A DNA stretch of 64,000 nucleotides from assembly GCF_001515525.1 (NCBI RefSeq), contig NZ_BCNQ01000015.1, positions 1 through 64,000 on the forward strand. The letters run 5' to 3'. The translations under genes were made by a program, and so were the position numbers. How positions within the stretch are numbered: the first letter of the stretch is position 1; each line of letters starts with the position of its first letter. The stretch is from Piscicoccus intestinalis NBRC 104926. GTDB taxonomy: Bacteria > Actinomycetota > Actinomycetes > Actinomycetales > Dermatophilaceae. Below the pieces are notes generated by a model. It searched no databases. It worked only from the letters and a program-made list of their open reading frames with translations, and was not told where the DNA came from. Of the stretch, positions 1 to 64,000 are shown piece by piece.

Positions 1-241
1 GCACTTCACCCCGACCTCCGCGTCCTGGCTCAACCTCGTCGAACGCTGGTTCGCCGAGCTGACCCGCCGCAAACTCCAACGCTCGACCCACCGATCCGTC
101 GTCGACCTCGAACGCGACATCGTCGCCTGGACCCAAGGCTGGAATGAGAACCCCCGACCCTTCGTGTGGACCAAGACCGCCGACCAGATCCTCGAAACCC
201 TCGCCGGCTACTGCCAACGAATTAACGCCTCACGACACTAG
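1..241 (+). mobile_element. IS630-family transposase, 3' fragment
   Basis: The reading frame from base 2 to the TAG at 239-241 encodes the last 79 residues of a DDE transposase. It contains the motif TSASWLNLVERWF, which in IS630 transposases carries the final catalytic Glu, and ends in a typical tail (YCQRINASRH). The rest of the element lies before the window. No terminal inverted repeat follows the stop: the frame of a TetR gene begins almost at once, so the right end of the element looks deleted or fused to host DNA. IS630 elements normally target TA; a TA is present at the junction, but no target duplication can be assessed here. Confidence 0.85.
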
Positions 242-773
242 TTCGCGGGAGCGAATCGTCGCAGCGGCACTCGAGCACGCCGCCTCCCAGGGAGATGCAG
301 ACGTCAGTCTCGCCGCGTATGCGAAGGCGGCTGGGGTCACGAAACAGGGCTTGATTTATCACTTCCCGTCGAAACCTGCGCTGCGCGCCGCGACGCTCGA
401 CGCCGTGTTCTACCGCTGGGAGACGGCAATGGTCGAAACCCTGGGAAAGCCCCTGCGGGACGTCACCACGGGACAACGGATTCGCGCCCACGCGGCCGTC
501 GCGGCACGCGGCGAAGTTGTCGCCGGGGAACGGTCGCTGTTCGCACAGCTGACGCTCACCGGAGAGGGCAACGACGACCACGCACGTTGGACAGAGCGCT
601 GGTTCAGCCCCGATCCGGCGATGCCGTCCGTGGCGCGAGGGCGGGCACTCACCGCCTGGCTGGCCGCCAACAGCCTGTGGTCGGCACTCGCCACCGGCAA
701 ACGAGCTTTGAGCGAAGACGAAGTCACCGCAGTTCTCGAGACGATCTCGGAATTGACCACCCCGGACGCTTGA
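144..773 (+). CDS. TetR/AcrR-family regulator, N-terminus replaced at an IS junction
   Basis: A TetR DNA-binding domain starts at about base 250 (RERIVAAALEHAA) and includes the helix-turn-helix AAYAKAAGVTKQGLIYHFPSK; a ligand-binding domain follows to the stop. The only in-frame ATG (144) lies inside the transposase fragment in another frame, and no ATG, GTG or TTG occurs in frame between it and the TetR domain. The native start was therefore probably lost when the IS arrived. The protein may now be made with about 33 foreign N-terminal residues or not at all. No obvious target gene is adjacent; the next gene converges on it. The family represses transcription by ligand-controlled DNA binding; the ligand is unknown. 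Confidence 0.7.
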   Translation: MRTPDPSCGPRPPTRSSKPSPATANELTPHDTSSRERIVAAALEHAASQGDADVSLAAYAKAAGVTKQGLIYHFPSKPALRAATLDAVFYRWETAMVETLGKPLRDVTTGQRIRAHAAVAARGEVVAGERSLFAQLTLTGEGNDDHARWTERWFSPDPAMPSVARGRALTAWLAANSLWSALATGKRALSEDEVTAVLETISELTTPDA

Positions 774-926
774 GCCATGCCGAGGTAATGGCCGATACCG
801 CCACCACGGCGCCGGACACGTGTTTCGCTGAATTCTTCTCTGCGCTCACCACGGTCGCGCAGACGGGGACTACCGAATCTCGACCGGATCGCGCTCTCAT
901 ATGGGTCTCAACGTGGATGTTGATGG

Positions 927-1658
927 TCAGCCCTGGTAGAGCCAGATCCAGTTGCCGTCGGGATCAGTGACCGCACTGGTGCGCGGCATACCTTCACCTT
1001 CCGTGGCCGGCAATTCTTCGCTTGCCCCGGCCGCCAGGGCTTGTTGGTGGGTGGCGTCGAGGTCAGGCACAAGCAGGCCGAAGGTGCTGCGGCCGGGGTG
1101 GTCGAAGTCGGTTTCGTCGACGAGGATCAGCAAGAAAAAGCCTGGTTGCCCGTAGTCGCCGAACTGAAACCCGCCGTAGTCGCCGGCGTCGGTGTGGCGA
1201 ATCACCCGCTCGGCGAGTCCGAAGGCAGCCTCGTAGAAATGCTGCGCCCGGTCCTTGTCGGCGACACCGATCTTGAGTTGGACCGGCGCGGCAGTCGTCG
1301 TGATGGTCGGCATGGGTACTCCTTCAGAGGCGTAGGTAGTGCACTGGGCGATCTGCTCGTCGAGATGCCGGCGGGTGCGGACCAGACGATCAGCGTGCGT
1401 CTCAAGCAATGCTCGCGCCTGGTCCGAGGAGGGGTCCGCGACGATGTCGCGCACCTCGTGGAGAGGAACGTCGAGCCAACGAAGATCGGCGATGAGCCGC
1501 GCCATGGTGAGCAGGTTGGCCGAATAGCGGCGGTAGCCGGTAACCGGATCGACCTCGGTCGGTTTGAGCAGGCCGACCGCGTCATAGTGACGCAGCGCAT
1601 GAACACTCAGCCCGGCGCGCCTGGCAAACGGCCCGACGTTGAGGAGATCGTCGCTCAT
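927..1658 (-). CDS. MerR regulator fused to a glyoxalase/VOC domain
   Basis: Residues 1-75 are a MerR winged HTH (VGPFARRAGLSVHALRHYDAVGLL, then a GYRRYS wing). Residues 75-115 form the usual dimerising helix. Residues 122-243 are a vicinal-oxygen-chelate (glyoxalase/bleomycin-resistance) domain ending TDPDGNWIWLYQG. MerR proteins sense ligands through the C-terminal domain; a VOC domain in that place suggests it binds a small hydrophobic or metabolite ligand rather than acting as an enzyme (inference). The start at 1658 is supported by a -10 box only 6 nt upstream, so the mRNA is probably leaderless. Its own promoter has the 19-bp spacer characteristic of MerR-activated genes, implying autoregulation. 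No separate target gene is visible. Confidence 0.85.
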   Translation of the reverse strand: MSDDLLNVGPFARRAGLSVHALRHYDAVGLLKPTEVDPVTGYRRYSANLLTMARLIADLRWLDVPLHEVRDIVADPSSDQARALLETHADRLVRTRRHLDEQIAQCTTYASEGVPMPTITTTAAPVQLKIGVADKDRAQHFYEAAFGLAERVIRHTDAGDYGGFQFGDYGQPGFFLLILVDETDFDHPGRSTFGLLVPDLDATHQQALAAGASEELPATEGEGMPRTSAVTDPDGNWIWLYQG

Positions 1659-1664
1659 TGATTC

Positions 1665-1695
1665 ATGGTCAGGCGTCGGGTAGCCCGAGAGTCAA
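1665..1695 (-). promoter_or_regulatory. MerR-type promoter with 19-bp spacer and dyad
   Basis: On the minus strand, -35 TTGACT (1695-1690) and -10 GACCAT (1670-1665) are separated by 19 bp. The spacer holds the perfect inverted repeat TCGGG-CTA-CCCGA (1688-1676). An over-long spacer with a centred dyad is the classic target that MerR proteins untwist to activate transcription. The ATG of the MerR-VOC gene follows the -10 by 6 nt. Confidence 0.65.
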
Positions 1696-1937
1696 CCCCT
1701 GCGGCCGGGAGCGCGAGCGTTGATGTCCGGTAGTCCGCACGTTTGGGCCACCGGCACCGACGAAGCTCGCCTCGGAGCAGACCGCATCGCCCTGCGCCTC
1801 ACGGTCCTCGACGCACAGATGAACGCCAGCGGCATCGAGAATGACCCGGACGTCTAGCCACGACACTCGCCAGCACGGACGGCGCCGATTGCAGAACTCA
1901 AACGCTGACGTCGTCGGCTTGATGAACGACCTTCTGG

Positions 1938-2011
1938 TGGACGTGAAGGGACTCGAACCCCTGACCTTTCGCGTGTGAAGCGAACGCTCTAACCAACTGA
2001 GCTACACGTCC
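1938..2011 (-). tRNA. tRNA-Val(CAC)
   Basis: The minus strand folds as a cloverleaf: acceptor GGACGTG/CACGTCC, D-arm AGCTCAGTTGGTTAGAGC, anticodon stem TTCGC/GCGAA around loop TTCACAC (anticodon CAC), and T-arm with loop TTCGAGT. The discriminator is A. CCA is not encoded. Confidence 0.95.
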
Positions 2012-2078
2012 GTGCGACCGTCACCATACCTGGTCACCGGCCCGGCTCCCAAGTCGGCGACAGGGTTGGCAGACCGGC

Positions 2079-2591
2079 TTACAGGGCGAGGTAGGTGCGC
2101 AGGAACGCGGCCGCCTCCGGCGGCACAAATCCGGGCAGGCCGGTGACCTTGAAGAGCACCCAGAAGCAGGCGGCGACGAACAGGCCGGTGGCTGCGGCGA
2201 CCGCGAGCCGCACCCCCATCGACTGGCGCATGATCCACTCGTTCCAGCGGTGCACGTGCCGGGCGACGAACCGGTGCATGCGTCGCGCCCAATGGAACTC
2301 GCTGGCGAGGATGCCGAAGCCGAGGAACACGATGAGCCAGCCCGGGCCGGGCAGCGGCACGAGCGCGAGCCCGACGATGACCACGCAGACGCCGAGCGTG
2401 CCGACGCCGATCCGGTACGCCTGATTCGTGGCGGGTCGTTCGCGCAGCCGGCGCCGCCAGGCCCAGTCGTGCCGATGGGGTCGCTCGGACGACGTCGCCC
2501 CCGACGCACTGTCCGATGCCTCCCCGGTCACCGCCTCGTCCACACCCCGGTCCCTTCGACGCCAGAGCCTCTCCGCACGCTCACGACTCAC
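2079..2591 (-). CDS. PGPGW-family (TIGR02611) membrane protein
   Basis: About 170 residues with an Arg-rich cytoplasmic N-terminus and three to four hydrophobic segments. The first membrane segments carry the family signature LVPLPGPGWLIVFLGFGILASEF, followed by the second conserved stretch (RRMHRFVARHVHRWNEW). These proteins are widespread in actinobacteria and have no known function. The start is the GTG at 2591, which places MVSRERAERLWRRR at the N-terminus; the frame is open further upstream but that part is not family-like. It stands alone between tRNA-Val and the divergent CapA gene. Confidence 0.75.
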   Translation of the reverse strand: MSRERAERLWRRRDRGVDEAVTGEASDSASGATSSERPHRHDWAWRRRLRERPATNQAYRIGVGTLGVCVVIVGLALVPLPGPGWLIVFLGFGILASEFHWARRMHRFVARHVHRWNEWIMRQSMGVRLAVAAATGLFVAACFWVLFKVTGLPGFVPPEAAAFLRTYLAL

Positions 2592-2756
2592 GATCCCACC
2601 CGACGCGACACGCCCGGATTCGAGCTGTCGCCATGTCCGATTCGAGTGCTTCTGACGCGCGCGTCCCGCACAACACCATTGTGTCCGGCCTGGCCAACGC
2701 CCGGGTAGATACAACAGTTCCGAGAAGGTGCTGATCAGCGACCTACACTCGCCGTC

Positions 2757-3932
2757 ATGGGGAACATCCGCAATTTTTTTGCGGTGTTCGTGACCGGCTG
2801 CACACTAATTTCCGGGTGCAGCTCGGGGGGGATTGCGAGCACAGCTCGATCCGGGACCTCCGACGCGTCCGCGTCGGCTCAGTCCGCATCAGCCACTACC
2901 GCCTCGACGACCTCGTCCGCCCGCGGTGGGCAGGCCAGCGCGCCGGCGGGTCCGGCCACCATCACCCTGGCATTCGCCGGGGACGTCCACTTCGAACGGC
3001 AGGTCGCGGCGCTGTTGAAGGACTCCTCGCGAGTCTGGCGCAACCGGCTCCCCGAGCTGCGCGACGCCGACTTCTCCCTCGTCAACCTCGAGACCGCGAT
3101 CACGACGCGCGGCCGCGCCGAACGCAAGCCGTACACCTTCCGCGCGCCGCCCAAGGCCCTCGAGGTCCTCAAGTGGGCCGGCATCGACGCGGTGAGCATG
3201 GCCAACAACCACGCCGCCGACTTCGGCGCGGCCGGGGTGCAGGACACGCTCAAGGTCAAGGCCTCCAACGTCATGCCGATCGTCGGCTTCGGCGCCGACG
3301 ACACCCAGGCGTACGCGCCGCTGGAGGTCAACGTCAAGGGCGTCAAGGTCGGGGTGCTCGCCGCCTCCCAGGTCGCCGAGGAGACGGCCCGCAACTGGGC
3401 CGCCGGCCCGAACAAGCCGGGCATCGCCGTCGCCCTCGACCGCACCCGGCTGCGGGCCGCGGTGCAGGCCGCGGCCGCCAAGTACGACCTCGTCGTCGTC
3501 CAATTGCACTGGGGCACCGAGGGAACCACGTGCCCCAACGGCAACCAGGTGGAGACGGTCAAGGACCTGCGCGCCGCCGGCGCCGACGTCATCGTCGGCA
3601 CCCACGCGCACCGGCCGCTGGGGTCGGGCTGGTCGGGGCGCACGTTCGTCGGATACGGCACCGGCAACTTCGTCTGGTACAACACGAGCGCGAGCTCCCG
3701 GCCCTCCGGCGTGTTGACCCTCACGGTCGACGCCAAGGCCGCGAAGGCGCGCGGCCAGGCGACCGGCTCCGCCCGGCAGACCGCCCGGAGCCTCGTCACG
3801 AGCTACACATGGTCGCCGAAATACATTTCGGGCCAAGGTGTTCCGCAGAACCCGACGGCCGGTGTGCGCAAGGGGCTCGACTCCCGCAACCGGGCGGCGA
3901 TCAGCTGCTCCAAGCTGGCCCAGAAGCCCTGA
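2757..3932 (+). CDS. CapA-family lipoprotein (poly-gamma-glutamate synthesis-like)
   Basis: A secretion signal with lipobox LISGC (residues 18-21) predicts a membrane-anchored lipoprotein. A Ser/Ala/Thr-rich linker to about residue 65 leads to a CapA (PGA_cap, calcineurin-like fold) domain. Its metal-site signatures are all visible: FAGDVHFER, VNLETAIT, SMANNHAADFG, LHWGTEG, VGTHAHRPLG and GYGTGNFVWYN. Family members occur in polyglutamate capsule systems and as orphan surface phosphoesterases; no capB or capC lies nearby, so the substrate is unknown. A -10 TACACT at 2744-2749 is 7 nt before the ATG, suggesting a leaderless mRNA. Confidence 0.85.
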   Translation: MGNIRNFFAVFVTGCTLISGCSSGGIASTARSGTSDASASAQSASATTASTTSSARGGQASAPAGPATITLAFAGDVHFERQVAALLKDSSRVWRNRLPELRDADFSLVNLETAITTRGRAERKPYTFRAPPKALEVLKWAGIDAVSMANNHAADFGAAGVQDTLKVKASNVMPIVGFGADDTQAYAPLEVNVKGVKVGVLAASQVAEETARNWAAGPNKPGIAVALDRTRLRAAVQAAAAKYDLVVVQLHWGTEGTTCPNGNQVETVKDLRAAGADVIVGTHAHRPLGSGWSGRTFVGYGTGNFVWYNTSASSRPSGVLTLTVDAKAAKARGQATGSARQTARSLVTSYTWSPKYISGQGVPQNPTAGVRKGLDSRNRAAISCSKLAQKP

Positions 3933-4028
3933 CGACACACCCGGCCTCACCTGGTACCAGACACCCGAATCGGCCCGGCGCACCACGCGCCGGGCCGATC
4001 CAGGTACCCGATGTCAGGTAGCCGACGG

Positions 4029-4256
4029 TCAGTTGCCGGCGATCCCCAGGCACTCGATGGCGCTGACCGTCACGGTGCGCGCGCCCTCGCGCGGCTCCCC
4101 CGCTTCGGCGGCGCTCCACAGCGAACCGCTGCGCACCCCGCGCAGCGCCGCGCTCAGGCTCGGTGCCGTGACCGTGTGCCACGTACCGCGGTCTTCGTGG
4201 GCCTCGGTGATGAGGACGCTGTAGCGACGTGCGGACTCGGCGGCCATGACGGACAT
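4029..4256 (-). CDS. Small hypothetical protein (75 aa)
   Basis: Not recognised. The reading frame starts at an ATG with a strong Shine-Dalgarno (AGGAGGGG, about 4265-4272, 8 nt upstream), which argues that it is a real gene. The protein (MSVMAAESARRYSVLITEAHEDRG...) is soluble, has no Cys-rich or membrane segment, and contains the phrase GTWHTVTAPSLSAALRGVR, which could form a short strand-helix unit. It converges on the CapA gene and lies just beyond the terminator of the tRNA cluster. Confidence 0.55.
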   Translation of the reverse strand: MSVMAAESARRYSVLITEAHEDRGTWHTVTAPSLSAALRGVRSGSLWSAAEAGEPREGARTVTVSAIECLGIAGN

Positions 4257-4475
4257 GAGTGTCTACCCCTCCTGGGTGGTGGTTTCGTTCCCTCCGTCTC
4301 CTTGTCGGTCGGTCGCCCGGGAACGTGAGCACCGCAACCCGCGCCGACTGTGGCGCCTCTCACGTGCCATCGACTGTGACAGCACGTGGGCGCCCGCCTC
4401 GGGCCGAGCTCCCCCCTCGGTATCCGCCCCGCGAATGCCTGCCGCGACGCAGGCGAACGGGTGCGGACATGACCA

Positions 4476-4503
4476 AACCCCCGGACGCTTGGGCCCGGGG
4501 GTT
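4476..4503 (-). terminator. Terminator after the tRNA cluster
   Basis: The inverted repeat AACCCCCGG / CCGGGGGTT with an 11-nt central segment lies 17 nt beyond the 3' end of tRNA-Val(GAC). On the minus strand it ends in a short TTT. It fits a factor-independent terminator of a GC-rich genome. Confidence 0.6.
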
Positions 4504-4519
4504 CGCTCTCTTGTGGTGG

Positions 4520-4594
4520 TGGGCGATACAGGACTTGAACCTGTGACCTCTTCCGTGTCAAGGAAGCGCGCTAGCCAGACTGCGCCAATCGCCC
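4520..4594 (-). tRNA. tRNA-Val(GAC)
   Basis: Minus-strand cloverleaf with acceptor GGGCGAT/ATCGCCC, anticodon stem CTTCC/GGAAG around TTGACAC (anticodon GAC), T-loop TTCAAGT and discriminator A. Last of three tRNAs in a Gly-Cys-Val run. Confidence 0.95.
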
Positions 4595-4627
4595 GCGGAG
4601 AGACACCCGCTGCGCAGGTGCTCATGG

Positions 4628-4698
4628 AGGTGGAGACGGGATTTGAACCCGTGTAGACGGCTTTGCAGGCCGCTGCCTCGCCTCTCGGCCACTCCACC
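4628..4698 (-). tRNA. tRNA-Cys(GCA)
   Basis: Acceptor GGTGGAG/CTCCACC, anticodon loop TGCAAAG (GCA), T-loop TTCAAAT. The discriminator is U, as required by cysteinyl-tRNA synthetase. Middle gene of the Gly-Cys-Val cluster. Confidence 0.95.
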
Positions 4699-4753
4699 GA
4701 GGAAGTTGGTCGACCTTCTCCGGCGTGTTGTCGAGGAAGGCCTCGTTCCTCCG

Positions 4754-4826
4754 AGCGGACGACGGGACTCGAACCCGCGACCCTCACCTTGGCAAGGTGA
4801 TGCTCTACCAACTGAGCCACGTCCGC
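4754..4826 (-). tRNA. tRNA-Gly(GCC)
   Basis: Acceptor GCGGACG/CGTCCGC, anticodon stem TCACC/GGTGA around TTGCCAA (GCC), T-loop TTCGAGT, discriminator U. First gene of the cluster; its promoter must lie just upstream on the minus strand. Confidence 0.95.
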
Positions 4827-5219
4827 ATGTGCTGTTACCGGCGCTGCAACGGCCCCGGCGTGCTGCACGACAGTAACCGATCCCGGCACCCGGATTCAAA
4901 CTCAGCGACGGCGAGTCCCAACCGACGGCCGGGCGCCGGCGCGCTCGTCGCGCGGCAGCCTCCGATCACAGCGCCTCGACCAGCGGAGACGGACTTTCGC
5001 GCACGGCCCGGACCGCCTCGTGAGGCCGACCCCGCGCGGCGGACGATAGGCTCGCGTCCTGTGACAACCCTGCAGAAACGACCCCGGCGCCGGTGAGAGG
5101 CGACGTTTTCGCCCCTCCGGCACACCCGGTGGCTCTGATGGGACGGCCACCGGCAGCCAAGGGGTCGGGCAGGTCCGTTCTGCTGCGTCGGCCCGGCCGA
5201 CACGACCACAGAAGGAATC
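4827..5219. other. Divergent intergenic region between tRNA cluster and glgX
   Basis: No gene is seen in these 393 bases. It must hold the tRNA promoter (minus) and the glgX promoter (plus). A plausible plus-strand -10 box is TAGGCT at 5047-5052 with no good -35. The glgX Shine-Dalgarno (AAGGAA) lies just before 5220. No riboswitch-like structure was recognised. Confidence 0.4.
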
Positions 5220-7763
5220 ATGGATATCTGGCCTGGCAAGGCATACCCGCTCGGCTCGACCTACGACGGGGCGGGCGTGAACTTCGCCCTCTTCTCCGAG
5301 GTCGCCGACCGGGTCGAGCTCTGCCTCATCGACGATGACAACACCGAGACGCGCCTCGAACTGACCGAGGTCGACGGTTACGTCTGGCACGGCTACGTGC
5401 CCAACCTGCAGCCCGGCCAGCGTTATGGCTACCGCGTGCACGGCCCCCACGAGCCGGCCGCCGGTCACCGCTGCAACCCGCACAAGCTGCTGCTCGACCC
5501 CTACGCCAAGGCGATCGACGGGCAGGTCGACAGCGACGAGGCCCTGTTCGGCTACAAGTTCGGCGACGTGGAGTCGTTCAACGACGCCGACAGCCTCGCG
5601 CACACGATGCTCTCCGTCGTCATCAACCCCTACTTCGACTGGGGCCACGATCGCCCGCCGCGGTACGAGTACCACGAGAGCGTCATCTACGAGGCCCACG
5701 TCAAGGGCCTGACGATGACCCACCCCGATGTGCCGGAGGAGATCCGCGGCACCTACGCCGCGATCGCGCACCCGGCGATCATCGAGCACCTGACCAACCT
5801 CGGCATCACGGCCATCGAACTGCTCCCCGTGCATCAGTTCGTGCAGGACACCCACCTTCAGGAGAAGGGGCTGTCGAACTATTGGGGCTACAACACGATC
5901 GGCTTCCTCGCGCCGCACAACGGCTACGCCGCCTACGGCAGCCGCGGCCAGCAGGTGCCCGAGTTCAAGTCGATGGTCAAGACGCTGCACGCCAACGGCA
6001 TCGAGGTCATCCTCGACGTCGTCTACAACCACACCGCCGAGGGCAACGAGTACGGCCCCACGATCGCGTTCCGCGGTCTCGACAACGCGGCCTACTACCG
6101 CCTCGTCGACGACGCCAAAGAGCACTACTACGACACGACGGGCACCGGCAACAGCCTGCTCATGCGCAACCCGCACGTGCTGCAGCTCATCATGGACTCC
6201 CTGCGCTACTGGGTCACCGAGATGCACGTCGACGGTTTCCGGTTCGACCTGGCCGCGACCCTGGCCCGCCAGTTCCACGAGGTCGACAAGCTGTCCGCGT
6301 TCTTCGACATCATCCAGCAGGACCCGGTGATCTCCCAGGTCAAGCTCATCGCCGAGCCCTGGGACCTCGGCGACGGCGGCTACCAGGTCGGCGGCTTCCC
6401 GCCCCTGTGGACCGAGTGGAACGGCCGTTACCGCGACACCGTGCGCGACTACTGGCGCGGGGAGGCGGCGGCGCTGTCCGAGTTCGCCTCGCGCCTGACC
6501 GGCTCCTCCGACTTGTACGCGCACTCGGGCCGGTGGCCGATCGCGTCGATCAACTTCATCATCGCCCACGACGGTTTCACGCTGCGCGACCTTGTCTCGT
6601 ACAACGAGAAACACAACGATGCCAATGGCGAGGGCGGCAACGACGGTGAGAGCCACAACCGGTCGTGGAACTGTGGCGCCGAGGGGCCGACCACCGACCC
6701 GACGATTCGCGAGCTGCGGTTGCGGCAGATCCGCAACTTCCTCGCCACGCTCATGGTCAGCCAGGGCGTGCCGATGATCGCCCACGGCGACGAGTTGGGA
6801 CGCACCCAGGGCGGCAACAACAACGTCTACTGCCAGGACAACGAGATCTCCTGGATCGACTGGAATCTCAGCCGCGAACAGCAGGACCTGCTGGAATTCG
6901 CGAGCCGCATCGTCGACCTGCGCAAGAATCACCCGGTGTTCCGGCGCCGCCGCTTTTTCCGCGGCAGCGCCGACCACGGCGGCATGTCCGACCTGCACGA
7001 CATCGTGTGGTTGCGGGTCGACGGCACCCCGATGGTCGAGGAGGACTGGAAGACCGGGTATGCCCGCACGCTGTCGCTGTTCCTCAACGGCGAGGCGATC
7101 CAGGAGGTCGGTCCGCGGGGTCAGCGCGTGCGCGACGACCACTTCATCCTCATGTTCAACGCCCACAGCGAGACCGTCGATCACGCGATCCCGTCGATGG
7201 TCGAGGGCTTCGAGTGGGTCGAGGTGGTCAACACCGCCCTCGACACCGGGGGTCCGCACCCCGAAAGCCAGCCCCACCAGGCCGGTGACATCGTCTCGGT
7301 GACCGGCCGGTCCGTGATCATCCTGCGCAGCCAGCCGTTGCCCGAGGACGAGTTCGCCGTCGACGAGAAGGACGAGCGCGCCGAGGTCGCGGCCATCGAG
7401 AGCGCTGCCCAGCGTCCGTCCCCGGAGCGCAAGGAGCGCAGCGCCGAGCGGACCGCCCGCGCGAGCCGGGGCCGCGGCGGCGGCAAGGGCAAGTCCGCCA
7501 AGAAGGCTGCCTCCTCCGCCGCGAAGACCGGCACCTCCGAGCAGCCTTCCGCCGGAGAACCGAAGCCCGAGGAGGCTGAGGTCGACTCCGCGGAGATCGC
7601 CGTCGCCGCCGAGCCGACACCGGTGGCCGAGGCCGCCGAGCGCAGCGAGGAGGGCACCATCGACGACTCTGTCGACTCCGGTGACTCTGTCGAGGAGCCC
7701 ACGGACTCCCAGGAGCACGTCGACGGAGCCGGCAGATCGGCCGAGGACGACCGCGAGGGCTGA
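5220..7763 (+). CDS. glgX: Glycogen debranching enzyme GlgX with acidic C-terminal tail
   Basis: Removes alpha-1,6 branches from phosphorylase-trimmed glycogen. An N-terminal CBM48-like domain (LGSTYDGAGVNFALFSE, HGYVPNLQPGQRYGYRVHGP) precedes a GH13 barrel. The catalytic motifs are HVDGFRFDLA (nucleophile near D343), IAEPWD (acid near E379) and NFIIAHDGFTLRDL. GlgX enzymes are usually about 700 residues. Here about 130 extra residues follow: a basic patch (RGRGGGKGKSAKKA), then a Glu/Asp-rich disordered stretch to the stop. An RBS, AAGGAA, precedes the ATG. The gene is monocistronic and converges on PPK2 with a shared terminator. Confidence 0.93.
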   Translation: MDIWPGKAYPLGSTYDGAGVNFALFSEVADRVELCLIDDDNTETRLELTEVDGYVWHGYVPNLQPGQRYGYRVHGPHEPAAGHRCNPHKLLLDPYAKAIDGQVDSDEALFGYKFGDVESFNDADSLAHTMLSVVINPYFDWGHDRPPRYEYHESVIYEAHVKGLTMTHPDVPEEIRGTYAAIAHPAIIEHLTNLGITAIELLPVHQFVQDTHLQEKGLSNYWGYNTIGFLAPHNGYAAYGSRGQQVPEFKSMVKTLHANGIEVILDVVYNHTAEGNEYGPTIAFRGLDNAAYYRLVDDAKEHYYDTTGTGNSLLMRNPHVLQLIMDSLRYWVTEMHVDGFRFDLAATLARQFHEVDKLSAFFDIIQQDPVISQVKLIAEPWDLGDGGYQVGGFPPLWTEWNGRYRDTVRDYWRGEAAALSEFASRLTGSSDLYAHSGRWPIASINFIIAHDGFTLRDLVSYNEKHNDANGEGGNDGESHNRSWNCGAEGPTTDPTIRELRLRQIRNFLATLMVSQGVPMIAHGDELGRTQGGNNNVYCQDNEISWIDWNLSREQQDLLEFASRIVDLRKNHPVFRRRRFFRGSADHGGMSDLHDIVWLRVDGTPMVEEDWKTGYARTLSLFLNGEAIQEVGPRGQRVRDDHFILMFNAHSETVDHAIPSMVEGFEWVEVVNTALDTGGPHPESQPHQAGDIVSVTGRSVIILRSQPLPEDEFAVDEKDERAEVAAIESAAQRPSPERKERSAERTARASRGRGGGKGKSAKKAASSAAKTGTSEQPSAGEPKPEEAEVDSAEIAVAAEPTPVAEAAERSEEGTIDDSVDSGDSVEEPTDSQEHVDGAGRSAEDDREG

Positions 7764-7785
7764 ACCACCGGGACCAGGTACGACG

Positions 7786-7827
7786 AGAACGGTGGATCTC
7801 ACACACCAGTGTCAGATCCACCGTTCT
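7786..7827. terminator. Bidirectional terminator between glgX and PPK2
   Basis: A perfect 14-bp inverted repeat, AGAACGGTGGATCT (7786-7799) and AGATCCACCGTTCT (7814-7827), with a 14-nt loop lies between two convergent genes. The loop contains a smaller ACAC/GTGT dyad. Confidence 0.8.
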
Positions 7828-7845
7828 TCGTGTCCGGGGCGGGGC

Positions 7846-9069
7846 TCAGGTCTCCGCGAGCCGCCGCTTCTCCTCCTCGACGTCGAAATCGGCCGGCGGC
7901 CACTGCGGGTCGAGCGCGCGCAGGTGTTCGAGCACGAGCCGCTGCACCGCCATCCGCGCGTACCACTTGCGGTCCGCGGGCACGACGTACCAGGGCGCCA
8001 CGTCGGTGGAGGTGCGTTCGAGGGCCACCTGGTAGGCGACCTCGTAGTCCTCCCAGCGGGAGCGTTCGTCGACGTCGCCGGGGTTGTACTTCCAGTGCTT
8101 GTCGGGCCGCTCGAGCCGCTCCAGCAGCCGTTGCCCCTGCTCGGCCTTCGAGATGTGCAGCATCACCTTGATCATCGTGATGCCGTCCTTGGCCGCCGAC
8201 GACTCGAACGTGTTGATCTGGGAGTAGCGCCGATTCCACGTCGAGGAGGGCACGAGGTTGCGCACGCGCACGATGAGCACGTCCTCGTAGTGGGAGCGGT
8301 CGAACACGCCGACCTGCCCGGGTTTGGGCAGCGCGCGTCGGATCCGCCACAGGAACGGGTGTTTCTTCTCCTCCGGCGTCGGCGCCTTGAAGGCCGTCAG
8401 ATCGACGCCCTGCGGGTCCATCAGTCCGACGACGTGGCGCATGATGCCGCCCTTACCGGAGGTATCCATGCCCTGCACGACGAGCAACAGCCGCTCCTTC
8501 GAGCCGCCTCGGGCCTGGGCATACAGCCGCTCCTGCAGCGCGGAGATCTCGTCGACCCCCGCCGCCAACGCTCGCTCCCCGTCCTTCTTGGAGCCGGTGA
8601 ACCCCGGGGTCGAGGCCGGGTCGAGGTCGGCGAGCACGAAGCCCTCCCCCACTCGCAACAGCTGCGAGAACGACACCCCGTCGAGGTCCGGCGCCGCGGC
8701 CGCTTCAGCCTGGACGTCGACGACGGACTCGACCGGCGCCTCGGCCGCGGCTTCGGCCGCTGCGATCTCGGCGGGAGCGGTCTGCGAGGCCACTTGGGCT
8801 GCAACCGAATCCGCAGCAGAGTCGCCCTTCTTGCCCGACTTCTTTCCGCTCTTCTTGGCGGCCTTCTTGTCGGCCTTCTTGTCGCTCTTCTTCTTCTCGG
8901 ACTTCTTCTTCTCGGACTTCTTGCTCGACTTCTTCGTGCCCGAGGTCTTCTCCGACTCGGCGGGCGTGCTCGGCTCCTGGCCGGGCTGTGGTGACTCGGG
9001 CGCGGACTGCGTGGCCGAATCCTCGCGCCGGTCGTCCCGCTCGGTCGTCTCCGCTGACTTCTTGGCCAT
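7846..9069 (-). CDS. Polyphosphate kinase 2 family protein with lysine-rich N-terminal tail
   Basis: PPK2 enzymes transfer phosphate between polyphosphate and nucleotides. The catalytic domain spans about residues 135-405, with Walker A GMDTSGKGG (200-208), the following RHVVGLMDPQGV, and Walker B VFDRSHYED (255-263). Residues 1-130 are an extension not needed for catalysis. Residues 46-82 are almost entirely Lys and Ser in repeated KKS/EKKK units, histone-H1-like, followed by an Ala/Glu-rich segment. This may bind polyphosphate or DNA (inference). The subclass (nucleoside mono- or diphosphate acceptor) cannot be told from motifs alone. Confidence 0.88.
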   Translation of the reverse strand: MAKKSAETTERDDRREDSATQSAPESPQPGQEPSTPAESEKTSGTKKSSKKSEKKKSEKKKSDKKADKKAAKKSGKKSGKKGDSAADSVAAQVASQTAPAEIAAAEAAAEAPVESVVDVQAEAAAAPDLDGVSFSQLLRVGEGFVLADLDPASTPGFTGSKKDGERALAAGVDEISALQERLYAQARGGSKERLLLVVQGMDTSGKGGIMRHVVGLMDPQGVDLTAFKAPTPEEKKHPFLWRIRRALPKPGQVGVFDRSHYEDVLIVRVRNLVPSSTWNRRYSQINTFESSAAKDGITMIKVMLHISKAEQGQRLLERLERPDKHWKYNPGDVDERSRWEDYEVAYQVALERTSTDVAPWYVVPADRKWYARMAVQRLVLEHLRALDPQWPPADFDVEEEKRRLAET

Positions 9070-9171
9070 GCCACATGATGACCGATTCGCGCCGCGTTCG
9101 CCCCCTCGACGTGCGGATTCTCACCGAGCGAGGGTCGTCGCCGACCGCTGGAGGACGTCGACGAACCGCGT

Positions 9172-10431
9172 TCAGCGCGTGATCTCGTCGGTGACGACCC
9201 GCTCCCATCGGTGCGGGTCGACGTTCCACTCCTTGACGTGCCGGGCTTGGGTCCACTCCTCGTAGCGCACGAGGTCCTTGCGGCGCCGGGCGAGTTCTCG
9301 CGAGGGCCCGACGGGCACGAATTCGTCGTCGGCCGAATGCAACAGCAGGATGCGGTGACGCAGTTCGTCGGCGCGGTGCGGCCAGTCCGTGCGGGCCACG
9401 TCGAGCGGTTCGTGCACCCCGACGAGCCGGCGCGACCACCGGGCGCCGATGAGCCCCTGGGCCAGCTGCGCGAGCGGGGGCGGCACCCGGCGCAGGCGCG
9501 CGTGGTGGGCGATGACGTCGGCCCAGTCGATGACCGGGGAGTCGAGCACGGCGAGGCTCACGTGGCGGGCCAGCGGAGACAGGTCCAGGGTCTGCAGCAC
9601 GATCGCACCGCCCATCGACCAGCCCACGAGCACGATGTCGGTGGCACCGTGCGCCATCGCGAACGACATCGCGGCCTCGGTGTCGCGCCATTCCGACAGG
9701 CCGAGGTTGTACAGCCCGTCGGGGCTGGGTGGTCCCTCGATGTCGTTGCGGTACGTCGGCACCAATGTGGTGAGGCCGAGCCGGTGCAGCGTCGGCACCG
9801 CCCGCAGGCATTCGTGCCGGGTGGCGCCGCGGCCGTGCACCAGCACCGCCCAGCGGCTGCCCCGTCCCTCCCGGGTGTCTCCCGCGCCGGGCACGAGCCA
9901 CGCGGGATGGTCGCCGATCTCGCTGGGCACCACGACATGTCGCGTCGCAAGCCCGAAACTCACCTCCGGCGGGGAGGTGAACACGTAGCCGTCCCAGCGG
10001 GCCGGCCCGGGGCGAGGAATGCCCGCGTCGATGCTCTCGATGACCCGCGTGACGGTGGGCACCGGCTCGGTCGCCCGCCGGGTGGACGGCAAGCGCCCTT
10101 CGGGCGGAACCGGATCCAGGCGGTCGCTGGCGACGATGTCGCCGAGGCGAAGGTGCCCGCGGCCCTGGTCGAACCACAGGCCGTAGCGGCCGGGCACCAC
10201 CGTCTCCTCGTCGGCGCGCAACGTGATCGTGCCGGAACCCACCGGATCGACGTCGAGGATCTCCTGCAACTCGGGGCGCTCGCGTTCGGGCGTGAGCAGC
10301 ACGCGAGCGAGATACGCTCCCGCGCTGACCGATCCGGCCACCGATGCGAGTCCGACGCCGGCGCTGGTGATCCCCGCGATGCCGGCGACGCGAGCGACCC
10401 GGGCGGCCCCTGCCCTTCCGGCTGCGTCCAT
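9172..10431 (-). CDS. Alpha/beta hydrolase with N-terminal membrane anchor
   Basis: Residues from about 15 to 45 are hydrophobic and Gly/Ala-rich and probably anchor the protein. A C-terminal alpha/beta-hydrolase domain shows WAVLVHGRGATRHE (oxyanion region), GWSMGG (nucleophile Ser), LLLHSADDEFVP (acid Asp) and a late His (ARHVKEWNVDP). The substrate is unknown. The ATG at 10431 is preferred over one 39 nt upstream because GACCAT, a -10-like box, is exactly 6 nt before it. It is divergent from the DNA ligase with about 57 bp between starts. Confidence 0.8.
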   Translation of the reverse strand: MDAAGRAGAARVARVAGIAGITSAGVGLASVAGSVSAGAYLARVLLTPERERPELQEILDVDPVGSGTITLRADEETVVPGRYGLWFDQGRGHLRLGDIVASDRLDPVPPEGRLPSTRRATEPVPTVTRVIESIDAGIPRPGPARWDGYVFTSPPEVSFGLATRHVVVPSEIGDHPAWLVPGAGDTREGRGSRWAVLVHGRGATRHECLRAVPTLHRLGLTTLVPTYRNDIEGPPSPDGLYNLGLSEWRDTEAAMSFAMAHGATDIVLVGWSMGGAIVLQTLDLSPLARHVSLAVLDSPVIDWADVIAHHARLRRVPPPLAQLAQGLIGARWSRRLVGVHEPLDVARTDWPHRADELRHRILLLHSADDEFVPVGPSRELARRRKDLVRYEEWTQARHVKEWNVDPHRWERVVTDEITR

Positions 10432-10488
10432 GAGCCCATGGTCGCAGGTCGAGGCGGCATCGGCGCGCACTCAGGTGACAATGGGCGG

Positions 10489-11550
10489 GTGCGACTGCCC
10501 ATCGACCTGCCCGTCACCCCCATGCTCGCCAAGGCCACCGGCTCCGTGCCCGACGCCGACTCGGTGCCGGGTGGCCTTGCCTACGAACCGAAATGGGACG
10601 GTTTCCGGTGCATCGTGCTGCGCGACGGCGACGAGGTGGAGCTGGCCAGCCGCGGCGCCAAGCCGCTGACGCGCTACTTTCCCGAAGTCGTCGAGGCGGT
10701 GCGCGAACACCTGCCTGACCGCTGCGCGATCGACGCGGAGATCGTTGTGCGAGCGGGAGAACCGGGGGCGCAGCGGCTGCATTGGGAGGCGCTGAGCCAG
10801 CGCATCCACCCGGCCGCGAGCCGGGTCGAGAAGCTCTCGCGGGAGACGCCTGCCGAGGTCATCTGCTTCGACGTGCTCGCGCTCGGCGACGAGTCGCTCA
10901 TGAACCTGCCGTTCGCGCAGCGACGCGCCCGACTGGAGTCGGCGCTCGCCGGACTCGCGCCCGACGCGCCCGTGCACCTGACCCGCACCACCGACGACAC
11001 CGCGGTCGCCCGCGACTGGTTCGAGCGGTTCGAGGGGGCGGGGCTCGACGGCGTCGTCGCCAAGCCGAAAGAACGCCCCTACGAGCCCGGCAAGCGCACG
11101 ATGCTCAAGGTCAAGCACAAGCGCACCGGGGAGGCGGTCGTCACCGGCTACCGGGTGCACAAGTCGGGTCAGGGAGTCGGCTCGCTGCTGCTCGGGCTCT
11201 ACGGCGACGACGGGCGGCTCTTCAACGTCGGTGGGATCGCGGCCTTCACCACCAAGCGGCGCCTCGAGCTGGTCGACGAACTCGAGCCGCTCGTCGTGCG
11301 CGACGACGACGGGCAGATCGCCCACGCGGAGACCGACCGCTCCCGCTTCTCGAGCTCCAAGGACGTCAGCTACGTGCCGCTGCGACCCGAGCGCGTCGTC
11401 GAGGTCGCCTTCGACCAACTCGAGGGGTGGCGGTTCCGGCACGCGGTGACGTTCCTGCGCTGGCGCCCCGACCGGGAACCCGCCTCCTGCACCCTCGACC
11501 AGATCGAGCGCGCCCCCGCCTACGACCTCGGCGAGGTCCTCACCCGGTGA
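10489..11550 (+). CDS. ATP-dependent DNA ligase, LigC type
   Basis: About 353 residues with the adenylation motif EPKWDGFR (nucleophile Lys of KxDG), motif III-IV region (EVICFDVLALG, GLDGVVAKP) and motif V (LKVKHKRTG), followed by an OB-fold C-terminal domain. Size and N-terminus (VRLPIDLPVTPMLAK) match the stand-alone LigC family of actinobacteria, used in Ku-dependent end joining or excision repair. The start is GTG 10489; GACAAT lies 6 nt upstream, suggesting a leaderless mRNA. A LigD-type polymerase-domain protein lies 5 kb away. Confidence 0.88.
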   Translation: MRLPIDLPVTPMLAKATGSVPDADSVPGGLAYEPKWDGFRCIVLRDGDEVELASRGAKPLTRYFPEVVEAVREHLPDRCAIDAEIVVRAGEPGAQRLHWEALSQRIHPAASRVEKLSRETPAEVICFDVLALGDESLMNLPFAQRRARLESALAGLAPDAPVHLTRTTDDTAVARDWFERFEGAGLDGVVAKPKERPYEPGKRTMLKVKHKRTGEAVVTGYRVHKSGQGVGSLLLGLYGDDGRLFNVGGIAAFTTKRRLELVDELEPLVVRDDDGQIAHAETDRSRFSSSKDVSYVPLRPERVVEVAFDQLEGWRFRHAVTFLRWRPDREPASCTLDQIERAPAYDLGEVLTR

Positions 11551-11605
11551 GGGCCTCCCGCCGTGGCTCGGCGGGAGGCGGGCCGGCTCCGACTCCGGCT
11601 GCGGT

Positions 11606-11809
11606 TCAGTAACGCTGCCGCGAGACGGCGAGCAGTTCGGCGTGCTGCGCGCTCATATCGCTCAGCACTCGTCCACCGAACGCAACATTCCAGTAGAGAT
11701 CCTTGAAACCCCAGCGCCACATAGAGATTCGCTCCCTAACGGGCATGCTGAAGTGGCCGATGACGGCCAGGATGGTGATCGCCAGGAGGGCGAAGAGCAG
11801 AAAGATCAC
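11606..11809 (-). CDS. Small single-span membrane protein A (67 aa)
   Basis: One hydrophobic segment (IFLLFALLAITILAVIGHF) is followed by a conserved cytoplasmic part: ERISMWRWGFKDLYWNVAFGGRVLSDMSAQHAEL. The GTG start has an excellent RBS (AAGGAGGT, about 11816-11823). The C-terminal half is clearly homologous to the second small protein at 14762-14971 (ERIPVWSWGFRDLAANLAIGARVMGSLSARHADL), so the pair are paralogues. The family is not recognised. A copy of the palindromic repeat lies upstream. Confidence 0.7.
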   Translation of the reverse strand: MIFLLFALLAITILAVIGHFSMPVRERISMWRWGFKDLYWNVAFGGRVLSDMSAQHAELLAVSRQRY

Positions 11810-11930
11810 AACGCCACCTCCTTCCGAGCGACCGCGAGCCCGATGCCCGCGGACGATGACGTGACTGCCCTACTCCCACGGTAACGCCGCCCCACGCAGC
11901 GAAATGCCCGCTTCCCGATCCCCCACACTT

Positions 11931-12003
11931 CCCTGAGACCTGCGTGTCACGGTCGGGACTGCTGTCCGTGCCGCAGTCCCACCACGACACGCAGTTTTCG
12001 CGG
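11931..12003. repeat. Palindromic repeat, copy 1
   Basis: Arms CTGCGTGTCACGGTCGGGAC... (11940-11962) and GCAGTCCCACCACGACACGC... (11973-11994) around a 10-nt loop, flanked by CCCTGAGA and TTTTC. It lies in the divergent gap between small membrane protein A and the Gfo/Idh gene, upstream of both. Confidence 0.8.
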
Positions 12004-12080
12004 ACTCCGGGGTCGCTAGGTTGAGACGGTCGGCCGTCGACAACGCGGCGGCAGACGCCGAGGCGAAGGCGGGAGCAGGC

Positions 12081-13031
12081 ATGCGCGTTCGATGGGGTAT
12101 CGCGGGTCCGGGGCGTATGGCGGCGACGATGGCGCAGGCCTTCGCCGAGGTGACCAACGGCGAGTTGGTCGCCGTGGGCTCGCGCGCGAAGGAGCGGGCG
12201 CGCAGCTTCGCCGACGAGCACGGCATCCCCCGCACCCACGGCTCCTACACACAGTTGTGTGCGGACCCCGGCGTCGACGCGGTCTACATCGCGACGCCGC
12301 ACCCGCAGCACACCGACATCGCGCTGACGGCGATCGCCGCGGGCAAGCCGATCCTCGTGGAGAAGGCGTTCACCAGCACGGTCGCCGACACCGAGCGCAT
12401 CGTGGCGGCGGCCCGCGAGGCGGGCGTGTTCGCGATGGAGGCGATGTGGACGCGGTTCAACCCGGCGATCGAACGCGTCCGCGAACTCATCGCGCAGGGC
12501 GCGATCGGGCAGGTCCCAGCGGTGCACGGCGACCTCACCGCCTACCGCGAATTCGACTCCCAGGACCGGCTGTTCAACCCCGACCTCGGCGGCGGGGCCG
12601 TACTCGACCTCGGCGTCTATGTCATGTCGTTCGCGCAGCATTTCCTCGGCACCCCCGACACCGTGCACGTCGCCGGCGGGCGCTTTGACTCCGGCGTCGA
12701 GGGCGAGTTCTCGGTGCTGTGGGGTTACGACGACGGGCGCAGCTCGACGCTGTCGGGGTCGTTTCGCACGTACGGGCCCGGTCGGATGGCGCTGCTGGGC
12801 ACGCAGGGCTGGATCGACGTGCACCCGCGGTTCCACCGCTCGCCCTCGATCACGCTGTGGCGCGGCAAGGAGCCGGAGACCATGGAGTTCGCCTCCGGGT
12901 ACCAGTTCGAGGTCATCCACGTCGGCGAGTGCCTGGCCGCCGGGTTGACGCAGAGCCCGATCATGCCGCTGGACGACACCCTCGCGGTGCAGCGGCTCAT
13001 GGCGGAGGCGCTGCGCCAGCTCGGCCGCTAG
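12081..13031 (+). CDS. Gfo/Idh/MocA-family oxidoreductase
   Basis: A 316-residue NAD(P)-dependent sugar or sugar-derivative dehydrogenase. The N-terminal Rossmann fold shows VRWGIAGPGRMAATMAQAF. The conserved EKAFTST (usually EKP) follows TPHPQH, and the C-terminal domain has GGGAVLDLGVYVMSFAQHFLG. The resemblance is closest to trans-1,2-dihydrobenzene-1,2-diol/glucose-fructose oxidoreductase-like members. The ATG at 12081 has a purine-rich upstream GGGAG; an in-frame TTG at 12021 is less likely. The next two genes follow closely on the same strand. Confidence 0.85.
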   Translation: MRVRWGIAGPGRMAATMAQAFAEVTNGELVAVGSRAKERARSFADEHGIPRTHGSYTQLCADPGVDAVYIATPHPQHTDIALTAIAAGKPILVEKAFTSTVADTERIVAAAREAGVFAMEAMWTRFNPAIERVRELIAQGAIGQVPAVHGDLTAYREFDSQDRLFNPDLGGGAVLDLGVYVMSFAQHFLGTPDTVHVAGGRFDSGVEGEFSVLWGYDDGRSSTLSGSFRTYGPGRMALLGTQGWIDVHPRFHRSPSITLWRGKEPETMEFASGYQFEVIHVGECLAAGLTQSPIMPLDDTLAVQRLMAEALRQLGR

Positions 13032-13040
13032 GGTCGGGCC

Positions 13041-13358
13041 ATGCCCGGCTCCTTGTTGATCGTGCACGTGGACATCGCGGTCGTCCCCCACCGGGTCGAC
13101 GACTTTCTCGCGGCCACGCAGGCCAATGCGACCGCCAGCCGCCAGGAGCCGGGCGTCGTGCGCTTCGATGTGCTCACCGACCGCGCCGACCCCGGCCACG
13201 TCGTGCTCGTGGAGATCTACCGCGACGAGGCGGCCGCCGTGGCGCACAAGCAGCCCGACCACTACGCGGTGTGGCGCGACACGGTCGAGCCGATGATGGG
13301 CCGGCCCCGCACGTCGGCGAAGTTCGTCAACGTCTCCCCCGACGACTCCGGGTGGTGA
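13041..13358 (+). CDS. Antibiotic biosynthesis monooxygenase (ABM) domain protein
   Basis: A 105-residue ferredoxin-like alpha+beta-barrel protein with the typical order: IVHVDIAVVPHRVDDF, ASRQEPGVVRFDVLTD, VLVEIYRDEAAAVAHKQ, HYAVWRDTVEPMM. Relatives are quinol monooxygenases or LsrG/YgiN-type proteins. It overlaps the downstream Fe-alcohol dehydrogenase start by 4 nt, so the two are coupled. A -10-like TAGGGT at 13029-13034 ends 6 nt before the ATG and overlaps the end of the preceding gene, suggesting an internal leaderless promoter. Its substrate is unknown. Confidence 0.8.
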   Translation: MPGSLLIVHVDIAVVPHRVDDFLAATQANATASRQEPGVVRFDVLTDRADPGHVVLVEIYRDEAAAVAHKQPDHYAVWRDTVEPMMGRPRTSAKFVNVSPDDSGW

Positions 13359-14527
13359 ACCCCGTGTCCACGCGCTTCGACCTGGCGCTGCCCACCGACA
13401 TCCGGTTCGGAGCCGGTCGCGTCGCCCAGGTGCCCGGCATCCTCGCCGGTCTGCACGTGCGGCGGGCCCTCGTCGTCACGGGCGCAGCGACGTCGCGGGC
13501 CGACGGGGTGCGGGCCGCGCTCCAGGCCGAGGGCATCGACGTCGAGACCTTCGCCGTGCCGGGCGAGCCGACCGTCGAACTCGTGCGGGAGGCGGTGGCG
13601 GCGGCGACCGCCTCCGGGCGCGACGGGGTGCTCGGGTACGGCGGCGGCAGCGCGCTCGACGCGGCGAAGGCGATCGCGGCGCTGACCGCCTCCGGCACCG
13701 ACCCGCTGGACCACCTCGAGGTCGTCGGGCAGAGGCGGCCCCTGGAGACGCGGCCGCTGCCGTGCGTGGCGGTGCCGACGACGGCCGGCACCGGCTCGGA
13801 GGTGACGCGCAACGCGGTGCTGTCGGCCGGTGACGTCAAGGCGAGCCTGCGCAGCCCGCTCATGGTGCCCGACGCGGCGGTCGTCGACCCGGATCTGCTC
13901 GCCGGACTGCCGGCGGCGACGATCGCGGCCAGCGGGTCGGACGCGCTCTCGCAGCTCATCGAGCCGTACCTGTCGGCGGAGGCCAACCCGTTCACCGACG
14001 CACTGGCCCGCGAGGGCATCCGCCGATCGGCCCGCTCGCTGGCACGGGCGGCTGCGCAGGGGCTCGCCGACGACGCGGCCGCGCGCGACGACCTCGCCGT
14101 GGCGAGCCTGTTCGGCGGCCTGTGCCTGGCCAACTCCGGCCTCGGCGCTGTGCACGGCTTCGCCGCCGTACTCGGCGCCCGGTACGGCGCACCGCACGGA
14201 GAAGTGTGTGGTGCGTTGCTCCCGGCGGCCGTCGCGACGAACCTGTCGGCCCTGCGAGCCCGGGAGCCCGAACATCCCGCCCTGGCTCGGATGAGCGAGG
14301 TCGCGGGGCTGCTCGCCGGGTCGGCCGACGCGCGCGCCGACGACGCCGCGCCCTGGCTGCAGCGGCTGCGCTCAGATCTCGGCGTGCCCGGCCTGGCCAC
14401 CTACGGCGTGGACGAGGGCGACATCCCCACGCTCGTCGAGCAAGGCCGCAAAGCCAGCAGCATGAAGGGCAACCCGCTCGTGCTCCAGGACGACGAGCTA
14501 GCCGCGATCCTCACCGCCTCCCTCTAG
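13355..14527 (+). CDS. Iron-containing alcohol dehydrogenase / maleylacetate reductase-like
   Basis: About 390 residues. The N-terminal NAD-binding domain has IRFGAGRVAQVPGIL and DGVLGYGGGSALDAAKAIA. The metal domain has VPTTAGTGSEVTRNAV and the metal-ligand region (SGSDALSQLIEPYLS, AVHGFAAVLGARYGAPHGEVCGALL, where the histidines sit). The start is the GTG at 13355, whose GTGA overlaps the stop of the ABM gene, giving translational coupling. Fe-ADHs act on short alcohols, lactaldehyde or maleylacetate. Pairing with an ABM monooxygenase suggests processing of a small hydroxylated compound (inference). Confidence 0.85.
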   Translation: MNPVSTRFDLALPTDIRFGAGRVAQVPGILAGLHVRRALVVTGAATSRADGVRAALQAEGIDVETFAVPGEPTVELVREAVAAATASGRDGVLGYGGGSALDAAKAIAALTASGTDPLDHLEVVGQRRPLETRPLPCVAVPTTAGTGSEVTRNAVLSAGDVKASLRSPLMVPDAAVVDPDLLAGLPAATIAASGSDALSQLIEPYLSAEANPFTDALAREGIRRSARSLARAAAQGLADDAAARDDLAVASLFGGLCLANSGLGAVHGFAAVLGARYGAPHGEVCGALLPAAVATNLSALRAREPEHPALARMSEVAGLLAGSADARADDAAPWLQRLRSDLGVPGLATYGVDEGDIPTLVEQGRKASSMKGNPLVLQDDELAAILTASL

Positions 14528-14616
14528 CCTCACGCCCGCGCGAAGTCCCGCGAACGTCCCGCGCGTCCGCGTGAACGTCCCTGCGAACGCCCCCGTGAAC
14601 GCCCGCCCAAACTTCC

Positions 14617-14686
14617 CTGAGAACTGCGTGTCACGATCGAAACTGCTGTCCGTGTCGCAGGCGTGACCACGACACGCAGTTCTCAG
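14617..14686. repeat. Palindromic repeat, copy 2 (degenerate centre)
   Basis: Outer arms are perfect: CTGAGAACTGCGTGTC (14617-14632) and GACACGCAGTTCTCAG (14671-14686). The centre has drifted. It lies between convergent genes. Immediately upstream (14530-14612) is a GC-rich run of short direct repeats of the type GCGAACGTCC/GTGAACGCCC. Confidence 0.8.
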
Positions 14687-14761
14687 CGTCGCTAATCGTG
14701 AGCCGGGTACGGGGCCGCGGGTCGCCGGGGTCTCGCGGGCGATCAGCCAGGTCGCGGGCGC

Positions 14762-14971
14762 TCAGCGGTTCTGGTCGCGGGCGCGGTCGACGAGGTCGGC
14801 GTGCCGGGCGCTCAGGCTGCCCATGACGCGAGCGCCGATAGCCAGGTTGGCGGCCAGGTCGCGAAAGCCCCAGCTCCACACCGGGATCCGTTCGGCGCGT
14901 GGCACCCCGTTGCGGCCCAGCGCGGCGAGGAAGGCGACGACGAGGACGACGAAAAGCAGCAGCGGGATCAT
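14762..14971 (-). CDS. Small single-span membrane protein B (69 aa)
   Basis: Begins MIPLLLFVVLVVAFLAALG, one transmembrane segment, then a basic stretch and the conserved block ERIPVWSWGFRDLAANLAIG, ending SARHADLVDRARDQNR. The ATG at 14971 has a near-perfect RBS (AGGAGGT); the frame is open further upstream but that part lacks similarity. It is a paralogue of the protein at 11606-11809: the WxWGF(K/R)DL motif and the (R/S)A(Q/R)HA(E/D)L motif are shared. It is flanked on both sides by palindromic repeats (copies 2 and 3). Function unknown. Confidence 0.7.
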   Translation of the reverse strand: MIPLLLFVVLVVAFLAALGRNGVPRAERIPVWSWGFRDLAANLAIGARVMGSLSARHADLVDRARDQNR

Positions 14972-15087
14972 GTCGAAACCTCCTGTCGGCCTCGAGGCGC
15001 TGGGGTCGACGATGAGAGGGCTCCCCGTCGTCACGACGAGTATGCCGATTCCGACCAGCCCGCCGAAACCCCCGTCGACCCCCCACG

Positions 15088-15157
15088 CTCGAAACTGCGT
15101 GTCGTGGTGAGGACTGCGGCACGAACAGCAGTCCTCACCACGACACGCAGTTTCGAG
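15088..15157. repeat. Palindromic repeat, copy 3 (perfect 30-bp arms)
   Basis: The best preserved copy. Perfectly complementary 30-nt arms, 15088-15117 (begins CTCGAAACTGCGTGTC) and 15128-15157, surround a 10-nt loop GGCACGAACA. It could form a very stable hairpin in RNA or a cruciform in DNA. Confidence 0.9.
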
Positions 15158-15162
15158 GGACG

Positions 15163-15304
15163 TTGAGGGGCGGGTGAGGGACGTTGAAGCGGCGGGCGGT
15201 GAGACGTCGGGCGGCGGGTGAGGACGTTCAGGCGGAGCGGCGGGCGGCGAGACGTCGTGCGGCGGCGAGGGACGTAACGGGACGAGCCTGGGGCAGTACG
15301 CGGG
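15163..15304. repeat. GC-rich imperfect direct repeats
   Basis: Short units of the types GAGACGTCG, GGCGGGTGAGG and GGGACGT recur through about 140 bases between palindrome copy 3 and the end of the FAD oxidoreductase pseudogene. No gene is seen. The sequence looks like decayed or slipped tandem repeats. Confidence 0.55.
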
Positions 15305-16486
15305 TTAGCGGATGCCGGTGACGCCGGCGTACGGGAAGCGGCTGCGCAGCAGGCGGCCCTCGGCGAACCGGTCGAGGTCGAAGTCCCGGGGGTCGACCCC
15401 CGGGATCGACGGCGGCGCGCCCGTAACGAGGTCGGCCATGAGCTGCCCGACCGCCGGGGAGATCTTGAAGCCGTGCCCGGAGAAGCCAGCGGCCACGAAC
15501 AGGCCCGCACAGTCAGTGGCGGACATGACCGGATTCTGATCCGGCGTCTCGTCGATGACACCCGTCCACGTGCCGGCGACCCTCGGCTGCGGCAACCCGG
15601 GAAAGCGGTGCCCCACGCGCTCGACGGTCTCCTCGACCATCCGCGCCGTGGCGTGCCGGGAGAACACGTCGGGGTCGTCGATGCCGACGCGGGCCTGGGG
15701 TGAGCTGGCGCCGACGAGGAGCTCGGCGCCGCGCATGTGGACGTACTGCCCGGACACGACATCGGAGAACACCGGCGGATCGCCCAGCCTCCCGCCCGGA
15801 TCGATGAGCACCTCCTGCACCCAGGTCGGGCGGATGTCGACCTCGATGCCGAGCGGCCGCAGCAACGGCGCCGTCTACGGACCAGTCGCCAGCACCACGG
15901 CGCTCGCGCCGATCACGGTCCCGTCGACCAGCCGCACGCCGCGGACCGCGCCGTTGCTCACCTCGACGGCGGCCACCGGGCAGCTGTGGCGCGTGGACGC
16001 CCCGTGCCGACGGGCCGCCGCGGCGAAGGCCTGCGCGGTGGCATGTCCGTCCGCGTACCCGCCACCCGGCTCGAGGCAGAACGCCGCGACGTCGTCGAGC
16101 CGCGCCGTCGGCCACAGTCGCGCGACGGTCGCGACGTCGACGATCTCGGTGTCGATCCCCAGCGCTTGCTGCGCGGCCACGGAGGCGGTGAACGGCTCCA
16201 CGTTGTCGGCGCCCACGGCCACGAGGTAACCGACTCGGTGGAATCCGACGTCGGCGCCGAGGATCTCGGGCGCGTCGTGGAAGATCGGCAGCCCCCACTG
16301 GGCCATCGCCGCGAGCTGCGGCACCCCGTAGTGACATCGCACGATACCGGCCGTGCGGCCGGTGCCTCCGGAGGCGATCGTGTCGCGCTCGATCACGACG
16401 ACCGAGCCGGCGCCCCGGGCGGCGAGCGCGTAGGCGATGGAGCAACCCGCCACTCCGCCTCCGACGATGGCGACGTCCGCGCCCAT
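15305..16486 (-). pseudogene. FAD-dependent amine/amino-acid oxidoreductase (DAO family) with an in-frame amber stop
   Basis: The full frame would encode about 393 residues: an FAD-binding N-terminus (MGADVAIVGGGVAGCSIAYAL), IASGGTGRTAGIVRCHYG, and a C-terminal FAD contact (GLFVAAGFSGHGFKISPAVG). A TAG at 15877-15875 splits it into halves of 203 and about 190 residues in the same frame. The context is VLATGP-stop-TAPLL, where relatives usually have GPW, so one base change (TGG to TAG) explains it. The family oxidises sarcosine, glycine or similar amines. An upstream GGGAGG supports the start. Alternatives are a sequencing error or stop readthrough. Confidence 0.85.
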
Positions 16487-16581
16487 GGGTCCTCCCGCGC
16501 CGCACGTTGATACGTTCCGGCTCGTGCCATCGCTCGGGCCCGGAACCCTCAGTGTCGCAGCGATACTCGTGCCCGCCCCGG

Positions 16582-17667
16582 CTATTTCTCCTTACGGGTA
16601 ACCCCGTCGGCCTCCCAGTTGTCCGCGTTCTTCTTACTGGGCTGCACTCGGGGCGGCTCGCCGGGCATTTTGGGATAGTCGGGGGGAAAGTTCAGTTCGC
16701 CGCCCGGCAGCTCCTCCCACAGCCGCAGCAGCGGTTCGAGGCTGAACGCGGTGTCGTCGATGCCCGCCCAGGGGTCGCCGTCGGCGAGACGCTCCGGCAC
16801 GGTGAAGAGGTTGAACGCGCGGGGGTCGCTCACCTCGGCGAGTTCGTCCCACGTCAGCGGCGTGGAGACCGGCGCGCCGGGCAGCGGGCGAAGCGAGTAG
16901 GCCGAGGCGATCGTGCGGTCGCGGTTGTTCTGGTTGAAGTCGACGAAGATGCGCTCGCCGCGTTCCTCCTTCCACCAGTTCACGGTGACGCCCTCGTCGC
17001 GCCGAGCCAATTCGCGGCCGAACCCGATCGCCGCGTGCCGCACGTCGGTGAACTCCCAGCGCGGCTCGATGCGCACGTAGATGTGCACTCCGCGGTTGCC
17101 GGAGGTCTTCAAGTAGCCGGTGATGCCCAGCTCCTCCAGCAGCTCCCGCGCCACGCCGGCGACGCGGCGGGCGTCGGCGAAGGTCGTGCCCGGCTGCGGG
17201 TCGAGGTCGAGGCGCAGCTCGTCGGGCCGGTCGACGTCGGCGCGACGCACCGGCCACGGGTGGAACGTCAACGCCCCCATCTGCGCACACCACACCGGCA
17301 CCGCCACCTGCGTCGGGCAGATCTCCGAGGCGGTGCGGCCCGAGGGGAACGTGATCGACACCGTCTCCACGAAGTCGGGGGCGCCCTTGGGAACCCGCTT
17401 CTGGTAGAACGCGTCCGCGTTGCGGTCGGCCGGGCCGGTGGCGAGTTTCATGCCCTCGCGCACGCCGTTCGGCCAGCGCTCCAGCGCCGTCGGGCGCTCC
17501 CGCAACGCCCGCATGAGACCGTCTCCGACGTCGGCGAAGAACTGCGCGACCCCCAGCTTGGTGACCTGCGGGCTCGTCTCCGTGGCCTCGTAGATCACCC
17601 GCTCGGGGCTCGAGATGCGCACCTCACGGTCTCCGGCCTGCACGTACGCCTCGGAGGTCTTCGCCAT
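16582..17667 (-). CDS. LigD-type DNA polymerase/primase domain protein
   Basis: A 361-residue stand-alone archaeo-eukaryotic-primase (LigD_Pol) protein of bacterial end joining, which fills gaps and adds nucleotides at DNA ends. Visible motifs are ELRLDLDPQPGTTFADAR (catalytic DxD), LKTSGNRGVHIYVRIEP (SGxRGxH) and RIFVDFNQNNRDRTIASAYSLRP (third Asp). There is no ligase or phosphoesterase domain, so ligation must come from another protein, plausibly the LigC gene at 10489. No Ku is in the window. The ATG 17667 is 7 nt after TAGGTT, a likely leaderless promoter. Divergent from msrB. Confidence 0.88.
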   Translation of the reverse strand: MAKTSEAYVQAGDREVRISSPERVIYEATETSPQVTKLGVAQFFADVGDGLMRALRERPTALERWPNGVREGMKLATGPADRNADAFYQKRVPKGAPDFVETVSITFPSGRTASEICPTQVAVPVWCAQMGALTFHPWPVRRADVDRPDELRLDLDPQPGTTFADARRVAGVARELLEELGITGYLKTSGNRGVHIYVRIEPRWEFTDVRHAAIGFGRELARRDEGVTVNWWKEERGERIFVDFNQNNRDRTIASAYSLRPLPGAPVSTPLTWDELAEVSDPRAFNLFTVPERLADGDPWAGIDDTAFSLEPLLRLWEELPGGELNFPPDYPKMPGEPPRVQPSKKNADNWEADGVTRKEK

Positions 17668-17681
17668 GAGGGTCAACCTAC

Positions 17682-17811
17682 GCACTGGACACCGTTCGGG
17701 GAACCGGGCACCGGCGCGGAGACGGGACACCTGCCTGGCGACGGGACCCCTGCGATCGGCAGTGTCCCGTCCGGGTCGTGCGTGTCCCGTCGAGGAGCCG
17801 GTGTCCAGTGC
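17682..17811. repeat. Nested inverted repeat between ligD-pol and msrB
   Basis: Outer perfect 13-bp arms GCACTGGACACCG (17682-17694) and CGGTGTCCAGTGC (17799-17811) enclose two GACGGGAC-type units (17721-17730, 17740-17748) and two GTGTCCCGTC units (17762-17771, 17782-17791) in opposite orientation. Different sequence from the ACTGCGTGTC repeats. It sits in a divergent gap. Confidence 0.75.
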
Positions 17812-17892
17812 CTCGTCGAGCCCTCCACGAGCGCCGACGCAGCCCGAGCGGCCCGCGGGAACCTTGCCGGGCCTCGCGGTGTTGCACGAGCT

Positions 17893-18312
17893 ATGGACCA
17901 CACCGACAGCACCTACCCCGTGCAGCGCAGCGACGCCGAATGGCGCGAGCTGCTCTCCCCCGCCGAGTACCAGGTGCTCCGGCAGGCCGGCACCGAGCGC
18001 CCGTTCGTCGGCGAGTACACCGACACCACCGAGGAGGGCGTCTACAGCTGCCGCGCCTGCGGCGCCGAGTTGTTCCGCAGCGAACACAAATTCGCCAGCC
18101 ACTGCGGTTGGCCGTCGTTCTACGTGCCGTCGGCCGAAGACGGCGTCGAGTACATCGAGGACAACAGCCTCGGCATGCGCCGCGTCGAGGTGCGCTGCTC
18201 CAACTGCGGCTCCCACCTCGGGCACGTCTTCGAGGGCGAGGGCTACCCCACGCCCACCGACCAGCGGTACTGCATCAACTCGATCTCGATGCGCTTCGAG
18301 CCCAAGCAGTAG
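17893..18312 (+). CDS. msrB: Peptide-methionine (R)-S-oxide reductase MsrB
   Basis: A 139-residue enzyme that repairs methionine-R-sulfoxide. Two zinc CxxC pairs (YSCRACGAELF and RCSNCGSHLGHVF), HCGWPSF, and the catalytic Cys in QRYCINSISMRF are all present. The substrate-binding loop GEGYPTPTDQRYC is intact. The length is normal for the single-domain form. The start MDHTDSTYPVQRSDAEW matches the family. Cytoplasmic and monocistronic; a palindromic repeat follows within 15 nt of the stop. Confidence 0.95.
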   Translation: MDHTDSTYPVQRSDAEWRELLSPAEYQVLRQAGTERPFVGEYTDTTEEGVYSCRACGAELFRSEHKFASHCGWPSFYVPSAEDGVEYIEDNSLGMRRVEVRCSNCGSHLGHVFEGEGYPTPTDQRYCINSISMRFEPKQ

Positions 18313-18324
18313 ACCCGCCTCCGT

Positions 18325-18396
18325 CCTGAAAACTGCGTGTCACGGTGAGGACTGCGATACGAACCGCAGTCCCGACCACGACACGCAGTTTTCAGG
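18325..18396. repeat. Palindromic repeat, copy 4
   Basis: 31-nt arms 18325-18355 (begins CCTGAAAACTGCGTGTCACG) and 18366-18396 with four mismatches, around loop GATACGAACC. It fills the whole space between the convergent msrB and phaC stops, so it may act as a bidirectional terminator. Confidence 0.85.
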
Positions 18397-18405
18397 GAAG
18401 TTGGG

Positions 18406-20010
18406 TCAGGCGACCTCGTCGCGCACGTAGGCGCCGGGGGCGGCGCCGAGGGTGGGCTCGCCGCCGCCGAGTTCGGTCGGGGCGTCGACGAGGTCGCCGC
18501 TGTGGTCGGCCGACCACTTCGTCCACTCGGTCCACCACGAACCGGACTGCTTGGTGGCCTGCGCGCGCCACGTCTCGGCGTCGACGTCACCGGCCCCACC
18601 GCCCGTGAAGTAGCTCGCCTTCGGGTTGCTCGGCGGGTTGACCAGGCTCGCGATGTGACCGGCGTTGCTCAGCACGTAGGTGACGTCGTCGCTGCCGACG
18701 AGTTCGGTCGTGCGGTAGGTGCCCTGCCACGGCGTGAGGTGGTCGGTCACCGCGCCCTGCACGAACACGGGCACGTCGATCTTCGACGCGTCGAACGGGG
18801 AGCCGAGGTAGCTCGCTTCGCCCCGGCCCGCCATCGGGCTCGTCTTGAACAGGTCGAGGAACTCGCTGTGCAGCGTCGCCGGCAGCCGGGTGCCGTCGGC
18901 GTTCCACGCGAGGATGTCGAAGGCCGGCGGGTCCTGACCCATGAGGTAGTTGTTCACCCAGTAGTTCCACACCAGGTCGTCCGGGCGAAGCCAGGTGAAG
19001 GCCGACCCCATCTGCTTGGCGCCGAACACGCCCTTGCTCTTCGACAGTCGCCGGGCCAGGCCGAGAACCGCGTCGTTGGAGAACGAGTTCATCGGGTACG
19101 GCCCGCGCCAGTCGAGCAGCGTGACCGCGAAGGCCGCGGCGTTGACCGAGTCCCCGCCGGTGTCCGCGAGACGGTTGAGCACCGTGGACTCGACGAGCCC
19201 GCCCGCGCAGAACCCGATGACGTTGACCTTCGGCGCGCCGGTCGCCGCCCGGATCTCGTCGATCGCCGCCAGGACCCGCTCGCCGTAGGTGTCCAGGCCC
19301 CACGAGGCGTGCTGCTTCTCGGGGTTGCGCCAGCTGAGCATGAAGGTCTGCAGCTCCTGGGAGACCGCGTACTCCACGAAGCTGCGGCCCGGCGCGAGGT
19401 CGAGGAAGTAGTACCGCCCGATCGGCGGGGGAACGACCAGCGTCGGGATCTCGCGGACCTTCTCGGTGGCCGGCGTGTACTGGATGACCTCGGCGACCTC
19501 GTCGCGGGCGATGACGGCCCCCGCCGTGACGGCCAGGTCCTGCCCGACGGTGAACGCGCCGCGCTTGACCTGCGACGGCATCGCGCCGTTGCGCACGAGG
19601 TCGTCGGCCCAGTGGGTCAGGCCCGTGACGACGCTGCGGCCGCCGGTCTCGTAGGCGCGCTTGAGCGCGGCCGGGTTCGACCAGAAGAAGTTCGTCGGAG
19701 CCAGCGCGCTGGTCGCGATCCCGGTCGCGAACCGCAGCGCGGGCAGCTGCTTCACGCCCGCCTTGTCGAGGCGGTCGGTGATGCGGTCGGCCATGGCGCA
19801 CCAGGCGAGGTAACCCTGCGCCCAGGCGCGGTAGACGGCGTTCTCACGCCAGGTCGGGTCCTTGAAACGGGCGTCCTTGGGGTGGGGCTCGATCGGCGAG
19901 GTGCCCGAGCCGACTCGCAGCAGGTCGACCCACAGGCCGACGACCTCCTGCCCGGCTCCCGGCACCTGCCGCAGCAGGCGACCCGCATCGTCGAGGTTTT
20001 CGCGCAACAT
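18406..20010 (-). CDS. phaC: Poly(3-hydroxyalkanoate) synthase PhaC
   Basis: Polymerises 3-hydroxyacyl-CoA into storage polyester on the granule surface. About 534 residues, single-subunit class I/II-like. An N-terminal domain (NFFWSNPAALKRAYETGGRS) is followed by an alpha/beta-hydrolase core with the lipase-like box NVIGFCAGGLVEST (Cys nucleophile) and the catalytic His in YVLSNAGHIASLVNPP. The typical LLDWRGPYPMNSFSND and DDLVWNYWVNNYLMG are present. ATG 20010 is preferred; TAACAT lies 8 nt upstream. No phaA or phaB is adjacent; fadA/fadB at 31-35 kb could supply precursors (inference). Confidence 0.9.
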   Translation of the reverse strand: MLRENLDDAGRLLRQVPGAGQEVVGLWVDLLRVGSGTSPIEPHPKDARFKDPTWRENAVYRAWAQGYLAWCAMADRITDRLDKAGVKQLPALRFATGIATSALAPTNFFWSNPAALKRAYETGGRSVVTGLTHWADDLVRNGAMPSQVKRGAFTVGQDLAVTAGAVIARDEVAEVIQYTPATEKVREIPTLVVPPPIGRYYFLDLAPGRSFVEYAVSQELQTFMLSWRNPEKQHASWGLDTYGERVLAAIDEIRAATGAPKVNVIGFCAGGLVESTVLNRLADTGGDSVNAAAFAVTLLDWRGPYPMNSFSNDAVLGLARRLSKSKGVFGAKQMGSAFTWLRPDDLVWNYWVNNYLMGQDPPAFDILAWNADGTRLPATLHSEFLDLFKTSPMAGRGEASYLGSPFDASKIDVPVFVQGAVTDHLTPWQGTYRTTELVGSDDVTYVLSNAGHIASLVNPPSNPKASYFTGGGAGDVDAETWRAQATKQSGSWWTEWTKWSADHSGDLVDAPTELGGGEPTLGAAPGAYVRDEVA

Positions 20011-20199
20011 GAACGCACATGTTATCGGCACCGTGCTCGGCTCCGCAGACACCGCGCGCGATTCGGACATGTCGCGCGCCGACCCGGAACACCGCCTCCC
20101 CACGCGTGTCGGGCGGGAGCCGGTCGGGAGCCAGCCCGGAGCCAGCCCGGAGCCGGGCCCAACGACCCGAACGACCCCGGGCCGAAGCCCCAGCGCCCG

Positions 20200-20931
20200 T
20201 TACGGCAGCTCGGCGACCGCCTGGGCCAGCTCGACGCGGGGTCCGGTGTAGAACGGGATCTCCTCGCGCACGTGCAGCCGGGCGCGGCTGGCGCGCAGCT
20301 CACGCATGAGGTCGACGATGCGGTGCAGCTCGTCGGCCTCGAACGCCAGCACCCACTCGTAGTCGCCGAGTGCGAAGCTGGCGATCGTGTTGGCGCGCAC
20401 GTCGGGGTAGTCCCGGGCCATCTGCCCGTGCTCGCGCAGCATGTCGCGGCGCTCGGCGTCGTCGAGCACGTACCAGTCGTAGGAGCGCACGAACGGGTAG
20501 ACGCACACGTAGTCGCGGGCCCGCTCGCCGGCGAGGAAGGCCGGCAGGTGGCTCTTGTTGAACTCGGCGGGGCGGTGCAGCGCGACGACCGACCACACCG
20601 GCTCCAGGTGCGCCCCGAGGCGGGTACGGCGCAACCCGCGGTAGGCGGCCTGGGCGGCCTCGATCGTCGGCGCGTGCCACCAGAACATGAGGTCGGCGTC
20701 GGCGCGCAGGCCGGCGACGTCGTAGACGCCGCGCACGACGAGATCCTGATCGGCCAGCCCGGCGAGCAGCTCCTCGACCTCGGCGGCCATCCGCGCGCGC
20801 TCCGCCTCGTCGCGCGGTAGCGGCGTAGAGACCTTGAACACCGACCACATCGCGTAGCGGATCGTGGCGTTGAGCTCCTTGATGCGGCGGGCGTTGGGGT
20901 TCTCGGGCGTCGTCGGCGTCGCGTCGGTCAT
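20200..20931 (-). CDS. hemQ: Coproheme decarboxylase HemQ/ChdC
   Basis: The last step of the coproporphyrin-dependent heme pathway of Gram-positive bacteria: H2O2-dependent decarboxylation of coproheme to heme b. 243 residues, chlorite-dismutase-like fold. Conserved regions are [43 protein letters not shown], the [16 protein letters not shown] strand with the active-site Tyr, and [14 protein letters not shown]. The start is the ATG at 20931, 4 nt after the antiporter stop, so both are probably one transcript. HemE of the same pathway is at 28374. Confidence 0.92.
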
Positions 20932-20935
20932 GGCC

Positions 20936-22257
20936 TCATTCTCGCGATGCCGGCTCGAGATCGTGACGGGCCCCCTCCAACCAGCGCATCGCCGCGGTCG
21001 CGGTCGCGCCATGGACCAGCACCGAGACGAGGATCGTGAAGGCCACCGTCGCCCACAGCTGCTCCGCGCCGGCGAAGTCGGTCTGGCCGAACGCGTACGC
21101 GACGTAGTAGATCGAGCCGACCCCGCGGACCCCGAAGAAGGCGGTGACCAGGCGCTCCCGCGGTCCGAGTTCGCCGGCGTTGTGGGTGTCGTGCCGGCGG
21201 CCGCGCCCGAGGGCGATCAGCCCGCACACCGGGCGCACGAGGAGCACGAGCGCGAGCCCGACCGCGGCGCCCTGCCACGACAGATGGGCGAGCAGGCCGT
21301 CGGCGAGGGCCACGCCGACGAGCATGAGCAGCAGCAGCGTCAGCAGCAGCTCGAAGTACTCGATGACCTCGTGCATGTGCCCGTGGTAGTGGTGATGCCG
21401 CTCCTGGGCCCGCAGCACGAGCGCGCTGACGAAGACGGCGAGAAAGCCCCAGCCGTGCAGCACCTCGGTGAGGCCGTAGATCGCCAGCGTCGCCGCGAGC
21501 GCCAGCAGCGGCTGCCCGCGTTCGGCGAGCCGCAGCGACTGCAACCGGCTCCGAAACGCGATCTGTCCCAGCGCCCATCCGCCGACCGCGCCGACGAGCA
21601 CCCCGATGACGGTCTTGAGCAACACCTCGCTCAGGAGCCAGCCCGCGGCCCACTGCGTCGGGGAACCCTGCGTGGCCAGGTAGATCGCCGCGTACACGAA
21701 CGGGAAGGCGAACGCGTCGTTGAGCCCGGCCTCGCTGGTCAGCGCGAAGCGCACCTCGTCGTGCTCGTCGACGAGTTCGTCGGTCTCGTCGTGCTCCAGG
21801 GTCGGGCCCGCGACCTGCACGTCGGCGGCGAGCACCGGGTCGGTCGGGGCGAGCGCCGCGCCGAGCAGCAATGCCGTGGCGGGCGCCAACCCCATGGCCC
21901 ACCAGCCGAGCAGCGCCACCGCCGCGATGCACAGCGGCATCGCGATCACGAGCAACCGCCACGTCGAGCCCACCGCCTCCAGGAGCTCCAGCAGCGCGGG
22001 TCCAGGGGCCGGTCGAGCGCCAGCCCGACGCCCATGAGCGCGACGATGACCGTCAGCTCGGCGAGGTGCTCGGTGGCCGAGTCGTGCGCCAGCGGGCTGA
22101 TCGGCACCCCGCCGGTCCACGGCAGCACCCCGACGACGACGCCGACGAGGATGAGCACGATCGGCGGCGAGGCGGGCAGCCGCTGCAGCATCGTCGGCAG
22201 CACCACGGCCAGCAGCAGCGCCAGCCCCACGACGAGATAGAGGACGTCGGCGTTCAC
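20936..22257 (-). pseudogene. Na+/H+ antiporter (CPA1/NhaP type), frameshifted
   Basis: A multi-span cation:proton antiporter. The N-terminal part (MNADVLYLVVGLALLLAVVLP..., GVGLALDRPLDP) is in one frame; the rest (GSTWRLLVIAMPLCIA..., [41 protein letters not shown]) is in another. The frames must switch near 21965-21980; the total length of 1322 nt is not a multiple of three. Family signatures TDPV and ND, which carry ion-translocating acids, are intact. This is either a real one-base deletion or a sequencing error in GC-rich DNA. The start is GTG 22257. hemQ follows immediately. Confidence 0.85.
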
Positions 22258-22300
22258 CGCTGCATCGTGACAGCTACTGGCGGTGCCGGTGGAGCAGGGT

Positions 22301-23167
22301 TCACGGCCGCGTCACGGACTCGATCGGGGTGCGCAGCACGCCGAGCCGCTCGACCTCGACCTCGACTGTGTCGCCGTCGTTGAGCAGCCACTGCGGGGTG
22401 CGGGCGTACCCGACTCCGGACGGCGTGCCGGTGCACAGGATGTCGCCGGCGCGCAGCGTGAACGTGCGCGAGATGAGCGCGAGCGTCTCGCCGGCCTCGT
22501 AGATCTGCCGGTCGGTGCTGCTCTCCTGCACGGTCTGCCCGTTGACGCGGGTGCGGATCGCCAGCCCGTCGCGCAGGCCGCCCACCTCGTCGGCGGTGAC
22601 CAGCGGGCCGATCGGCCCCGAGCGGTCGGCGTTCTTGCCGAGAATCCACTGGCTCGTCAGCTTCTGGGCGATGCGGGCGGTGAGGTCGTTGAACGTCGAG
22701 TAGCCCAGGATCGCCGCGCGCGCCTCGTCGGCGTCGACGTCGGTCAGATCGGCGCCGACCCAGGCCGCCACCTCCCCCTCCCAGTCGAGACCGTTCTCGT
22801 CCTGGGGCACCGGCACCGGCACCCCACCGACGACGAGCGAGCGCGTCCAGCGCGCGAACAGAGTGGGATACGGCGCCTGGTCCTGACCCGCGAACGAACC
22901 CTCCGCGATGTGGTCCCGGTAGTTCAGCCCGATGCAGATGACGCGGGCCTCGGGCAGCACCGGCGGCACGAGGTCACCCGCCTGCACATCGACCTCCCTG
23001 CCGTCGGGCGCCGCGAGCGCGCGCCTCGGGTCGCTCCAGAAGTCTCGAAGCGGCGCGACCAGCGTGGCCGGCCCGGTCGTCGGCGTGTCCAACGCCTGGG
23101 TGCTCGCCACCCACACCTGCTCACTCGTGTCACTGGTGGCTGCCGAACGCACCCCGATGAGTCGCAT
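22301..23167 (-). CDS. Fumarylacetoacetate hydrolase (FAH) family protein
   Basis: A 288-residue enzyme of the FAH superfamily, which cleaves or isomerises 2,4-diketo acids at the end of aromatic degradation. It has ICIGLNYRDHIAE (catalytic His-containing helix), LDWEGEVAAWVG (metal ligands), GYSTFNDLTAR, KNADRSGPIGPLVTADEV and LRAGDILCTGTPSGVG. The ATG at 23167 has a GGAGA-type RBS. It diverges from a GntR regulator across a 61-bp gap and probably belongs to its regulon together with the monooxygenase and transporter beyond. Substrate unknown. Confidence 0.88.
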   Translation of the reverse strand: MRLIGVRSAATSDTSEQVWVASTQALDTPTTGPATLVAPLRDFWSDPRRALAAPDGREVDVQAGDLVPPVLPEARVICIGLNYRDHIAEGSFAGQDQAPYPTLFARWTRSLVVGGVPVPVPQDENGLDWEGEVAAWVGADLTDVDADEARAAILGYSTFNDLTARIAQKLTSQWILGKNADRSGPIGPLVTADEVGGLRDGLAIRTRVNGQTVQESSTDRQIYEAGETLALISRTFTLRAGDILCTGTPSGVGYARTPQWLLNDGDTVEVEVERLGVLRTPIESVTRP

Positions 23168-23184
23168 TCGCAATCTCCTCTCCC

Positions 23185-23221
23185 TAAACCCTTGTAAAGG
23201 TTGACATGTTTTATGCACACT
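23185..23221. promoter_or_regulatory. Divergent promoter/operator of the FAH-GntR cluster
   Basis: This AT-rich patch in a 61-bp divergent gap carries the dyad AACCCTTGTAAAGGTT (AACC/GGTT arms), in the style of GntR sites. For the plus strand, TTGTAA (23192-23197) and CACACT (23216-23221) are 18 bp apart, and CACACT is 7 nt before the GntR ATG, so a leaderless start is possible. Best guess: GntR autoregulates here and controls both directions. Confidence 0.45.
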
Positions 23222-23228
23222 AGCGCCT

Positions 23229-24023
23229 ATGAGTCCGTCGAGCGCGTCGTCCGCACCGTCTCCCCGACCGGGTGGGGAGTCGCCGCTGGGGGCGTTGTCG
23301 ATCCTGCCCGCCCGATCGCGGTCCGAACAGCTCGCCGACGTGCTCGCCGGGCACATCGACGGCAAGGGGCTGCGCGGAGGCGACCGCGTCGGCACCCTCG
23401 AGGACATCCGCGCCGAGACCGGCTTCGCGCGCGCCACGGTCAGCGAGGCGGTCCGCCTGCTGCGCGAGCGCGGCACGCTCGAGATCCGGCCCGGCCGCGG
23501 CGGCGGCATCTACGTCGCCGACCAGACGCCCGTCGTGCGGATGCGACACACGCTGCTGTCGGCGCAGGCCGGGGCCGACGATGTGGCCTACGCCATCGAG
23601 CTGCGCGAGGGACTCGAGGAGCCGGTCGCTCGCGCCGCCGCCCGCACGTGCACGCCGACCGACGCCCAGCACCTGCGTGACGCGGTGCGGGAGCTGGCCG
23701 ACAGCGCCGACTACGAGACCTTCATCCGGCGCAACTGGGCCCTGCACGAGCAGATCGCCGCGCTGTGCCCCAACCCGATGATGGGCGCGGTCTACACGAG
23801 CTGCCTCGGCTACCTCGTGCGCACCAATCCCCGCTACGACGACGTCGAGGCCGACGCCTACATCGCGCAGCGGGCGGCCGTGCACGAACGACTCGTCGAG
23901 GCGATCATCGCGGCCGACGCCAGCGCCATCGCCGACGCGGTGCGCGAACACAACCTCACCGACCCAGAACTCGGCACCGCCCGCGGCGCCGGCGCGCCCG
24001 CGCAGGAAGGACCGGTCCGATGA
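23229..24023 (+). CDS. GntR-family regulator (FadR subfamily)
   Basis: A 264-residue repressor. The winged HTH lies at about residues 30-95 (RSEQLADVLAGHIDGKGLRGGDRVGTLEDIRAETGFARATVSEAVRLLRERGTLEIRPGRGGGIYV). The all-helical FCD ligand domain follows, with the metal-binding pattern ELREGLEEPVA, NWALHEQIAAL and ERLVEAIIAADA. Such regulators sense carboxylic acids. The gene overlaps the DUF3500 gene by an ATGA, so the two are translated together, and it diverges from the FAH gene. Role inferred: pathway-specific repressor of this catabolic cluster. Confidence 0.88.
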   Translation: MSPSSASSAPSPRPGGESPLGALSILPARSRSEQLADVLAGHIDGKGLRGGDRVGTLEDIRAETGFARATVSEAVRLLRERGTLEIRPGRGGGIYVADQTPVVRMRHTLLSAQAGADDVAYAIELREGLEEPVARAAARTCTPTDAQHLRDAVRELADSADYETFIRRNWALHEQIAALCPNPMMGAVYTSCLGYLVRTNPRYDDVEADAYIAQRAAVHERLVEAIIAADASAIADAVREHNLTDPELGTARGAGAPAQEGPVR

Positions 24024-25273
24024 CCCAGGCCAGCGGCGACTACCGCGCACACCTCTTCCCGCCGGGGCACCCGCGCATCGAGTCGCTGCGCGGCCTGGAC
24101 GCCTGCGAGTACGCGCCGCGGGCCCGTCACGACGAGTTCACCGGCGGGCTCATCGACGGCTGGCGCCGCCTCTACAAGCAGCCGTTCGTCGGCGTGACCA
24201 GCGACGGGACGCTACGCGAGGGCCTGTACGACGGCGACCTCGACGTGCCGGAGGCCGACCGCGCGCCCGTCGCGGCGATGGTCGCCGCCGCCTCCGAACT
24301 GCTCGACATCACCACCGACGACGAGCGGGCGCGGCTGTGCCACGGCGTCGACGCCGTCGAATGGCAGACGTGGGCCAACCCCGAGTTCCTCCAGTTCGAC
24401 ACCGGCCTGCGGCTGGAGTTCAGCCGGCCCGAGGTCGTCGAGGCGTTTCTGCGGCTCGTGCAGGCGTCGACGAGCCCTCGCGGGTACGAGCTGATCCGCA
24501 CGGCGATGCGCATCAACGGCTTCCTCGGCGACGTCGTCGGATTGCCCGGCATCATGAACGAACTCAGCTACAACGTCGCACTCTACGGCGAGCCGCACGC
24601 CACCGACCCCTGGGGCTGGCAGCTGTACGGGCACCACTGCGCGGTCAACTGCCTGGTCGCCGGCGGCGCGATGGTCGTCTCCCCCGTCTTCCTCGGCGCC
24701 GAGCCGAACGAGATCGACGCGGGACCGCACGCCGGCACGGTCGCCTTCACCGAGCGCATCGCGCTCGGCCGGGCGATCATGGCGCAGCTGACCGACTCCC
24801 AGCGCGGCCAGGCGATCACCTACGACGCGCTCGTCGATCCCGCGATGCCGCCGGGGCGGGTGCACCCCGGCGACGAACGGCACCTCGCGGGCGCCTTCCA
24901 GGACAACCGGGTGATCCCCTACGAGGGCGTGAAGGCCGCCGAACTCTCGCCCGCGGCACAGGACCTCGTCTGGGAACTGCTCGCGGACTTCTCCTGCCTC
25001 CTGCCCGCGGGGCCCGCCCGCCGCCGCGACGCGCAGGTGCGCGCCCACGTTGCGGACACCTGGCTGAGCTGGATCGGCGGCACCGGCGCGAACGAGCCCT
25101 ACTACCTGCGCGTCCAGAGCCCGGTCGTCATCGCCGAACTCGACCACCACTGCGGGGTGTTCCTCACCAACGACACCCCCGCCCCGTTCCACATCCACAC
25201 GGTGCTGCGCACCCCCAACGGCAACGACTACGGCCGCGCCCTCGTGCGCGCCCACGGGCGCGGCGCGCGCTGA
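24020..25273 (+). CDS. DUF3500 domain protein
   Basis: 417 residues, a full-length DUF3500 protein of unknown biochemical function. Recognisable blocks are YKQPFVGVTSDGTLREGLY, EWQTWANPEFLQFDTGLRLE, YGEPHATDPWGWQLYGHHCAVN, and the C-terminal IAELDHHCGVFLTND, PAPFHIHTVLRTPNGNDYG. The last two hold several histidines and an acid, compatible with metal binding (inference only). No signal peptide. Translationally coupled to the GntR regulator upstream; an AAHS transporter and FAD monooxygenase follow. Its place suggests an enzymatic step on the imported compound or its product. Confidence 0.8.
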   Translation: MTQASGDYRAHLFPPGHPRIESLRGLDACEYAPRARHDEFTGGLIDGWRRLYKQPFVGVTSDGTLREGLYDGDLDVPEADRAPVAAMVAAASELLDITTDDERARLCHGVDAVEWQTWANPEFLQFDTGLRLEFSRPEVVEAFLRLVQASTSPRGYELIRTAMRINGFLGDVVGLPGIMNELSYNVALYGEPHATDPWGWQLYGHHCAVNCLVAGGAMVVSPVFLGAEPNEIDAGPHAGTVAFTERIALGRAIMAQLTDSQRGQAITYDALVDPAMPPGRVHPGDERHLAGAFQDNRVIPYEGVKAAELSPAAQDLVWELLADFSCLLPAGPARRRDAQVRAHVADTWLSWIGGTGANEPYYLRVQSPVVIAELDHHCGVFLTNDTPAPFHIHTVLRTPNGNDYGRALVRAHGRGAR

Positions 25274-25350
25274 CGCCCGGCTGCGCCAGCCCGCCTCCGA
25301 CTCATCGACCTGCGCTGAACCTGCGCTCGACCTGCCCCGAAGGAGTGGCC

Positions 25351-26700
25351 ATGGAGTCCCCTGCCACGACGCACGACCGCCGTGACACCCGCACGGCCCC
25401 ACGATCGGCCCTGCCGGTGTTCGTCACCTGCTGGCTGGCGCTGCTCGCCGACGGCTACGACCTGTACGTCTACGGCGCGACGCTGCCGGGTTTCATCGGC
25501 CCGCAGAACTGGGGGGTGACCCGCGAACAGGCCGGCCTGGTCGGCAGCCTCGCGCTCGTCGGCATGCTCATCGGCTCGCTGGCCGCGGGCGTGCTCACCG
25601 ACCGGTTCGGGCGTCGGCGCATGTTCGCCGTCTCCGTCGCGACGTTCTCGACGTTCATGGTGGCCTGCGCCCTCGCACCGAACTTCGCGGTCTTCGGCGT
25701 CTTCCGGTTCCTCGCCTGCCTCGGTGTCGGCGGGCTGCTGCCGACCGCGGTCGCCGTCGCCAACGAGTTCGCCGGGGCCGCGCGCAAGTCGATCGTGCTC
25801 GGCGCCGTGCTCACCGGGCCCGCCGTCGGCACCGTCATCGCCTCGACGGCCGCCGCGACCCTCATCCCCGCGCACGGCGTGCGCCCGGTCTACGCGATCG
25901 GCGGGCTGGCGCTGCTGCTCATCCCCGTCGCGCTGCGCGTGCTGCCGGAGTCGCCCGCGTTCCTGCGGGTGCGCGGCCGCGACGACGAGGCCGACGCCAT
26001 CGCCGGCCGCTACGGGTTGCCCGTGCCCGAACGCGCCCGTTGCGTCGGCAGCGCCACCCCCACCGCCGCCGGCGGGCTCTTCCAGGGCGGGCTGGCTCCG
26101 GCCACGCTCGGGATCTGGGCCATCTGCCTGCTGAGCCTGCTGACGATCTTCGGCCTGACGACGTGGCTGCCGCAGGTCATGCGGGAGGCGGGCTTCGGGA
26201 CGAGCGCCGCGATCCGGTTCCTGCTGTGGTACTCCCTCGGCGCGATCGTCGGCACCCTCATCGCCTCCCGCGTGGGTCAGCGCACCTCCCCGAAGGTCGT
26301 GGTCGTCATCGGCTTCGCCAGCGCCGCCCTCGCCCTCGCGTTCGTCTCCACACAACCCACTGGGGTCGCGCTCATCGCGGCCGTCGTCGTCGCCGGCTTC
26401 GGCGGCCTCGGCACGCAGAACATGATCAACGACCACATCGCGCAGTTCTACCCGGCGCACCTGCGGGCCACCGGGCTCGGCTGGGCGCTGGCCGTCGGCC
26501 GGATCGGTGCGATCGCCGGACCGACCTACGGCGCCATGATGATCGGCGCGACCGGCGGCGTTCAGGCAGCAGCGATCGCCTTCGGCGTGCCGGCCGCGAT
26601 CGGCGCCGTCATCGCGCTCGCCCTGCCGTCGATCGCCCGCCGCCACGGGGCGAACGAGCCCGGCGAGACCATGCTCGAGCCGACCAAGGCCGAGTCGTGA
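25351..26700 (+). CDS. MFS transporter, aromatic acid:H+ symporter (AAHS) family
   Basis: 449 residues with 12 predicted membrane spans. The AAHS signature is at residues 31-46 (LLADGYDLYVYGATLP, with the DGYD acid essential in PcaK-type carriers), and the MFS loop motif is GVLTDRFGRRRM. A strong RBS (AAGGAG) precedes the ATG. The stop overlaps the start of the FAD monooxygenase by GTGA. It probably imports a benzoate- or hydroxybenzoate-like acid by proton symport; the exact substrate cannot be read from sequence. Confidence 0.88.
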   Translation: MESPATTHDRRDTRTAPRSALPVFVTCWLALLADGYDLYVYGATLPGFIGPQNWGVTREQAGLVGSLALVGMLIGSLAAGVLTDRFGRRRMFAVSVATFSTFMVACALAPNFAVFGVFRFLACLGVGGLLPTAVAVANEFAGAARKSIVLGAVLTGPAVGTVIASTAAATLIPAHGVRPVYAIGGLALLLIPVALRVLPESPAFLRVRGRDDEADAIAGRYGLPVPERARCVGSATPTAAGGLFQGGLAPATLGIWAICLLSLLTIFGLTTWLPQVMREAGFGTSAAIRFLLWYSLGAIVGTLIASRVGQRTSPKVVVVIGFASAALALAFVSTQPTGVALIAAVVVAGFGGLGTQNMINDHIAQFYPAHLRATGLGWALAVGRIGAIAGPTYGAMMIGATGGVQAAAIAFGVPAAIGAVIALALPSIARRHGANEPGETMLEPTKAES

Positions 26701-28349
26701 CCCGCCGCTCCCCGGCGACCGTCGCGGACCTGCCCGAGCACGCCCCGGTCGTCATCGCCGGAGGCGGGCCGAGCGGCCTCATGGCCGCCCTCGACCTCGC
26801 GCGGCGCGGCGTCGCGTCGGTCGTCATCGAGCCGCGGCTCGACGTCGATCCCTACCGGCCGCGGGCCAAGACGACCAACGCCCGGACCATGACGATGCTG
26901 CGTGCGCTCGGTCTGGCCGACGAGATCCGCAGGGTCGCACCGCTGTCGGTCGACTACTCCGAGGACGTCGTCTTCTGCACCGGCGTCGACGGACACGAGC
27001 TGCGCCGCTTCCGCCACGCGTTCCAGCTCTACGCCGACGGCTTCGCGCACTCCCCCGAGATCGGCCAGCAGATCCCGCAGCCGCTCGTCGAACAGGTGCT
27101 GCGGGAGGCGGTCGCCCGGCACCCGCGGTGCCTGCTGCTGCTCGGCCCCCGGGTCGACGCGGTGGCCGACGCGGTGGCCGACGCCGACTCCGACCATCCG
27201 GTCGTGACGGTGAGCGACGGGTACGGCGGGTGTCGGCGGATCCGCGCCGACTACGTCATCGGCGCCGACGGCGGCGCGTCGGCGGTCCGCAAGAGCCTCG
27301 GAATCGCCATGGAGGGCACATCGGCGCCGCGCCCGAACTTCAACGTCGTGTTCCGCTCGCGCGAGCTCGCGGACCGGGTGAGCGTGCCTGCGGCCGTGCA
27401 GTACTGGATCGTCGGCGAGGTCAGCGGCATGCTCGGCCGGCTCGACCTGACCGACCGCTGGTGGACGATCGTGCAGGGCGTCGACCCCGCCCATTGCGAC
27501 GACCCGGCCGGGCTCGTGCGACGCCTCGCGGGGGTCGGTGACGACGTCGACGTCGAGGTGCTCGGCAGCGACCCGTGGACCGCGCAGATGCTGCTGGCGA
27601 CCGGCTACGGCCGGGGCCGGGTGTTCCTCGTGGGCGACGCCGCGCACCTCAATCCGCCGTGGGGCGGGCACGGCTTCAACACGTGCGCGGTCGACGCGCT
27701 CAACCTCACCTGGAAGATCGCGGCCGCCCTGCAGGGGTGGGCGGGACCGGCCCTGCTCGGCTCGTACGAGGCCGAGCGCCGGCCGGCCGCGCGACGCATG
27801 ATCGACGTCGCGGCGAACAACGGCAACCAACTCGCGTACTCGTTCGCCGACCCGGCGCTGACCCGGGACGACGCGGCCGGGGGCGCGGCCCGCCGCGCGG
27901 CCCACGACCGGCTGGCGGTCAAGGACGCCGAGTTCCACGCCGAGGGAGTGGTGCTCGGCTACCGCTATCCCGACTCCGCACTGGTGACGCCCGACGGCAG
28001 CGCGCCCCCGCCGTTCGATCCGGTGGTCTACACGCCGTCGGCCCATCCCGGCTCGCTGCTCCCGCACCTGCCCCTACACGGCCGGGCGTCGGTCTACGAC
28101 CTGCTCGGTGACGGGTTCACGCTCCTGCTGTGCCGGGACCGCACGGTCGTCGACCACACACTGTTGTGTGACGTCGACCGGCGTGGCGTGCCGCTGGAGG
28201 TCGTCGAGGTGACCGGCGCGAACGCGGCTCGCGCCCGCGAGCTGTGGGAGGCCGAGGCCGTGCTCGTGCGCCCCGATCAGCACGTCGCCTGGCGCGGCGA
28301 CGACCTGACGGCGCTCCCGGCGGCCCTGCATCGGGCCGCCGGCCGGTAG
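26697..28349 (+). CDS. FAD-dependent aromatic monooxygenase (PheA/TfdB/MhpA type)
   Basis: About 550 residues, a group A flavoprotein hydroxylase. FAD fingerprint VVIAGGGPSGLMAALDLARRG (near residue 20), DG motif YVIGADGGASAVRKSLG, GD motif RVFLVGDAAHLNPPWGGHGFNTCAVDALNLTWK, and a C-terminal thioredoxin-like domain typical of phenol hydroxylase/MhpA relatives. These enzymes use NAD(P)H and O2 to hydroxylate a phenolic ring. The GTG start overlaps the transporter stop. No ring-cleaving dioxygenase is found in the cluster. Confidence 0.88.
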   Translation: MTRRSPATVADLPEHAPVVIAGGGPSGLMAALDLARRGVASVVIEPRLDVDPYRPRAKTTNARTMTMLRALGLADEIRRVAPLSVDYSEDVVFCTGVDGHELRRFRHAFQLYADGFAHSPEIGQQIPQPLVEQVLREAVARHPRCLLLLGPRVDAVADAVADADSDHPVVTVSDGYGGCRRIRADYVIGADGGASAVRKSLGIAMEGTSAPRPNFNVVFRSRELADRVSVPAAVQYWIVGEVSGMLGRLDLTDRWWTIVQGVDPAHCDDPAGLVRRLAGVGDDVDVEVLGSDPWTAQMLLATGYGRGRVFLVGDAAHLNPPWGGHGFNTCAVDALNLTWKIAAALQGWAGPALLGSYEAERRPAARRMIDVAANNGNQLAYSFADPALTRDDAAGGAARRAAHDRLAVKDAEFHAEGVVLGYRYPDSALVTPDGSAPPPFDPVVYTPSAHPGSLLPHLPLHGRASVYDLLGDGFTLLLCRDRTVVDHTLLCDVDRRGVPLEVVEVTGANAARARELWEAEAVLVRPDQHVAWRGDDLTALPAALHRAAGR

Positions 28350-28373
28350 TCGCGCACGCGCGCAGGCGAGCTG

Positions 28374-29417
28374 CTACTCCCCCAGGCTCTTGACGAGCTC
28401 GACGATGCGGGTCAGCACGTCGGGGTCGGTCTCGGGGGGCACGCCGTGGCCGAGGTTGAGGATGTGCCCGGCCGCGGCCCGGCCCTGGGTGACGATGCGG
28501 CGCACGTGCGCCTCGATGACCTCCCACGGCGCGAACAGCAGCGCCGGGTCGAGGTTGCCCTGCAGCGCGTAGCGCCCGCCGAGTCGCTCGTTGGCGTCGT
28601 CGAGGTCGACGCGGAAGTCGACACCCACGACCTCGGCGCCCGCCGCGCCCATCGACGCGAGCAGCTCACCGGTGCCGACGCCGAAGTGGATCCGCGGCAC
28701 GTCGAGGTCGGCGACCGCACCGAGCGCCACCCGCGAGTGCGGCTGCACGAACTCCTCGTAGTCGCGCCGCGACAGCGCGCCCGCCCAGCTGTCGAACAGC
28801 TGCACCGCGCTCGCCCCCGCCTCCACCTGCACCCGCAGGAACTCCCCGGAGATCTGCGCGAGGCGGGCGCACAGGTCATGCCACAGCGCCGGGTCGGCGT
28901 GCATGAGCGCCTTCGTGCGCGCGTGCGTCTTGCTCGGGCCTCCCTCGACGAGGTAACTGGCCAGCGTGAACGGCGCCCCTGCGAAGCCGATGAGCGGGGT
29001 GTCGCCGAGCTCGGCGACGAGCAGGCGCACCGACTCCGTGATGTCGGGCACGTGCTCACCAGTCAGCTCGGGCAGCCGGTCGAGGTCGGCGCGCGTAGCC
29101 ACGGGCTGGGCCACGACCGGGCCCACGCCGGGCACGATGTCGAGGTCGATCCCCACCGCACCGACGGGAACGACGATGTCGCTGAAGAAGATCGCCGCGT
29201 CGACGCCGTGTCGGCGCACCGGCTGCATCGTGATCTCGGTGACGAGGTCGGGGCGCCGGCACGACTCCAGCATGCCCACGCCCTCGCGGATCGCCCGGTA
29301 CTCGGGCAGCGAGCGCCCGGCCTGCCGCATGAACCACACCGGGGGGCGGGCTCCGGGCTCGTGACGGGCGGCGCGCACGAGCAGGCTCTCGCGCGCGGGG
29401 CGGGGCGCATGGTCCAT
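28374..29417 (-). CDS. hemE: Uroporphyrinogen decarboxylase
   Basis: Converts uroporphyrinogen III to coproporphyrinogen III in heme synthesis. 347 residues with the signature [17 protein letters not shown], the catalytic Asp loop [61 protein letters not shown] and the C-terminal [16 protein letters not shown]. The ATG at 29417 matches the family N-terminus; GAGGAT, 6 nt upstream, may be either RBS or -10. Divergent from DUF3000 and the RNase D gene, the standard actinobacterial order. Confidence 0.95.
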
Positions 29418-29487
29418 CCGCCGATCCTCGCACGCACGTTCGGCGTGGTGCCCACGGGGCGAGCCGGGAGCACCATAGATTCCTCGC

Positions 29488-30072
29488 GTGAGCCGCCGAT
29501 CGGCACCACAGGTGTCCACCACATTCAACAGCGCCGTGGAGGCGCTGCGTGCGGTGCGGCTGCGCCCCGAGATCCACCTCGAGGAGGTTCCGGCGCCGCA
29601 GCGTATCGCGCCGCACTCCGCAGCCCTCGCCGGCGAGGTCGTGCGCGGACCCCGGGCCACCGACGACGTCCTCGCCAGCGGGCGATTCGTCGTGCTCTAC
29701 GACCCCGCGGCCCCCGAGGCCTGGGAGGGTCCGTGGCGCGTCGTCACGTTCACGCGCGCCCACCTGGAGGCCGAGTTGGGCGCCGACGCCCTGCTCGGCG
29801 AGGTCGGCTGGTCGTGGCTGACCGACGCGATCCACGCCAACGGAGCCGGGTACGAGGCCCTCGGCGGCACCGTCACCCGGGTCGTCTCGGAGAGCTTCGG
29901 CGCCCTGGCCGACCGCGACGGCGAGGTCGAGATCGAGGTGCGCGCCAGCTGGTCGCCCACCGAGCCCGACCTCGTCGACCACCTGAAGATCTGGACCGAC
30001 CTGCTGTGCACGGTCGCCGGCCTGCCGCCCCTGCCCGAGGGCGTCACCGCGCTCCCCGGGCAGCTGCGGTAG
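29488..30072 (+). CDS. DUF3000 domain protein
   Basis: 194 residues, an actinobacterial protein of unknown function always found near hemE and RNase D. Typical blocks are [55 protein letters not shown] and [11 protein letters not shown]. No signal peptide or membrane span. The GTG at 29488 is preceded 6 nt upstream by TAGATT (29476-29481), a -10 box, so the mRNA is probably leaderless. RNase D follows after 10 nt, so the two are probably cotranscribed. Confidence 0.88.
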
Positions 30073-30082
30073 GAGCGTCGCG

Positions 30083-31468
30083 ATGCCAGGACGCCCACCC
30101 ACCCGGTCCGGCTCGCGCCGCACCTCGCCCCGCGAGACCCCACCCGCCGCTGTACCCGCCCAGGCCGAAGCCGCGCAGGCCGGACCCGCCCAGGGAGAAC
30201 CCGCCCAGCCGAGCGAGACGCCGCCGGCGAAGCCGACGGCGGAGGCGGCGCTCGACCCGGGCCCGCAGCTCCCGCTCGTCAACGCGCCCGCCGACGGGGT
30301 GCCGCCGGTGGTCGTCGAGGAGCGCGACCTCGTGCGGGCGGCGGAGGCGCTCGCCGCGGGCACCGGCCCGGTGGGGGTCGACGCGGAACGCGCCTCGGGC
30401 TACCGCTACGGCCAGCGCGCGTACCTCGTGCAGCTGCGCCGGGAGAACGCCGGCACGTGGCTCATCGACCCGGTCGCCTGCCCCGACCTCGGGCCGATCG
30501 CCCGCGCCCTCGACTGCGTCGAGTGGATCCTGCACGCGGCGACGCAGGACCTGCCGTGCCTGGCCGAGGTCGGCATGCGCCCGCAGCGCCTGTTCGACAC
30601 CGAGCTCGGGGCGCGGCTCGCGGGCCGCCCGCGGGTCGGGCTGTCCGCGGTGCTCGAGCACTACCTCGGCGTGCGGCTCGCCAAGGAGCACTCGGCCGTC
30701 GACTGGTCGACGCGCCCGCTGCCCGAACCGTGGCTGCGCTACGCCGCCCTCGACGTCGAACTGCTCGCGGCCGCGCGCGACGCCCTCGAGGCCGACCTGC
30801 GCGCCCAGGGCAAGCTCGAGTGGGCCCGGCAGGAATTCGACCACCTGCTCGACTTCACCGGCCCGCCCACCCGGCCCGATCCGTGGCGACGCACCTCCGG
30901 GATCCACCGCCTGCGCGGCCGCCGCGCGATCGCCCTCGTGCGCGAACTGTGGTGGGCCCGCGACGAGATCGCCCGCGCCCGCGACGTCTCCCCCGGCCGC
31001 GTGCTCCCCGACGCCGCGCTGCTCGACATCGCTCGCGCCGCCCCGCGCACCGGCGCCGCGCTGGCCCAGGCCACCCGGCACAAGGGCGCGACCCGCAACG
31101 TCTCGACGTGGCTGGCCGCGGTCGAGCGAGGGCTCGCGGTGCCCGACTCCGAACTGCCTCCGGCCAGCCTGCCCACAGACGCGCCGCCCCCGGTGCGCGC
31201 CTGGGCCGACCGCGACCCCATCGCCGCCGCCCGGTTCGCCCAGGTGCGCGACGATCTCGCCGCGTTCTCCGAAGAGCACAGCGTGCCCGTGGAGAACGTC
31301 CTCACCCCGGACATCCTGCGCCGGGTCGTCTGGGAGCCGCCCGCTCCCGGGGGCGTGGCCGAGGCCCTCGCCGCCCGCGGCGCCCGGCCCTGGCAGGTGG
31401 AGACGGTGGCCCCCATGATCGAGGCCGCCCTGCGCGATCACCCCGACGATTCGACGCCGTCCGACTGA
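30083..31468 (+). CDS. Ribonuclease D (DEDDy exonuclease with HRDC domain)
   Basis: A 3'-5' exoribonuclease in tRNA and stable RNA processing. About 75 disordered Pro/Ala-rich residues come first. The DEDD motifs follow: VGVDAERASGYRYGQRAYLVQL (DxE), ILHAATQDLPCL (D) and LRYAALDVELLA (YxxxD). An HRDC domain (about residues 285-365, RGRRAIALVRELWWARDEIARARDVSPGRVLPD) and an actinobacterial C-terminal helical domain complete it. An RBS, TAGGAG, precedes the ATG. It overlaps nothing but sits 10 nt after DUF3000. Confidence 0.9.
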   Translation: MPGRPPTRSGSRRTSPRETPPAAVPAQAEAAQAGPAQGEPAQPSETPPAKPTAEAALDPGPQLPLVNAPADGVPPVVVEERDLVRAAEALAAGTGPVGVDAERASGYRYGQRAYLVQLRRENAGTWLIDPVACPDLGPIARALDCVEWILHAATQDLPCLAEVGMRPQRLFDTELGARLAGRPRVGLSAVLEHYLGVRLAKEHSAVDWSTRPLPEPWLRYAALDVELLAAARDALEADLRAQGKLEWARQEFDHLLDFTGPPTRPDPWRRTSGIHRLRGRRAIALVRELWWARDEIARARDVSPGRVLPDAALLDIARAAPRTGAALAQATRHKGATRNVSTWLAAVERGLAVPDSELPPASLPTDAPPPVRAWADRDPIAAARFAQVRDDLAAFSEEHSVPVENVLTPDILRRVVWEPPAPGGVAEALAARGARPWQVETVAPMIEAALRDHPDDSTPSD

Positions 31469-31560
31469 CCGACTCCCGCCGAGGCGGCCCTGGACGCACG
31501 CCGGCGATCGCTCGCGACTCGCCAGCGGTCTGCCGATCAGTGCAGTGTCCACACCTCGGC

Positions 31561-31590
31561 GTGACAGCCGTAGCTACCGGCCGGTAACAT
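31561..31590 (+). promoter_or_regulatory. fadA promoter with 12-bp palindromic operator
   Basis: -35 GTGACA (31561-31566) and -10 TAACAT (31585-31590) with an 18-bp spacer. The perfect palindrome TACCGGCCGGTA (31575-31586) fills the spacer and touches the -10, an ideal repressor position. TetR-type regulators of fatty-acid genes use sites of this style; which regulator acts here is not known. Confidence 0.55.
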
Positions 31591-31643
31591 AGCCGCATCG
31601 AAGGCACCGCCGCATGTCCGCGGCCCGGATCAAGGGAGACACC

Positions 31644-32882
31644 GTGCCCGCAAGCCGTCCCGACGTCGTCTTCGTCGACGGGGTGCGCACCCCGTTCGGC
31701 AAGGCATCGGACAAGGGGTTGTACGCGCAGACGCGCGCCGACGACCTCGTCGTCGCGTGCATCCGCGAACTGATGCGCCGCAACCCCACCCTGCCCCCCG
31801 AGCGCGTGGGCGACGTGGCGATCGCCGCCACCACCCAGATCGGCGACCAGGGCCTGACGATCGGGCGCCTGGCCGGCCTCCTCGCCGGACTCCCCCGCAG
31901 CGTGCCCGGCTACTCGATCGACCGCATGTGCGCCGGCGCCCTGACCGCCGTCACCAGCGTCGCCGGCGAGATCGCCCTCGGCGCCGCCGACGTCGCGATC
32001 GCCGGTGGCGTCGAGCACATGGGCCGGCACCCGATGGGCGAGGGCATCGACCCCAACCCGCGGCTGCTCGCCGAGAAGCTCGTCGACCCCTCGGCGCTCG
32101 TCATGGGCTCGACCGCCGAGAACCTGCACGACCGCTACCCCACGCTGACCCGCGAGCGCGCCGACGCGTACGCGATGGCCAGCCAGCACAAGTTCGCCGC
32201 CGCCATGGAGGCGGGCCACATCCAGCCCGACCTCGTGCCGGTGGCCATCCGCCACGAGGAGCTCGGCTACGGCGTGGCGACCACCGACGAGCCGCCGCGC
32301 GCCGGGGTGACGATGGAGGGCCTCGCCGAGCTGAAGACCCCCTTCCGCCCGCACGGCCGCGTGACCGCCGGCAACTCCGCCGGGCTCAACGACGGCGCCA
32401 CCGCCTGCCTCATCGCCTCCGCCGACGCCGCGGCCGAACTCGGCCTCACCCCGCGCATGCGGCTGGTGTCGTTCGCGTTCGCCGGGGTCGAGCCCGAGGT
32501 CATGGGCATCGGGCCGGTCCCCGCCGCCGAGAAGGCGCTCGCCAGCGCCGGGCTGGGCATCGACGACATCGACATCTTCGAGATCAACGAGGCGTTCGCC
32601 GTGCAGGTGCTCGCCTTCCTCGAGCACTTCGGCATCGCCGACGACGACGAGCGCGTCAACCCGTGGGGCGGCGCGATCGCCGTCGGCCACCCGCTGGCCT
32701 CCTCCGGGGTGCGCCTGATCAACCAGCTCTCCCGCGAGTTCGAGCAGCGCCCGCAGGCCCGCTACGGCATGACCGCCATGTGCATCGGCATCGGCATGGG
32801 CGCGGCCGTCATCTGGGAGAACCTGACCGGCTCCGAGACCGAGACCGAGACCGACAGCGACACGACGGAGGCGGCGCGATGA
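31644..32882 (+). CDS. fadA: Acetyl-CoA C-acyltransferase (thiolase) FadA
   Basis: The last step of beta-oxidation: thiolytic cleavage of 3-ketoacyl-CoA. About 412 residues. The catalytic Cys is in IDRMCAGALTAVTS; INEAFAVQ, the base His in GHPLASSGVR, and the second Cys in TAMCIGIGMGAAV are present. GTG 31644 is chosen because AAGGGAG lies 5-6 nt before it and the protein then starts MPASRPDVVFVDGVRTPFG; an ATG at 31614 is an alternative. It overlaps fadB by an ATGA, so the two subunits of the complex are made together. Confidence 0.93.
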   Translation: MPASRPDVVFVDGVRTPFGKASDKGLYAQTRADDLVVACIRELMRRNPTLPPERVGDVAIAATTQIGDQGLTIGRLAGLLAGLPRSVPGYSIDRMCAGALTAVTSVAGEIALGAADVAIAGGVEHMGRHPMGEGIDPNPRLLAEKLVDPSALVMGSTAENLHDRYPTLTRERADAYAMASQHKFAAAMEAGHIQPDLVPVAIRHEELGYGVATTDEPPRAGVTMEGLAELKTPFRPHGRVTAGNSAGLNDGATACLIASADAAAELGLTPRMRLVSFAFAGVEPEVMGIGPVPAAEKALASAGLGIDDIDIFEINEAFAVQVLAFLEHFGIADDDERVNPWGGAIAVGHPLASSGVRLINQLSREFEQRPQARYGMTAMCIGIGMGAAVIWENLTGSETETETDSDTTEAAR

Positions 32883-35029
32883 GCGCGCAGGACCAGACCC
32901 AGCCGGCCGACGCGGCCGCGCAGACCGACCTCTTGTCGGTCTTCGACGACGAGATCGTCACCCGGGCGCTGGCGCGCGACGTGCAGCTGCCCGGCGGCGG
33001 CACGCTCGTGCTCGTCACCCTCGACAACGGGCACGACCACACCAAGCCGAACACCCTCGGCCCGGGCGGCATGACGAGCCTGCGCGAGGCCGTCCGCGAG
33101 TGCGAGCGGCGCGCCGCGGCCGGCGAGATCGCGGCCGTCGCCTTCACCGGTAAGCCGTTCATCTTCGCCGTCGGCGCCGACCTGACCGGGGTCGCCAAGC
33201 TGCGCGGCCGCGACGACGCCCTGGCCATCGCCCGCCTCGGGCACGAGGTCTACACGGCGATCGCCGACCTGCCGGTGCCGACGTTCGCGTTCGTCAACGG
33301 CGCGGCGATGGGCGGCGCCGTCGAGCTGGCGCTCGCGTGCGACTACCGCACGATGTCCGCCTCCGTGCCCGCGGTCGCGCTGCCCGAGTGCTTCCTCGGT
33401 CTCGTGCCCGGATGGGGCGGCTGCTGGTGGCTGCCGAACCTCGTCGGCGTCGAGGCCGCGCTCAAGGTCATCATCGAGAACCCGCTGAACCAGAACCGCA
33501 TGCTCAAGGGGCCGCAGGCCGCCGCGCTCGGGCTGGCCGACGTGCTGCTCGAGCCCGCCGACTTCCTCGTGCAGTCGGTGCGCTGGGCGGCCGGCGTGCT
33601 CGGCGGCGAGATCACCGTCGAGCGCCCCGAGGTCGACCGCGACGAGGAGCGCTGGGAGCGTTCGGTCGCCGCGGCCCGCGAGCTCGTGCAGGCCAAGACC
33701 GGCGGGGCCGCACCGGCTCCGCTGCGGGCGCTGGAGCTGATCTCGGCCGCGCGCACCGTCGACCGGGCCACCGGCTTCGCCGCGGAGGACGAGGCGATCG
33801 CCGACTCGCTGATGAGCCCGCAGCTGCGGGCCGGGCTGTACGCCTTCGACCTCGTGCAGAAGCGGGCCCGGCGGCCCGCGGGCGCGCCCGACAAGTCGTT
33901 GGCGCGCAAGGTCACCAAGGTCGGGATCATCGGCGCCGGCCTCATGGCCTCCCAGCTGGCGCTGCTGTTCCTGCGGCGCCTCGAGGTGCCGGTCGTGCTC
34001 ACCGACCTCGACGCCGAGCGCGCCGCCAAGGGCGTAAAATATGTCACGGACGAGATCGACAAGCTCGCCGCGAAGGGGCGGCTCTCCGGCGACCAGGGCA
34101 ACCGGTACAAGGCCTTGGTGAGCGGCGAGACCGACCCGAGCGCGTACGCCGACGCCGACTTCGTCATCGAGGCGGTCTTCGAGGAGCTGTCGGTCAAGAA
34201 GCAGGTGCTCGCCGCCGCCGAGGCCGTCGTCTCGCCGGAGACGGTGCTGGCCACCAACACCTCCTCGCTGTCGATCACCGCGATGGCGCAGGAGCTGGCC
34301 CACCCCGAGCGGGTCGTCGGCTTCCACTTCTTCAACCCGGTCGCGGTCATGCCGCTGCTGGAGATCGTGCGCGGCGAACGCACCGACGACGCGACGCTGG
34401 CGACGGCGTTCGCGACGGCGAAGACCCTGAAGAAGACCGCGATCCTCGTGCAGGACTCGCCGAGCTTCATCGTCAACCGGTTGCTCGGTCGGTTCATGTC
34501 GCAGGTCGGCACGATCGTCGACGAGGGCACCCCGATCGAGGTCGTCGAGCGGGCGTTCGCCGGCGTCACCCCGATGAGCCCGTTCGTGCTCATTGAGCTG
34601 GTCGGCCCGGCAATCGCGCTGCACAACAACGAAACTCTCGCGGCGGCGTTCCCCGACCGGTTCGTCGCGCCCGAGGGCCTGCGACGGCTCGTGGAGTCGG
34701 GCCGGCGCGGGGTCTACCGGCACGACGAGACCGGCTCCCACCTCGACGAGGAGGCGCTGGCCCTGCTGCCGACACCCGAGGAGCCGGTCGTGCTCGATGA
34801 GTCGGCGGTGCGCGAGCAGACGCTGGAGGCGCTGGCCGACGAGGCGCGGCGCATGCTCGACGAGGGCGTCGTCGCCGCCCCGATGGACCTCGACCTGGCG
34901 ATGATCACCGGGGCCGGTTTCGCGTTCTGGAACGGTGGGCTGACTCCACTCCTCGACCGCACCGGGGTCTCCGAGCGCGCCGCGGGCGGCCGGTTCCTGC
35001 CGGTGGGAGTGGCCGAGCCGGCCTCGTGA
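32879..35029 (+). CDS. fadB: Fatty-acid oxidation multifunctional protein FadB
   Basis: 716 residues. An N-terminal enoyl-CoA hydratase domain (FIFAVGADLTGV, NGAAMGGAVELALACDYR, LPECFLGLVPGWGG with the catalytic Glu) is followed by a 3-hydroxyacyl-CoA dehydrogenase (VGIIGAGLMASQLALLFLRR for NAD, VVGFHFFNPVAVMPLLE with the catalytic His, SPSFIVNRLLGRFM). Together these hydrate and oxidise acyl-CoA before FadA. Translationally coupled to fadA. The arrangement is the standard actinobacterial FadAB trifunctional complex. Confidence 0.93.
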   Translation: MSAQDQTQPADAAAQTDLLSVFDDEIVTRALARDVQLPGGGTLVLVTLDNGHDHTKPNTLGPGGMTSLREAVRECERRAAAGEIAAVAFTGKPFIFAVGADLTGVAKLRGRDDALAIARLGHEVYTAIADLPVPTFAFVNGAAMGGAVELALACDYRTMSASVPAVALPECFLGLVPGWGGCWWLPNLVGVEAALKVIIENPLNQNRMLKGPQAAALGLADVLLEPADFLVQSVRWAAGVLGGEITVERPEVDRDEERWERSVAAARELVQAKTGGAAPAPLRALELISAARTVDRATGFAAEDEAIADSLMSPQLRAGLYAFDLVQKRARRPAGAPDKSLARKVTKVGIIGAGLMASQLALLFLRRLEVPVVLTDLDAERAAKGVKYVTDEIDKLAAKGRLSGDQGNRYKALVSGETDPSAYADADFVIEAVFEELSVKKQVLAAAEAVVSPETVLATNTSSLSITAMAQELAHPERVVGFHFFNPVAVMPLLEIVRGERTDDATLATAFATAKTLKKTAILVQDSPSFIVNRLLGRFMSQVGTIVDEGTPIEVVERAFAGVTPMSPFVLIELVGPAIALHNNETLAAAFPDRFVAPEGLRRLVESGRRGVYRHDETGSHLDEEALALLPTPEEPVVLDESAVREQTLEALADEARRMLDEGVVAAPMDLDLAMITGAGFAFWNGGLTPLLDRTGVSERAAGGRFLPVGVAEPAS

Positions 35030-35076
35030 ACGCGCAGCCGGCGCCAAGTGAATAGGCCTCGATAGTTACGGCCGCG

Positions 35077-35115
35077 ACGGCGCCACGCCCGGGATGTCCC
35101 CGGGCGTGGCGCCGT
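35077..35115 (+). terminator. Terminator of the fadAB operon
   Basis: A 17-bp perfect stem, beginning ACGGCGCCACGCCCGGG at 35077-35093, pairs with 35099-35115 around a 5-nt loop, 48 nt after the fadB stop. It has no T-run, as is common in high-GC genomes. Confidence 0.75.
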
Positions 35116-35249
35116 TCCGTGCCACTATGAGTCGACCGTCCAGGTCGCGGGCGCGCCCCGCGCTGCTCCGTGACGTGCTGCCGTGAGACAGAGCAAAACA
35201 CGCCGTCGTGCGACTCGCGATATCTCACATATGAGCTACCATCGGAGGC

Positions 35250-36779
35250 ATGAATGACTCTTACCTCTCTCGCATCGGCACCCTCATCCGTGATGCGCGG
35301 AGGCATCAGGGGATGACTCAGAGCGAGCTCGCCGAGTTGCTCGGCACGAGTCAGAGCGCCGTCGCCCGCATCGAGCAGGGCAAACAGAACCTCAGCCTCG
35401 AGATGCTCTCGCGGATCGGCGAGAACCTCGACAGCCAGTTCGTCTCGCTGGGCACGTCCGGCCCGCAGCACCTGCGCATCGAGGGCGGCACCAAGCTGTC
35501 CGGCTCCATCGACGTCAAGACCAGCAAGAACGCCGCGGTCGCCCTGCTGTGTGCGTCGCTGCTCAACCGGGGTCGGACGACGCTGCGCAACCTGGCCCGC
35601 ATCGAGGAGGTCAACCGCATCCTCGAGGTGCTCAACTCCATCGGGGTGCGCACCCGCTGGCTGCCGGTGAGCAACGACCTGGAGATCACGCCGCCGGCCA
35701 AGGTCGACCTGCACGCGATGGACGAGGAGGCGGCCCGCCGCACCCGCACGATCATCATGTTCTTCGGGCCGCTGCTGCACGAGTTCGACAGCTTCCAGCT
35801 GCCCTACGCCGGCGGTTGCGATCTCGGCTCCCGCACGATCGAGCCGCACATGACCGCGCTGCGACACTTCGGCCTGCACGTCGAGGCGACCACCGGCTTC
35901 TACCACGCGACCGTCGACCGCTCGGTCACCCCGACCCGCGCGATCGTGCTCACCGAGCGCGGCGACACGGTCACCGAGAACGCGCTGATGGCCGCGGCCC
36001 GGCACGAGGGCGAGACCGTCATCCGCAACGCCAGCCCGAACTACATGGTGCAGGACCTGTGCTTCTTCCTGACTCGGCTCGGCGTGCGCATCGACGGGAT
36101 CGGCACGACCACGCTGACCGTGCACGGCCTGGCGGACATCGACGTCGACGTCGACTACGCGCCGAGCGAAGACCCGATCGAGGCGATGAGCCTGCTCGCG
36201 GCCGCGGTCGTCACCGAATCGCAGATCACGATCCGGCGCGTGCCGATCGAGTTCATGGAGATCGAGCTCGCGCTGCTGACCGAGATGGGCATGCAGTACG
36301 AGCTGAGCGACGAGTACACCTCGGCCAACGGCAAGACGCGCCTCGTCGACATGACGACGGTGCCGGGGCCGCTGCGGGCGCCGATCGACAAGATCCACCC
36401 GATGCCGTTCCCCGGGTTGAACATCGACAACCTGCCGTTCTTCGCGCTCATCGCCGCGTGCGCGCAGGGGCGCACGATGATCCACGACTGGGTGTACGAG
36501 AACCGGGCGATCTACCTGACGGAGCTGACGAAGGTCGGCGCCAAGGTGCAGCTGCTCGACCCGCACCGGGTGCTCATCGACGGCCCCACCCGCTGGCGCG
36601 CCGCCGAGGTCATCTGCCCGCCCGCGCTGCGCCCCGGCGTCGTCGTGCTCATCGCGATGCTCGCCGCGCCCGGCACGTCGGTGCTGCGCAACGTGTACGT
36701 CATCAACCGCGGCTACGAAGACCTGGCGCGGCGACTCAACGCCCTCGGCGCCACCGTCGAGACCTTCCGGGACATCTGA
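35250..36779 (+). CDS. XRE-type HTH fused to a MurA-like enolpyruvyl transferase
   Basis: Residues 8-62 are an XRE/Cro HTH (TLIRDARRHQGMTQSELAELLGTSQSAVARIEQGK). Residues 75-509 are an EPSP-synthase/MurA fold. Key MurA positions are kept: K93-N94 (SKNAAVALL), C190 in AGGCDLGSR with Arg five residues later (as Cys115/Arg120 of E. coli MurA) and FPGLNIDNL. It may add enolpyruvate to UDP-GlcNAc or act as a regulator that senses it (inference). The AT-rich upstream region has TACCAT at 35237-35242, a CTCA-N4-TGAG dyad at 35224-35235 that could be its own operator, and an RBS, CGGAGG. Confidence 0.88.
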   Translation: MNDSYLSRIGTLIRDARRHQGMTQSELAELLGTSQSAVARIEQGKQNLSLEMLSRIGENLDSQFVSLGTSGPQHLRIEGGTKLSGSIDVKTSKNAAVALLCASLLNRGRTTLRNLARIEEVNRILEVLNSIGVRTRWLPVSNDLEITPPAKVDLHAMDEEAARRTRTIIMFFGPLLHEFDSFQLPYAGGCDLGSRTIEPHMTALRHFGLHVEATTGFYHATVDRSVTPTRAIVLTERGDTVTENALMAAARHEGETVIRNASPNYMVQDLCFFLTRLGVRIDGIGTTTLTVHGLADIDVDVDYAPSEDPIEAMSLLAAAVVTESQITIRRVPIEFMEIELALLTEMGMQYELSDEYTSANGKTRLVDMTTVPGPLRAPIDKIHPMPFPGLNIDNLPFFALIAACAQGRTMIHDWVYENRAIYLTELTKVGAKVQLLDPHRVLIDGPTRWRAAEVICPPALRPGVVVLIAMLAAPGTSVLRNVYVINRGYEDLARRLNALGATVETFRDI

Positions 36780-36916
36780 GGTCGTTCGGTGCTCCGGGCT
36801 CCGGGCCCGGCTCCGCTCGTCGTGCATCGGAGAGCCGGTGCTCGTGGAGTCGGCTCGATCGCGACTGTGTGACGGCACCGTATTGCCGGCTGTCCCGGTC
36901 GAGGCGCCCAGTGGCC

Positions 36917-36971
36917 GTCCCTGGGAACTGCGTGTCGCGAACTGCGGTCCGCGCACGTAGTTCTCAGGGAC
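36917..36971. repeat. Palindromic repeat, copy 5 (short form)
   Basis: Arms GTCCCTGGGAACTGCGTG (36917-36934) and CACGTAGTTCTCAGGGAC (36954-36971), two mismatches, with a shortened 19-nt centre. It lies between the convergent HTH-MurA gene and a hydrolase gene, 18 kb away from the other copies. Confidence 0.75.
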
Positions 36972-36998
36972 GTGGGCCGATGGTTGGGCGATCCGGAG

Positions 36999-37934
36999 CT
37001 AGGAGGCGGTGACGCGCACGACGGCGTCGCGGATGATGCCGGTGCCGGCGGGCTCGAAGATCACGCTGTAGTGGTTGACGTCGGGCACGGCGGTGACCGA
37101 CACCTGCGTCGGGAGCTGCAGGGCGGCGACGCTGTCCTCGGAGTACAGTCCCGGGGTCTGGTTGAGCAGCCCGCGCTCGGCCCACACGAACGCCAGCGGC
37201 ACGCCCGCGTCGGCCGCGACGCGCACGCCCGCGTGGGTCGTCTCGTCGGCGAGCACGTCGCGGCCGTCGGCGCGGATCGCGTCGATCTGGCACGACGACG
37301 CCTTCTCGCTCGGGCTGTCGGGTGCCTCGACGAGGTCGTGCAGCAGGTAGGCGGTGACCGCCGGGGCGTGCGGGCCCTCCAGCTCGGGCCCGACCGCGGG
37401 GTGCTGCCGCCAGAAGTCCAGGTACGCCTCGTCGTTCGCGAAGCGCATCGAGAGCCGGGCCATCGCCGGGCCGATGACGGCCTGCAGGGCGGCGTCGACG
37501 TCGAGGTCCGCGGGAGGCGGGAACGCCGGGCCGCCGTCGACGAGCACGACCCCGTACAGCCGGGCGGGGATCGTCACCGCGGCGAGGGCCCCGATGAAGG
37601 CGCCCATGGAGTGCCCAACGAGCACGAAGCGCTCGGCGCCGGCGTGGTCGGCGATCGCGACGAGGTCTTGCACGTGCGCGGCGAGTCCGTACGGTCCGGA
37701 GACGTCGCGGCTGCCGGCGCGGCCGCGCAGGTCGGGGGCCCAGATGCGCGAACCGGTCATCGCCTGCGAGAGCGAGTGGGCCGTCTCCAGCCAGGACAGG
37801 CCGTTGGCGGTGATGCCGTGCACGAGCACGACGAGCGGAGCGTCGGCGGAGGCGTCGGGGCCGGACAGGTCGTGGACCAGCAGGTCGCCGCCGGTCACGG
37901 GCACGGTGAAGGTCGTGGGCGCGGGCGCAGTCAT
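36999..37934 (-). CDS. Alpha/beta hydrolase
   Basis: 311 residues, soluble. LVVLVHGITANGLSW (oxyanion), LVGHSMGAFIGALAA (nucleophile Ser), a variable lid (about 150-225) and a late VNHYSVIFEPAG (catalytic His) define the fold. Relatives include epoxide hydrolases, haloalkane dehalogenases and lactonases; no specific signature was found. The ATG at 37934 has an AGAGG-type RBS. It lies 68 nt downstream of dxs on the same strand and may be cotranscribed with it. Confidence 0.85.
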   Translation of the reverse strand: MTAPAPTTFTVPVTGGDLLVHDLSGPDASADAPLVVLVHGITANGLSWLETAHSLSQAMTGSRIWAPDLRGRAGSRDVSGPYGLAAHVQDLVAIADHAGAERFVLVGHSMGAFIGALAAVTIPARLYGVVLVDGGPAFPPPADLDVDAALQAVIGPAMARLSMRFANDEAYLDFWRQHPAVGPELEGPHAPAVTAYLLHDLVEAPDSPSEKASSCQIDAIRADGRDVLADETTHAGVRVAADAGVPLAFVWAERGLLNQTPGLYSEDSVAALQLPTQVSVTAVPDVNHYSVIFEPAGTGIIRDAVVRVTAS

Positions 37935-38002
37935 GCCTCTTGCTTACCTCACCGGGCGTGGCCCGCGCAGCCCGACGGGGGCGAGCCCGGCTCCGGACGG
38001 GC

Positions 38003-39922
38003 TCAGGCCAGCCGCAGCGTGTCGCGCCGGGGCGCCGGGCCGACGCTGTGGGCGAGTTCGGCGATGAGCCGGTCGGCGATGTCGTCGCCGGTCAGGCCCG
38101 CGTCGGCGAGCACCTGACCGCGGGAGGCGTGGTCGATGAACTCGTCCGGCAGGCCGAAGCGATGCACCGGCGTGTGCTGCCCGGCGGCGGCCAGGGCCGT
38201 GGCCACGCAGTCGCCGACGCCCCCGACGCTCACGCCGTCTTCGACGACCGCGACGGTGGCGGCGCGCGCGGCCCGCGCGACGAGCTCCGCGGGCACCGGC
38301 AGCACCCAGCGCGGGTCGACGACCTCGACCCGGTAGCCCTGGGCGGCGAGCTTCTCCCCCGCGGCCAGCGTCTGCGGGGCCATCGCGCCGACGGCCACGA
38401 GCAGCGCGTCGATCGGACCCTCGGAGTCGGTGTGCCGCGCCAGCACGTCGACCTCGCCGTCGCGCTCGAGCGCCGTCACCGGCTCCGGCTCGCTGCCCTT
38501 CGGGAAGCGCACGACGGTCGGGGCGTCGTCGACCTCGACGGCCTCGAGGAACAGCTCCCGCAGACGCAGCCCGTCGCGGGGCGCCGCGAGCCGCAGCCCG
38601 GGCACGACCGACAGCAGCGACATGTCCCACATGCCGTTGTGCGACGGCCCGTCGTTGCCGGTGGCGCCGGCGCGGTCGAGCACGAACGTCACCCCGGCGT
38701 GATGCAGCGCGCAGTCCATGAGCACCTGGTCGAAGGCGCGGTTGAGGAACGTGGAGTAGACGGCGACGACCGGGTGCATGCCGCTGAACGCGAGACCGGC
38801 GGCCATCGTCACCGCGTGCTGCTCGGCGATGCCCACGTCGAAGACCCGCTCCGGGTGGGCCTGGGCGAACTCACGCAGCCCGACCGGGATGAGCATCGCG
38901 GCCGTCAGCGCGACGATGTCGTCGCGCTCGGTGCCGACCTCCAGCAGCGTCTCGGAGAAGTTCTCGGTCCAGCTGCGGCCGGCGATCTCCAGCGGCAGGC
39001 CCGTCTCCGGGTTGATGACGCCGACGGCGTGGAACTGGTCGTCGACGTGGTTGCGGGCCGGCTCGTACCCGTGCCCCTTCTCGGTGAGCACGTGCACGAT
39101 GACCGGGCCGCCGAAGTCGCGGGCGCGGCGCAGCGCGGTCTGCACCTGCTCGACGTCGTGGCCGTCGACCGGCCCGACGTACTTCAGACCGAGATCCTCG
39201 AACATCACCTGCGGCGCGACGATGTCTTTGAGGCCCTTCTTGATGCCGTGCAACGCCTCGAACGCGCGCTGCCCGACGACGGGGGTGCCGGTGATGGCCT
39301 TCTTGCCCCAGGTCAGCACCTCCTCGTAGCTGCGGGTGGTGCGCAGCAGCCCGAGGTGCTCGGCGAGCCCGCCGCCGGTCGCGGCGTAGGAGCGGGCGTT
39401 GTCGTTGACGACGATCGTCAGCGGCAGGTCCTTGTCGGTGGCGATGTCGTTGAGGGCCTCCCAGGCCATGCCGCCGGTCAGCGCGCCGTCGCCGATGACC
39501 GCCACCGTGTGCCGGTCTCGTTCGCCCCGCAGCCGCCGGCCGCGCGCGATGCCGGCCGCCCACGACAGGGAGCCCGAGGCGTGCGAATTCTCGATGACGT
39601 CGTGCTCGGACTCCGCGCGGCTCGGGTAGCCCGACAGCCCGCCGCGCGAACGCAGCGCGGAGAAATCCTGCCGGCCGGTGAGCAGCTTGTGCACGTAGCC
39701 GATGTGGCCCGTGTCGAACAGCACGGTGTCGCGCGGGGAGGCGAACACGCGGTGCAGGCCGATCGTCAGCTCGACGACGCCGAGGTTCGGCCCGAGATGC
39801 CCGCCGGTGCGGGAGACCTGATCGACGAGGAAGGCCCGGATCTCGGAGGCGAGCTCCCCCAGTTGCTCTCGGGTGAGGGCTCGCACGTCGGCGGGCCCGG
39901 TGATGGAGGCCAGCACACTCAC
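38003..39922 (-). CDS. dxs: 1-deoxy-D-xylulose-5-phosphate synthase
   Basis: The first step of the MEP isoprenoid pathway: TPP-dependent condensation of pyruvate and glyceraldehyde-3-phosphate. 639 residues. TPP motif [50 protein letters not shown], and the transketolase domains with [32 protein letters not shown] and [19 protein letters not shown]. The start is GTG 39922 ([17 protein letters not shown]), which matches the family; GGAAGG lies upstream. Cofactor and substrate residues appear intact. Confidence 0.95.
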
Positions 39923-40330
39923 GTCGGGCAGATCCTTCCGTTCGACTTCACGATGCCGCCGGGAACGACCCGACCGCACCGACGCCGGCCGGCGGCGCAG
40001 GGCACGGACCGTGGCCGACCGGCGCGGGCAACTACCTGAGACTACGCGGTCGACCCGCCACCGGCATGCCGCGGTCACGCCCCGAGCACGCCGAGTCGCC
40101 GATTGTGGGCCACGTCACCGGCCGATCACAGGCGGTCGCGCGCCGGGGTGCGGTGGCGGTCTCGACGGAGGCCGGAACGTGTTGCGCCGGGGCTGGACGC
40201 GGGCTCCGGCCAGTCTCGGGAGGCGGGCCGGAGGCGGACTCAAGGCGGGCTCAAAGCCGGCTCAGGGCGGTCGGCGCCCCTGGGGCACAGGCGGTGCCGG
40301 GCCGCCTGGCGGCCCCTCTAGGCTTTCGCC
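39923..40330. other. Divergent intergenic region dxs / ppc
   Basis: No gene is seen in these 408 bases. The ppc side has TAGGCT (40319-40324) 6 nt before the ATG, so ppc is probably leaderless. Between 40226 and 40270 the unit GGCGGRCTCAARG recurs three times with drift. The dxs promoter was not identified. Confidence 0.4.
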
Positions 40331-43081
40331 ATGTCTTTGGCCATGGACTCCGACGACGAGCTGACCGGCTCGCGCGCCGCCCAGACCCTCACCGACGATC
40401 TCGCGTTTCTCAACTCGCTGCACGAGCAGGTGCTCACCGAGGGCGGCAACGCCGATCTCGTCGAGGTGCTCGCGGCGCTCGTCGCGGCCTGCCGGGAGCC
40501 GGGCAACGGCGAGAACGGCTCGCGCGCCGACGAGATCGTCGCCTCCCTCGACACGGAGACGACCGCGCGGCTGACCCGGGCAGTCACCGTGCATCTGCAC
40601 CTGACGAACCTCGCCGAGGAACGGCAACGCTCGCGGTCGTTGCGGGTCGAGGACGGCGAGTTCACCGGCGGCGTCGACGCCGGCGGTGTCGGGGACGCGA
40701 TCGAGGAGGTCGCCGACGCGTTCGACGTGCGCGACCGGCTCGCGCGGATGCGCATCCACCCGGTGCTCACGGCGCACCCCACCGAGGCTCGGCGGCGGGC
40801 GGTCACCAGCGCACTGCTGCGGATCGCCGCGCAGCTCGACCGCTACGACGACCCGCTCAACGGCTCGGCCGAGAAGGCCGTCGCGCGCCGCCGGCTCCTG
40901 GAGGACATCGACATCCTGCAGCGCACCTCGACGCTGCGCAGCACGCAGCCGGAGCCGCGCGACGAGGTGAAGACCGTGCTGACGGTCTTCGACCAGACGC
41001 TGTTCCGGGCCGTGCCGCGGCTCTACCGCAGCGTCGAGGCCGCCCTCCCGCAGGCGGAGCCGGGCCGTGCCGACGCGGGGGTGCCGGCCTTCGTGCGGTT
41101 CGGCTCCTGGGTCGGCGGCGACCGCGACGGCAACCCGCACGTCACCTCCGCCGTGACACGGGAGGCGATGTCGCAGCAGGCGGACCAGGCGCTCGCGCAG
41201 CTGCACACGACCGTGCAGCGGGTGGCCCGGACGATGACGATGGACTCGATGTGGACCCGCCCCAGCGACGAGTTGCTCGCGTCGCTGGCCATCGACGCCG
41301 TGGCCCTGCCGGAGGAGTTCGCGCGCTTCGCGAAGGACTCCCCCGACGAGCCGCACCGACAGAAGATGCTCGTCATCGGAGCCCGCGTGGCCGCGACGCG
41401 CGCCCAACGCGCCGACCTGACCTACCACGAGCCCGCCGACATGCTCGCCGACCTGCGGCTCGTGCAGGCCAGTCTCATCGCCGCCGGTGACGAGCGCACG
41501 GCCCGCGGCGAGTTGCAGCACCTCATCTGGCTCGTCGAGACGTTCGGGTTCCACCTCGCCGAGCTCGAAGTGCGTCAGCACAGCGCGGTCCACGAGGCGG
41601 CGCTGACCGAGCTCATCGGGCAGCTCGGCGACGTGCCGGACGCGGCCCAGGCCGCGACCGACCCGGTCTACCTCGACCGGCTCGCCACGCAGGGCTGGCC
41701 GCGATCGGTCTCGCCGACGTCGGAGCGCACCGCCGAGGTGCTCGACACGATCCGCGTCATGGCGTGGCTGCAGCAGCGGTGGGGCGCCACGTGCTGCGGG
41801 CGCTACATCATCAGCTTCACGCGCAGCGCCGCCGACCTCACGGCGGTCCGCGCGCTGGCCCGGCTCGCCGTCGGTGACCGGCCGCTGCGGCTCGACGTCG
41901 TTCCGCTGTTCGAGACCGGCGCCGACCTGGCCAACGCGCCGACGATCCTGCGCTCCTGGGCCGAGCAGGAGTCGACCCGCGCGTGGCTGGCCGCCCAGCA
42001 GCAGAGCGCGGGTGAGCGGTCGGTCGAGGTCATGGTGGGCTACTCCGACTCCGCGAAGGACGTCGGGCCCGCGAGCGCGACGCTGACGCTGGACCGGGCC
42101 GAGCGCGAGCTCGTGCAGTGGGCGCGGGAGGCCGACATCCGGCTCACGCTCTTCCACGGCCGAGGCGGGTCGCTGGGCCGCGGCGGCGGGCCGCTGCACC
42201 GCGCGATCCTGGCCCAGCCGTCGGGCTCGGTCGACGGCCGGTTCAAGGTGACCGAGCAGGGCGAGGTGATCTTCGCCCGGTACGCCGACGTGATGATCGC
42301 CCAGCGGCACCTGGAGCGGCTGACCTCGGCGGTGCTGCTCTCGGAGGCGCCGGGACGCGCCACCGCGCGCGAGGAGGCCGGCGACCGGTACGCCGCGCTT
42401 GCCCGCACGATCGACGTGCAGTCCCGCGGCTGCTACCGCGCGCTCGTCGATTCCGACGGCTTCGCCGACCTCATCGCGGCGATCAGCCCGCTCGACGAGA
42501 TCGGCGAGCTGCGGATGGGGTCGCGGCCGGCCCGGCGCAGCGGCGCGTCCCGGGGCCGGTCGCTGGACGACCTGCGGGCGATCCCGTGGGTGTTCTCGTG
42601 GGCCCAGACCCGCGTCAACCTGCCCGGCTGGTACGGCCTGGGCTCCGGCCTGTCGGCCGTCGGCGACCTGCCGCTGTTGCGCGAGGCCTACGCGCGCTGG
42701 CCGCTGTTCACCTCGATGATCGACGTCGCCGAGATGTCGCTGGCCAAGACCGACCGGCCGCTGGCGGCGCAGTACCTGTCGCTGGGCAACCGGCCGGACC
42801 TGTCGGCGCAGATCCTCACCGAATACGACCTCGCGCGGCGCCTCGTGCTCGACGTGCTGGGTCAGAATGAGTTGCTGGAGCGCAAGCCGCACCTGCACAC
42901 GGCGATCACGCTGCGGATGCCGTATGTCGACGCGCTGAGTCACCTGCAGCTGCGTGCCCTGCGCATGCTGCGCACGCCGCACGACCCGCGCAACGGCTCG
43001 CGCCCGGACGAGCAGGCCTGGAGCCAGATCCTGCTGCTCACCGTCAACGGCGCCGCCGCAGGACTGCAGAACACCGGCTGA
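40331..43081 (+). CDS. ppc: Phosphoenolpyruvate carboxylase
   Basis: Replenishes oxaloacetate from PEP and bicarbonate. 916 residues. Catalytic motifs are HPVLTAHPTEARRR (His/Arg), GDRDGNPHVT, VMVGYSDSAKDVG, TLFHGRGGSLGRGGGP and the C-terminal NGAAAGLQNTG. The ATG at 40331 fits the leaderless promoter; a second ATG 12 nt on is possible. A GNAT/acyl-CoA-synthetase-like gene follows after 15 nt, so acetylation and central carbon flux may be coregulated (inference). Confidence 0.95.
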   Translation: MSLAMDSDDELTGSRAAQTLTDDLAFLNSLHEQVLTEGGNADLVEVLAALVAACREPGNGENGSRADEIVASLDTETTARLTRAVTVHLHLTNLAEERQRSRSLRVEDGEFTGGVDAGGVGDAIEEVADAFDVRDRLARMRIHPVLTAHPTEARRRAVTSALLRIAAQLDRYDDPLNGSAEKAVARRRLLEDIDILQRTSTLRSTQPEPRDEVKTVLTVFDQTLFRAVPRLYRSVEAALPQAEPGRADAGVPAFVRFGSWVGGDRDGNPHVTSAVTREAMSQQADQALAQLHTTVQRVARTMTMDSMWTRPSDELLASLAIDAVALPEEFARFAKDSPDEPHRQKMLVIGARVAATRAQRADLTYHEPADMLADLRLVQASLIAAGDERTARGELQHLIWLVETFGFHLAELEVRQHSAVHEAALTELIGQLGDVPDAAQAATDPVYLDRLATQGWPRSVSPTSERTAEVLDTIRVMAWLQQRWGATCCGRYIISFTRSAADLTAVRALARLAVGDRPLRLDVVPLFETGADLANAPTILRSWAEQESTRAWLAAQQQSAGERSVEVMVGYSDSAKDVGPASATLTLDRAERELVQWAREADIRLTLFHGRGGSLGRGGGPLHRAILAQPSGSVDGRFKVTEQGEVIFARYADVMIAQRHLERLTSAVLLSEAPGRATAREEAGDRYAALARTIDVQSRGCYRALVDSDGFADLIAAISPLDEIGELRMGSRPARRSGASRGRSLDDLRAIPWVFSWAQTRVNLPGWYGLGSGLSAVGDLPLLREAYARWPLFTSMIDVAEMSLAKTDRPLAAQYLSLGNRPDLSAQILTEYDLARRLVLDVLGQNELLERKPHLHTAITLRMPYVDALSHLQLRALRMLRTPHDPRNGSRPDEQAWSQILLLTVNGAAAGLQNTG

Positions 43082-43096
43082 CCAGGAGCGATCGCG

Positions 43097-46000
43097 ATGC
43101 AGGCGACACCAAGCCCGGCGAGCCCTGCGAGTGTGCCCAGTGCCTCGAGTGTGCCCAGTGCCCCGGGTGCTCCGGACGCGCGGGGCGGCCCCGGCTACCC
43201 GGCGCATTGGGAGGCCGACGTGCTCCTGCTCGACGGGCGCACGGCGCGGATTCGACCGACCCGGTCCACCGACGCTGACGGCCTCGTGGCGTTCTACGCG
43301 CGGGTGTCGCCGAACTCGAAGTACCTGCGCTACTTCGCCCCGCATCCGGAGCTCACCGAGAGCGAGCTGACGCGCTGGACCACCCTGGACTACGACACCC
43401 ATGTGGCGTTGGTGCTGGAGTCCGGGGATCGCATCCTCGCGCTGGGCACGTACGACCGGACGAGGATCCCCGGGGAGGCGGAGATGGCGTTCCTCGTCGA
43501 CGACGCCCATCACGGCCGCGGCATCGGCACGATCCTGCTGGAGCACCTCGCGCAGACCGCCCGGGAGCGCGGCGTCACGAAGTTCGTCGCGGAGATCATG
43601 CCCGAGAACGGCGACATGATCAGCACCCTGCGCGCCGCCGGCTATCAGATGCGGATGAGCCGGGAGGACGGCTTCCTGTGGTTCGAGTGCTCCGTCGAGC
43701 CGACCGAACGCGCGGTCGGCGTCATGCTCGCCCGCGAGCACCGCGCCGAGGCGGTGTCGATGCAGCGCTGCTTCGAGCCGGCGTCGGTCGCGGTCATCGG
43801 AGCGAGCCCGAAGCCCGGCACCGTGGGGCGGATCCTGCTGCACAACCTCATCACCGGCGACTTCGGCGGGCGGGTGTTCGCGGTCAACCCGAACGTGTCG
43901 GCGGTGCTCGGGATGCCCACCTACGCCAGCGTGCGGGACGTGCCGCAGGACGTCGACCTGGCGGTCGTCGCGGTGCGGGCGGACCTGGTGCCCGCGGTCG
44001 TCGAAGACTGCGCGGCCAAGGGGGTGCACGGCCTCATCGTCGTCTCCAGCGGGTTCGCCGAGACCGACGCAGCGGGCCGCGAGCAACAGCAACTGCTGCT
44101 GCAGCGGGTGCGCGGCGCCGGGATGCGGATGATCGGGCCGAACTGCCTCGGGATCGTCAACACCCTCGACGGCCTGCGTCTCAACGCCTCCCTGTCGACC
44201 GTCATGCCGGCCACCGGCCGGGTCGGATTCTTCTGCCAGACCGGGGCGCTCGGCGTGACGATCCTGGAGACCGTGGCCCGCCGCGGGCTGGGCCTGTCGA
44301 CCTTCGTGTCGGCCGGCAACCGGGCCGACGTCTCCGGCAACGACCTGCTCCACTACTGGGAGGAGGACAAGGCGACCGACGTCGTGCTGCTGTACCTGGA
44401 ATCCCTCGGTAACGCACGCAAATTCAGCCGCATCGCGCGCCAGGTGGGGCGGCGCAAGCCGGTGGTCGCGGTGCGTTCGGGGCGCCGCTCGCTGCACGAT
44501 TCGCCATCGGACCCGCACTCGCCGGTGACCACGCGGCCGCTGCCCATCCTGCCCGCCCCGAGTGAGCAGGATCCCCAGCAGCCGGACGGTTCTCGCAGTT
44601 CTCAGGATCCCCAGGGTTCCGCGATTTCCCAGGACTCCCAGGATTCCCACGACTCCCCTGGTTCCGCGGGCCCGCAGCGACCCGGGGCGGCGCAGGAGTG
44701 CGTCCCGGCGCGTTCGCTGCGCGACGTGCCGAGCCCGCGGGTGCCGCAGGCTGCGGTCGATGCGATGTTCCGGCAGGCCGGCATCATCCAGGTCGACACG
44801 GTGGACGAGATGTTCGACGTCGCGCAGCTGCTCGCCCACCAGCCGCTGCCGCGAGGGCGGCGGGTCGCGATCGTCGGCAACTCCTACGGGTTGGAGATCC
44901 TCGCGGCCGAGGCGTCGTGGACGGCCGGGTTGGAGGTCGTCGAGGCCACCTCGCTGGGTGCGACGGCGAGCGCGCGCGACTACACCGAGGCCCTGGAGCG
45001 GCTCATGGCCGACGACCGGGTCGACGGTGTCGTGGCGCTCTACGCCAGCGTCGTGCCCACCGACGTCACCGAGGCGGCCGCCGCCCTGCGGGCCGCCGCG
45101 GCCACCGGGCGAAAACCGCTGGTGACGACGTTCCTCGGGATGGAGGGTGTGCCGGCGATCCTGCGCAACGACCCTCCCGGGCAGACGCACCAGCCGCAGG
45201 ATCACCCCGACGGCGTCGCCAGCGCCGCCAGTGCCAGTGGTGCCGCCATTGTCGGCAGCGCCGCCGGTGCTGACGGTGCCGCCAGTGCCAGCGATGCCTT
45301 CAGTGCCAGGGGTACCCACGGTGCCGCCGGTGCCGCCGGCGCCGACGGTGCCGACACCCCGGACAGTCCGGACAGCCCGGGGGGTCTCGAACGCAGGGAG
45401 TCTCCCGTCTCCGGCTCGGTGCCGGCGTACCGCACGCCGGAGACGGCGGTGCGGGCGTTGGCCAAGGCGATCGAGTACTCGGAGTGGCTGCGCCGACCCG
45501 AACCGACGCTGCGCGTGTTCGGCGACGTGCGCGAGGAGGCGGCCCGCGCCTTCGTCGTCGAGGTGCTGCGCGAGCACCCGGACGGGGTCGTGCTCGACGA
45601 CGACCAGACCGTGCGGCTGCTGGCGTGCTACGGCATCCGGCTGCTGCCGTCGCGGCCGGTGCGCACGCTCGAGGAGGCGGTGCAGGCCGGCACACAGCTG
45701 GGCTGGAACGTCGTGTTGCGTGCCACGGACCCGTCGGTGCGCCGGCGGATGGACATCGTGCACTCCCGGATGCACCTGGAGAACGCGGACGACCTGCGTC
45801 AGGCCTGGGCCGAGCTCGCCGGCGGCATCGACGACATGGCCGGCGCCGGTCTCGTCGTGCAGACGATGTCGCCCCCGGGGGTGCCGACGCAGATCACCTG
45901 CGCGGAGGATCCGTCGTTCGGGCCGGCCATCGCGTTCGGCGTGGCCCTCGGCAACCTCGACCTGCTCGGCGACATCGCCTACGGCATCCCGCCGCTCACC

Positions 46001-46303
46001 GAGTCGGACGTGTCCGCTCTCGTGCGGGAGGTGAAGGCGTCGAAGCTGCTGTTCAACCATCGCGGCAGCGGCTGGGCCGACGTGACCGCGCTGGAGGACC
46101 TCGTGCACCGGGTGAGCCAGCTCAAGGACGCCCTGCCGGATGTCGAGTATCTGCAGCTGGGCCGGGTGCTCGTCGGCACCCACGGCGCCAGCGTCGTCAG
46201 CGCGACGGTGCGGCTGCGGCCGGACCCCGCCTCCCGCAGCGACTGGTACACCCGCCGGCTGACCAGCGTCGACGACGGCATCGCCGAGGCGCTGCGGCCC
46301 TGA
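43097..46303 (+). CDS. GNAT acetyltransferase fused to ADP-forming acyl-CoA synthetase-like domains
   Basis: 1068 residues. A GNAT domain at about 40-200 (acetyl-CoA loop HHGRGIGTILLEHLA) is followed by a CoA-binding domain (VAVIGASPKPGTVGRILLHN, about 228-350), a succinyl-CoA ligase-like domain (FFCQTGALGVTILE) and a C-terminal ATP-grasp-like domain (780-1068). Proteins of this type acetylate lysines, for example of acetyl-CoA synthetase. Two low-complexity inserts interrupt the synthetase part: residues 466-546 (Ser/Gln/Asp/Pro) and 691-775 (Ala/Ser/Gly/Asp). The N-terminus also has SPASPASVPSASSVPSAP repeats. No frameshift. Whether the ligase half is active cannot be told. Confidence 0.85.
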   Translation: MQATPSPASPASVPSASSVPSAPGAPDARGGPGYPAHWEADVLLLDGRTARIRPTRSTDADGLVAFYARVSPNSKYLRYFAPHPELTESELTRWTTLDYDTHVALVLESGDRILALGTYDRTRIPGEAEMAFLVDDAHHGRGIGTILLEHLAQTARERGVTKFVAEIMPENGDMISTLRAAGYQMRMSREDGFLWFECSVEPTERAVGVMLAREHRAEAVSMQRCFEPASVAVIGASPKPGTVGRILLHNLITGDFGGRVFAVNPNVSAVLGMPTYASVRDVPQDVDLAVVAVRADLVPAVVEDCAAKGVHGLIVVSSGFAETDAAGREQQQLLLQRVRGAGMRMIGPNCLGIVNTLDGLRLNASLSTVMPATGRVGFFCQTGALGVTILETVARRGLGLSTFVSAGNRADVSGNDLLHYWEEDKATDVVLLYLESLGNARKFSRIARQVGRRKPVVAVRSGRRSLHDSPSDPHSPVTTRPLPILPAPSEQDPQQPDGSRSSQDPQGSAISQDSQDSHDSPGSAGPQRPGAAQECVPARSLRDVPSPRVPQAAVDAMFRQAGIIQVDTVDEMFDVAQLLAHQPLPRGRRVAIVGNSYGLEILAAEASWTAGLEVVEATSLGATASARDYTEALERLMADDRVDGVVALYASVVPTDVTEAAAALRAAAATGRKPLVTTFLGMEGVPAILRNDPPGQTHQPQDHPDGVASAASASGAAIVGSAAGADGAASASDAFSARGTHGAAGAAGADGADTPDSPDSPGGLERRESPVSGSVPAYRTPETAVRALAKAIEYSEWLRRPEPTLRVFGDVREEAARAFVVEVLREHPDGVVLDDDQTVRLLACYGIRLLPSRPVRTLEEAVQAGTQLGWNVVLRATDPSVRRRMDIVHSRMHLENADDLRQAWAELAGGIDDMAGAGLVVQTMSPPGVPTQITCAEDPSFGPAIAFGVALGNLDLLGDIAYGIPPLTESDVSALVREVKASKLLFNHRGSGWADVTALEDLVHRVSQLKDALPDVEYLQLGRVLVGTHGASVVSATVRLRPDPASRSDWYTRRLTSVDDGIAEALRP

Positions 46304-46428
46304 GAGCCCTGAGCGCTGCAGGAGCCATGAGAGCGCCGAGCGCTGCAAGAGCCTTGAGAGTTTCAAGAGCCCCAAGCGCCGCAAGGGCTGCAAGAGCTCC
46401 GAGATGGTGCCGGTCGCCCGACCTCGGC
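46304..46428. repeat. Low-complexity purine-rich repeats after the GNAT gene
   Basis: About 100 bases made of variants of GAGAGCCCTGAGCGCTGCA and GCAAGAGCC, following the GNAT fusion stop and before the convergent ctaA stop. No gene is seen. Similar GAGAGCCCCGAGGGCTCC phrases recur at 48060-48110. Confidence 0.6.
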
Positions 46429-47355
46429 TCAGGCGTCGACGCGCTCCCGGGTGCCACGTGGGCGGGCGGCGCTCGGGTCGGTGAGCGCGGCGCGCGTCGC
46501 GAACAGCACCTGATGGAACAGCAGCGCGACCGTGGCCAGGGAGTACGCGACCCCGATGCCCGGCAGCACGTGCGTGGCCATGATGACGATCCCCAAGGCC
46601 AGCACCGTGGCGAGCAGCCCGACGGAGACGACGGCGTGCACCGTCAGCCCGGGCACCAGCCAGGCGCGCCGGCCCGCGACGAGGATCGCGGCGATCGCGG
46701 CGATCGCCAGTACCCAGCGGGTGACCTGCAGCGTCATCGAGCCGTCGGCCGCGACCAGCTGCCACACGGGCCAGCTCATGCAGCGGGTGTAGGAGCCGGG
46801 GCCGGCCGTGAAGAGGCCGACGAGGTGCATCGTCACGAGCAGCGCCACCGAACCCGCGGCGGCCGCGGCCACCGGGTTGGGCACGAAGCGGGCGTCCCCC
46901 CGTTCGAGGCGGACGGTCGCCACGGTCATCGCGGCCATCGCGCCGAGGGCACAGAACAGGTCGATGGCCCCCGCCCACGTGGGGATGCCGCCGAGCACGA
47001 CCGCGCGGCCGAAGGCCCCGGCCGCGATCGCACCGGCCACGCCCAGCCACGGCAGCCCGCGGGTCAACCGAGACAGGTCCGACCGCCGCAGCACGACGAG
47101 TGCGCACGCCAGCACGAGCGGCCCGGCGACGATGGCCGACACCCGGTGGGTGATCTCGATGACGGGGTTCTGGTACAGCAGCGCCGCGATGTCGCTCTGC
47201 CCCGGCAGCGTGCGCCCCGGATAGCAGCCCGGCCAGGTGCTGCACTCGAACCCGGAGTCGGTGGCGCACACCACCGATCCCATGGCCACGGCCAGCACCG
47301 TGAACAGGGTGGCGATGCGGAACAGGCGCACGGTGGCCGGTGATGCCTTGGGCAT
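46429..47355 (-). CDS. ctaA: Heme A synthase, COX15/CtaA family
   Basis: Oxidises heme O to heme A for aa3-type cytochrome oxidase. 308 residues and eight membrane spans. Signatures are MGSVVCATDSGFECSTWPGCYPG (paired Cys), YQNPVIEITHRVSAIVAG (ExxxHR with a heme-ligand His), VTMHLVGLFTAGPGSYTRCM and ATHVLPGIGVAYSLATVALLFHQ (His pair of the second half). The ATG has GAGGAAA upstream. ctaB and ctaCDE are not in the window. Confidence 0.9.
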   Translation of the reverse strand: MPKASPATVRLFRIATLFTVLAVAMGSVVCATDSGFECSTWPGCYPGRTLPGQSDIAALLYQNPVIEITHRVSAIVAGPLVLACALVVLRRSDLSRLTRGLPWLGVAGAIAAGAFGRAVVLGGIPTWAGAIDLFCALGAMAAMTVATVRLERGDARFVPNPVAAAAAGSVALLVTMHLVGLFTAGPGSYTRCMSWPVWQLVAADGSMTLQVTRWVLAIAAIAAILVAGRRAWLVPGLTVHAVVSVGLLATVLALGIVIMATHVLPGIGVAYSLATVALLFHQVLFATRAALTDPSAARPRGTRERVDA

Positions 47356-47611
47356 GGGTTTCCTCGCTCCACGAAGCAGACGCGCCCGAGGCTAGACCCG
47401 GATGCGACAGGCGCGCTGCCCGGTCGGCGAGAACCGGCCGATGTGTCGCCGACTCGTGTCGAAGGTCCCGGCTCGTGCCCGACAGCAAGGCATCCCCGAC
47501 GCCCGACGTGGCGCCGTCCGTGACGCCCGACGAGGCGACCGCGAGCCCGGATCGTGCGTTGATGCGGGGCGCTCGCTTGCCGCGGGGCGCCCGGTGGCGT
47601 AGGCAGGAGGC

Positions 47612-48040
47612 ATGCCGACCCTGTTCAGCAAGATCATCGCCGGGGACATCCCCGGCCGGTTCGTCTGGAGCGACGACCGCTGCGTCGCCTTTCTCACCAT
47701 CGAGCCCCTGACACCCGGCCACGTGCTCGTCGTGCCGCGCGAGGAAGCGCCGGTGTGGACCGACGTCGAGCCGGCGCTCATGGCGCACCTCACCGGGGTG
47801 GCGCAGACGATCGGCCGGGCCCAGCGCGCCGAGTGGGAGTCGCCGTTCGTCGGCCTGCTCGTCGCCGGGTTCGACGTGCCGCACGTGCACCTGCACGTCT
47901 GGCCGACGTGGACCGCCCGCGACCACGACATGCGCAACGCCGAGCGCGACCCCTCGCCGCAGGCGATGGACGAGGCGGCGCAGCGCCTGCGCGCCCGCCT
48001 GCGCGACCAGGGCGCCGGCGAGGCCGTGCCCGCCGACTGA
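47612..48040 (+). CDS. HIT-family nucleotide hydrolase
   Basis: 142 residues. The start is typical of HINT-branch proteins (LFSKIIAGDIPGRFVWSDDRCVAFLTIEPLTPGHVLVVPREE), and the His triad is in FDVPHVHLHVWPTW. These enzymes hydrolyse phosphoramidate or other alpha-phosphate bonds of nucleotides. RBS AGGAGG precedes the ATG. The 256 bases upstream hold no gene. Monocistronic between convergent and divergent neighbours. Confidence 0.92.
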   Translation: MPTLFSKIIAGDIPGRFVWSDDRCVAFLTIEPLTPGHVLVVPREEAPVWTDVEPALMAHLTGVAQTIGRAQRAEWESPFVGLLVAGFDVPHVHLHVWPTWTARDHDMRNAERDPSPQAMDEAAQRLRARLRDQGAGEAVPAD

Positions 48041-48104
48041 CCGCCCGATCGAGGCGAGGCCGCCGGCTCCGAGAGCCCCGAGGGCTCCAGAGACCCCGAC
48101 GGCC

Positions 48105-48476
48105 CTAGAGGCGGGGCACATAGCGTTTCCCCGTCATGGCCTCCCACACGAGGGAGGCGGCGTGCGCCACCGCCCGCAACCGCAACCCCTCGGACTCCAG
48201 TGCGTCGATGACCTCCGGGAGCGCCTCGGGGGGCACCCGTTCGGCCAGGTCGATGCGGGCCACGCGGTACGCGGAGCGCATCGCCTCGACCTCGCCGGCC
48301 ACGTGCCGGGCGGCGATCCACGCGAGCGCCTCGGGGTGGCGCCGCCACACGTCGTAGGCCCGGTAGTCGGCGGGGCATTGGTCGAGCAGCCACGGCACGG
48401 CGGCCTCCCGCCAGCCCGGGGTGTCCGGCGGCGGAACCTGCCGGGGCCAGCCCGGTGGCACGTGTACCTCGTTCAT
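48105..48476 (-). CDS. Conserved hypothetical protein (123 aa)
   Basis: Starts MNEVHVPPGWPRQVPPPDTPGWREAAVPWLLDQCPADYRAYDVW, a Pro/Trp-rich N-terminus, followed by helical segments. No signal peptide, membrane span or recognised domain. ATG 48476 is supported by GACACT, a -10-like box 7 nt upstream, suggesting a leaderless mRNA. It converges on the HIT gene and diverges from the thioesterase. I believe similar proteins occur in other Micrococcales, but function is unknown. Confidence 0.65.
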   Translation of the reverse strand: MNEVHVPPGWPRQVPPPDTPGWREAAVPWLLDQCPADYRAYDVWRRHPEALAWIAARHVAGEVEAMRSAYRVARIDLAERVPPEALPEVIDALESEGLRLRAVAHAASLVWEAMTGKRYVPRL

Positions 48477-48612
48477 GTGTGTCAGTGTCACGCGGACCAC
48501 CGACAAGACTCCGGCGTCCCGGGCCCGCGGCGCGAATTCGGCTGTGCCCCTGTGACCTCCCCGACAGCGGTCCGGCCGGGGTGCCACGCGGCATGGCTGG
48601 GAGACTTCGGCC

Positions 48613-49062
48613 ATGGCGCGGATCAAGCTCGACTATCCCGACGAGACCTACACGTTCAGCACCGAGCTGCAGGTGCGCTTCGACGACATCAACGCCGGCA
48701 TGCACCTGGCCCACGAGCGGGTGGTCAGCTTCGTCGGCGAGGCGCGGTCGCGGTTCCTGGAGAGCCTGGGCCTGTCCGAGATCGGCAGCGACACCCAGCC
48801 GGGCGTCATCGTCAGCGACCTCGCGGTCGTCTACAAGGCCGAGGCCCGGCTGCGCGACGTGCTGCGCCTCGACGTCGGCATCGCCGACCCCAACCGCTAC
48901 GGCGGCGACGTCGTCTGCCGCGTCGTGCGCGCCGCCGACGACACGCTCGTCGCCGTCGCCAAGGTCAACCTCGTGTTCTTCGACTACCGCGGCGCGAAAC
49001 GACCGGTTCCCGCGCCGACAGAGTTCACGCGCGCGATCACCAGCGAGTCCCGATCCGACTGA
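48613..49062 (+). CDS. Thioesterase (4HBT hotdog) family protein
   Basis: 149 residues with a single hotdog fold: FSTELQVRFDDINAGMHLAHERVVSFVGEARSRFLESLG, then VSDLAVVYKAEARLRDVLRLDVG and a C-terminal VNLVFFDYRGAKR strand. The Asp of RFDDIN matches the active site of 4-hydroxybenzoyl-CoA thioesterase-type acyl-CoA hydrolases. The start is ATG 48613, with GGGAG upstream. The substrate is probably a medium or aromatic acyl-CoA, unproven. Confidence 0.85.
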   Translation: MARIKLDYPDETYTFSTELQVRFDDINAGMHLAHERVVSFVGEARSRFLESLGLSEIGSDTQPGVIVSDLAVVYKAEARLRDVLRLDVGIADPNRYGGDVVCRVVRAADDTLVAVAKVNLVFFDYRGAKRPVPAPTEFTRAITSESRSD

Positions 49063-49142
49063 GCGAGCTGGCAAGGACGCGGAGCCACTCTCGCGTCGGC
49101 CCGCCGCCCCGATCGGCCCCCGGGAGCTAGTTGTCCAGCGGA

Positions 49143-50036
49143 TCAGACCAGGTGGTTGCGGAAGAATCTGCTGACGTGGGCGACGGCCTCGTCCATCCGG
49201 TCCGGGGCGTCGTAGAAGTCGAAGTGGTTCCCTTCGGTCCAGACGAGCTCTTTCTCCCCCTGCACGGCGGCGTGCAGTCGCTTCGCCTTGTCGGGTGCGG
49301 CGCAACCGTCGGAGTGGACCACGATCGTGGGCACGGTGATCTGCGCTGCCCGGACCAGCGGGTCGAGCCCGAGCCAGCCGTCCCACGACCTCACGTCGAA
49401 CGCGTTGACGTACTCGGGCACGTTCCCCCGCCGCGGGTTCGTGTAGTAGTCGTAGGCACCGGCCGTCGGGTTGTAGTTGACCGCGCTGGGGTCGGTCTCG
49501 CTGTAGACGGGGATGGTCGTCGCGGTGCCGCTGCGTTCGAAGGCGCGCCGAGCCGCGGCCGCCTCGTCGAGCCTGCGCGCGATGCCGTCCTCGCCGTAGG
49601 TGGCATGGAACAACCCGGCGTCGGCGAGGAACCCGGCGATGGTCGCGAGGCCCTTCAGACGCGCGTCCTCCGCGGCGAGATAGACCCCGTTGCTCGCGGA
49701 CGTACACACGCCCACCATGCCGACCGCGGACACGAACGGCTGCGCCAGCAGGTAGGTCACCGCGGCCTTCAGGTCCTGCAGCTTCTCGTCCGGCGACTCG
49801 AACTGACGCGGCTGCCCGTCGCTCTGGCCGTAGTGCGCGTAGTCGAACGACAGGGCCAGGAACCCCTGCGCGGCGAACCGCGCGGCGTAGGAGTCGGGCA
49901 TCTGCTCCTTCACCGAGGAGAACGAGCCCTGCACGACGACGGCCGGGTAGGAGCCGTCCTCGTCGAAGGCGTCCGGGACGAAGAGGTCGCCGACCAGAGT
50001 CAGTCCGTCGCGGTCGATGTGGATCCTGCGCTTCAT
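49143..50036 (-). CDS. Alpha/beta hydrolase, dienelactone-hydrolase-related
   Basis: 297 residues. YPAVVVQGSFSSVKEQMPDSYAARFAAQGFLALSFDYAHYGQSDG is typical of the DLH/acetyl-xylan-esterase-like group. The elbow reads GMVGVCTSASNG, so the nucleophile position is Cys as in dienelactone hydrolase and its relatives, rather than Ser. VVHSDGCAAPDKAKRL and EGNHFDFYD supply the Asp/His. The ATG at 50036 has AAGGAAG upstream. It lies downstream of, but separated from, the Fic pair. Confidence 0.8.
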   Translation of the reverse strand: MKRRIHIDRDGLTLVGDLFVPDAFDEDGSYPAVVVQGSFSSVKEQMPDSYAARFAAQGFLALSFDYAHYGQSDGQPRQFESPDEKLQDLKAAVTYLLAQPFVSAVGMVGVCTSASNGVYLAAEDARLKGLATIAGFLADAGLFHATYGEDGIARRLDEAAAARRAFERSGTATTIPVYSETDPSAVNYNPTAGAYDYYTNPRRGNVPEYVNAFDVRSWDGWLGLDPLVRAAQITVPTIVVHSDGCAAPDKAKRLHAAVQGEKELVWTEGNHFDFYDAPDRMDEAVAHVSRFFRNHLV

Positions 50037-50233
50037 GGTGGCTTCCTTGCTGGCGGTGAACAGAGCGACGGCCCACCGGGCTCCGGCTCCGCGCGCAACA
50101 GTGTGACGCAGCAACAAGACCGGCCACCGGAGACGGCGCCGGCACGTCCGTTGGCGGGCCTTCAGCCTGACGACGGGCTCGTCGCAGGCCTGCTTGAATG
50201 CGCTTGGCTGTCGGCTCTGGCTTGCCCTCATGC

Positions 50234-51013
50234 TCAGGGGTGCGGGCGACGCGCAGGGCCTGCCGGGCGCGGTGCTCGCGCCGGTGGAGGCGGTCGGTCC
50301 CCTATCGTCTGCGGCTGGGCCTTGTCGACGGGCTCGAGGTCGGGCTCGGGCTGCCGCGCGGGCGTAATCGCCTGTTCCAGCACGGCGGCGAGGCGCTCGT
50401 TGCTGCCGGAGTCCTGGCTGTGGAAGCGGGCCGCGACGAAGTCGTCGCGCAGCGGTGCCCCGGGCGCGAACTTGCTCGTGTCGATCGTGAAGCCGGCCTG
50501 CTCGGCCAGCTGATGGAAGAACGCGAACTGCGTGCGGGTGTTGCCCTCACGGAAGCTGTGGATCACGTTGAGCTCGCCCCAGCTCTCGGCGAGGCCACGG
50601 ACGAATCCCTTCTGGTCGAGCCCACGCAGGTGGTCCTTCGCGACGAGTTTGCGGAACTCGGCCTCCGCAGCCTCCGTCAGCGCCGGGCCCGCCGGGTAGT
50701 AGCTGTGGCCCTCCTTCGACATGAAGCCTGCGGGGCCGACCCGCTCCTCGCCCGCCCAGTCGTAGACGTCCTGGAAAACGTGGCGGTGGATCGCCTTCAT
50801 GTGGTCATAATCGAACCGGCCCTGGATCGGGTCGTCGAACAACTCCTGGAGCCGGACGGCGGTGGCGACCTCCTCCAGCTGCTTAAGCCTGCCGGGGTCG
50901 GGCTCTCCGTACGGCGTGCCGGGGCCGGTGAACCTGTTCCTGAGGACGGTGGTTCCGGGGATGTAGTAGTCGTCCCAGGTGCGGAACGCATGCCTCGTCG
51001 AATCAGTTGCCAT
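50234..51013 (-). CDS. Fic/DOC toxin (putative AMP-transferase)
   Basis: About 259 residues. The Fic core has FDYDHMKAIHRHVFQDVYDWAGEER (flap and first helices) and the active-site loop IHSFREGNTRTQ, close to the HPFREGNGR consensus with the essential His, acidic residue, Asn and Arg kept and Gly replaced by Thr. Fic toxins transfer AMP to target proteins such as gyrase. A proline-rich, disordered C-terminus of about 50 residues follows. The start (ATG 51013, or GTG 51016) lies within the 3' end of the antitoxin gene: the two overlap by 11-14 nt, as in toxin-antitoxin operons. Confidence 0.88.
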   Translation of the reverse strand: MATDSTRHAFRTWDDYYIPGTTVLRNRFTGPGTPYGEPDPGRLKQLEEVATAVRLQELFDDPIQGRFDYDHMKAIHRHVFQDVYDWAGEERVGPAGFMSKEGHSYYPAGPALTEAAEAEFRKLVAKDHLRGLDQKGFVRGLAESWGELNVIHSFREGNTRTQFAFFHQLAEQAGFTIDTSKFAPGAPLRDDFVAARFHSQDSGSNERLAAVLEQAITPARQPEPDLEPVDKAQPQTIGDRPPPPARAPRPAGPARRPHP

Positions 51014-51434
51014 CACCCTGGACGCGGCGACGGGCTTCCGCGATCGCCTCGTCGGCGGTGAGGTCGCCGCGGGCCGCCCGCTCGGTGATGGAGCGCAGTG
51101 CGGGGTCGGAGACCTCGTGCCCAGCCAGCGCGAGGGCGGCGTCTGAGAACGCGAGCCGGTCCTCTGCCCGGGTGGACGCGGGTCGGCGGGACGCGGTGAC
51201 GGTCATGTCGTCGCTCCCCTCGTCGATGACGGAAGAGATGCCGAGGGCCTCGAGCACGGCCAGCGCCTTGCCCAGCTCGGCGCGGGGGTGCCCCGCTTCG
51301 AGGTCGATCACGAACATCCGGCTGACGTGGGCCCGGTGCGCCAGCTCGGCCTGGGTGAGGTTCTGCCGCTTACGCACGTCGCGGACGGCCCTGCCGAGGC
51401 GGTAAACGCTGTCTGCGACTGGAATCGTGGTCAC
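51003..51434 (-). CDS. XRE-type antitoxin with VbhA-like C-terminus
   Basis: 143 residues. Residues 10-70 are an XRE HTH (RLGRAVRDVRKRQNLTQAELAHRAHVSRMFVIDLEAGHPRAELGKAL). Residues 92-140 resemble the VbhA Fic antitoxin (SDAALALAGHEVSDPALRSITERAARGDLTADEAI). In VbhA the inhibitory motif is SxxxEG; the aligned segment here is ALALAG, with both Ser and Glu replaced by Ala. The HTH implies autoregulation. The GTG start at 51434 is 6 nt after TAGGAT, so the mRNA is probably leaderless. Confidence 0.85.
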   Translation of the reverse strand: MTTIPVADSVYRLGRAVRDVRKRQNLTQAELAHRAHVSRMFVIDLEAGHPRAELGKALAVLEALGISSVIDEGSDDMTVTASRRPASTRAEDRLAFSDAALALAGHEVSDPALRSITERAARGDLTADEAIAEARRRVQGDGN

Positions 51435-51440
51435 GGACCC

Positions 51441-51446
51441 ATCCTA
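51441..51446 (-). promoter_or_regulatory. -10 box of the Fic module
   Basis: TAGGAT on the minus strand lies 6 nt before the antitoxin GTG. A nearby CCCGTACGTTGACA stretch, centred on CGTACG, may be the HTH operator. Confidence 0.5.
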
Positions 51447-51530
51447 CGCCGATGTCAACGTACGGGAACATCTCCAGTCCGGGGCTCGGGCCTCCAAGTC
51501 GTCTGGACCGGAGGGCAATCCTCAGACGCA

Positions 51531-51564
51531 GAGGAACCCCGCACCTCACGGCGCGGGGTTCCTC
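51531..51564. terminator. Hairpin terminator after acnA
   Basis: A perfect 12-bp stem, GAGGAACCCCGC (51531-51542) with GCGGGGTTCCTC (51553-51564), and a 10-nt loop lie 34 nt past the acnA stop, between it and the Fic module. Confidence 0.8.
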
Positions 51565-51598
51565 CACGTCGTCGACCGGACGGAGCCCGGTGCGGCGC

Positions 51599-54382
<2,784 letters not shown>

Positions 54383-54721
54383 GACGTGGGGCTCCTTCGC
54401 TGCTGTCGGTGTTGCGGGCGATTTTCGCTGATCTCGCCGGACGTCACTGTCGATCCCGCGGGTCTGCCCCCATCCTGGTGTGTCGCAGGCCCGGAATAGC
54501 GCGGATCAAGTGGCCATCTTCGCGCACGGGGCGTGGTCGGCGCGAGACCTGGCGTCGAGACCTGCGATAGCGAGATATCTCGACATCGAGATAAAAGTAG
54601 CACAGGGGCAGCTCCCCGAAAAGGGGTGACGGAAACGGAACGGCGGCGATCGACCGGCCGCGCACGTTCGGCGGTCGACGTGCGGGGCGGCCCCACCGAG
54701 TGGGGAGCGCCGACCGGGGCG
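54383..54721. other. Upstream region of acnA
   Basis: 339 bases without a gene between acnA and the RNA methyltransferase, both on the minus strand. It contains an AT-rich core at 54560-54600 with a palindromic operator (listed separately), so the acnA mRNA probably carries a leader of about 150-190 nt. Confidence 0.45.
54571..54593. promoter_or_regulatory. Overlapping palindromic operator upstream of acnA
   Basis: Two perfect dyads share an arm: CGAGATATCTCG (54571-54582) and TATCTCGA-CA-TCGAGATA (54576-54593). A further half-site TCGAGA lies at 54555-54560. Three phased half-sites suggest cooperative binding of a dimeric regulator. Its identity is unknown; AcnR-type control of aconitase is known in other actinobacteria, but the AcnR site I recall is different. 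Confidence 0.6.
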
Positions 54722-56035
54722 TCAGCGCGGCCGACCGCCGCTCGGCACGCACACCGCGATGCACTCCACGTGGTGGGTCATCGGAAAGGCGTCGTAGGCG
54801 CGCAGGTCGGCGAGCTCGTACCCGGAGTCGGTCAGCGCCCGCAGGTCGCGGGCCAGGGCGGCGGGGTCGCAGGCCACGTACGCCACGGCGCGCGGTCGCA
54901 GGGCCGCGACCTGGGCCATGACGCGGGCGCCGGCCCCGGTGCGCGGCGGGTCGAGCACGACGAGATCGGCCCGCTGTCCCGCCTCCACCCGGGGTGCCAG
55001 CGCGCCCGAGACGTCGCCCGCGACCCACTCCAGCTGCCGCACGGAGGCGGTGTCGCGACGGCCGTAGTCGACGGCCTCCCGGTCGCCCTCCACGGCGGTG
55101 ACGCGACCGCCAGGCCCGACGAGGTCGGCCAGGGCTCTCGCGAACAGCCCGACGCCGGCGTACAGGTCGAGCGCCGACTCCCCCGGGCGTGGCTCGAGCG
55201 CATCGAGCACGCGGGCGAGGAACGTCGAGGCCGCTCCGGGGTGGACCTGCCAGAAACCGCGTGCGCCGACGGCCAACTGCCCCGACCAGCGCGGCGTCTC
55301 GACCCGCTCGAGCACCTCCGGCACCGGCTCCTCCGGCCGCGGCGGCACCACCCGCCCGCGCCGGCGCTCCCCGCCCGATCGGTCCGACCGGCCGGGGCGA
55401 CGAGAACCCCGGGCCGCCTCCCTCGGCGGCACGCGCGGCACGAGCGGCACGAGCACCGGCTCACCGACGCTCGGGGCGACGGCGTCGACACCCGCCCGGC
55501 CGGGCCACGCACGCGACAGCACCCCGGTGTCGAGAATGTCGTGCCGGGCGATGAGGCAGTCGTCGATGGGCAGCACGTCGCGCGAGCGGAACGGGCGCAG
55601 CCCGGCCCGGCCCGCGGCGTCGACGGCGAACTCCACCCGGCTGCGCCACCGCAGCCCGTTCTCGTCGCCGGGCACCGGCTCGACGACGACGTCGCGGTCG
55701 AGGTCGGCCAGCCGCGACAGCTGCTCGCGCACGACCCCCGCCTTCAGTTCGCGCTGGGTGGCCACATCGGCGTGCTGCAGGTCGCAGCCGCCGCAGCCGC
55801 CCGGCCCCGCGTAGCGGCACGGCGGCGAGACCCGCCCCGGCGCGGCGCGTTCGATGCTCACGGCGTCGGCGAACCAGAACCGGTCGTCGGCGCCGCCGCG
55901 CGTGACCTGCGCGAGCACGACCTCCCCGGGCAGCGCGTGCCGCACGAACACGACGCGCCCCTCGTGGCGCGCGACCGCGTGGCCGCCGTGTGCGAAACCC
56001 GTCGTCTCCAGCCGCAACCGGGCCGATTCGGTCAT
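54722..56035 (-). CDS. RNA m5U methyltransferase, TrmA/RumA family
   Basis: 437 residues: an N-terminal TRAM domain (LRLETTGFAHGGHAVARHEGRVVFVRHALPGEVV), iron-sulfur-type cysteines (CRYAGPGGCGGCDLQH), and a SAM domain with DLYAGVGLFARALA, DPPRTGAG and VAYVACDPAALARDL (Cys nucleophile), ending HHVECIAV. It methylates uridine in rRNA or tRNA; which site is uncertain. An Arg-rich low-complexity insert occurs near residues 208-250. The start codon overlaps the stop of the upstream permease by 4 nt. Confidence 0.88.
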   Translation of the reverse strand: MTESARLRLETTGFAHGGHAVARHEGRVVFVRHALPGEVVLAQVTRGGADDRFWFADAVSIERAAPGRVSPPCRYAGPGGCGGCDLQHADVATQRELKAGVVREQLSRLADLDRDVVVEPVPGDENGLRWRSRVEFAVDAAGRAGLRPFRSRDVLPIDDCLIARHDILDTGVLSRAWPGRAGVDAVAPSVGEPVLVPLVPRVPPREAARGSRRPGRSDRSGGERRRGRVVPPRPEEPVPEVLERVETPRWSGQLAVGARGFWQVHPGAASTFLARVLDALEPRPGESALDLYAGVGLFARALADLVGPGGRVTAVEGDREAVDYGRRDTASVRQLEWVAGDVSGALAPRVEAGQRADLVVLDPPRTGAGARVMAQVAALRPRAVAYVACDPAALARDLRALTDSGYELADLRAYDAFPMTHHVECIAVCVPSGGRPR

Positions 56036-58071
56036 CGGCGCGTCGGCAGGTCGGGGCCGGGACCGGCAGAGGACCGCCCCGCCGGGTTCGTGTCGGTGTA
56101 CCACTGGTGCTGCTCCTGCCCCTTGGACGACGCCAGCTGCCAGGGCACGCTGACCATCATCACGCCCGGGGTGAACAGCAGCGCGGTCTTCAGGCGCAGC
56201 GCGCTCTGGTTGTGCAGAATGTGCTCCCACCAGTGCCCGACGACGTATTCGGGCACGTAGACCGTGAGCACGTCGCGCGGGTACCGAGCGCGCACGTCCT
56301 TGACGTAGGACAGGATCGGCCGGGTGATCTCCCGGTACGGCGAGTCGAGCGCCCGCAGCGGCACCGGGATGTCGCGGGCGTCCCACTCGTGCAGCAGCTC
56401 GCGCGTGCTCTCCGGGTCGACGTCGACGGTGATCGCCTCCAGATAGGAGGGGCGCGAGGCCCGGGCGTAGGCCAACGCCCGCATCGTCGGCTTGTGGATC
56501 TTGCTGACCAGCACGATCGCGTGCACCCGCGACGGAAGCGCCCGTTCCTCGCGGGGGTCGTCGGACAGCGCCAGCTCCGCGGAGACCGAGTCGTAGTGCC
56601 GCCGCACGGCCGCCATGAGGAAGTACAGCAGCACCATCGCGGCGACCGCGTAGCCGGCGCCGTGCACGAACTTCGTGGCGAGCACGACGATGAGCACGAG
56701 GCCGCTCATCGTGGCGCCGACGCCGTTGATGACGCGGGAGCGCTGCATGCGCCGTCGCGCGGTCGGGTCGCGCTCATCGGTCAGGTGCCGGTTCCAGTGC
56801 AGCACCATGCCGATCTGGCTCAGGGTGAACGAGACGAACACCCCGACGATGTAGAGCTGGATGAGCCGGGTCACCTGCGCGTCGTAGATGACGATGAGCA
56901 CGATCGCGGCGCCGGCGAGGATGAGGATGCCGTTGCTGAACGCGAGCCGGTCGCCGCGCTGCGAGAGCTGCCGCGGCACGAACCCGTCTCTGGCGAGCAC
57001 CGAGGCCAGCACGGGGAAGCCGTTGAAGGCGGTGTTCGCGGCGAGGATGAGGATGACGCCGGTGACCGCCGCGATGAAGAACACCCCCGGCGGGAAGTTG
57101 TCGAAGACCGTGTGCGCGAGCTGGCCGATGACCGTCTCCTGCACGTAGCCGGCGCCGACCGGCTCCCCGTCGCGGTAGAGCTGCGTGGCCGGGTCTTCGG
57201 CGAACTGCAGGCCGGTGGCCCGGGCGAGCAGGACCATCGACATGAGCATGGTCACGGAGATGGCACCCATGAGCAGCAGCGTCGTGGCGGCGTTGTGGCT
57301 CTTGGGTTTACGGAAGGCGGGCACGCCGTTGGAGATCGCCTCGACGCCGGTGAGGGCGGCGCAGCCGGAGGAGAACGCGCGCAGCAGCAGGAAGACGAAC
57401 GCGAGAGCGGTCAGCTCGCCGTAGCCCGGTTCGGGCACGAGGTCGAGCTCGGCGCTCGGGGCCGCCGGCAGCGTGCCCATCGCCTGGCGCGCGAACCCCC
57501 ACGCCGCCATGCCGACGATGCCGATCATGAACGCGTACGTGGGCACGGCGAAGGCGGTGCCGGATTCGCGCACGCCACGCAGGTTGATCGTCGTCAGGAC
57601 GACGACGAGCAGCACCGCGATCGGCATCTCGTGGCCGCGCACCCAGGGCAGCGCGGCGCCCGCGTTCTGCACCCCCGAGGAGACCGAGACCGCCACCGTG
57701 AGCACGTAGTCGACGAGCAGGGCGCTGGCCACCGTCATGCCCGCGCGGGGGCCGAGGTTGGCGGTCGCCACCTCGTAGTCGCCGCCCCCGGAGGGGTAGG
57801 CGTGCACGTTCTGCCGGTAGGAGGCGACGACGACCACCATGACGAAGACGACCGCGACCGCGACCTGCCAGCTGTGCAGCGCCGCGATCGTGCCGCCGGC
57901 GATCGCCAGGGTCAGCAGGATCTCGTCGGGCGCGTAGGCGACCGACGACAGGGCGTCGCTGGCGAAGACCGGTAGGGCGATGCGCTTGGGCAGGAGGGTC
58001 TCTCCCAACCGGTCGCTGCGCATCGCCCGACCCAGTAGCAGGCGCTTGAGCGCGCGACTAGCGTTCGGCAC
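56032..58071 (-). CDS. KimA-like APC-superfamily permease (probable K+/H+ symporter)
   Basis: 679 residues: about 12 membrane spans to residue 470, then a cytoplasmic domain. Conserved starts (LPKRIALPVFASDALSSVAYAPDEILLTL, HAYPSGGGDYEVATANLG) and the YVPEYVVGHWWEHILHN region are those of the APC family that includes Bacillus KimA. It diverges from two TrkA-type RCK genes, which supports potassium uptake (inference; often annotated as an amino-acid permease). The start is GTG 58071, 6 nt after TACTCT, probably leaderless. The methyltransferase is coupled downstream. Confidence 0.82.
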   Translation of the reverse strand: MPNASRALKRLLLGRAMRSDRLGETLLPKRIALPVFASDALSSVAYAPDEILLTLAIAGGTIAALHSWQVAVAVVFVMVVVVASYRQNVHAYPSGGGDYEVATANLGPRAGMTVASALLVDYVLTVAVSVSSGVQNAGAALPWVRGHEMPIAVLLVVVLTTINLRGVRESGTAFAVPTYAFMIGIVGMAAWGFARQAMGTLPAAPSAELDLVPEPGYGELTALAFVFLLLRAFSSGCAALTGVEAISNGVPAFRKPKSHNAATTLLLMGAISVTMLMSMVLLARATGLQFAEDPATQLYRDGEPVGAGYVQETVIGQLAHTVFDNFPPGVFFIAAVTGVILILAANTAFNGFPVLASVLARDGFVPRQLSQRGDRLAFSNGILILAGAAIVLIVIYDAQVTRLIQLYIVGVFVSFTLSQIGMVLHWNRHLTDERDPTARRRMQRSRVINGVGATMSGLVLIVVLATKFVHGAGYAVAAMVLLYFLMAAVRRHYDSVSAELALSDDPREERALPSRVHAIVLVSKIHKPTMRALAYARASRPSYLEAITVDVDPESTRELLHEWDARDIPVPLRALDSPYREITRPILSYVKDVRARYPRDVLTVYVPEYVVGHWWEHILHNQSALRLKTALLFTPGVMMVSVPWQLASSKGQEQHQWYTDTNPAGRSSAGPGPDLPTRR

Positions 58072-58181
58072 CCGATCAGAGTAGGCCGGGGCGCCGACAA
58101 GTTCGGCCGCAGGCGCGCAAACCGGGCTCGACCTCGCGTCATGCGTGAATCGCGACGCGCCGGGCGTGTACCGTCAACGAC

Positions 58182-58844
58182 GTGCACTTCGTCATCATGG
58201 GCTGCGGGCGCGTGGGCTCCACGCTGGCCCTCAGCCTGGAGGAGCAGGGCCACGATGTCGCGGTCGTCGATCGTGACCGCGCCTCGTTCCGGCGACTCGG
58301 TTCGGACTTCGAGGGGCGGCGGGTCACCGGCGTCGGGTTCGACCGCGAGACCCTGGCCAAGGCGGGCATCGAGCACGCCTACGCGTTCGCGGCCGTCAGC
58401 AGCGGCGACAACTCCAACATCCTCGCGGCCCGCGTGGCCCGCGAGACGTACGGCGTGGCCAACGTCGTCGCCCGCATCTACGACCCGGGCCGCGCCGAGC
58501 TCTACCAGCGGTTGGGCATCCCGACCGTCGCGACCGTGCGCTGGACCGCCGACCGGGTGCTGCGCCGGCTGCTGCCGCACGGCTCGGTGCCCCAGCACAC
58601 CGACCCCAGCGGAATGGTCGTCGTCGCAGAGGTCGCCAGCCACCCGGCCTGGATCGGCAAGCCGATCTTCTGGATCGAGGAGCAGATCGGGGCCCGGATC
58701 GCGTACGTGTCCCGCCTCGCGCAGGGGCTGATCCCCACCCGCGACACGGTCTTCCAGGAGTCGGACGTGCTCAACGTCGTCTGCGCGAACGCCGACCTGC
58801 CCCGCATCGAGCGCATCCTCGAGACGCCCCCGCCCACCTCCTGA
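58182..58844 (+). CDS. ceoB: TrkA-family K+ uptake regulator CeoB
   Basis: 220 residues: an RCK_N NAD-binding domain (MHFVIMGCGRVGSTLALSLEEQGHDVAVVDRD) and a TrkA_C domain from about 140. It binds NAD(H) or ATP and gates a potassium transporter. Together with the next gene it matches the M. tuberculosis ceoB-ceoC pair. GTG 58182 follows TACCGT by 7 nt, so it is probably leaderless. Divergent from the KimA-like permease with 110 bp between starts. Confidence 0.9.
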   Translation: MHFVIMGCGRVGSTLALSLEEQGHDVAVVDRDRASFRRLGSDFEGRRVTGVGFDRETLAKAGIEHAYAFAAVSSGDNSNILAARVARETYGVANVVARIYDPGRAELYQRLGIPTVATVRWTADRVLRRLLPHGSVPQHTDPSGMVVVAEVASHPAWIGKPIFWIEEQIGARIAYVSRLAQGLIPTRDTVFQESDVLNVVCANADLPRIERILETPPPTS

Positions 58845-58891
58845 CCCGTCCCGCGTCGCGGGCGGGCCGGCCCGCCGGAAAGGACCACACC

Positions 58892-59578
58892 ATGCGCGTC
58901 GTCATCGCCGGCGCCGGCAGCGTCGGGCGTTCCATCGCCCGCGAACTCATCGGCAACGGGCACGAGGTGCTGCTCATCGACAACGACGCCGAGGACGTGC
59001 AGTCCTCGCGCGTGCCCGACGCCGCGTGGCTGCTCGCCGACGCGTGCGAGCTGACCGCCCTGCACGAGGCCGGTCTGGAGACCTGCGACGTCGTCGTCGG
59101 CGCGACCGGTGACGACAAGGTCAACCTCGTCGTCTCGCTGCTCGCCAAGACCGAGTTCGGGGTGCCGCGGACGGTGGCCCGCGTCAACAATCCCAAGAAC
59201 GAGTGGATGTTCGACGAGGGCTGGGGCGTCGACGTCGCCGTCTCCACCCCGCGCCTCATGACCGCCCTCGTCGAGGAGGCGGTCTCCGTCGGAGACCTCG
59301 TGCGCATCTTCGAGTTCCAGCAGTCCGGCGCGGTGCTCGTGGAGATGACGCTGCCGCCGACGAGCCCGTGGGCCACCCGCCGCGTCGGCGAGGTGCCTTG
59401 GCCGCCGGACACCGTGCTCACGTGCCTGGTGCGCGAGCAGCGGGCGATCGCGCCGTCGGCCGACGATCTGCTCGAGGTCGGCGACGAACTGCTCCTGGTC
59501 ACCTCCGAGGAGTCGGAGGCCGACCTGGAACGCCTCCTCAACCCCGACGTCATGCTCACCCGCGACCTCGACTCGTGA
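58892..59578 (+). CDS. ceoC: TrkA-family K+ uptake regulator CeoC
   Basis: 228 residues with the same architecture as CeoB: RCK_N (MRVVIAGAGSVGRSIARELIGNGHEVLLIDND) and TrkA_C (SGAVLVEMTLPPTSPWATRRVGEVPWPPDTVL, ending in DELLLVTSEESEADLERLL). An RBS, GAAAGGA, precedes the ATG. It lies 47 nt after ceoB and is presumably cotranscribed; the two may form a hetero-oligomeric gating ring. Converges on the OB-fold gene. Confidence 0.9.
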   Translation: MRVVIAGAGSVGRSIARELIGNGHEVLLIDNDAEDVQSSRVPDAAWLLADACELTALHEAGLETCDVVVGATGDDKVNLVVSLLAKTEFGVPRTVARVNNPKNEWMFDEGWGVDVAVSTPRLMTALVEEAVSVGDLVRIFEFQQSGAVLVEMTLPPTSPWATRRVGEVPWPPDTVLTCLVREQRAIAPSADDLLEVGDELLLVTSEESEADLERLLNPDVMLTRDLDS

Positions 59579-59624
59579 CGAGCCGGTCGGGTGGGTGTTC
59601 AGACCCGCCCGACCCCGCCTAGAT

Positions 59625-59996
59625 TCACTCGGTCGTGCGCGGCGGCAGCAGGTCGTACGTCGGGTTGAGCATCGTCAGCTGGCCGCGGCGCATCATCACC
59701 CTCCCGCGGGCGCGCATGCGCACCCCGCAGGTGATACCGGCGATCTCGCGGCGGCCCAGCCACACGAGCGCCAGCGCGCCGGTGCCGTCGTAGAGTTCCG
59801 CGACGAGACACGGCACCTGGGTCTTCGGCGGCATCGTGAGATTGCGGACGACGCCGACGACGTCGGCGATGTCGCGATCGGTGAGGTCGCCGATCTGCTG
59901 GGCCCCGGCGCGCCGGCCGTCCGTGCTCAGCTCGCGGGCCTCGAGTTCGTCGGTGGATCGGGTCAGATGGTCCCGAATACGGGTGAGGAAGCTCAT
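59625..59996 (-). CDS. OB-fold nucleic-acid-binding protein
   Basis: 123 residues. Its OB-fold (ADVVGVVRNLTMPPKTQVPCLVAELYDGTGALALVWLGRREIAGITCGVRMRARGRVMMRRGQLTMLNPTYDLLP) resembles the tRNA-anticodon-type fold. The function of this actinobacterial family is unknown. The start ATG is 3 nt after the DUF3710 stop, so it is translated from the same mRNA as DUF4193-dut-DUF3710. Confidence 0.88.
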   Translation of the reverse strand: MSFLTRIRDHLTRSTDELEARELSTDGRRAGAQQIGDLTDRDIADVVGVVRNLTMPPKTQVPCLVAELYDGTGALALVWLGRREIAGITCGVRMRARGRVMMRRGQLTMLNPTYDLLPPRTTE

Positions 59997-59999
59997 CGT

Positions 60000-60860
60000 T
60001 CAGCGGATCTCGGTGATCTCCGGGCCCCGTTCGAAGGGCTTGAGGTCGTCCGTGGAGCGGGCCCGGCTCCGCGACGCGTCGGTCTGGGAGGCGGTCTGGG
60101 ACGTGTCGGTCTGGTCGCTGGCCTGCTCACCCGACGGGGAGGCGGGCTGGCCGCCGGGCGTGGGGTGACTCCCGGGAGCCTCCGGAGGCAGGTGCAGCGG
60201 CAGGAGCTCGCGCGGCGCCATCGGTTCGGTGCCGCGGTTGACGACCGTCACGTGGATGAGGTCGAAGAAGGGCGAGGCTGCCTGCGGGTCGGTGGCCGCC
60301 GGGCCGGTGAGCACGCCGCGCAGGAACCAGCGCGGCCGGTCGATGCCGACGAAGCGCATGGCGGTCGTCACCTGCTTGCCGTCGGGGCCCCGGCCGGGCA
60401 CCCGCACGATCAGCTCGGTGCCGAACTCACCCTCCTGCTCCTGGGAGCTGCCGCCCTGCGCCTCCAGCGCCGTGCCGATCTCGGTGCGGATCTCGTCCCA
60501 GATACCGCTGGAGCGCGGGGCCGCGAACGCCTGCAGTTGCAGCTGCGACTCCCCCAGGTGGATGCGGACCGCCGTCACGTCACCGCTGGCCTGGTCCATC
60601 TCCATGGAGACGACGAGGCCCTGGATGCCCGGCAGCATGATGCCGCCCAGATCGACGAGGCCTTCGCGGGTCGGCAGGTCGTCGACGTCGAACGGGCCGC
60701 TCTGCGGGTCGGGCTCGGCCGCCTCGGCCTGCTGCGCCCCCGCCGCCCGGGCGTCCTGCCCGTCGCGGCCCTGCTGGTCGGCCCGGCCGCTCTCGCCGTT
60801 CTGGCCGTTCGCGGTCGGGGCGTCGGCGCCCGCCGCGCGCTTACGCCGGAACAGTGCCAT
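60000..60860 (-). CDS. DUF3710 protein
   Basis: 286 residues. The conserved core is at about 55-215 (GPFDVDDLPTREGLVDLGGIMLPG, QLQAFAAPRSSGIWDEIRTEI, GTELIVRVPG, RFVGIDRPRWFLRGVLTGPAA). It is flanked by a Gln/Gly/Arg-rich N-terminus and an Asp/Thr/Ser-rich tail, both probably disordered. Function unknown, but genomic linkage to dut is strongly conserved in actinobacteria. No membrane segment. Confidence 0.88.
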   Translation of the reverse strand: MALFRRKRAAGADAPTANGQNGESGRADQQGRDGQDARAAGAQQAEAAEPDPQSGPFDVDDLPTREGLVDLGGIMLPGIQGLVVSMEMDQASGDVTAVRIHLGESQLQLQAFAAPRSSGIWDEIRTEIGTALEAQGGSSQEQEGEFGTELIVRVPGRGPDGKQVTTAMRFVGIDRPRWFLRGVLTGPAATDPQAASPFFDLIHVTVVNRGTEPMAPRELLPLHLPPEAPGSHPTPGGQPASPSGEQASDQTDTSQTASQTDASRSRARSTDDLKPFERGPEITEIR

Positions 60861-60913
60861 GTCGAGTTCTCCTCCTCCTGACCCGAACCCATCGGGCCTG
60901 CGGGCGCCGTCGG

Positions 60914-61417
60914 TCAGCCGTCCCGTTCGGGCGCGGTCGGCGGCACCGTCGGCGCGAGCCGCGCGCCGTGGCCGCCGGTCGACCCGTGTCCAGTGTCCCC
61001 CCGTTCGGACTCGGACAACACATCGGTCTCCACGAGGTCGACCTGCGCAACCTCCTGCAGGAGCAGCTGGGCGATGCGGTCGCCGCGGTGGAGGTGCACC
61101 GGCTCCCGGGGATCGAGGTTGACGAGGTTGACGAGGATCTCGCCGCGGTAACCGGAGTCGACGGTGCCCGGTGCGTTGACGATCGACAGCCCGTGCCGCG
61201 CGGCCAACCCGGAGCGCGGATGCACCAGGCCGACCCAGCCGGGCGGGATCTGGACCGCGATGCCGGTGCCGACAAGCGCGCGCTCACCGGGGTCGATGCT
61301 CACGTCCTCCCGGCAGTGCAGGTCGAGGCCGGCGTCTCCGGGCCGTGCGTACGAGGGCAGCGGCAGGCCGGCGTCGAGCCGGCGCACCGCCATCGTGAGC
61401 CGGGTCAGCTCGCGCAC
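60914..61417 (-). CDS. dut: dUTP diphosphatase
   Basis: Trimeric dUTPase, 167 residues, removing dUTP and supplying dUMP. All five motifs are visible: [38 protein letters not shown], and the C-terminal [13 protein letters not shown], in which the usual Phe stacking on uracil (GFGSTG) is His. The start is unsure: GTG 61417 overlaps the end of DUF4193, while ATG 61393 lacks an RBS. Second gene of the DUF4193 operon. Confidence 0.92.
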
Positions 61418-61707
61418 TCCTTACAGATCGGCTGGCCGCCGGACTCGCCCGCCAGCTGGCTGCGGTGGTGCACCAGGAAACAGCGGCTGCAGGTGAACTC
61501 GTCGGCCTGCTTGGGGATCACACGCACCGACAGCTCTTCGCCGGACAGGTCGGCGCCGGGCAGCTCGAAGCCCTCCGCCTGCTCCGTCTCATCGACGTCG
61601 ACGCTGGATGCGCCCTTGTCGACGCGCCGCGACTTCAGCTCCTCCAGCGAGTCCTCGTTGAGGTCGTCGTCGTCGGTCTTGCGTGGTGCGTCGTAGTCAG
61701 TTGCCAT
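61405..61707 (-). CDS. DUF4193 zinc-ribbon protein
   Basis: 100 residues. An acidic N-terminus ([28 protein letters not shown]) and a C-terminal four-Cys ribbon ([24 protein letters not shown]) define this actinobacteria-specific family. Its function is unknown; the layout resembles small RNA-polymerase-associated proteins (inference). First gene of the operon; dut overlaps its 3' end by 13 nt if GTG 61417 is used. Confidence 0.9.
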
Positions 61708-62100
61708 TCGGCTTGTCTCTCCTCGTCCCTACGGTTCGCGGCGGCAGCGGCCTTGCGCGGTCTGGCCGGGCCATGCGTGCCGACGCGGGGATTGTGCCCT
61801 ATTCGCGCCCGAGAAACGTCTTAGGGCCCTCAGTGATTCCTCCTGCGAGCCGCCAATCTCGGCGCGTCGCCGGGTCGGGTGCGCGCCGAGCGGGCGACTC
61901 GGGCGCCGAACGCGACGAATTCTGTATCGAACGGCCGCTGTCGACCGTTGGACACGCAGTTGTAACACGGCTGTCACCTGACGATTAGGCGGGGGTGTGA
62001 CCCAGGCAATAGGGTTTAGGCGACCCTTCCCATGGCATCCAGCCGGTCGCGACGCTGCGGTCGGCCATCCGTGGAACTCACTCTCACCAGGAGGTGGAAC
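61708..62100. other. Divergent intergenic region DUF4193 / small protein
   Basis: No gene is seen in these 393 bases. Towards the small protein at 62101, TTGTAA (61960-61965) and GATTAG (61983-61988) are 17 bp apart and could be -35 and -10; the leader would be about 105 nt. The DUF4193 promoter was not pinned down. Confidence 0.4.
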
Positions 62101-62295
62101 ATGTCCGAACTCACCCTCGCACTTCAGACCCGTGCCCAGGACGCGATCGCGTCACTGCACCAGGCCACCATCGATGACGACGAACTGCTCGTGCATGTCC
62201 GTCTCGGAGAGCTCAACTCGCTCGCGCGCACCGCGAACGAGCACGACCTCAACATCGCCGAACTGGCCCCCTACCGCAGCGCGGCCACCGTCTGA
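62101..62295 (+). CDS. Small hypothetical protein (64 aa)
   Basis: MSELTLALQTRAQDAIASLHQATIDDDELLVHVRLGELNSLARTANEHDLNIAELAPYRSAATV is predicted to be mostly helical, acidic and cytoplasmic; no known domain was recognised. It has an ideal RBS (AGGAGGT, 6 nt before the ATG), its own promoter region and a very strong terminator 17 nt past the stop, so it is a discrete and probably highly expressed unit. Longer starts upstream are unlikely given this RBS. Confidence 0.75.
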   Translation: MSELTLALQTRAQDAIASLHQATIDDDELLVHVRLGELNSLARTANEHDLNIAELAPYRSAATV

Positions 62296-62312
62296 TCCGG
62301 CCGAGCGACTGT

Positions 62313-62352
62313 CGAACGCCGGCCGACCCGCCCGAGGGTCGGCCGGCGTTCG
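62313..62352. terminator. Strong terminator hairpin
   Basis: A perfect 17-bp stem starting CGAACGCCGGCCGACCC (62313-62329) pairs with 62336-62352 around a 6-nt loop. It separates the small protein gene from the convergent inositol monophosphatase and probably serves both. Confidence 0.85.
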
Positions 62353-62373
62353 CACGCCCGCATCCGGCCTCCG

Positions 62374-63435
62374 TTACCTGCCCCCGCCCGGCGACTCAGG
62401 TTCGCCCTCGGGCACCCCGGCGGTGACCGTCTCGACGAGGTCGCGGACGGCCGCGTGCACGGCCGGCGCAGCCGCGACGATCCCGTTCGCGCCCGGCGCG
62501 CTCGCACCGACTCCGCTGACCACTCCTCCGGCCTCGGTGACGACGAGCCACCCCGCGGCGTAGTCCCACGGGTTGACGCCCCGCTCGTAGTACGCGTCGA
62601 GCCGGCCCGCCGCCACGGCGCACAGGTCGAGTGCCGCGCTGCCGGCGCGACGAATGTCTCGGACCGCCGGAAGCAGCTCCAGCAGCACCCGCGCCTGCCG
62701 CCGACGCACCCGCGGCAGGTATCCGAATCCCGTGCCCAGCAGCGTCTGCTCGAGACTGACCGCCCCGCTGGTACCCAGCGGTTCGCCCGCGTCGACGGGC
62801 CCACCCTCCGAGCCGGCGCCGCTGCCGGAGCCGCTGCCGGAGCCACTGCCGGAGCCGCTGCCGTAGCCGCTGCCGGCAGAGTCGGCCCGCCCGACCCGCC
62901 GCATCCTCGAGCCGTGGCCCAGTGCGGCGGAGTAGACCACGCCGTGCTCGAGTCGCTCGGGGTGCGCGACGGCACCCGCGATCGGCCGCCACGCGCCGTC
63001 GACCGTCGGATCACCGACGACGGCCGCCACGGAGACCGCGTATTCGGGGATCCCGTACAGGTAGTTGACGGTGCCGTCGATCGGATCGAGCACCCAGGTG
63101 ATCCCGCTGTCGCCGGCCCGAGCGGCGCCCTCCTCGCCGAACACCGCGTCCGCGGGCCGCTCGCGGCCGAGCCGCTCGACGAGGTACCGCTCGGAGTCGG
63201 CGTCCATCGTCGTCACGACGTCGGTGCTGCTCGACTTCGTGGAGACCGAGAGCCGGTCCGGGCGGTCCCGCACGATGAGCCGCCCGGCCGCGACCGCGAG
63301 GTCGACCGCCAGGGCCTCCAGCGCCCGCGGATCGACCCCCTCGATCTGATCGTGCACAGCTCGCGCGTCGGGCGCGGTCGCGCTGCTTGGGGGGACCGGC
63401 CCGGTCGGGGCGGCAGGGTCGGCGGGGATGTCCAT
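62374..63435 (-). CDS. Inositol monophosphatase family protein with Gly-Ser repeat insert
   Basis: About 353 residues. The Mg-dependent phosphatase motifs are FGEEGAARAGDSGITWVLDPIDGTVNYLYGIPEYAVSV and the second WDYAAGWLVVTEAGG. Normal family length is about 260-290. Part of the excess is an inserted loop near residues 187-205 made of (Gly-Ser)n, encoded by a 12-nt tandem repeat at about 62812-62878. The position next to sepH and the dut block matches the suhB locus of other actinobacteria. ATG 63435 is favoured because TAGGCT lies 8 nt upstream; GTG 63441 is the alternative. Confidence 0.9.
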   Translation of the reverse strand: MDIPADPAAPTGPVPPSSATAPDARAVHDQIEGVDPRALEALAVDLAVAAGRLIVRDRPDRLSVSTKSSSTDVVTTMDADSERYLVERLGRERPADAVFGEEGAARAGDSGITWVLDPIDGTVNYLYGIPEYAVSVAAVVGDPTVDGAWRPIAGAVAHPERLEHGVVYSAALGHGSRMRRVGRADSAGSGYGSGSGSGSGSGSGSGAGSEGGPVDAGEPLGTSGAVSLEQTLLGTGFGYLPRVRRRQARVLLELLPAVRDIRRAGSAALDLCAVAAGRLDAYYERGVNPWDYAAGWLVVTEAGGVVSGVGASAPGANGIVAAAPAVHAAVRDLVETVTAGVPEGEPESPGGGR

Positions 63436-63595
63436 AGTCACCGAGCCTAGTCAGACGCGCGGACGCGCCCTGCGGACGTTTCGTCGACGGAGCCCCGCTG
63501 GGTAGTCTGGCGTGGACCTCACGTGTCTCGTGCTGCCCCACGACCGTCGCCCCGCGACGCGACCCGCTCACCGGGATCGATCCACTGTGGCCGAC

Positions 63596-63664
63596 GTGGT
63601 CCTCGTGGTCTCTCGCGGTCCCTCGTGGTCCTGAAGGGCCAGCGGGGGGCCTTCGCGGGCCCCC
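63596..63664. repeat. Short direct repeats and hairpin before sepH
   Basis: Units of the type TGGTCCTCG/TGGTCTCTCG/CGGTCCCTCG recur three to four times (63596-63631), followed by a GGGGGCC/GGCCCCC hairpin (63645-63664). The intergenic space holds no gene. Confidence 0.5.
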
Positions 63665-63721
63665 GGTGACCGGCGGGGGCTGTCGAGGCCGTCGAGGGCC
63701 ACGTAGCGATCTGGAGACCAC

Positions 63722-64000
63722 ATGCCCGACCTGCACCTCATCGGCGTCCACGAGGACGGCCGGCATCTGCTGCTGTCCGGCCGCGGCGGCGAGGAGTACC
63801 TGCTGCCGATCGACGACGCGCTGCGCGCGGTGCTGCGCCGGGAGTACAGCGACGCGCGCCCCAGCGCGGAGCCGATGCGCCCCACCGAGGTGCAGGCGAT
63901 GATTCGCGCCGGAGCCAACGCCCAAGAGGCCGCCGAGCGCGCCGGGTGGCCGGTGGAGAAGGTGCACCGGTACGAGGGGCCGATCCTCGCCGAGCGGGCG
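63722..64000 (+). CDS. sepH: Septation protein SepH (DUF3071), 5' part
   Basis: The first 93 residues run off the window. MPDLHLIGVHEDGRHLLLSGRGGEEYLLPIDDALRAVLRREYSD, then TEVQAMIRAGANAQEAAERAGWPVEKVHRYEGPILAER, a helix-turn-helix-like unit, match the N-terminal DUF3071 domain of SepH. SepH binds and stimulates FtsZ assembly during cell division in actinobacteria. The ATG at 63722 has GGAGA upstream. Divergent from the inositol monophosphatase gene. Confidence 0.9.
   Translation, partial: MPDLHLIGVHEDGRHLLLSGRGGEEYLLPIDDALRAVLRREYSDARPSAEPMRPTEVQAMIRAGANAQEAAERAGWPVEKVHRYEGPILAERA

Follow-up and report, generated by a model that had tools for sequence, protein, structure and literature searches.

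DUF3500 probably opens the aromatic ring when soil actinobacteria consume the A-ring half of quercetin

A five-gene cluster around a DUF3500 gene

The window, a stretch of 64,000 nucleotides from Piscicoccus intestinalis NBRC 104926, contains between positions 22301 and 28349 the genes of an FAH-family hydrolase, a GntR regulator, a DUF3500 protein, an importer and an FAD monooxygenase (Table 1), all five as listed in the first-pass annotation. Its observation that a ring-cleavage dioxygenase is missing here also held, as none of the five proteins matched a classical ring-cleavage dioxygenase family in Pfam or NCBIfam. The FAH gene is transcribed divergently from the other four genes. The DUF3500 gene had been described as translationally coupled to the regulator gene, and the two indeed share an ATGA overlap; a GTGA overlap joins the monooxygenase and importer genes. 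The best NCBIfam model for the importer was TIGR00895 with 281 bits, below the curated cut-off of 419. The genome harbors five FAH genes. It also has ring-cleavage genes away from the cluster: PF00775 matched two neighboring genes on contig C99 and, weakly, one on contig C21.

Table 1 Features of the DUF3500 cluster, with positions in the window.
Feature	Position	Strand	Evidence or remark
FAH-family hydrolase, proposed acylpyruvate (2,4-dioxoadipate) hydrolase after ring cleavage	22301..23167	-	PF01557 E=4e-62
Predicted GntR operator, TAAAGGTTGACATGTTTTA	23195..23213		Degenerate copy of TAAAGGTT-N2-AACCTTTA, found in some relatives
GntR/FCD transcriptional regulator	23229..24023	+	FCD E=5.2e-18; GntR domain 26.0 bits, cut-off 27.0
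DUF3500 protein, proposed 1,2,3,5-tetrahydroxybenzene (THB) ring-cleaving dioxygenase	24020..25273	+	PF12006 E=1.5e-96
MFS importer, aromatic acid/H+ symport kind	25351..26700	+	PF07690 E=5.9e-48; TIGR00895 E=1.6e-83
FAD aromatic-ring hydroxylase, proposed 2,4,6-trihydroxybenzoate 1-monooxygenase (decarboxylating), product THB	26697..28349	+	PF01494 E=1.5e-67; PF21274 E=5.5e-13

The predicted operator motif was derived from, and counted on, the same 39 FAH-GntR stretches, which include that of the window and one repeat (L158 repeats L036). The palindrome is exact in 6 of the 39 and has at most four mismatches in 21, the window copy having four, and five to seven in 18, while in a letter-shuffled control about 0.1 of 39 stretches reach four mismatches. 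A dioxygenase controlled by the same GntR site had been named as evidence that would count against ring cleavage by DUF3500. Within the window, the predicted site occurs only at this cluster, and the motif was absent from a 20-kb stretch around the genome's own quercetinase and from an 8-kb stretch around the PF00775 genes on contig C99.

The DUF3500 protein matched PF12006 with 323.9 bits (cut-off 27.2) over residues 81-406, covering profile positions 2-297 of 297. No other Pfam family matched at E ≤ 1e-3 and no NCBIfam model at E ≤ 1e-6, and neither collection gave a match to an intradiol, extradiol or cupin dioxygenase family. Residues H205, H206, N210, E373, H391, H393 and R397 are invariant across nine diverse DUF3500 members. 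Of the two motifs singled out earlier in the His-rich C-terminal region, FHIHTV contains the HxH pair (H391, H393) that is invariant in these nine members, whereas DHHCG is less widely shared. Within a 40-sequence alignment (A3), D375, H376, H377 and G379 never vary but C378 does; the motif is missing from short DUF3500 forms and from PDB 9x86 and is altered in one locus (L006). Three sequences (L027, L079 and L109) were left out of the alignments.

The structure model of the DUF3500 protein (pLDDT 82, pTM 0.88) had a sole clear match in Foldseek and VIA-align, PDB 9x86 (Z 19.7 over 254 residues, 27% identity); no known dioxygenase was among the matches listed, in which one could still be missed. 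This entry, ApmL/Amc20 from amipurimycin biosynthesis, is the only solved DUF3500 relative and bears the PDB title ‘dehydratase ApmL’. It resembles the DUF3500 protein in fold and in the GHH, E and HxH residues, and because a relative with this title keeps them, these residues need not signal an oxygenase. ApmL/Amc20 functions in antibiotic biosynthesis; the N-terminal ~80 residues of the DUF3500 protein are missing from it, as are the DERH...QDNR and DHH residues conserved across the catabolic subfamily. A scan of viral contigs confirmed no DUF3500 relative, and a phage set yielded one distant match.

Gene linkage in DUF3500 relatives

Gene neighborhoods were compared across the best-matching 80 of 186 DUF3500 relatives, which share at least 56% identity (hereafter the best 80 loci). 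In 77 of the best 80 loci, DUF3500 has an FAH ortholog (53-74% identity) at a distance of at most 1.9 kb; a GntR ortholog lies within 8 kb in 36, and a monooxygenase scoring above 120 bits is present in 51 and missing from 29. Close relatives are thus linked with aromatic enzymes, a point on which the first-pass annotation had made its ring-cleavage proposal depend. Its expectation of co-occurrence with FAH and monooxygenase genes was borne out, but dioxygenases are not absent: quercetinase genes occur in 39 of the best 80 loci and protocatechuate- or hydroxyquinol-type genes in five (L050, L051, L052, L057 and L062, with L044 matching weakly), the latter from queries with two HQDs, one PcaH and one HpaD. 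In the proposed scheme, these dioxygenases would act on other substrates. Unlabelled neighbor genes were scanned with Pfam for 125 of 262 representatives, with results for the 25 most frequent of 139 families, so that single dioxygenase genes could escape.

Either type of quercetin 2,3-dioxygenase known from the quercetinase pathway, where a QdoI- or QueD-type enzyme acts together with an esterase, was found near DUF3500. The 39 quercetinases located within 10 kb comprise 23 bicupins (E=2e-64 against the B. subtilis quercetinase 2h0v) and 16 monocupins of the QueD type (E=4e-45 against QueD 5fli); the other 41 of the best 80 loci have none within this distance. All 39 belong to the 51 loci with a monooxygenase and none to the 29 loci without (Fisher 1.5e-12, with kinship ignored). 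The nearest relatives, L036 and L037, are among the loci lacking a monooxygenase or nearby quercetinase. The bicupin beside DUF3500 in Arthrobacter and Brevibacterium had initially been taken, on the strength of its length and a cupin match, for a gentisate dioxygenase. This assignment was rejected, and the gentisate pathway was dropped as counter-evidence, because all six PDB matches listed for the bicupin at E ≤ 1e-3, including one with the name yxaG, were quercetinases.

Rhamnosidase, GH1 and esterase genes are further neighbors in the relatives' loci, with an esterase match in 43 of the best 80. One genome (G657) carries QueD, esterase and monooxygenase genes on one contig and DUF3500, FAH, GntR and CoA-transferase genes on another. 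In a monooxygenase tree, from which matches under 380 residues were excluded, the window's protein falls into a 10-member clade with six quercetinase-linked members (FastTree SH-like support 97), and a 29-member clade containing it (support 100) holds all 22 bicupin-linked members. The window's own genome has neighboring genes for a QueD-type cupin (E=2.6e-41) and an esterase on contig C8, which is separate from the contig of the cluster.

In a survey of 394 genomes of the class, quercetinase was found in 5 of 13 genomes with DUF3500 (E ≤ 1e-40) versus 12 of 381 without (p = 8e-5), and in 4 of 12 DUF3500 genomes when the window's genome was removed (p = 8e-4). DUF3500 was present in none of the 17 quercetinase stretches sampled directly in this survey; one of these (L175) ends at a contig end, as does the DUF3500 gene of the same genome. 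Of the 13 DUF3500 stretches of the survey, a close FAH ortholog occurs only in the four whose DUF3500 shares 58-70% identity. More distant DUF3500 proteins (31-48% identity) have none in 9 of 9 fetched stretches, three of which contain a weaker FAH-family match (34-36%) and six none or only one of 38 bits. Other gene contexts were also seen: in Thioclava, DUF3500 and FAH lie near hpaH, an HpaI-type aldolase gene and hpaD; a DUF3500 locus on a Streptomyces plasmid includes a Rieske gene; L062 includes a P450 gene; and two Brevibacterium loci contain protocatechuate dioxygenase genes.

An intradiol dioxygenase at the position of DUF3500

In another actinobacterial family, 14 loci of a hydroxyquinol-type intradiol dioxygenase were identified, which contain FAH (11/14), monooxygenase (8/14) and regulator genes (5/14) as well as a quercetinase with an esterase (2/14), and none of which contains DUF3500. 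One genome with such a locus (G441) carries two distant DUF3500 genes in addition. The enzyme is of the hydroxyquinol 1,2-dioxygenase kind (PF04444 and PF00775; PDB 1tmx) and adjoins the same FAH and monooxygenase orthologs at the position of DUF3500, whereas DUF3500 itself matches neither of these Pfam families. The four ligand residues are conserved in all eight intradiol dioxygenases aligned. In the FAH tree, the 11 FAHs encoded beside an intradiol dioxygenase fall into one clade with DUF3500-linked FAHs (support 97/97), and five of the eight monooxygenases from intradiol loci fall into clades of DUF3500-linked ones. No maleylacetate reductase was found in the 11 intradiol loci with FAH; the canonical combination of a hydroxyquinol-type gene with a maleylacetate reductase occurs in L032, L057 and L062.

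DUF3500 is probably a ring-opening enzyme, because a known enzyme of this kind stands in its position in some related clusters. The earlier idea that DUF3500 supplies the missing ring-cleavage step is supported by this stand-in and by the linkage with FAH and monooxygenase genes, and a role of this kind has already been proposed for fungal DUF3500. The replacement of DUF3500 by an intradiol dioxygenase is known from one family only; it was not foreseen by the first-pass annotation, for whose ring-cleavage reading it is the strongest support.

A proposed route for the A-ring of flavonols and its alternatives

In fungi, Martins et al. (2024, Microb Biotechnol) reportedly found DUF3500 in a gene cluster that also holds a monooxygenase gene and an FAH-like one, and a short conserved protein is said to convert 5-hydroxydienelactone in the same work. 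The cluster in the window has the reported make-up of the THB pathway, in which DUF3500 is grouped with an FAD monooxygenase and an FAH-family protein. According to published work (PMC12388069, PMC13094099), the fungal DUF3500 protein AN10530 is proposed as the THB ring-cleavage dioxygenase, THB is gallate-derived, the product is named 5-hydroxydienelactone, and the pathway is called apparently restricted to fungi in a 2026 paper. The likeness to the fungal central pathway lies in DUF3500 as the proposed ring cleaver. In contrast to it, the window cluster is bacterial, includes a GntR regulator and an AAHS-type importer, appears to be fed by the flavonol A-ring via 2,4,6-trihydroxybenzoate, and has no sixth gene assigned to the short lactone-converting protein; in one actinobacterial family, ring cleavage falls to an intradiol dioxygenase instead. 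A published table places a Rhodococcus DUF3500 gene in the vicinity of genes for a hydroxylase, an MFS protein and an FCD protein. In the accessible portions of the literature, we found no link between bacterial DUF3500 and quercetinase or THB, and no account of what becomes of the A-ring acid in the quercetinase pathway, for which the cluster proposes a fate. Ring cleavage by DUF3500 has already been proposed for fungi, and the contextual evidence for an actinobacterial counterpart is likely new.

With a probability of roughly 65%, we regard the cluster as the lower, A-ring half of flavonol (quercetin or rutin) catabolism and as the bacterial counterpart of the fungal THB central pathway. The quercetinase encoded on contig C8 would open quercetin to a depside and CO, and the adjoining alpha/beta-hydrolase would split the depside into protocatechuate and 2,4,6-trihydroxybenzoate, two steps that represent established quercetinase chemistry. 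The AAHS-type importer may also take up 2,4,6-trihydroxybenzoate, which the FAD monooxygenase would hydroxylate and decarboxylate to THB. DUF3500 would then use O2 for an intradiol opening of THB to 2,4-dihydroxymuconate (in its keto form 2,4-dioxoadipate, or its lactone), and the FAH would hydrolyse this acylpyruvate to pyruvate and malonate. We infer each chemical step, the THB intermediate, the use of O2 and a metal by DUF3500, and the malonate product, the last from derived chemistry and from CoA-transferase (15/80) and AccA/AccD-like (11/80) neighbors in the best 80 loci, both of which score under the NCBIfam cut-offs. A malonyl-CoA synthetase near some loci was considered and rejected, as the AMP-binding proteins are not malonate-specific.

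We see a little better than an even chance that DUF3500 proteins form a new structural class among aromatic ring-cleaving dioxygenases, with a fold distinct from the intradiol, extradiol and cupin ones, and that DUF3500 and the hydroxyquinol-type intradiol enzyme are interchangeable in a widespread actinobacterial THB pathway for degrading the A-ring of quercetin-type flavonols. If true, this would assign a chemistry to an unnamed family, point to ring cleavage by an enzyme that lacks a known dioxygenase fold, and explain the use of quercetin-derived 2,4,6-trihydroxybenzoate by soil bacteria. A counterpart of the THB pathway likely exists in many actinobacterial genera with the flavonol A-ring as natural source, and a natural control is offered by those lineages where a dioxygenase of known type replaces DUF3500.

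Alternatively, DUF3500 could function as a hydrolase, dehydratase or tautomerase whose substrate is a polyphenol in its keto form or the cleaved product, with the ring being opened hydrolytically or by an enzyme encoded elsewhere. The dehydratase title of the only solved family member, which shares the invariant residues, points in this direction, and FAH-type enzymes can cleave other beta-diketones. We nevertheless consider such a function unlikely: loci without DUF3500 have an intradiol dioxygenase beside orthologous FAH and monooxygenase genes, and the fungal product 5-hydroxydienelactone is, by its formula, as oxidized as the product of a dioxygenase would be.

It appears quite unlikely to us that DUF3500 is a ring-cleaving dioxygenase for another substrate (gallate, pyrogallol, a hydroxyquinol or a homoprotocatechuate-type compound), with quercetin as one use among several. 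This would agree with the best 80 loci that have no quercetinase within 10 kb (41) or no monooxygenase (29), with the 0 of 17 quercetinase stretches containing DUF3500, with the Thioclava, Streptomyces plasmid and L062 contexts described above, and with the gallate-derived substrate given in the fungal literature. However, the monooxygenase of the window belongs to a quercetinase-linked clade and a quercetinase is encoded in the same genome, and the lack of maleylacetate reductase in 11 of 11 loci with the replacement argues against plain hydroxyquinol as the substrate. Very improbable is a purely accessory role of DUF3500, with the ring cleaved by a protocatechuate or other dioxygenase of the genome. 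The PF00775 genes on contig C99 and the protocatechuate dioxygenase genes of the two Brevibacterium loci could be taken in its favor, but these enzymes fit the B-ring product protocatechuate; and while intradiol genes occur in five of the best 80 loci (in queries with HQD, PcaH and HpaD enzymes), the pairing of DUF3500 with FAH persists in 77.

Organization of the cluster and fungal precedent

The five-gene cluster described in the first-pass annotation was borne out in the window, gene ends included, and no classical ring-cleavage dioxygenase is matched by any of its five proteins, as had been noted there.

Genes of the catabolic cluster in the window
Gene	Position	Strand	Direction
FAH hydrolase	22301-23167	minus	divergent from the other four genes
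GntR/FCD regulator	23229-24023		opposite to FAH
DUF3500	24020-25273		opposite to FAH
MFS importer, aromatic-acid type	25351-26700		opposite to FAH
FAD ring hydroxylase	26697-28349		opposite to FAH

Four-base overlaps join the regulator and DUF3500 (PF12006) genes (ATGA) and the importer and hydroxylase genes (GTGA). The genome (4.7 Mb, 336 contigs) contains one DUF3500 match and five FAH (PF01557) matches, and its PF00775 matches are located outside the cluster on contigs C99 and C21. A hemQ-like gene (chlorite-dismutase family) and hemE flank the cluster and a Na/H exchanger gene (window 20200-29660); hemQ-like and hemE genes are often neighbours in actinobacteria. Since seven other listed genomes of the window's family lack a DUF3500 gene (E ≤ 1e-40), the cluster between these two genes may be an insertion.

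In the fungal cluster of Martins et al. 2024, the DUF3500 gene is reportedly accompanied by genes for a monooxygenase, an FAH-like protein and a further short protein. The earlier suggestion that DUF3500 supplies the missing ring-cleavage step is already in print for fungi: in the literature (PMC12388069, PMC13094099), the Aspergillus nidulans DUF3500 protein AN10530 is a proposed dioxygenase converting 1,2,3,5-tetrahydroxybenzene (THB) to 5-hydroxydienelactone. Until now the proposal lacked an example from bacteria, an origin for the substrate there and an independent check. Judged from sequence, the window cluster appears to be a bacterial version of the scheme known from fungi, to which it adds a link to a new substrate. 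In one family the predicted ring cleaver of this bacterial scheme is exchanged. Both gene context and this replacement lend good support to putative ring cleavage by DUF3500.

Gene neighbourhoods of DUF3500 and the quercetinase link

One genome scan yielded 186 DUF3500 relatives, of which the best 80 (≥56% identity, all actinobacterial) were kept. The first-pass annotation had proposed a survey for co-occurrence of DUF3500 with FAH and monooxygenase genes; the association was found among these best 80 of 186, where an FAH ortholog (53–74% identity) occurred near DUF3500 in 77 loci, at most 1,873 bases away, and the hydroxylase in 51 at >120 bits (58 at >80 bits), but it did not extend to 6 of 13 DUF3500 stretches fetched from surveyed genomes, in which the FAH match was absent or reached only 38 bits. 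FAH was missing from loci L073 (one flank of only 837 bases), L084 and L094. The best 80 of 186 loci include 36 with GntR and 20 with the importer within 8 kb. Among the 13 stretches, four with a DUF3500 identity of 58–70% contained a close FAH ortholog (three of them, L036, L072 and L099, are also among the 80 loci), and three with 44–47% contained a weaker match (34–36%, 106–127 bits). As the FAH match falls with DUF3500 identity, linkage to FAH is close within the window's own subfamily and weakens in more distant proteins. Any PF12006 match was found in 26 of 396 genomes of the phylum, many being shorter and distant (23–33% identity); the short proteins of L008-L024 (23–33%) had no match to the window's FAH in their 2.3–4.1 kb stretches. 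In plasmid regions, an FAH-family gene was close to DUF3500 in five of six viewed out of 46 matching records, the exception being Streptomyces chartreusis L034. A DUF3500 match is also present in the genome of Corynebacterium glutamicum, an experimentally tractable laboratory bacterium. Three Streptomyces loci (L030, L045, L062) combine FAH, GntR and DUF3500 without the hydroxylase; P450 cluster members are near all three and Rieske-type ones near L030 and L045, perhaps representing another entry route.

Neighbour clustering revealed a bicupin gene adjoining DUF3500 in Arthrobacter-type and Brevibacterium loci, accompanied in some by rhamnosidase, GH1 and esterase genes, and this neighbourhood was taken for rutin breakdown before the identity of the bicupin was tested. 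The bicupin matches quercetin 2,3-dioxygenase 2h0v (E = 2e-64). A different cupin with one domain, found chiefly in loci of Geodermatophilaceae, has its match in the QueD quercetinase 5fli (E = 4e-45). Within 10 kb, the best 80 of 186 loci included bicupin in 23, QueD type in 16 and either in 39, together with esterase (43), rhamnosidase (12), GH1 (14), CoA-transferase (15) and AccA/D-like genes (11). The hydroxylase was present in 39/39 quercetinase loci, and quercetinase in 0/29 loci without hydroxylase (best 80 of 186; Fisher p = 1.5e-12, ignoring kinship among loci). In the Brevibacterium loci L050 and L051 there are, in addition, genes for protocatechuate 3,4-dioxygenase, an enzyme that would fit the product derived from quercetin's B-ring.

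Across 394 genomes of the class, we detected bicupin quercetinase (E ≤ 1e-40) in 6, QueD (E ≤ 1e-30) in 11 and DUF3500 (E ≤ 1e-40) in 13. Quercetinase occurred in 5/13 DUF3500 genomes versus 12/381 others (p = 8e-5), and in 4/8 versus 13/386 for DUF3500 of at least 46% identity (p = 1.5e-4). The window's genome was in the sample by choice; its removal left 4/12 (p = 8e-4) and 3/7 (p = 2e-3), respectively. Its own QueD-type cupin (5fli, E = 2.6e-41) adjoins an esterase gene on contig C8; at the same cut-offs, the other seven genomes listed for its family had no quercetinase. In genome G657 (stretches L168/L177), one contig holds an upper module of QueD, esterase and hydroxylase and another a lower module of DUF3500, FAH, GntR, CoA-transferase and AccA/D-like genes; the split would fall where the hydroxylase product is handed on. 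Against the link count the absence of DUF3500 (E ≤ 1e-40) from 12/17 quercetinase genomes and from all 17 stretches around quercetinases. In G639 linkage is possible because both genes are at contig ends, and in G316 they are on different contigs (bicupin stretch L174). An esterase match (>100 bits) was present in 15/17 quercetinase stretches. It adjoins the bicupin in each of five stretches without DUF3500 (L170-L174); in L172 a hydroxyquinol-type dioxygenase is matched as well (43%).

Intradiol dioxygenase in place of DUF3500

In G617 and G727, two genomes of one genus, a joint cluster of QueD, esterase, FAH and hydroxylase genes lacks DUF3500. The gene between esterase and FAH encodes a hydroxyquinol-type intradiol dioxygenase (PF04444+PF00775; 1tmx, E = 3e-63). 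G617 has no PF12006 match; the one in G727 is a distant copy (27% identity) located on a different contig. A search of 250 genomes of that family (E ≤ 1e-90) gave 14 intradiol loci including these two, with shorter stretches for L206, L213 and L214. Beside the dioxygenase were an FAH ortholog in 11/14 (55–67% to the window's), hydroxylase in 8/14 (41–50%), a GntR ortholog in 5/14 (43–47%), QueD plus esterase in 2/14 and DUF3500 in 0/14; L211, L214 and L215 were partnerless. G441, another genome with the replacement, has two distant DUF3500 genes (33–36%) elsewhere. The gene order QueD-esterase-FAH-DUF3500-hydroxylase of Modestobacter L041 compares with QueD-esterase-intradiol-FAH-hydroxylase in L183. 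Y206, Y240, H264 and H266 of the L183 dioxygenase (gene at 11334-12371 of L183), which we take to be the intradiol ligand residues, are invariant in nine aligned sequences (eight from the 14 loci).

The plain hydroxyquinol pathway requires maleylacetate reductase, which was found in 0/11 FAH-bearing intradiol loci; it is present in L032, L057 and L062 and in two pieces in L046. An FAH hydrolase instead of this reductase would fit a product carrying one extra oxygen, as expected from THB.

In the FAH tree (99 rows), 81 DUF3500-linked and 11 intradiol-linked sequences form one clade (97/97), which excludes four other FAHs of the window's genome as well as FAHs encoded on Thioclava, Paraburkholderia and R. 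qingshengii plasmids. Among the hydroxylases (FastTree, 64 rows), a 25-row clade (97) unites five intradiol-linked rows with 15 of the QueD-linked rows, whereas three intradiol-linked hydroxylases (L207-L209) are placed outside the 55 other rows. The hydroxylase of the window groups with six quercetinase-linked rows in a 10-row clade (97), and a 29-row clade (100) contains it along with every one of the 22 bicupin-linked rows.

Structure model and proposed chemistry

The DUF3500 model built from 40 sequences (pLDDT 82, pTM 0.88) had a sole clear structural match, 9x86 (Foldseek E = 2.7e-17; VIA Z 19.7 over 254 residues, next-best Z 3.8). The title of this entry, 'dehydratase ApmL in Amipurimycin biosynthesis', is the chief ground for caution about a ring-cleaving role of DUF3500. 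No variation is seen among nine diverse DUF3500 members at GHH (205-206), E373 and HxH (391, 393), all of which ApmL has too; H205/H206/E373/H391/H393 might, as a guess, form a metal site. An alignment of 40 sequences additionally keeps D285-E286-R287-H288, Q294-D295-N296-R297 and D375-H376-H377.

By our derivation, an intradiol cut between C1 and C2 of THB would give 2,4-dihydroxymuconate, whose keto form would be the acylpyruvate 2,4-dioxoadipate, and FAH-type hydrolysis of the latter would yield pyruvate and malonate. CoA-transferase and carboxyltransferase neighbours, with family scores below cut-offs, would suit malonate use. The lactone of 2,4-dihydroxymuconate would be C6H4O5, the formula expected of 5-hydroxydienelactone.
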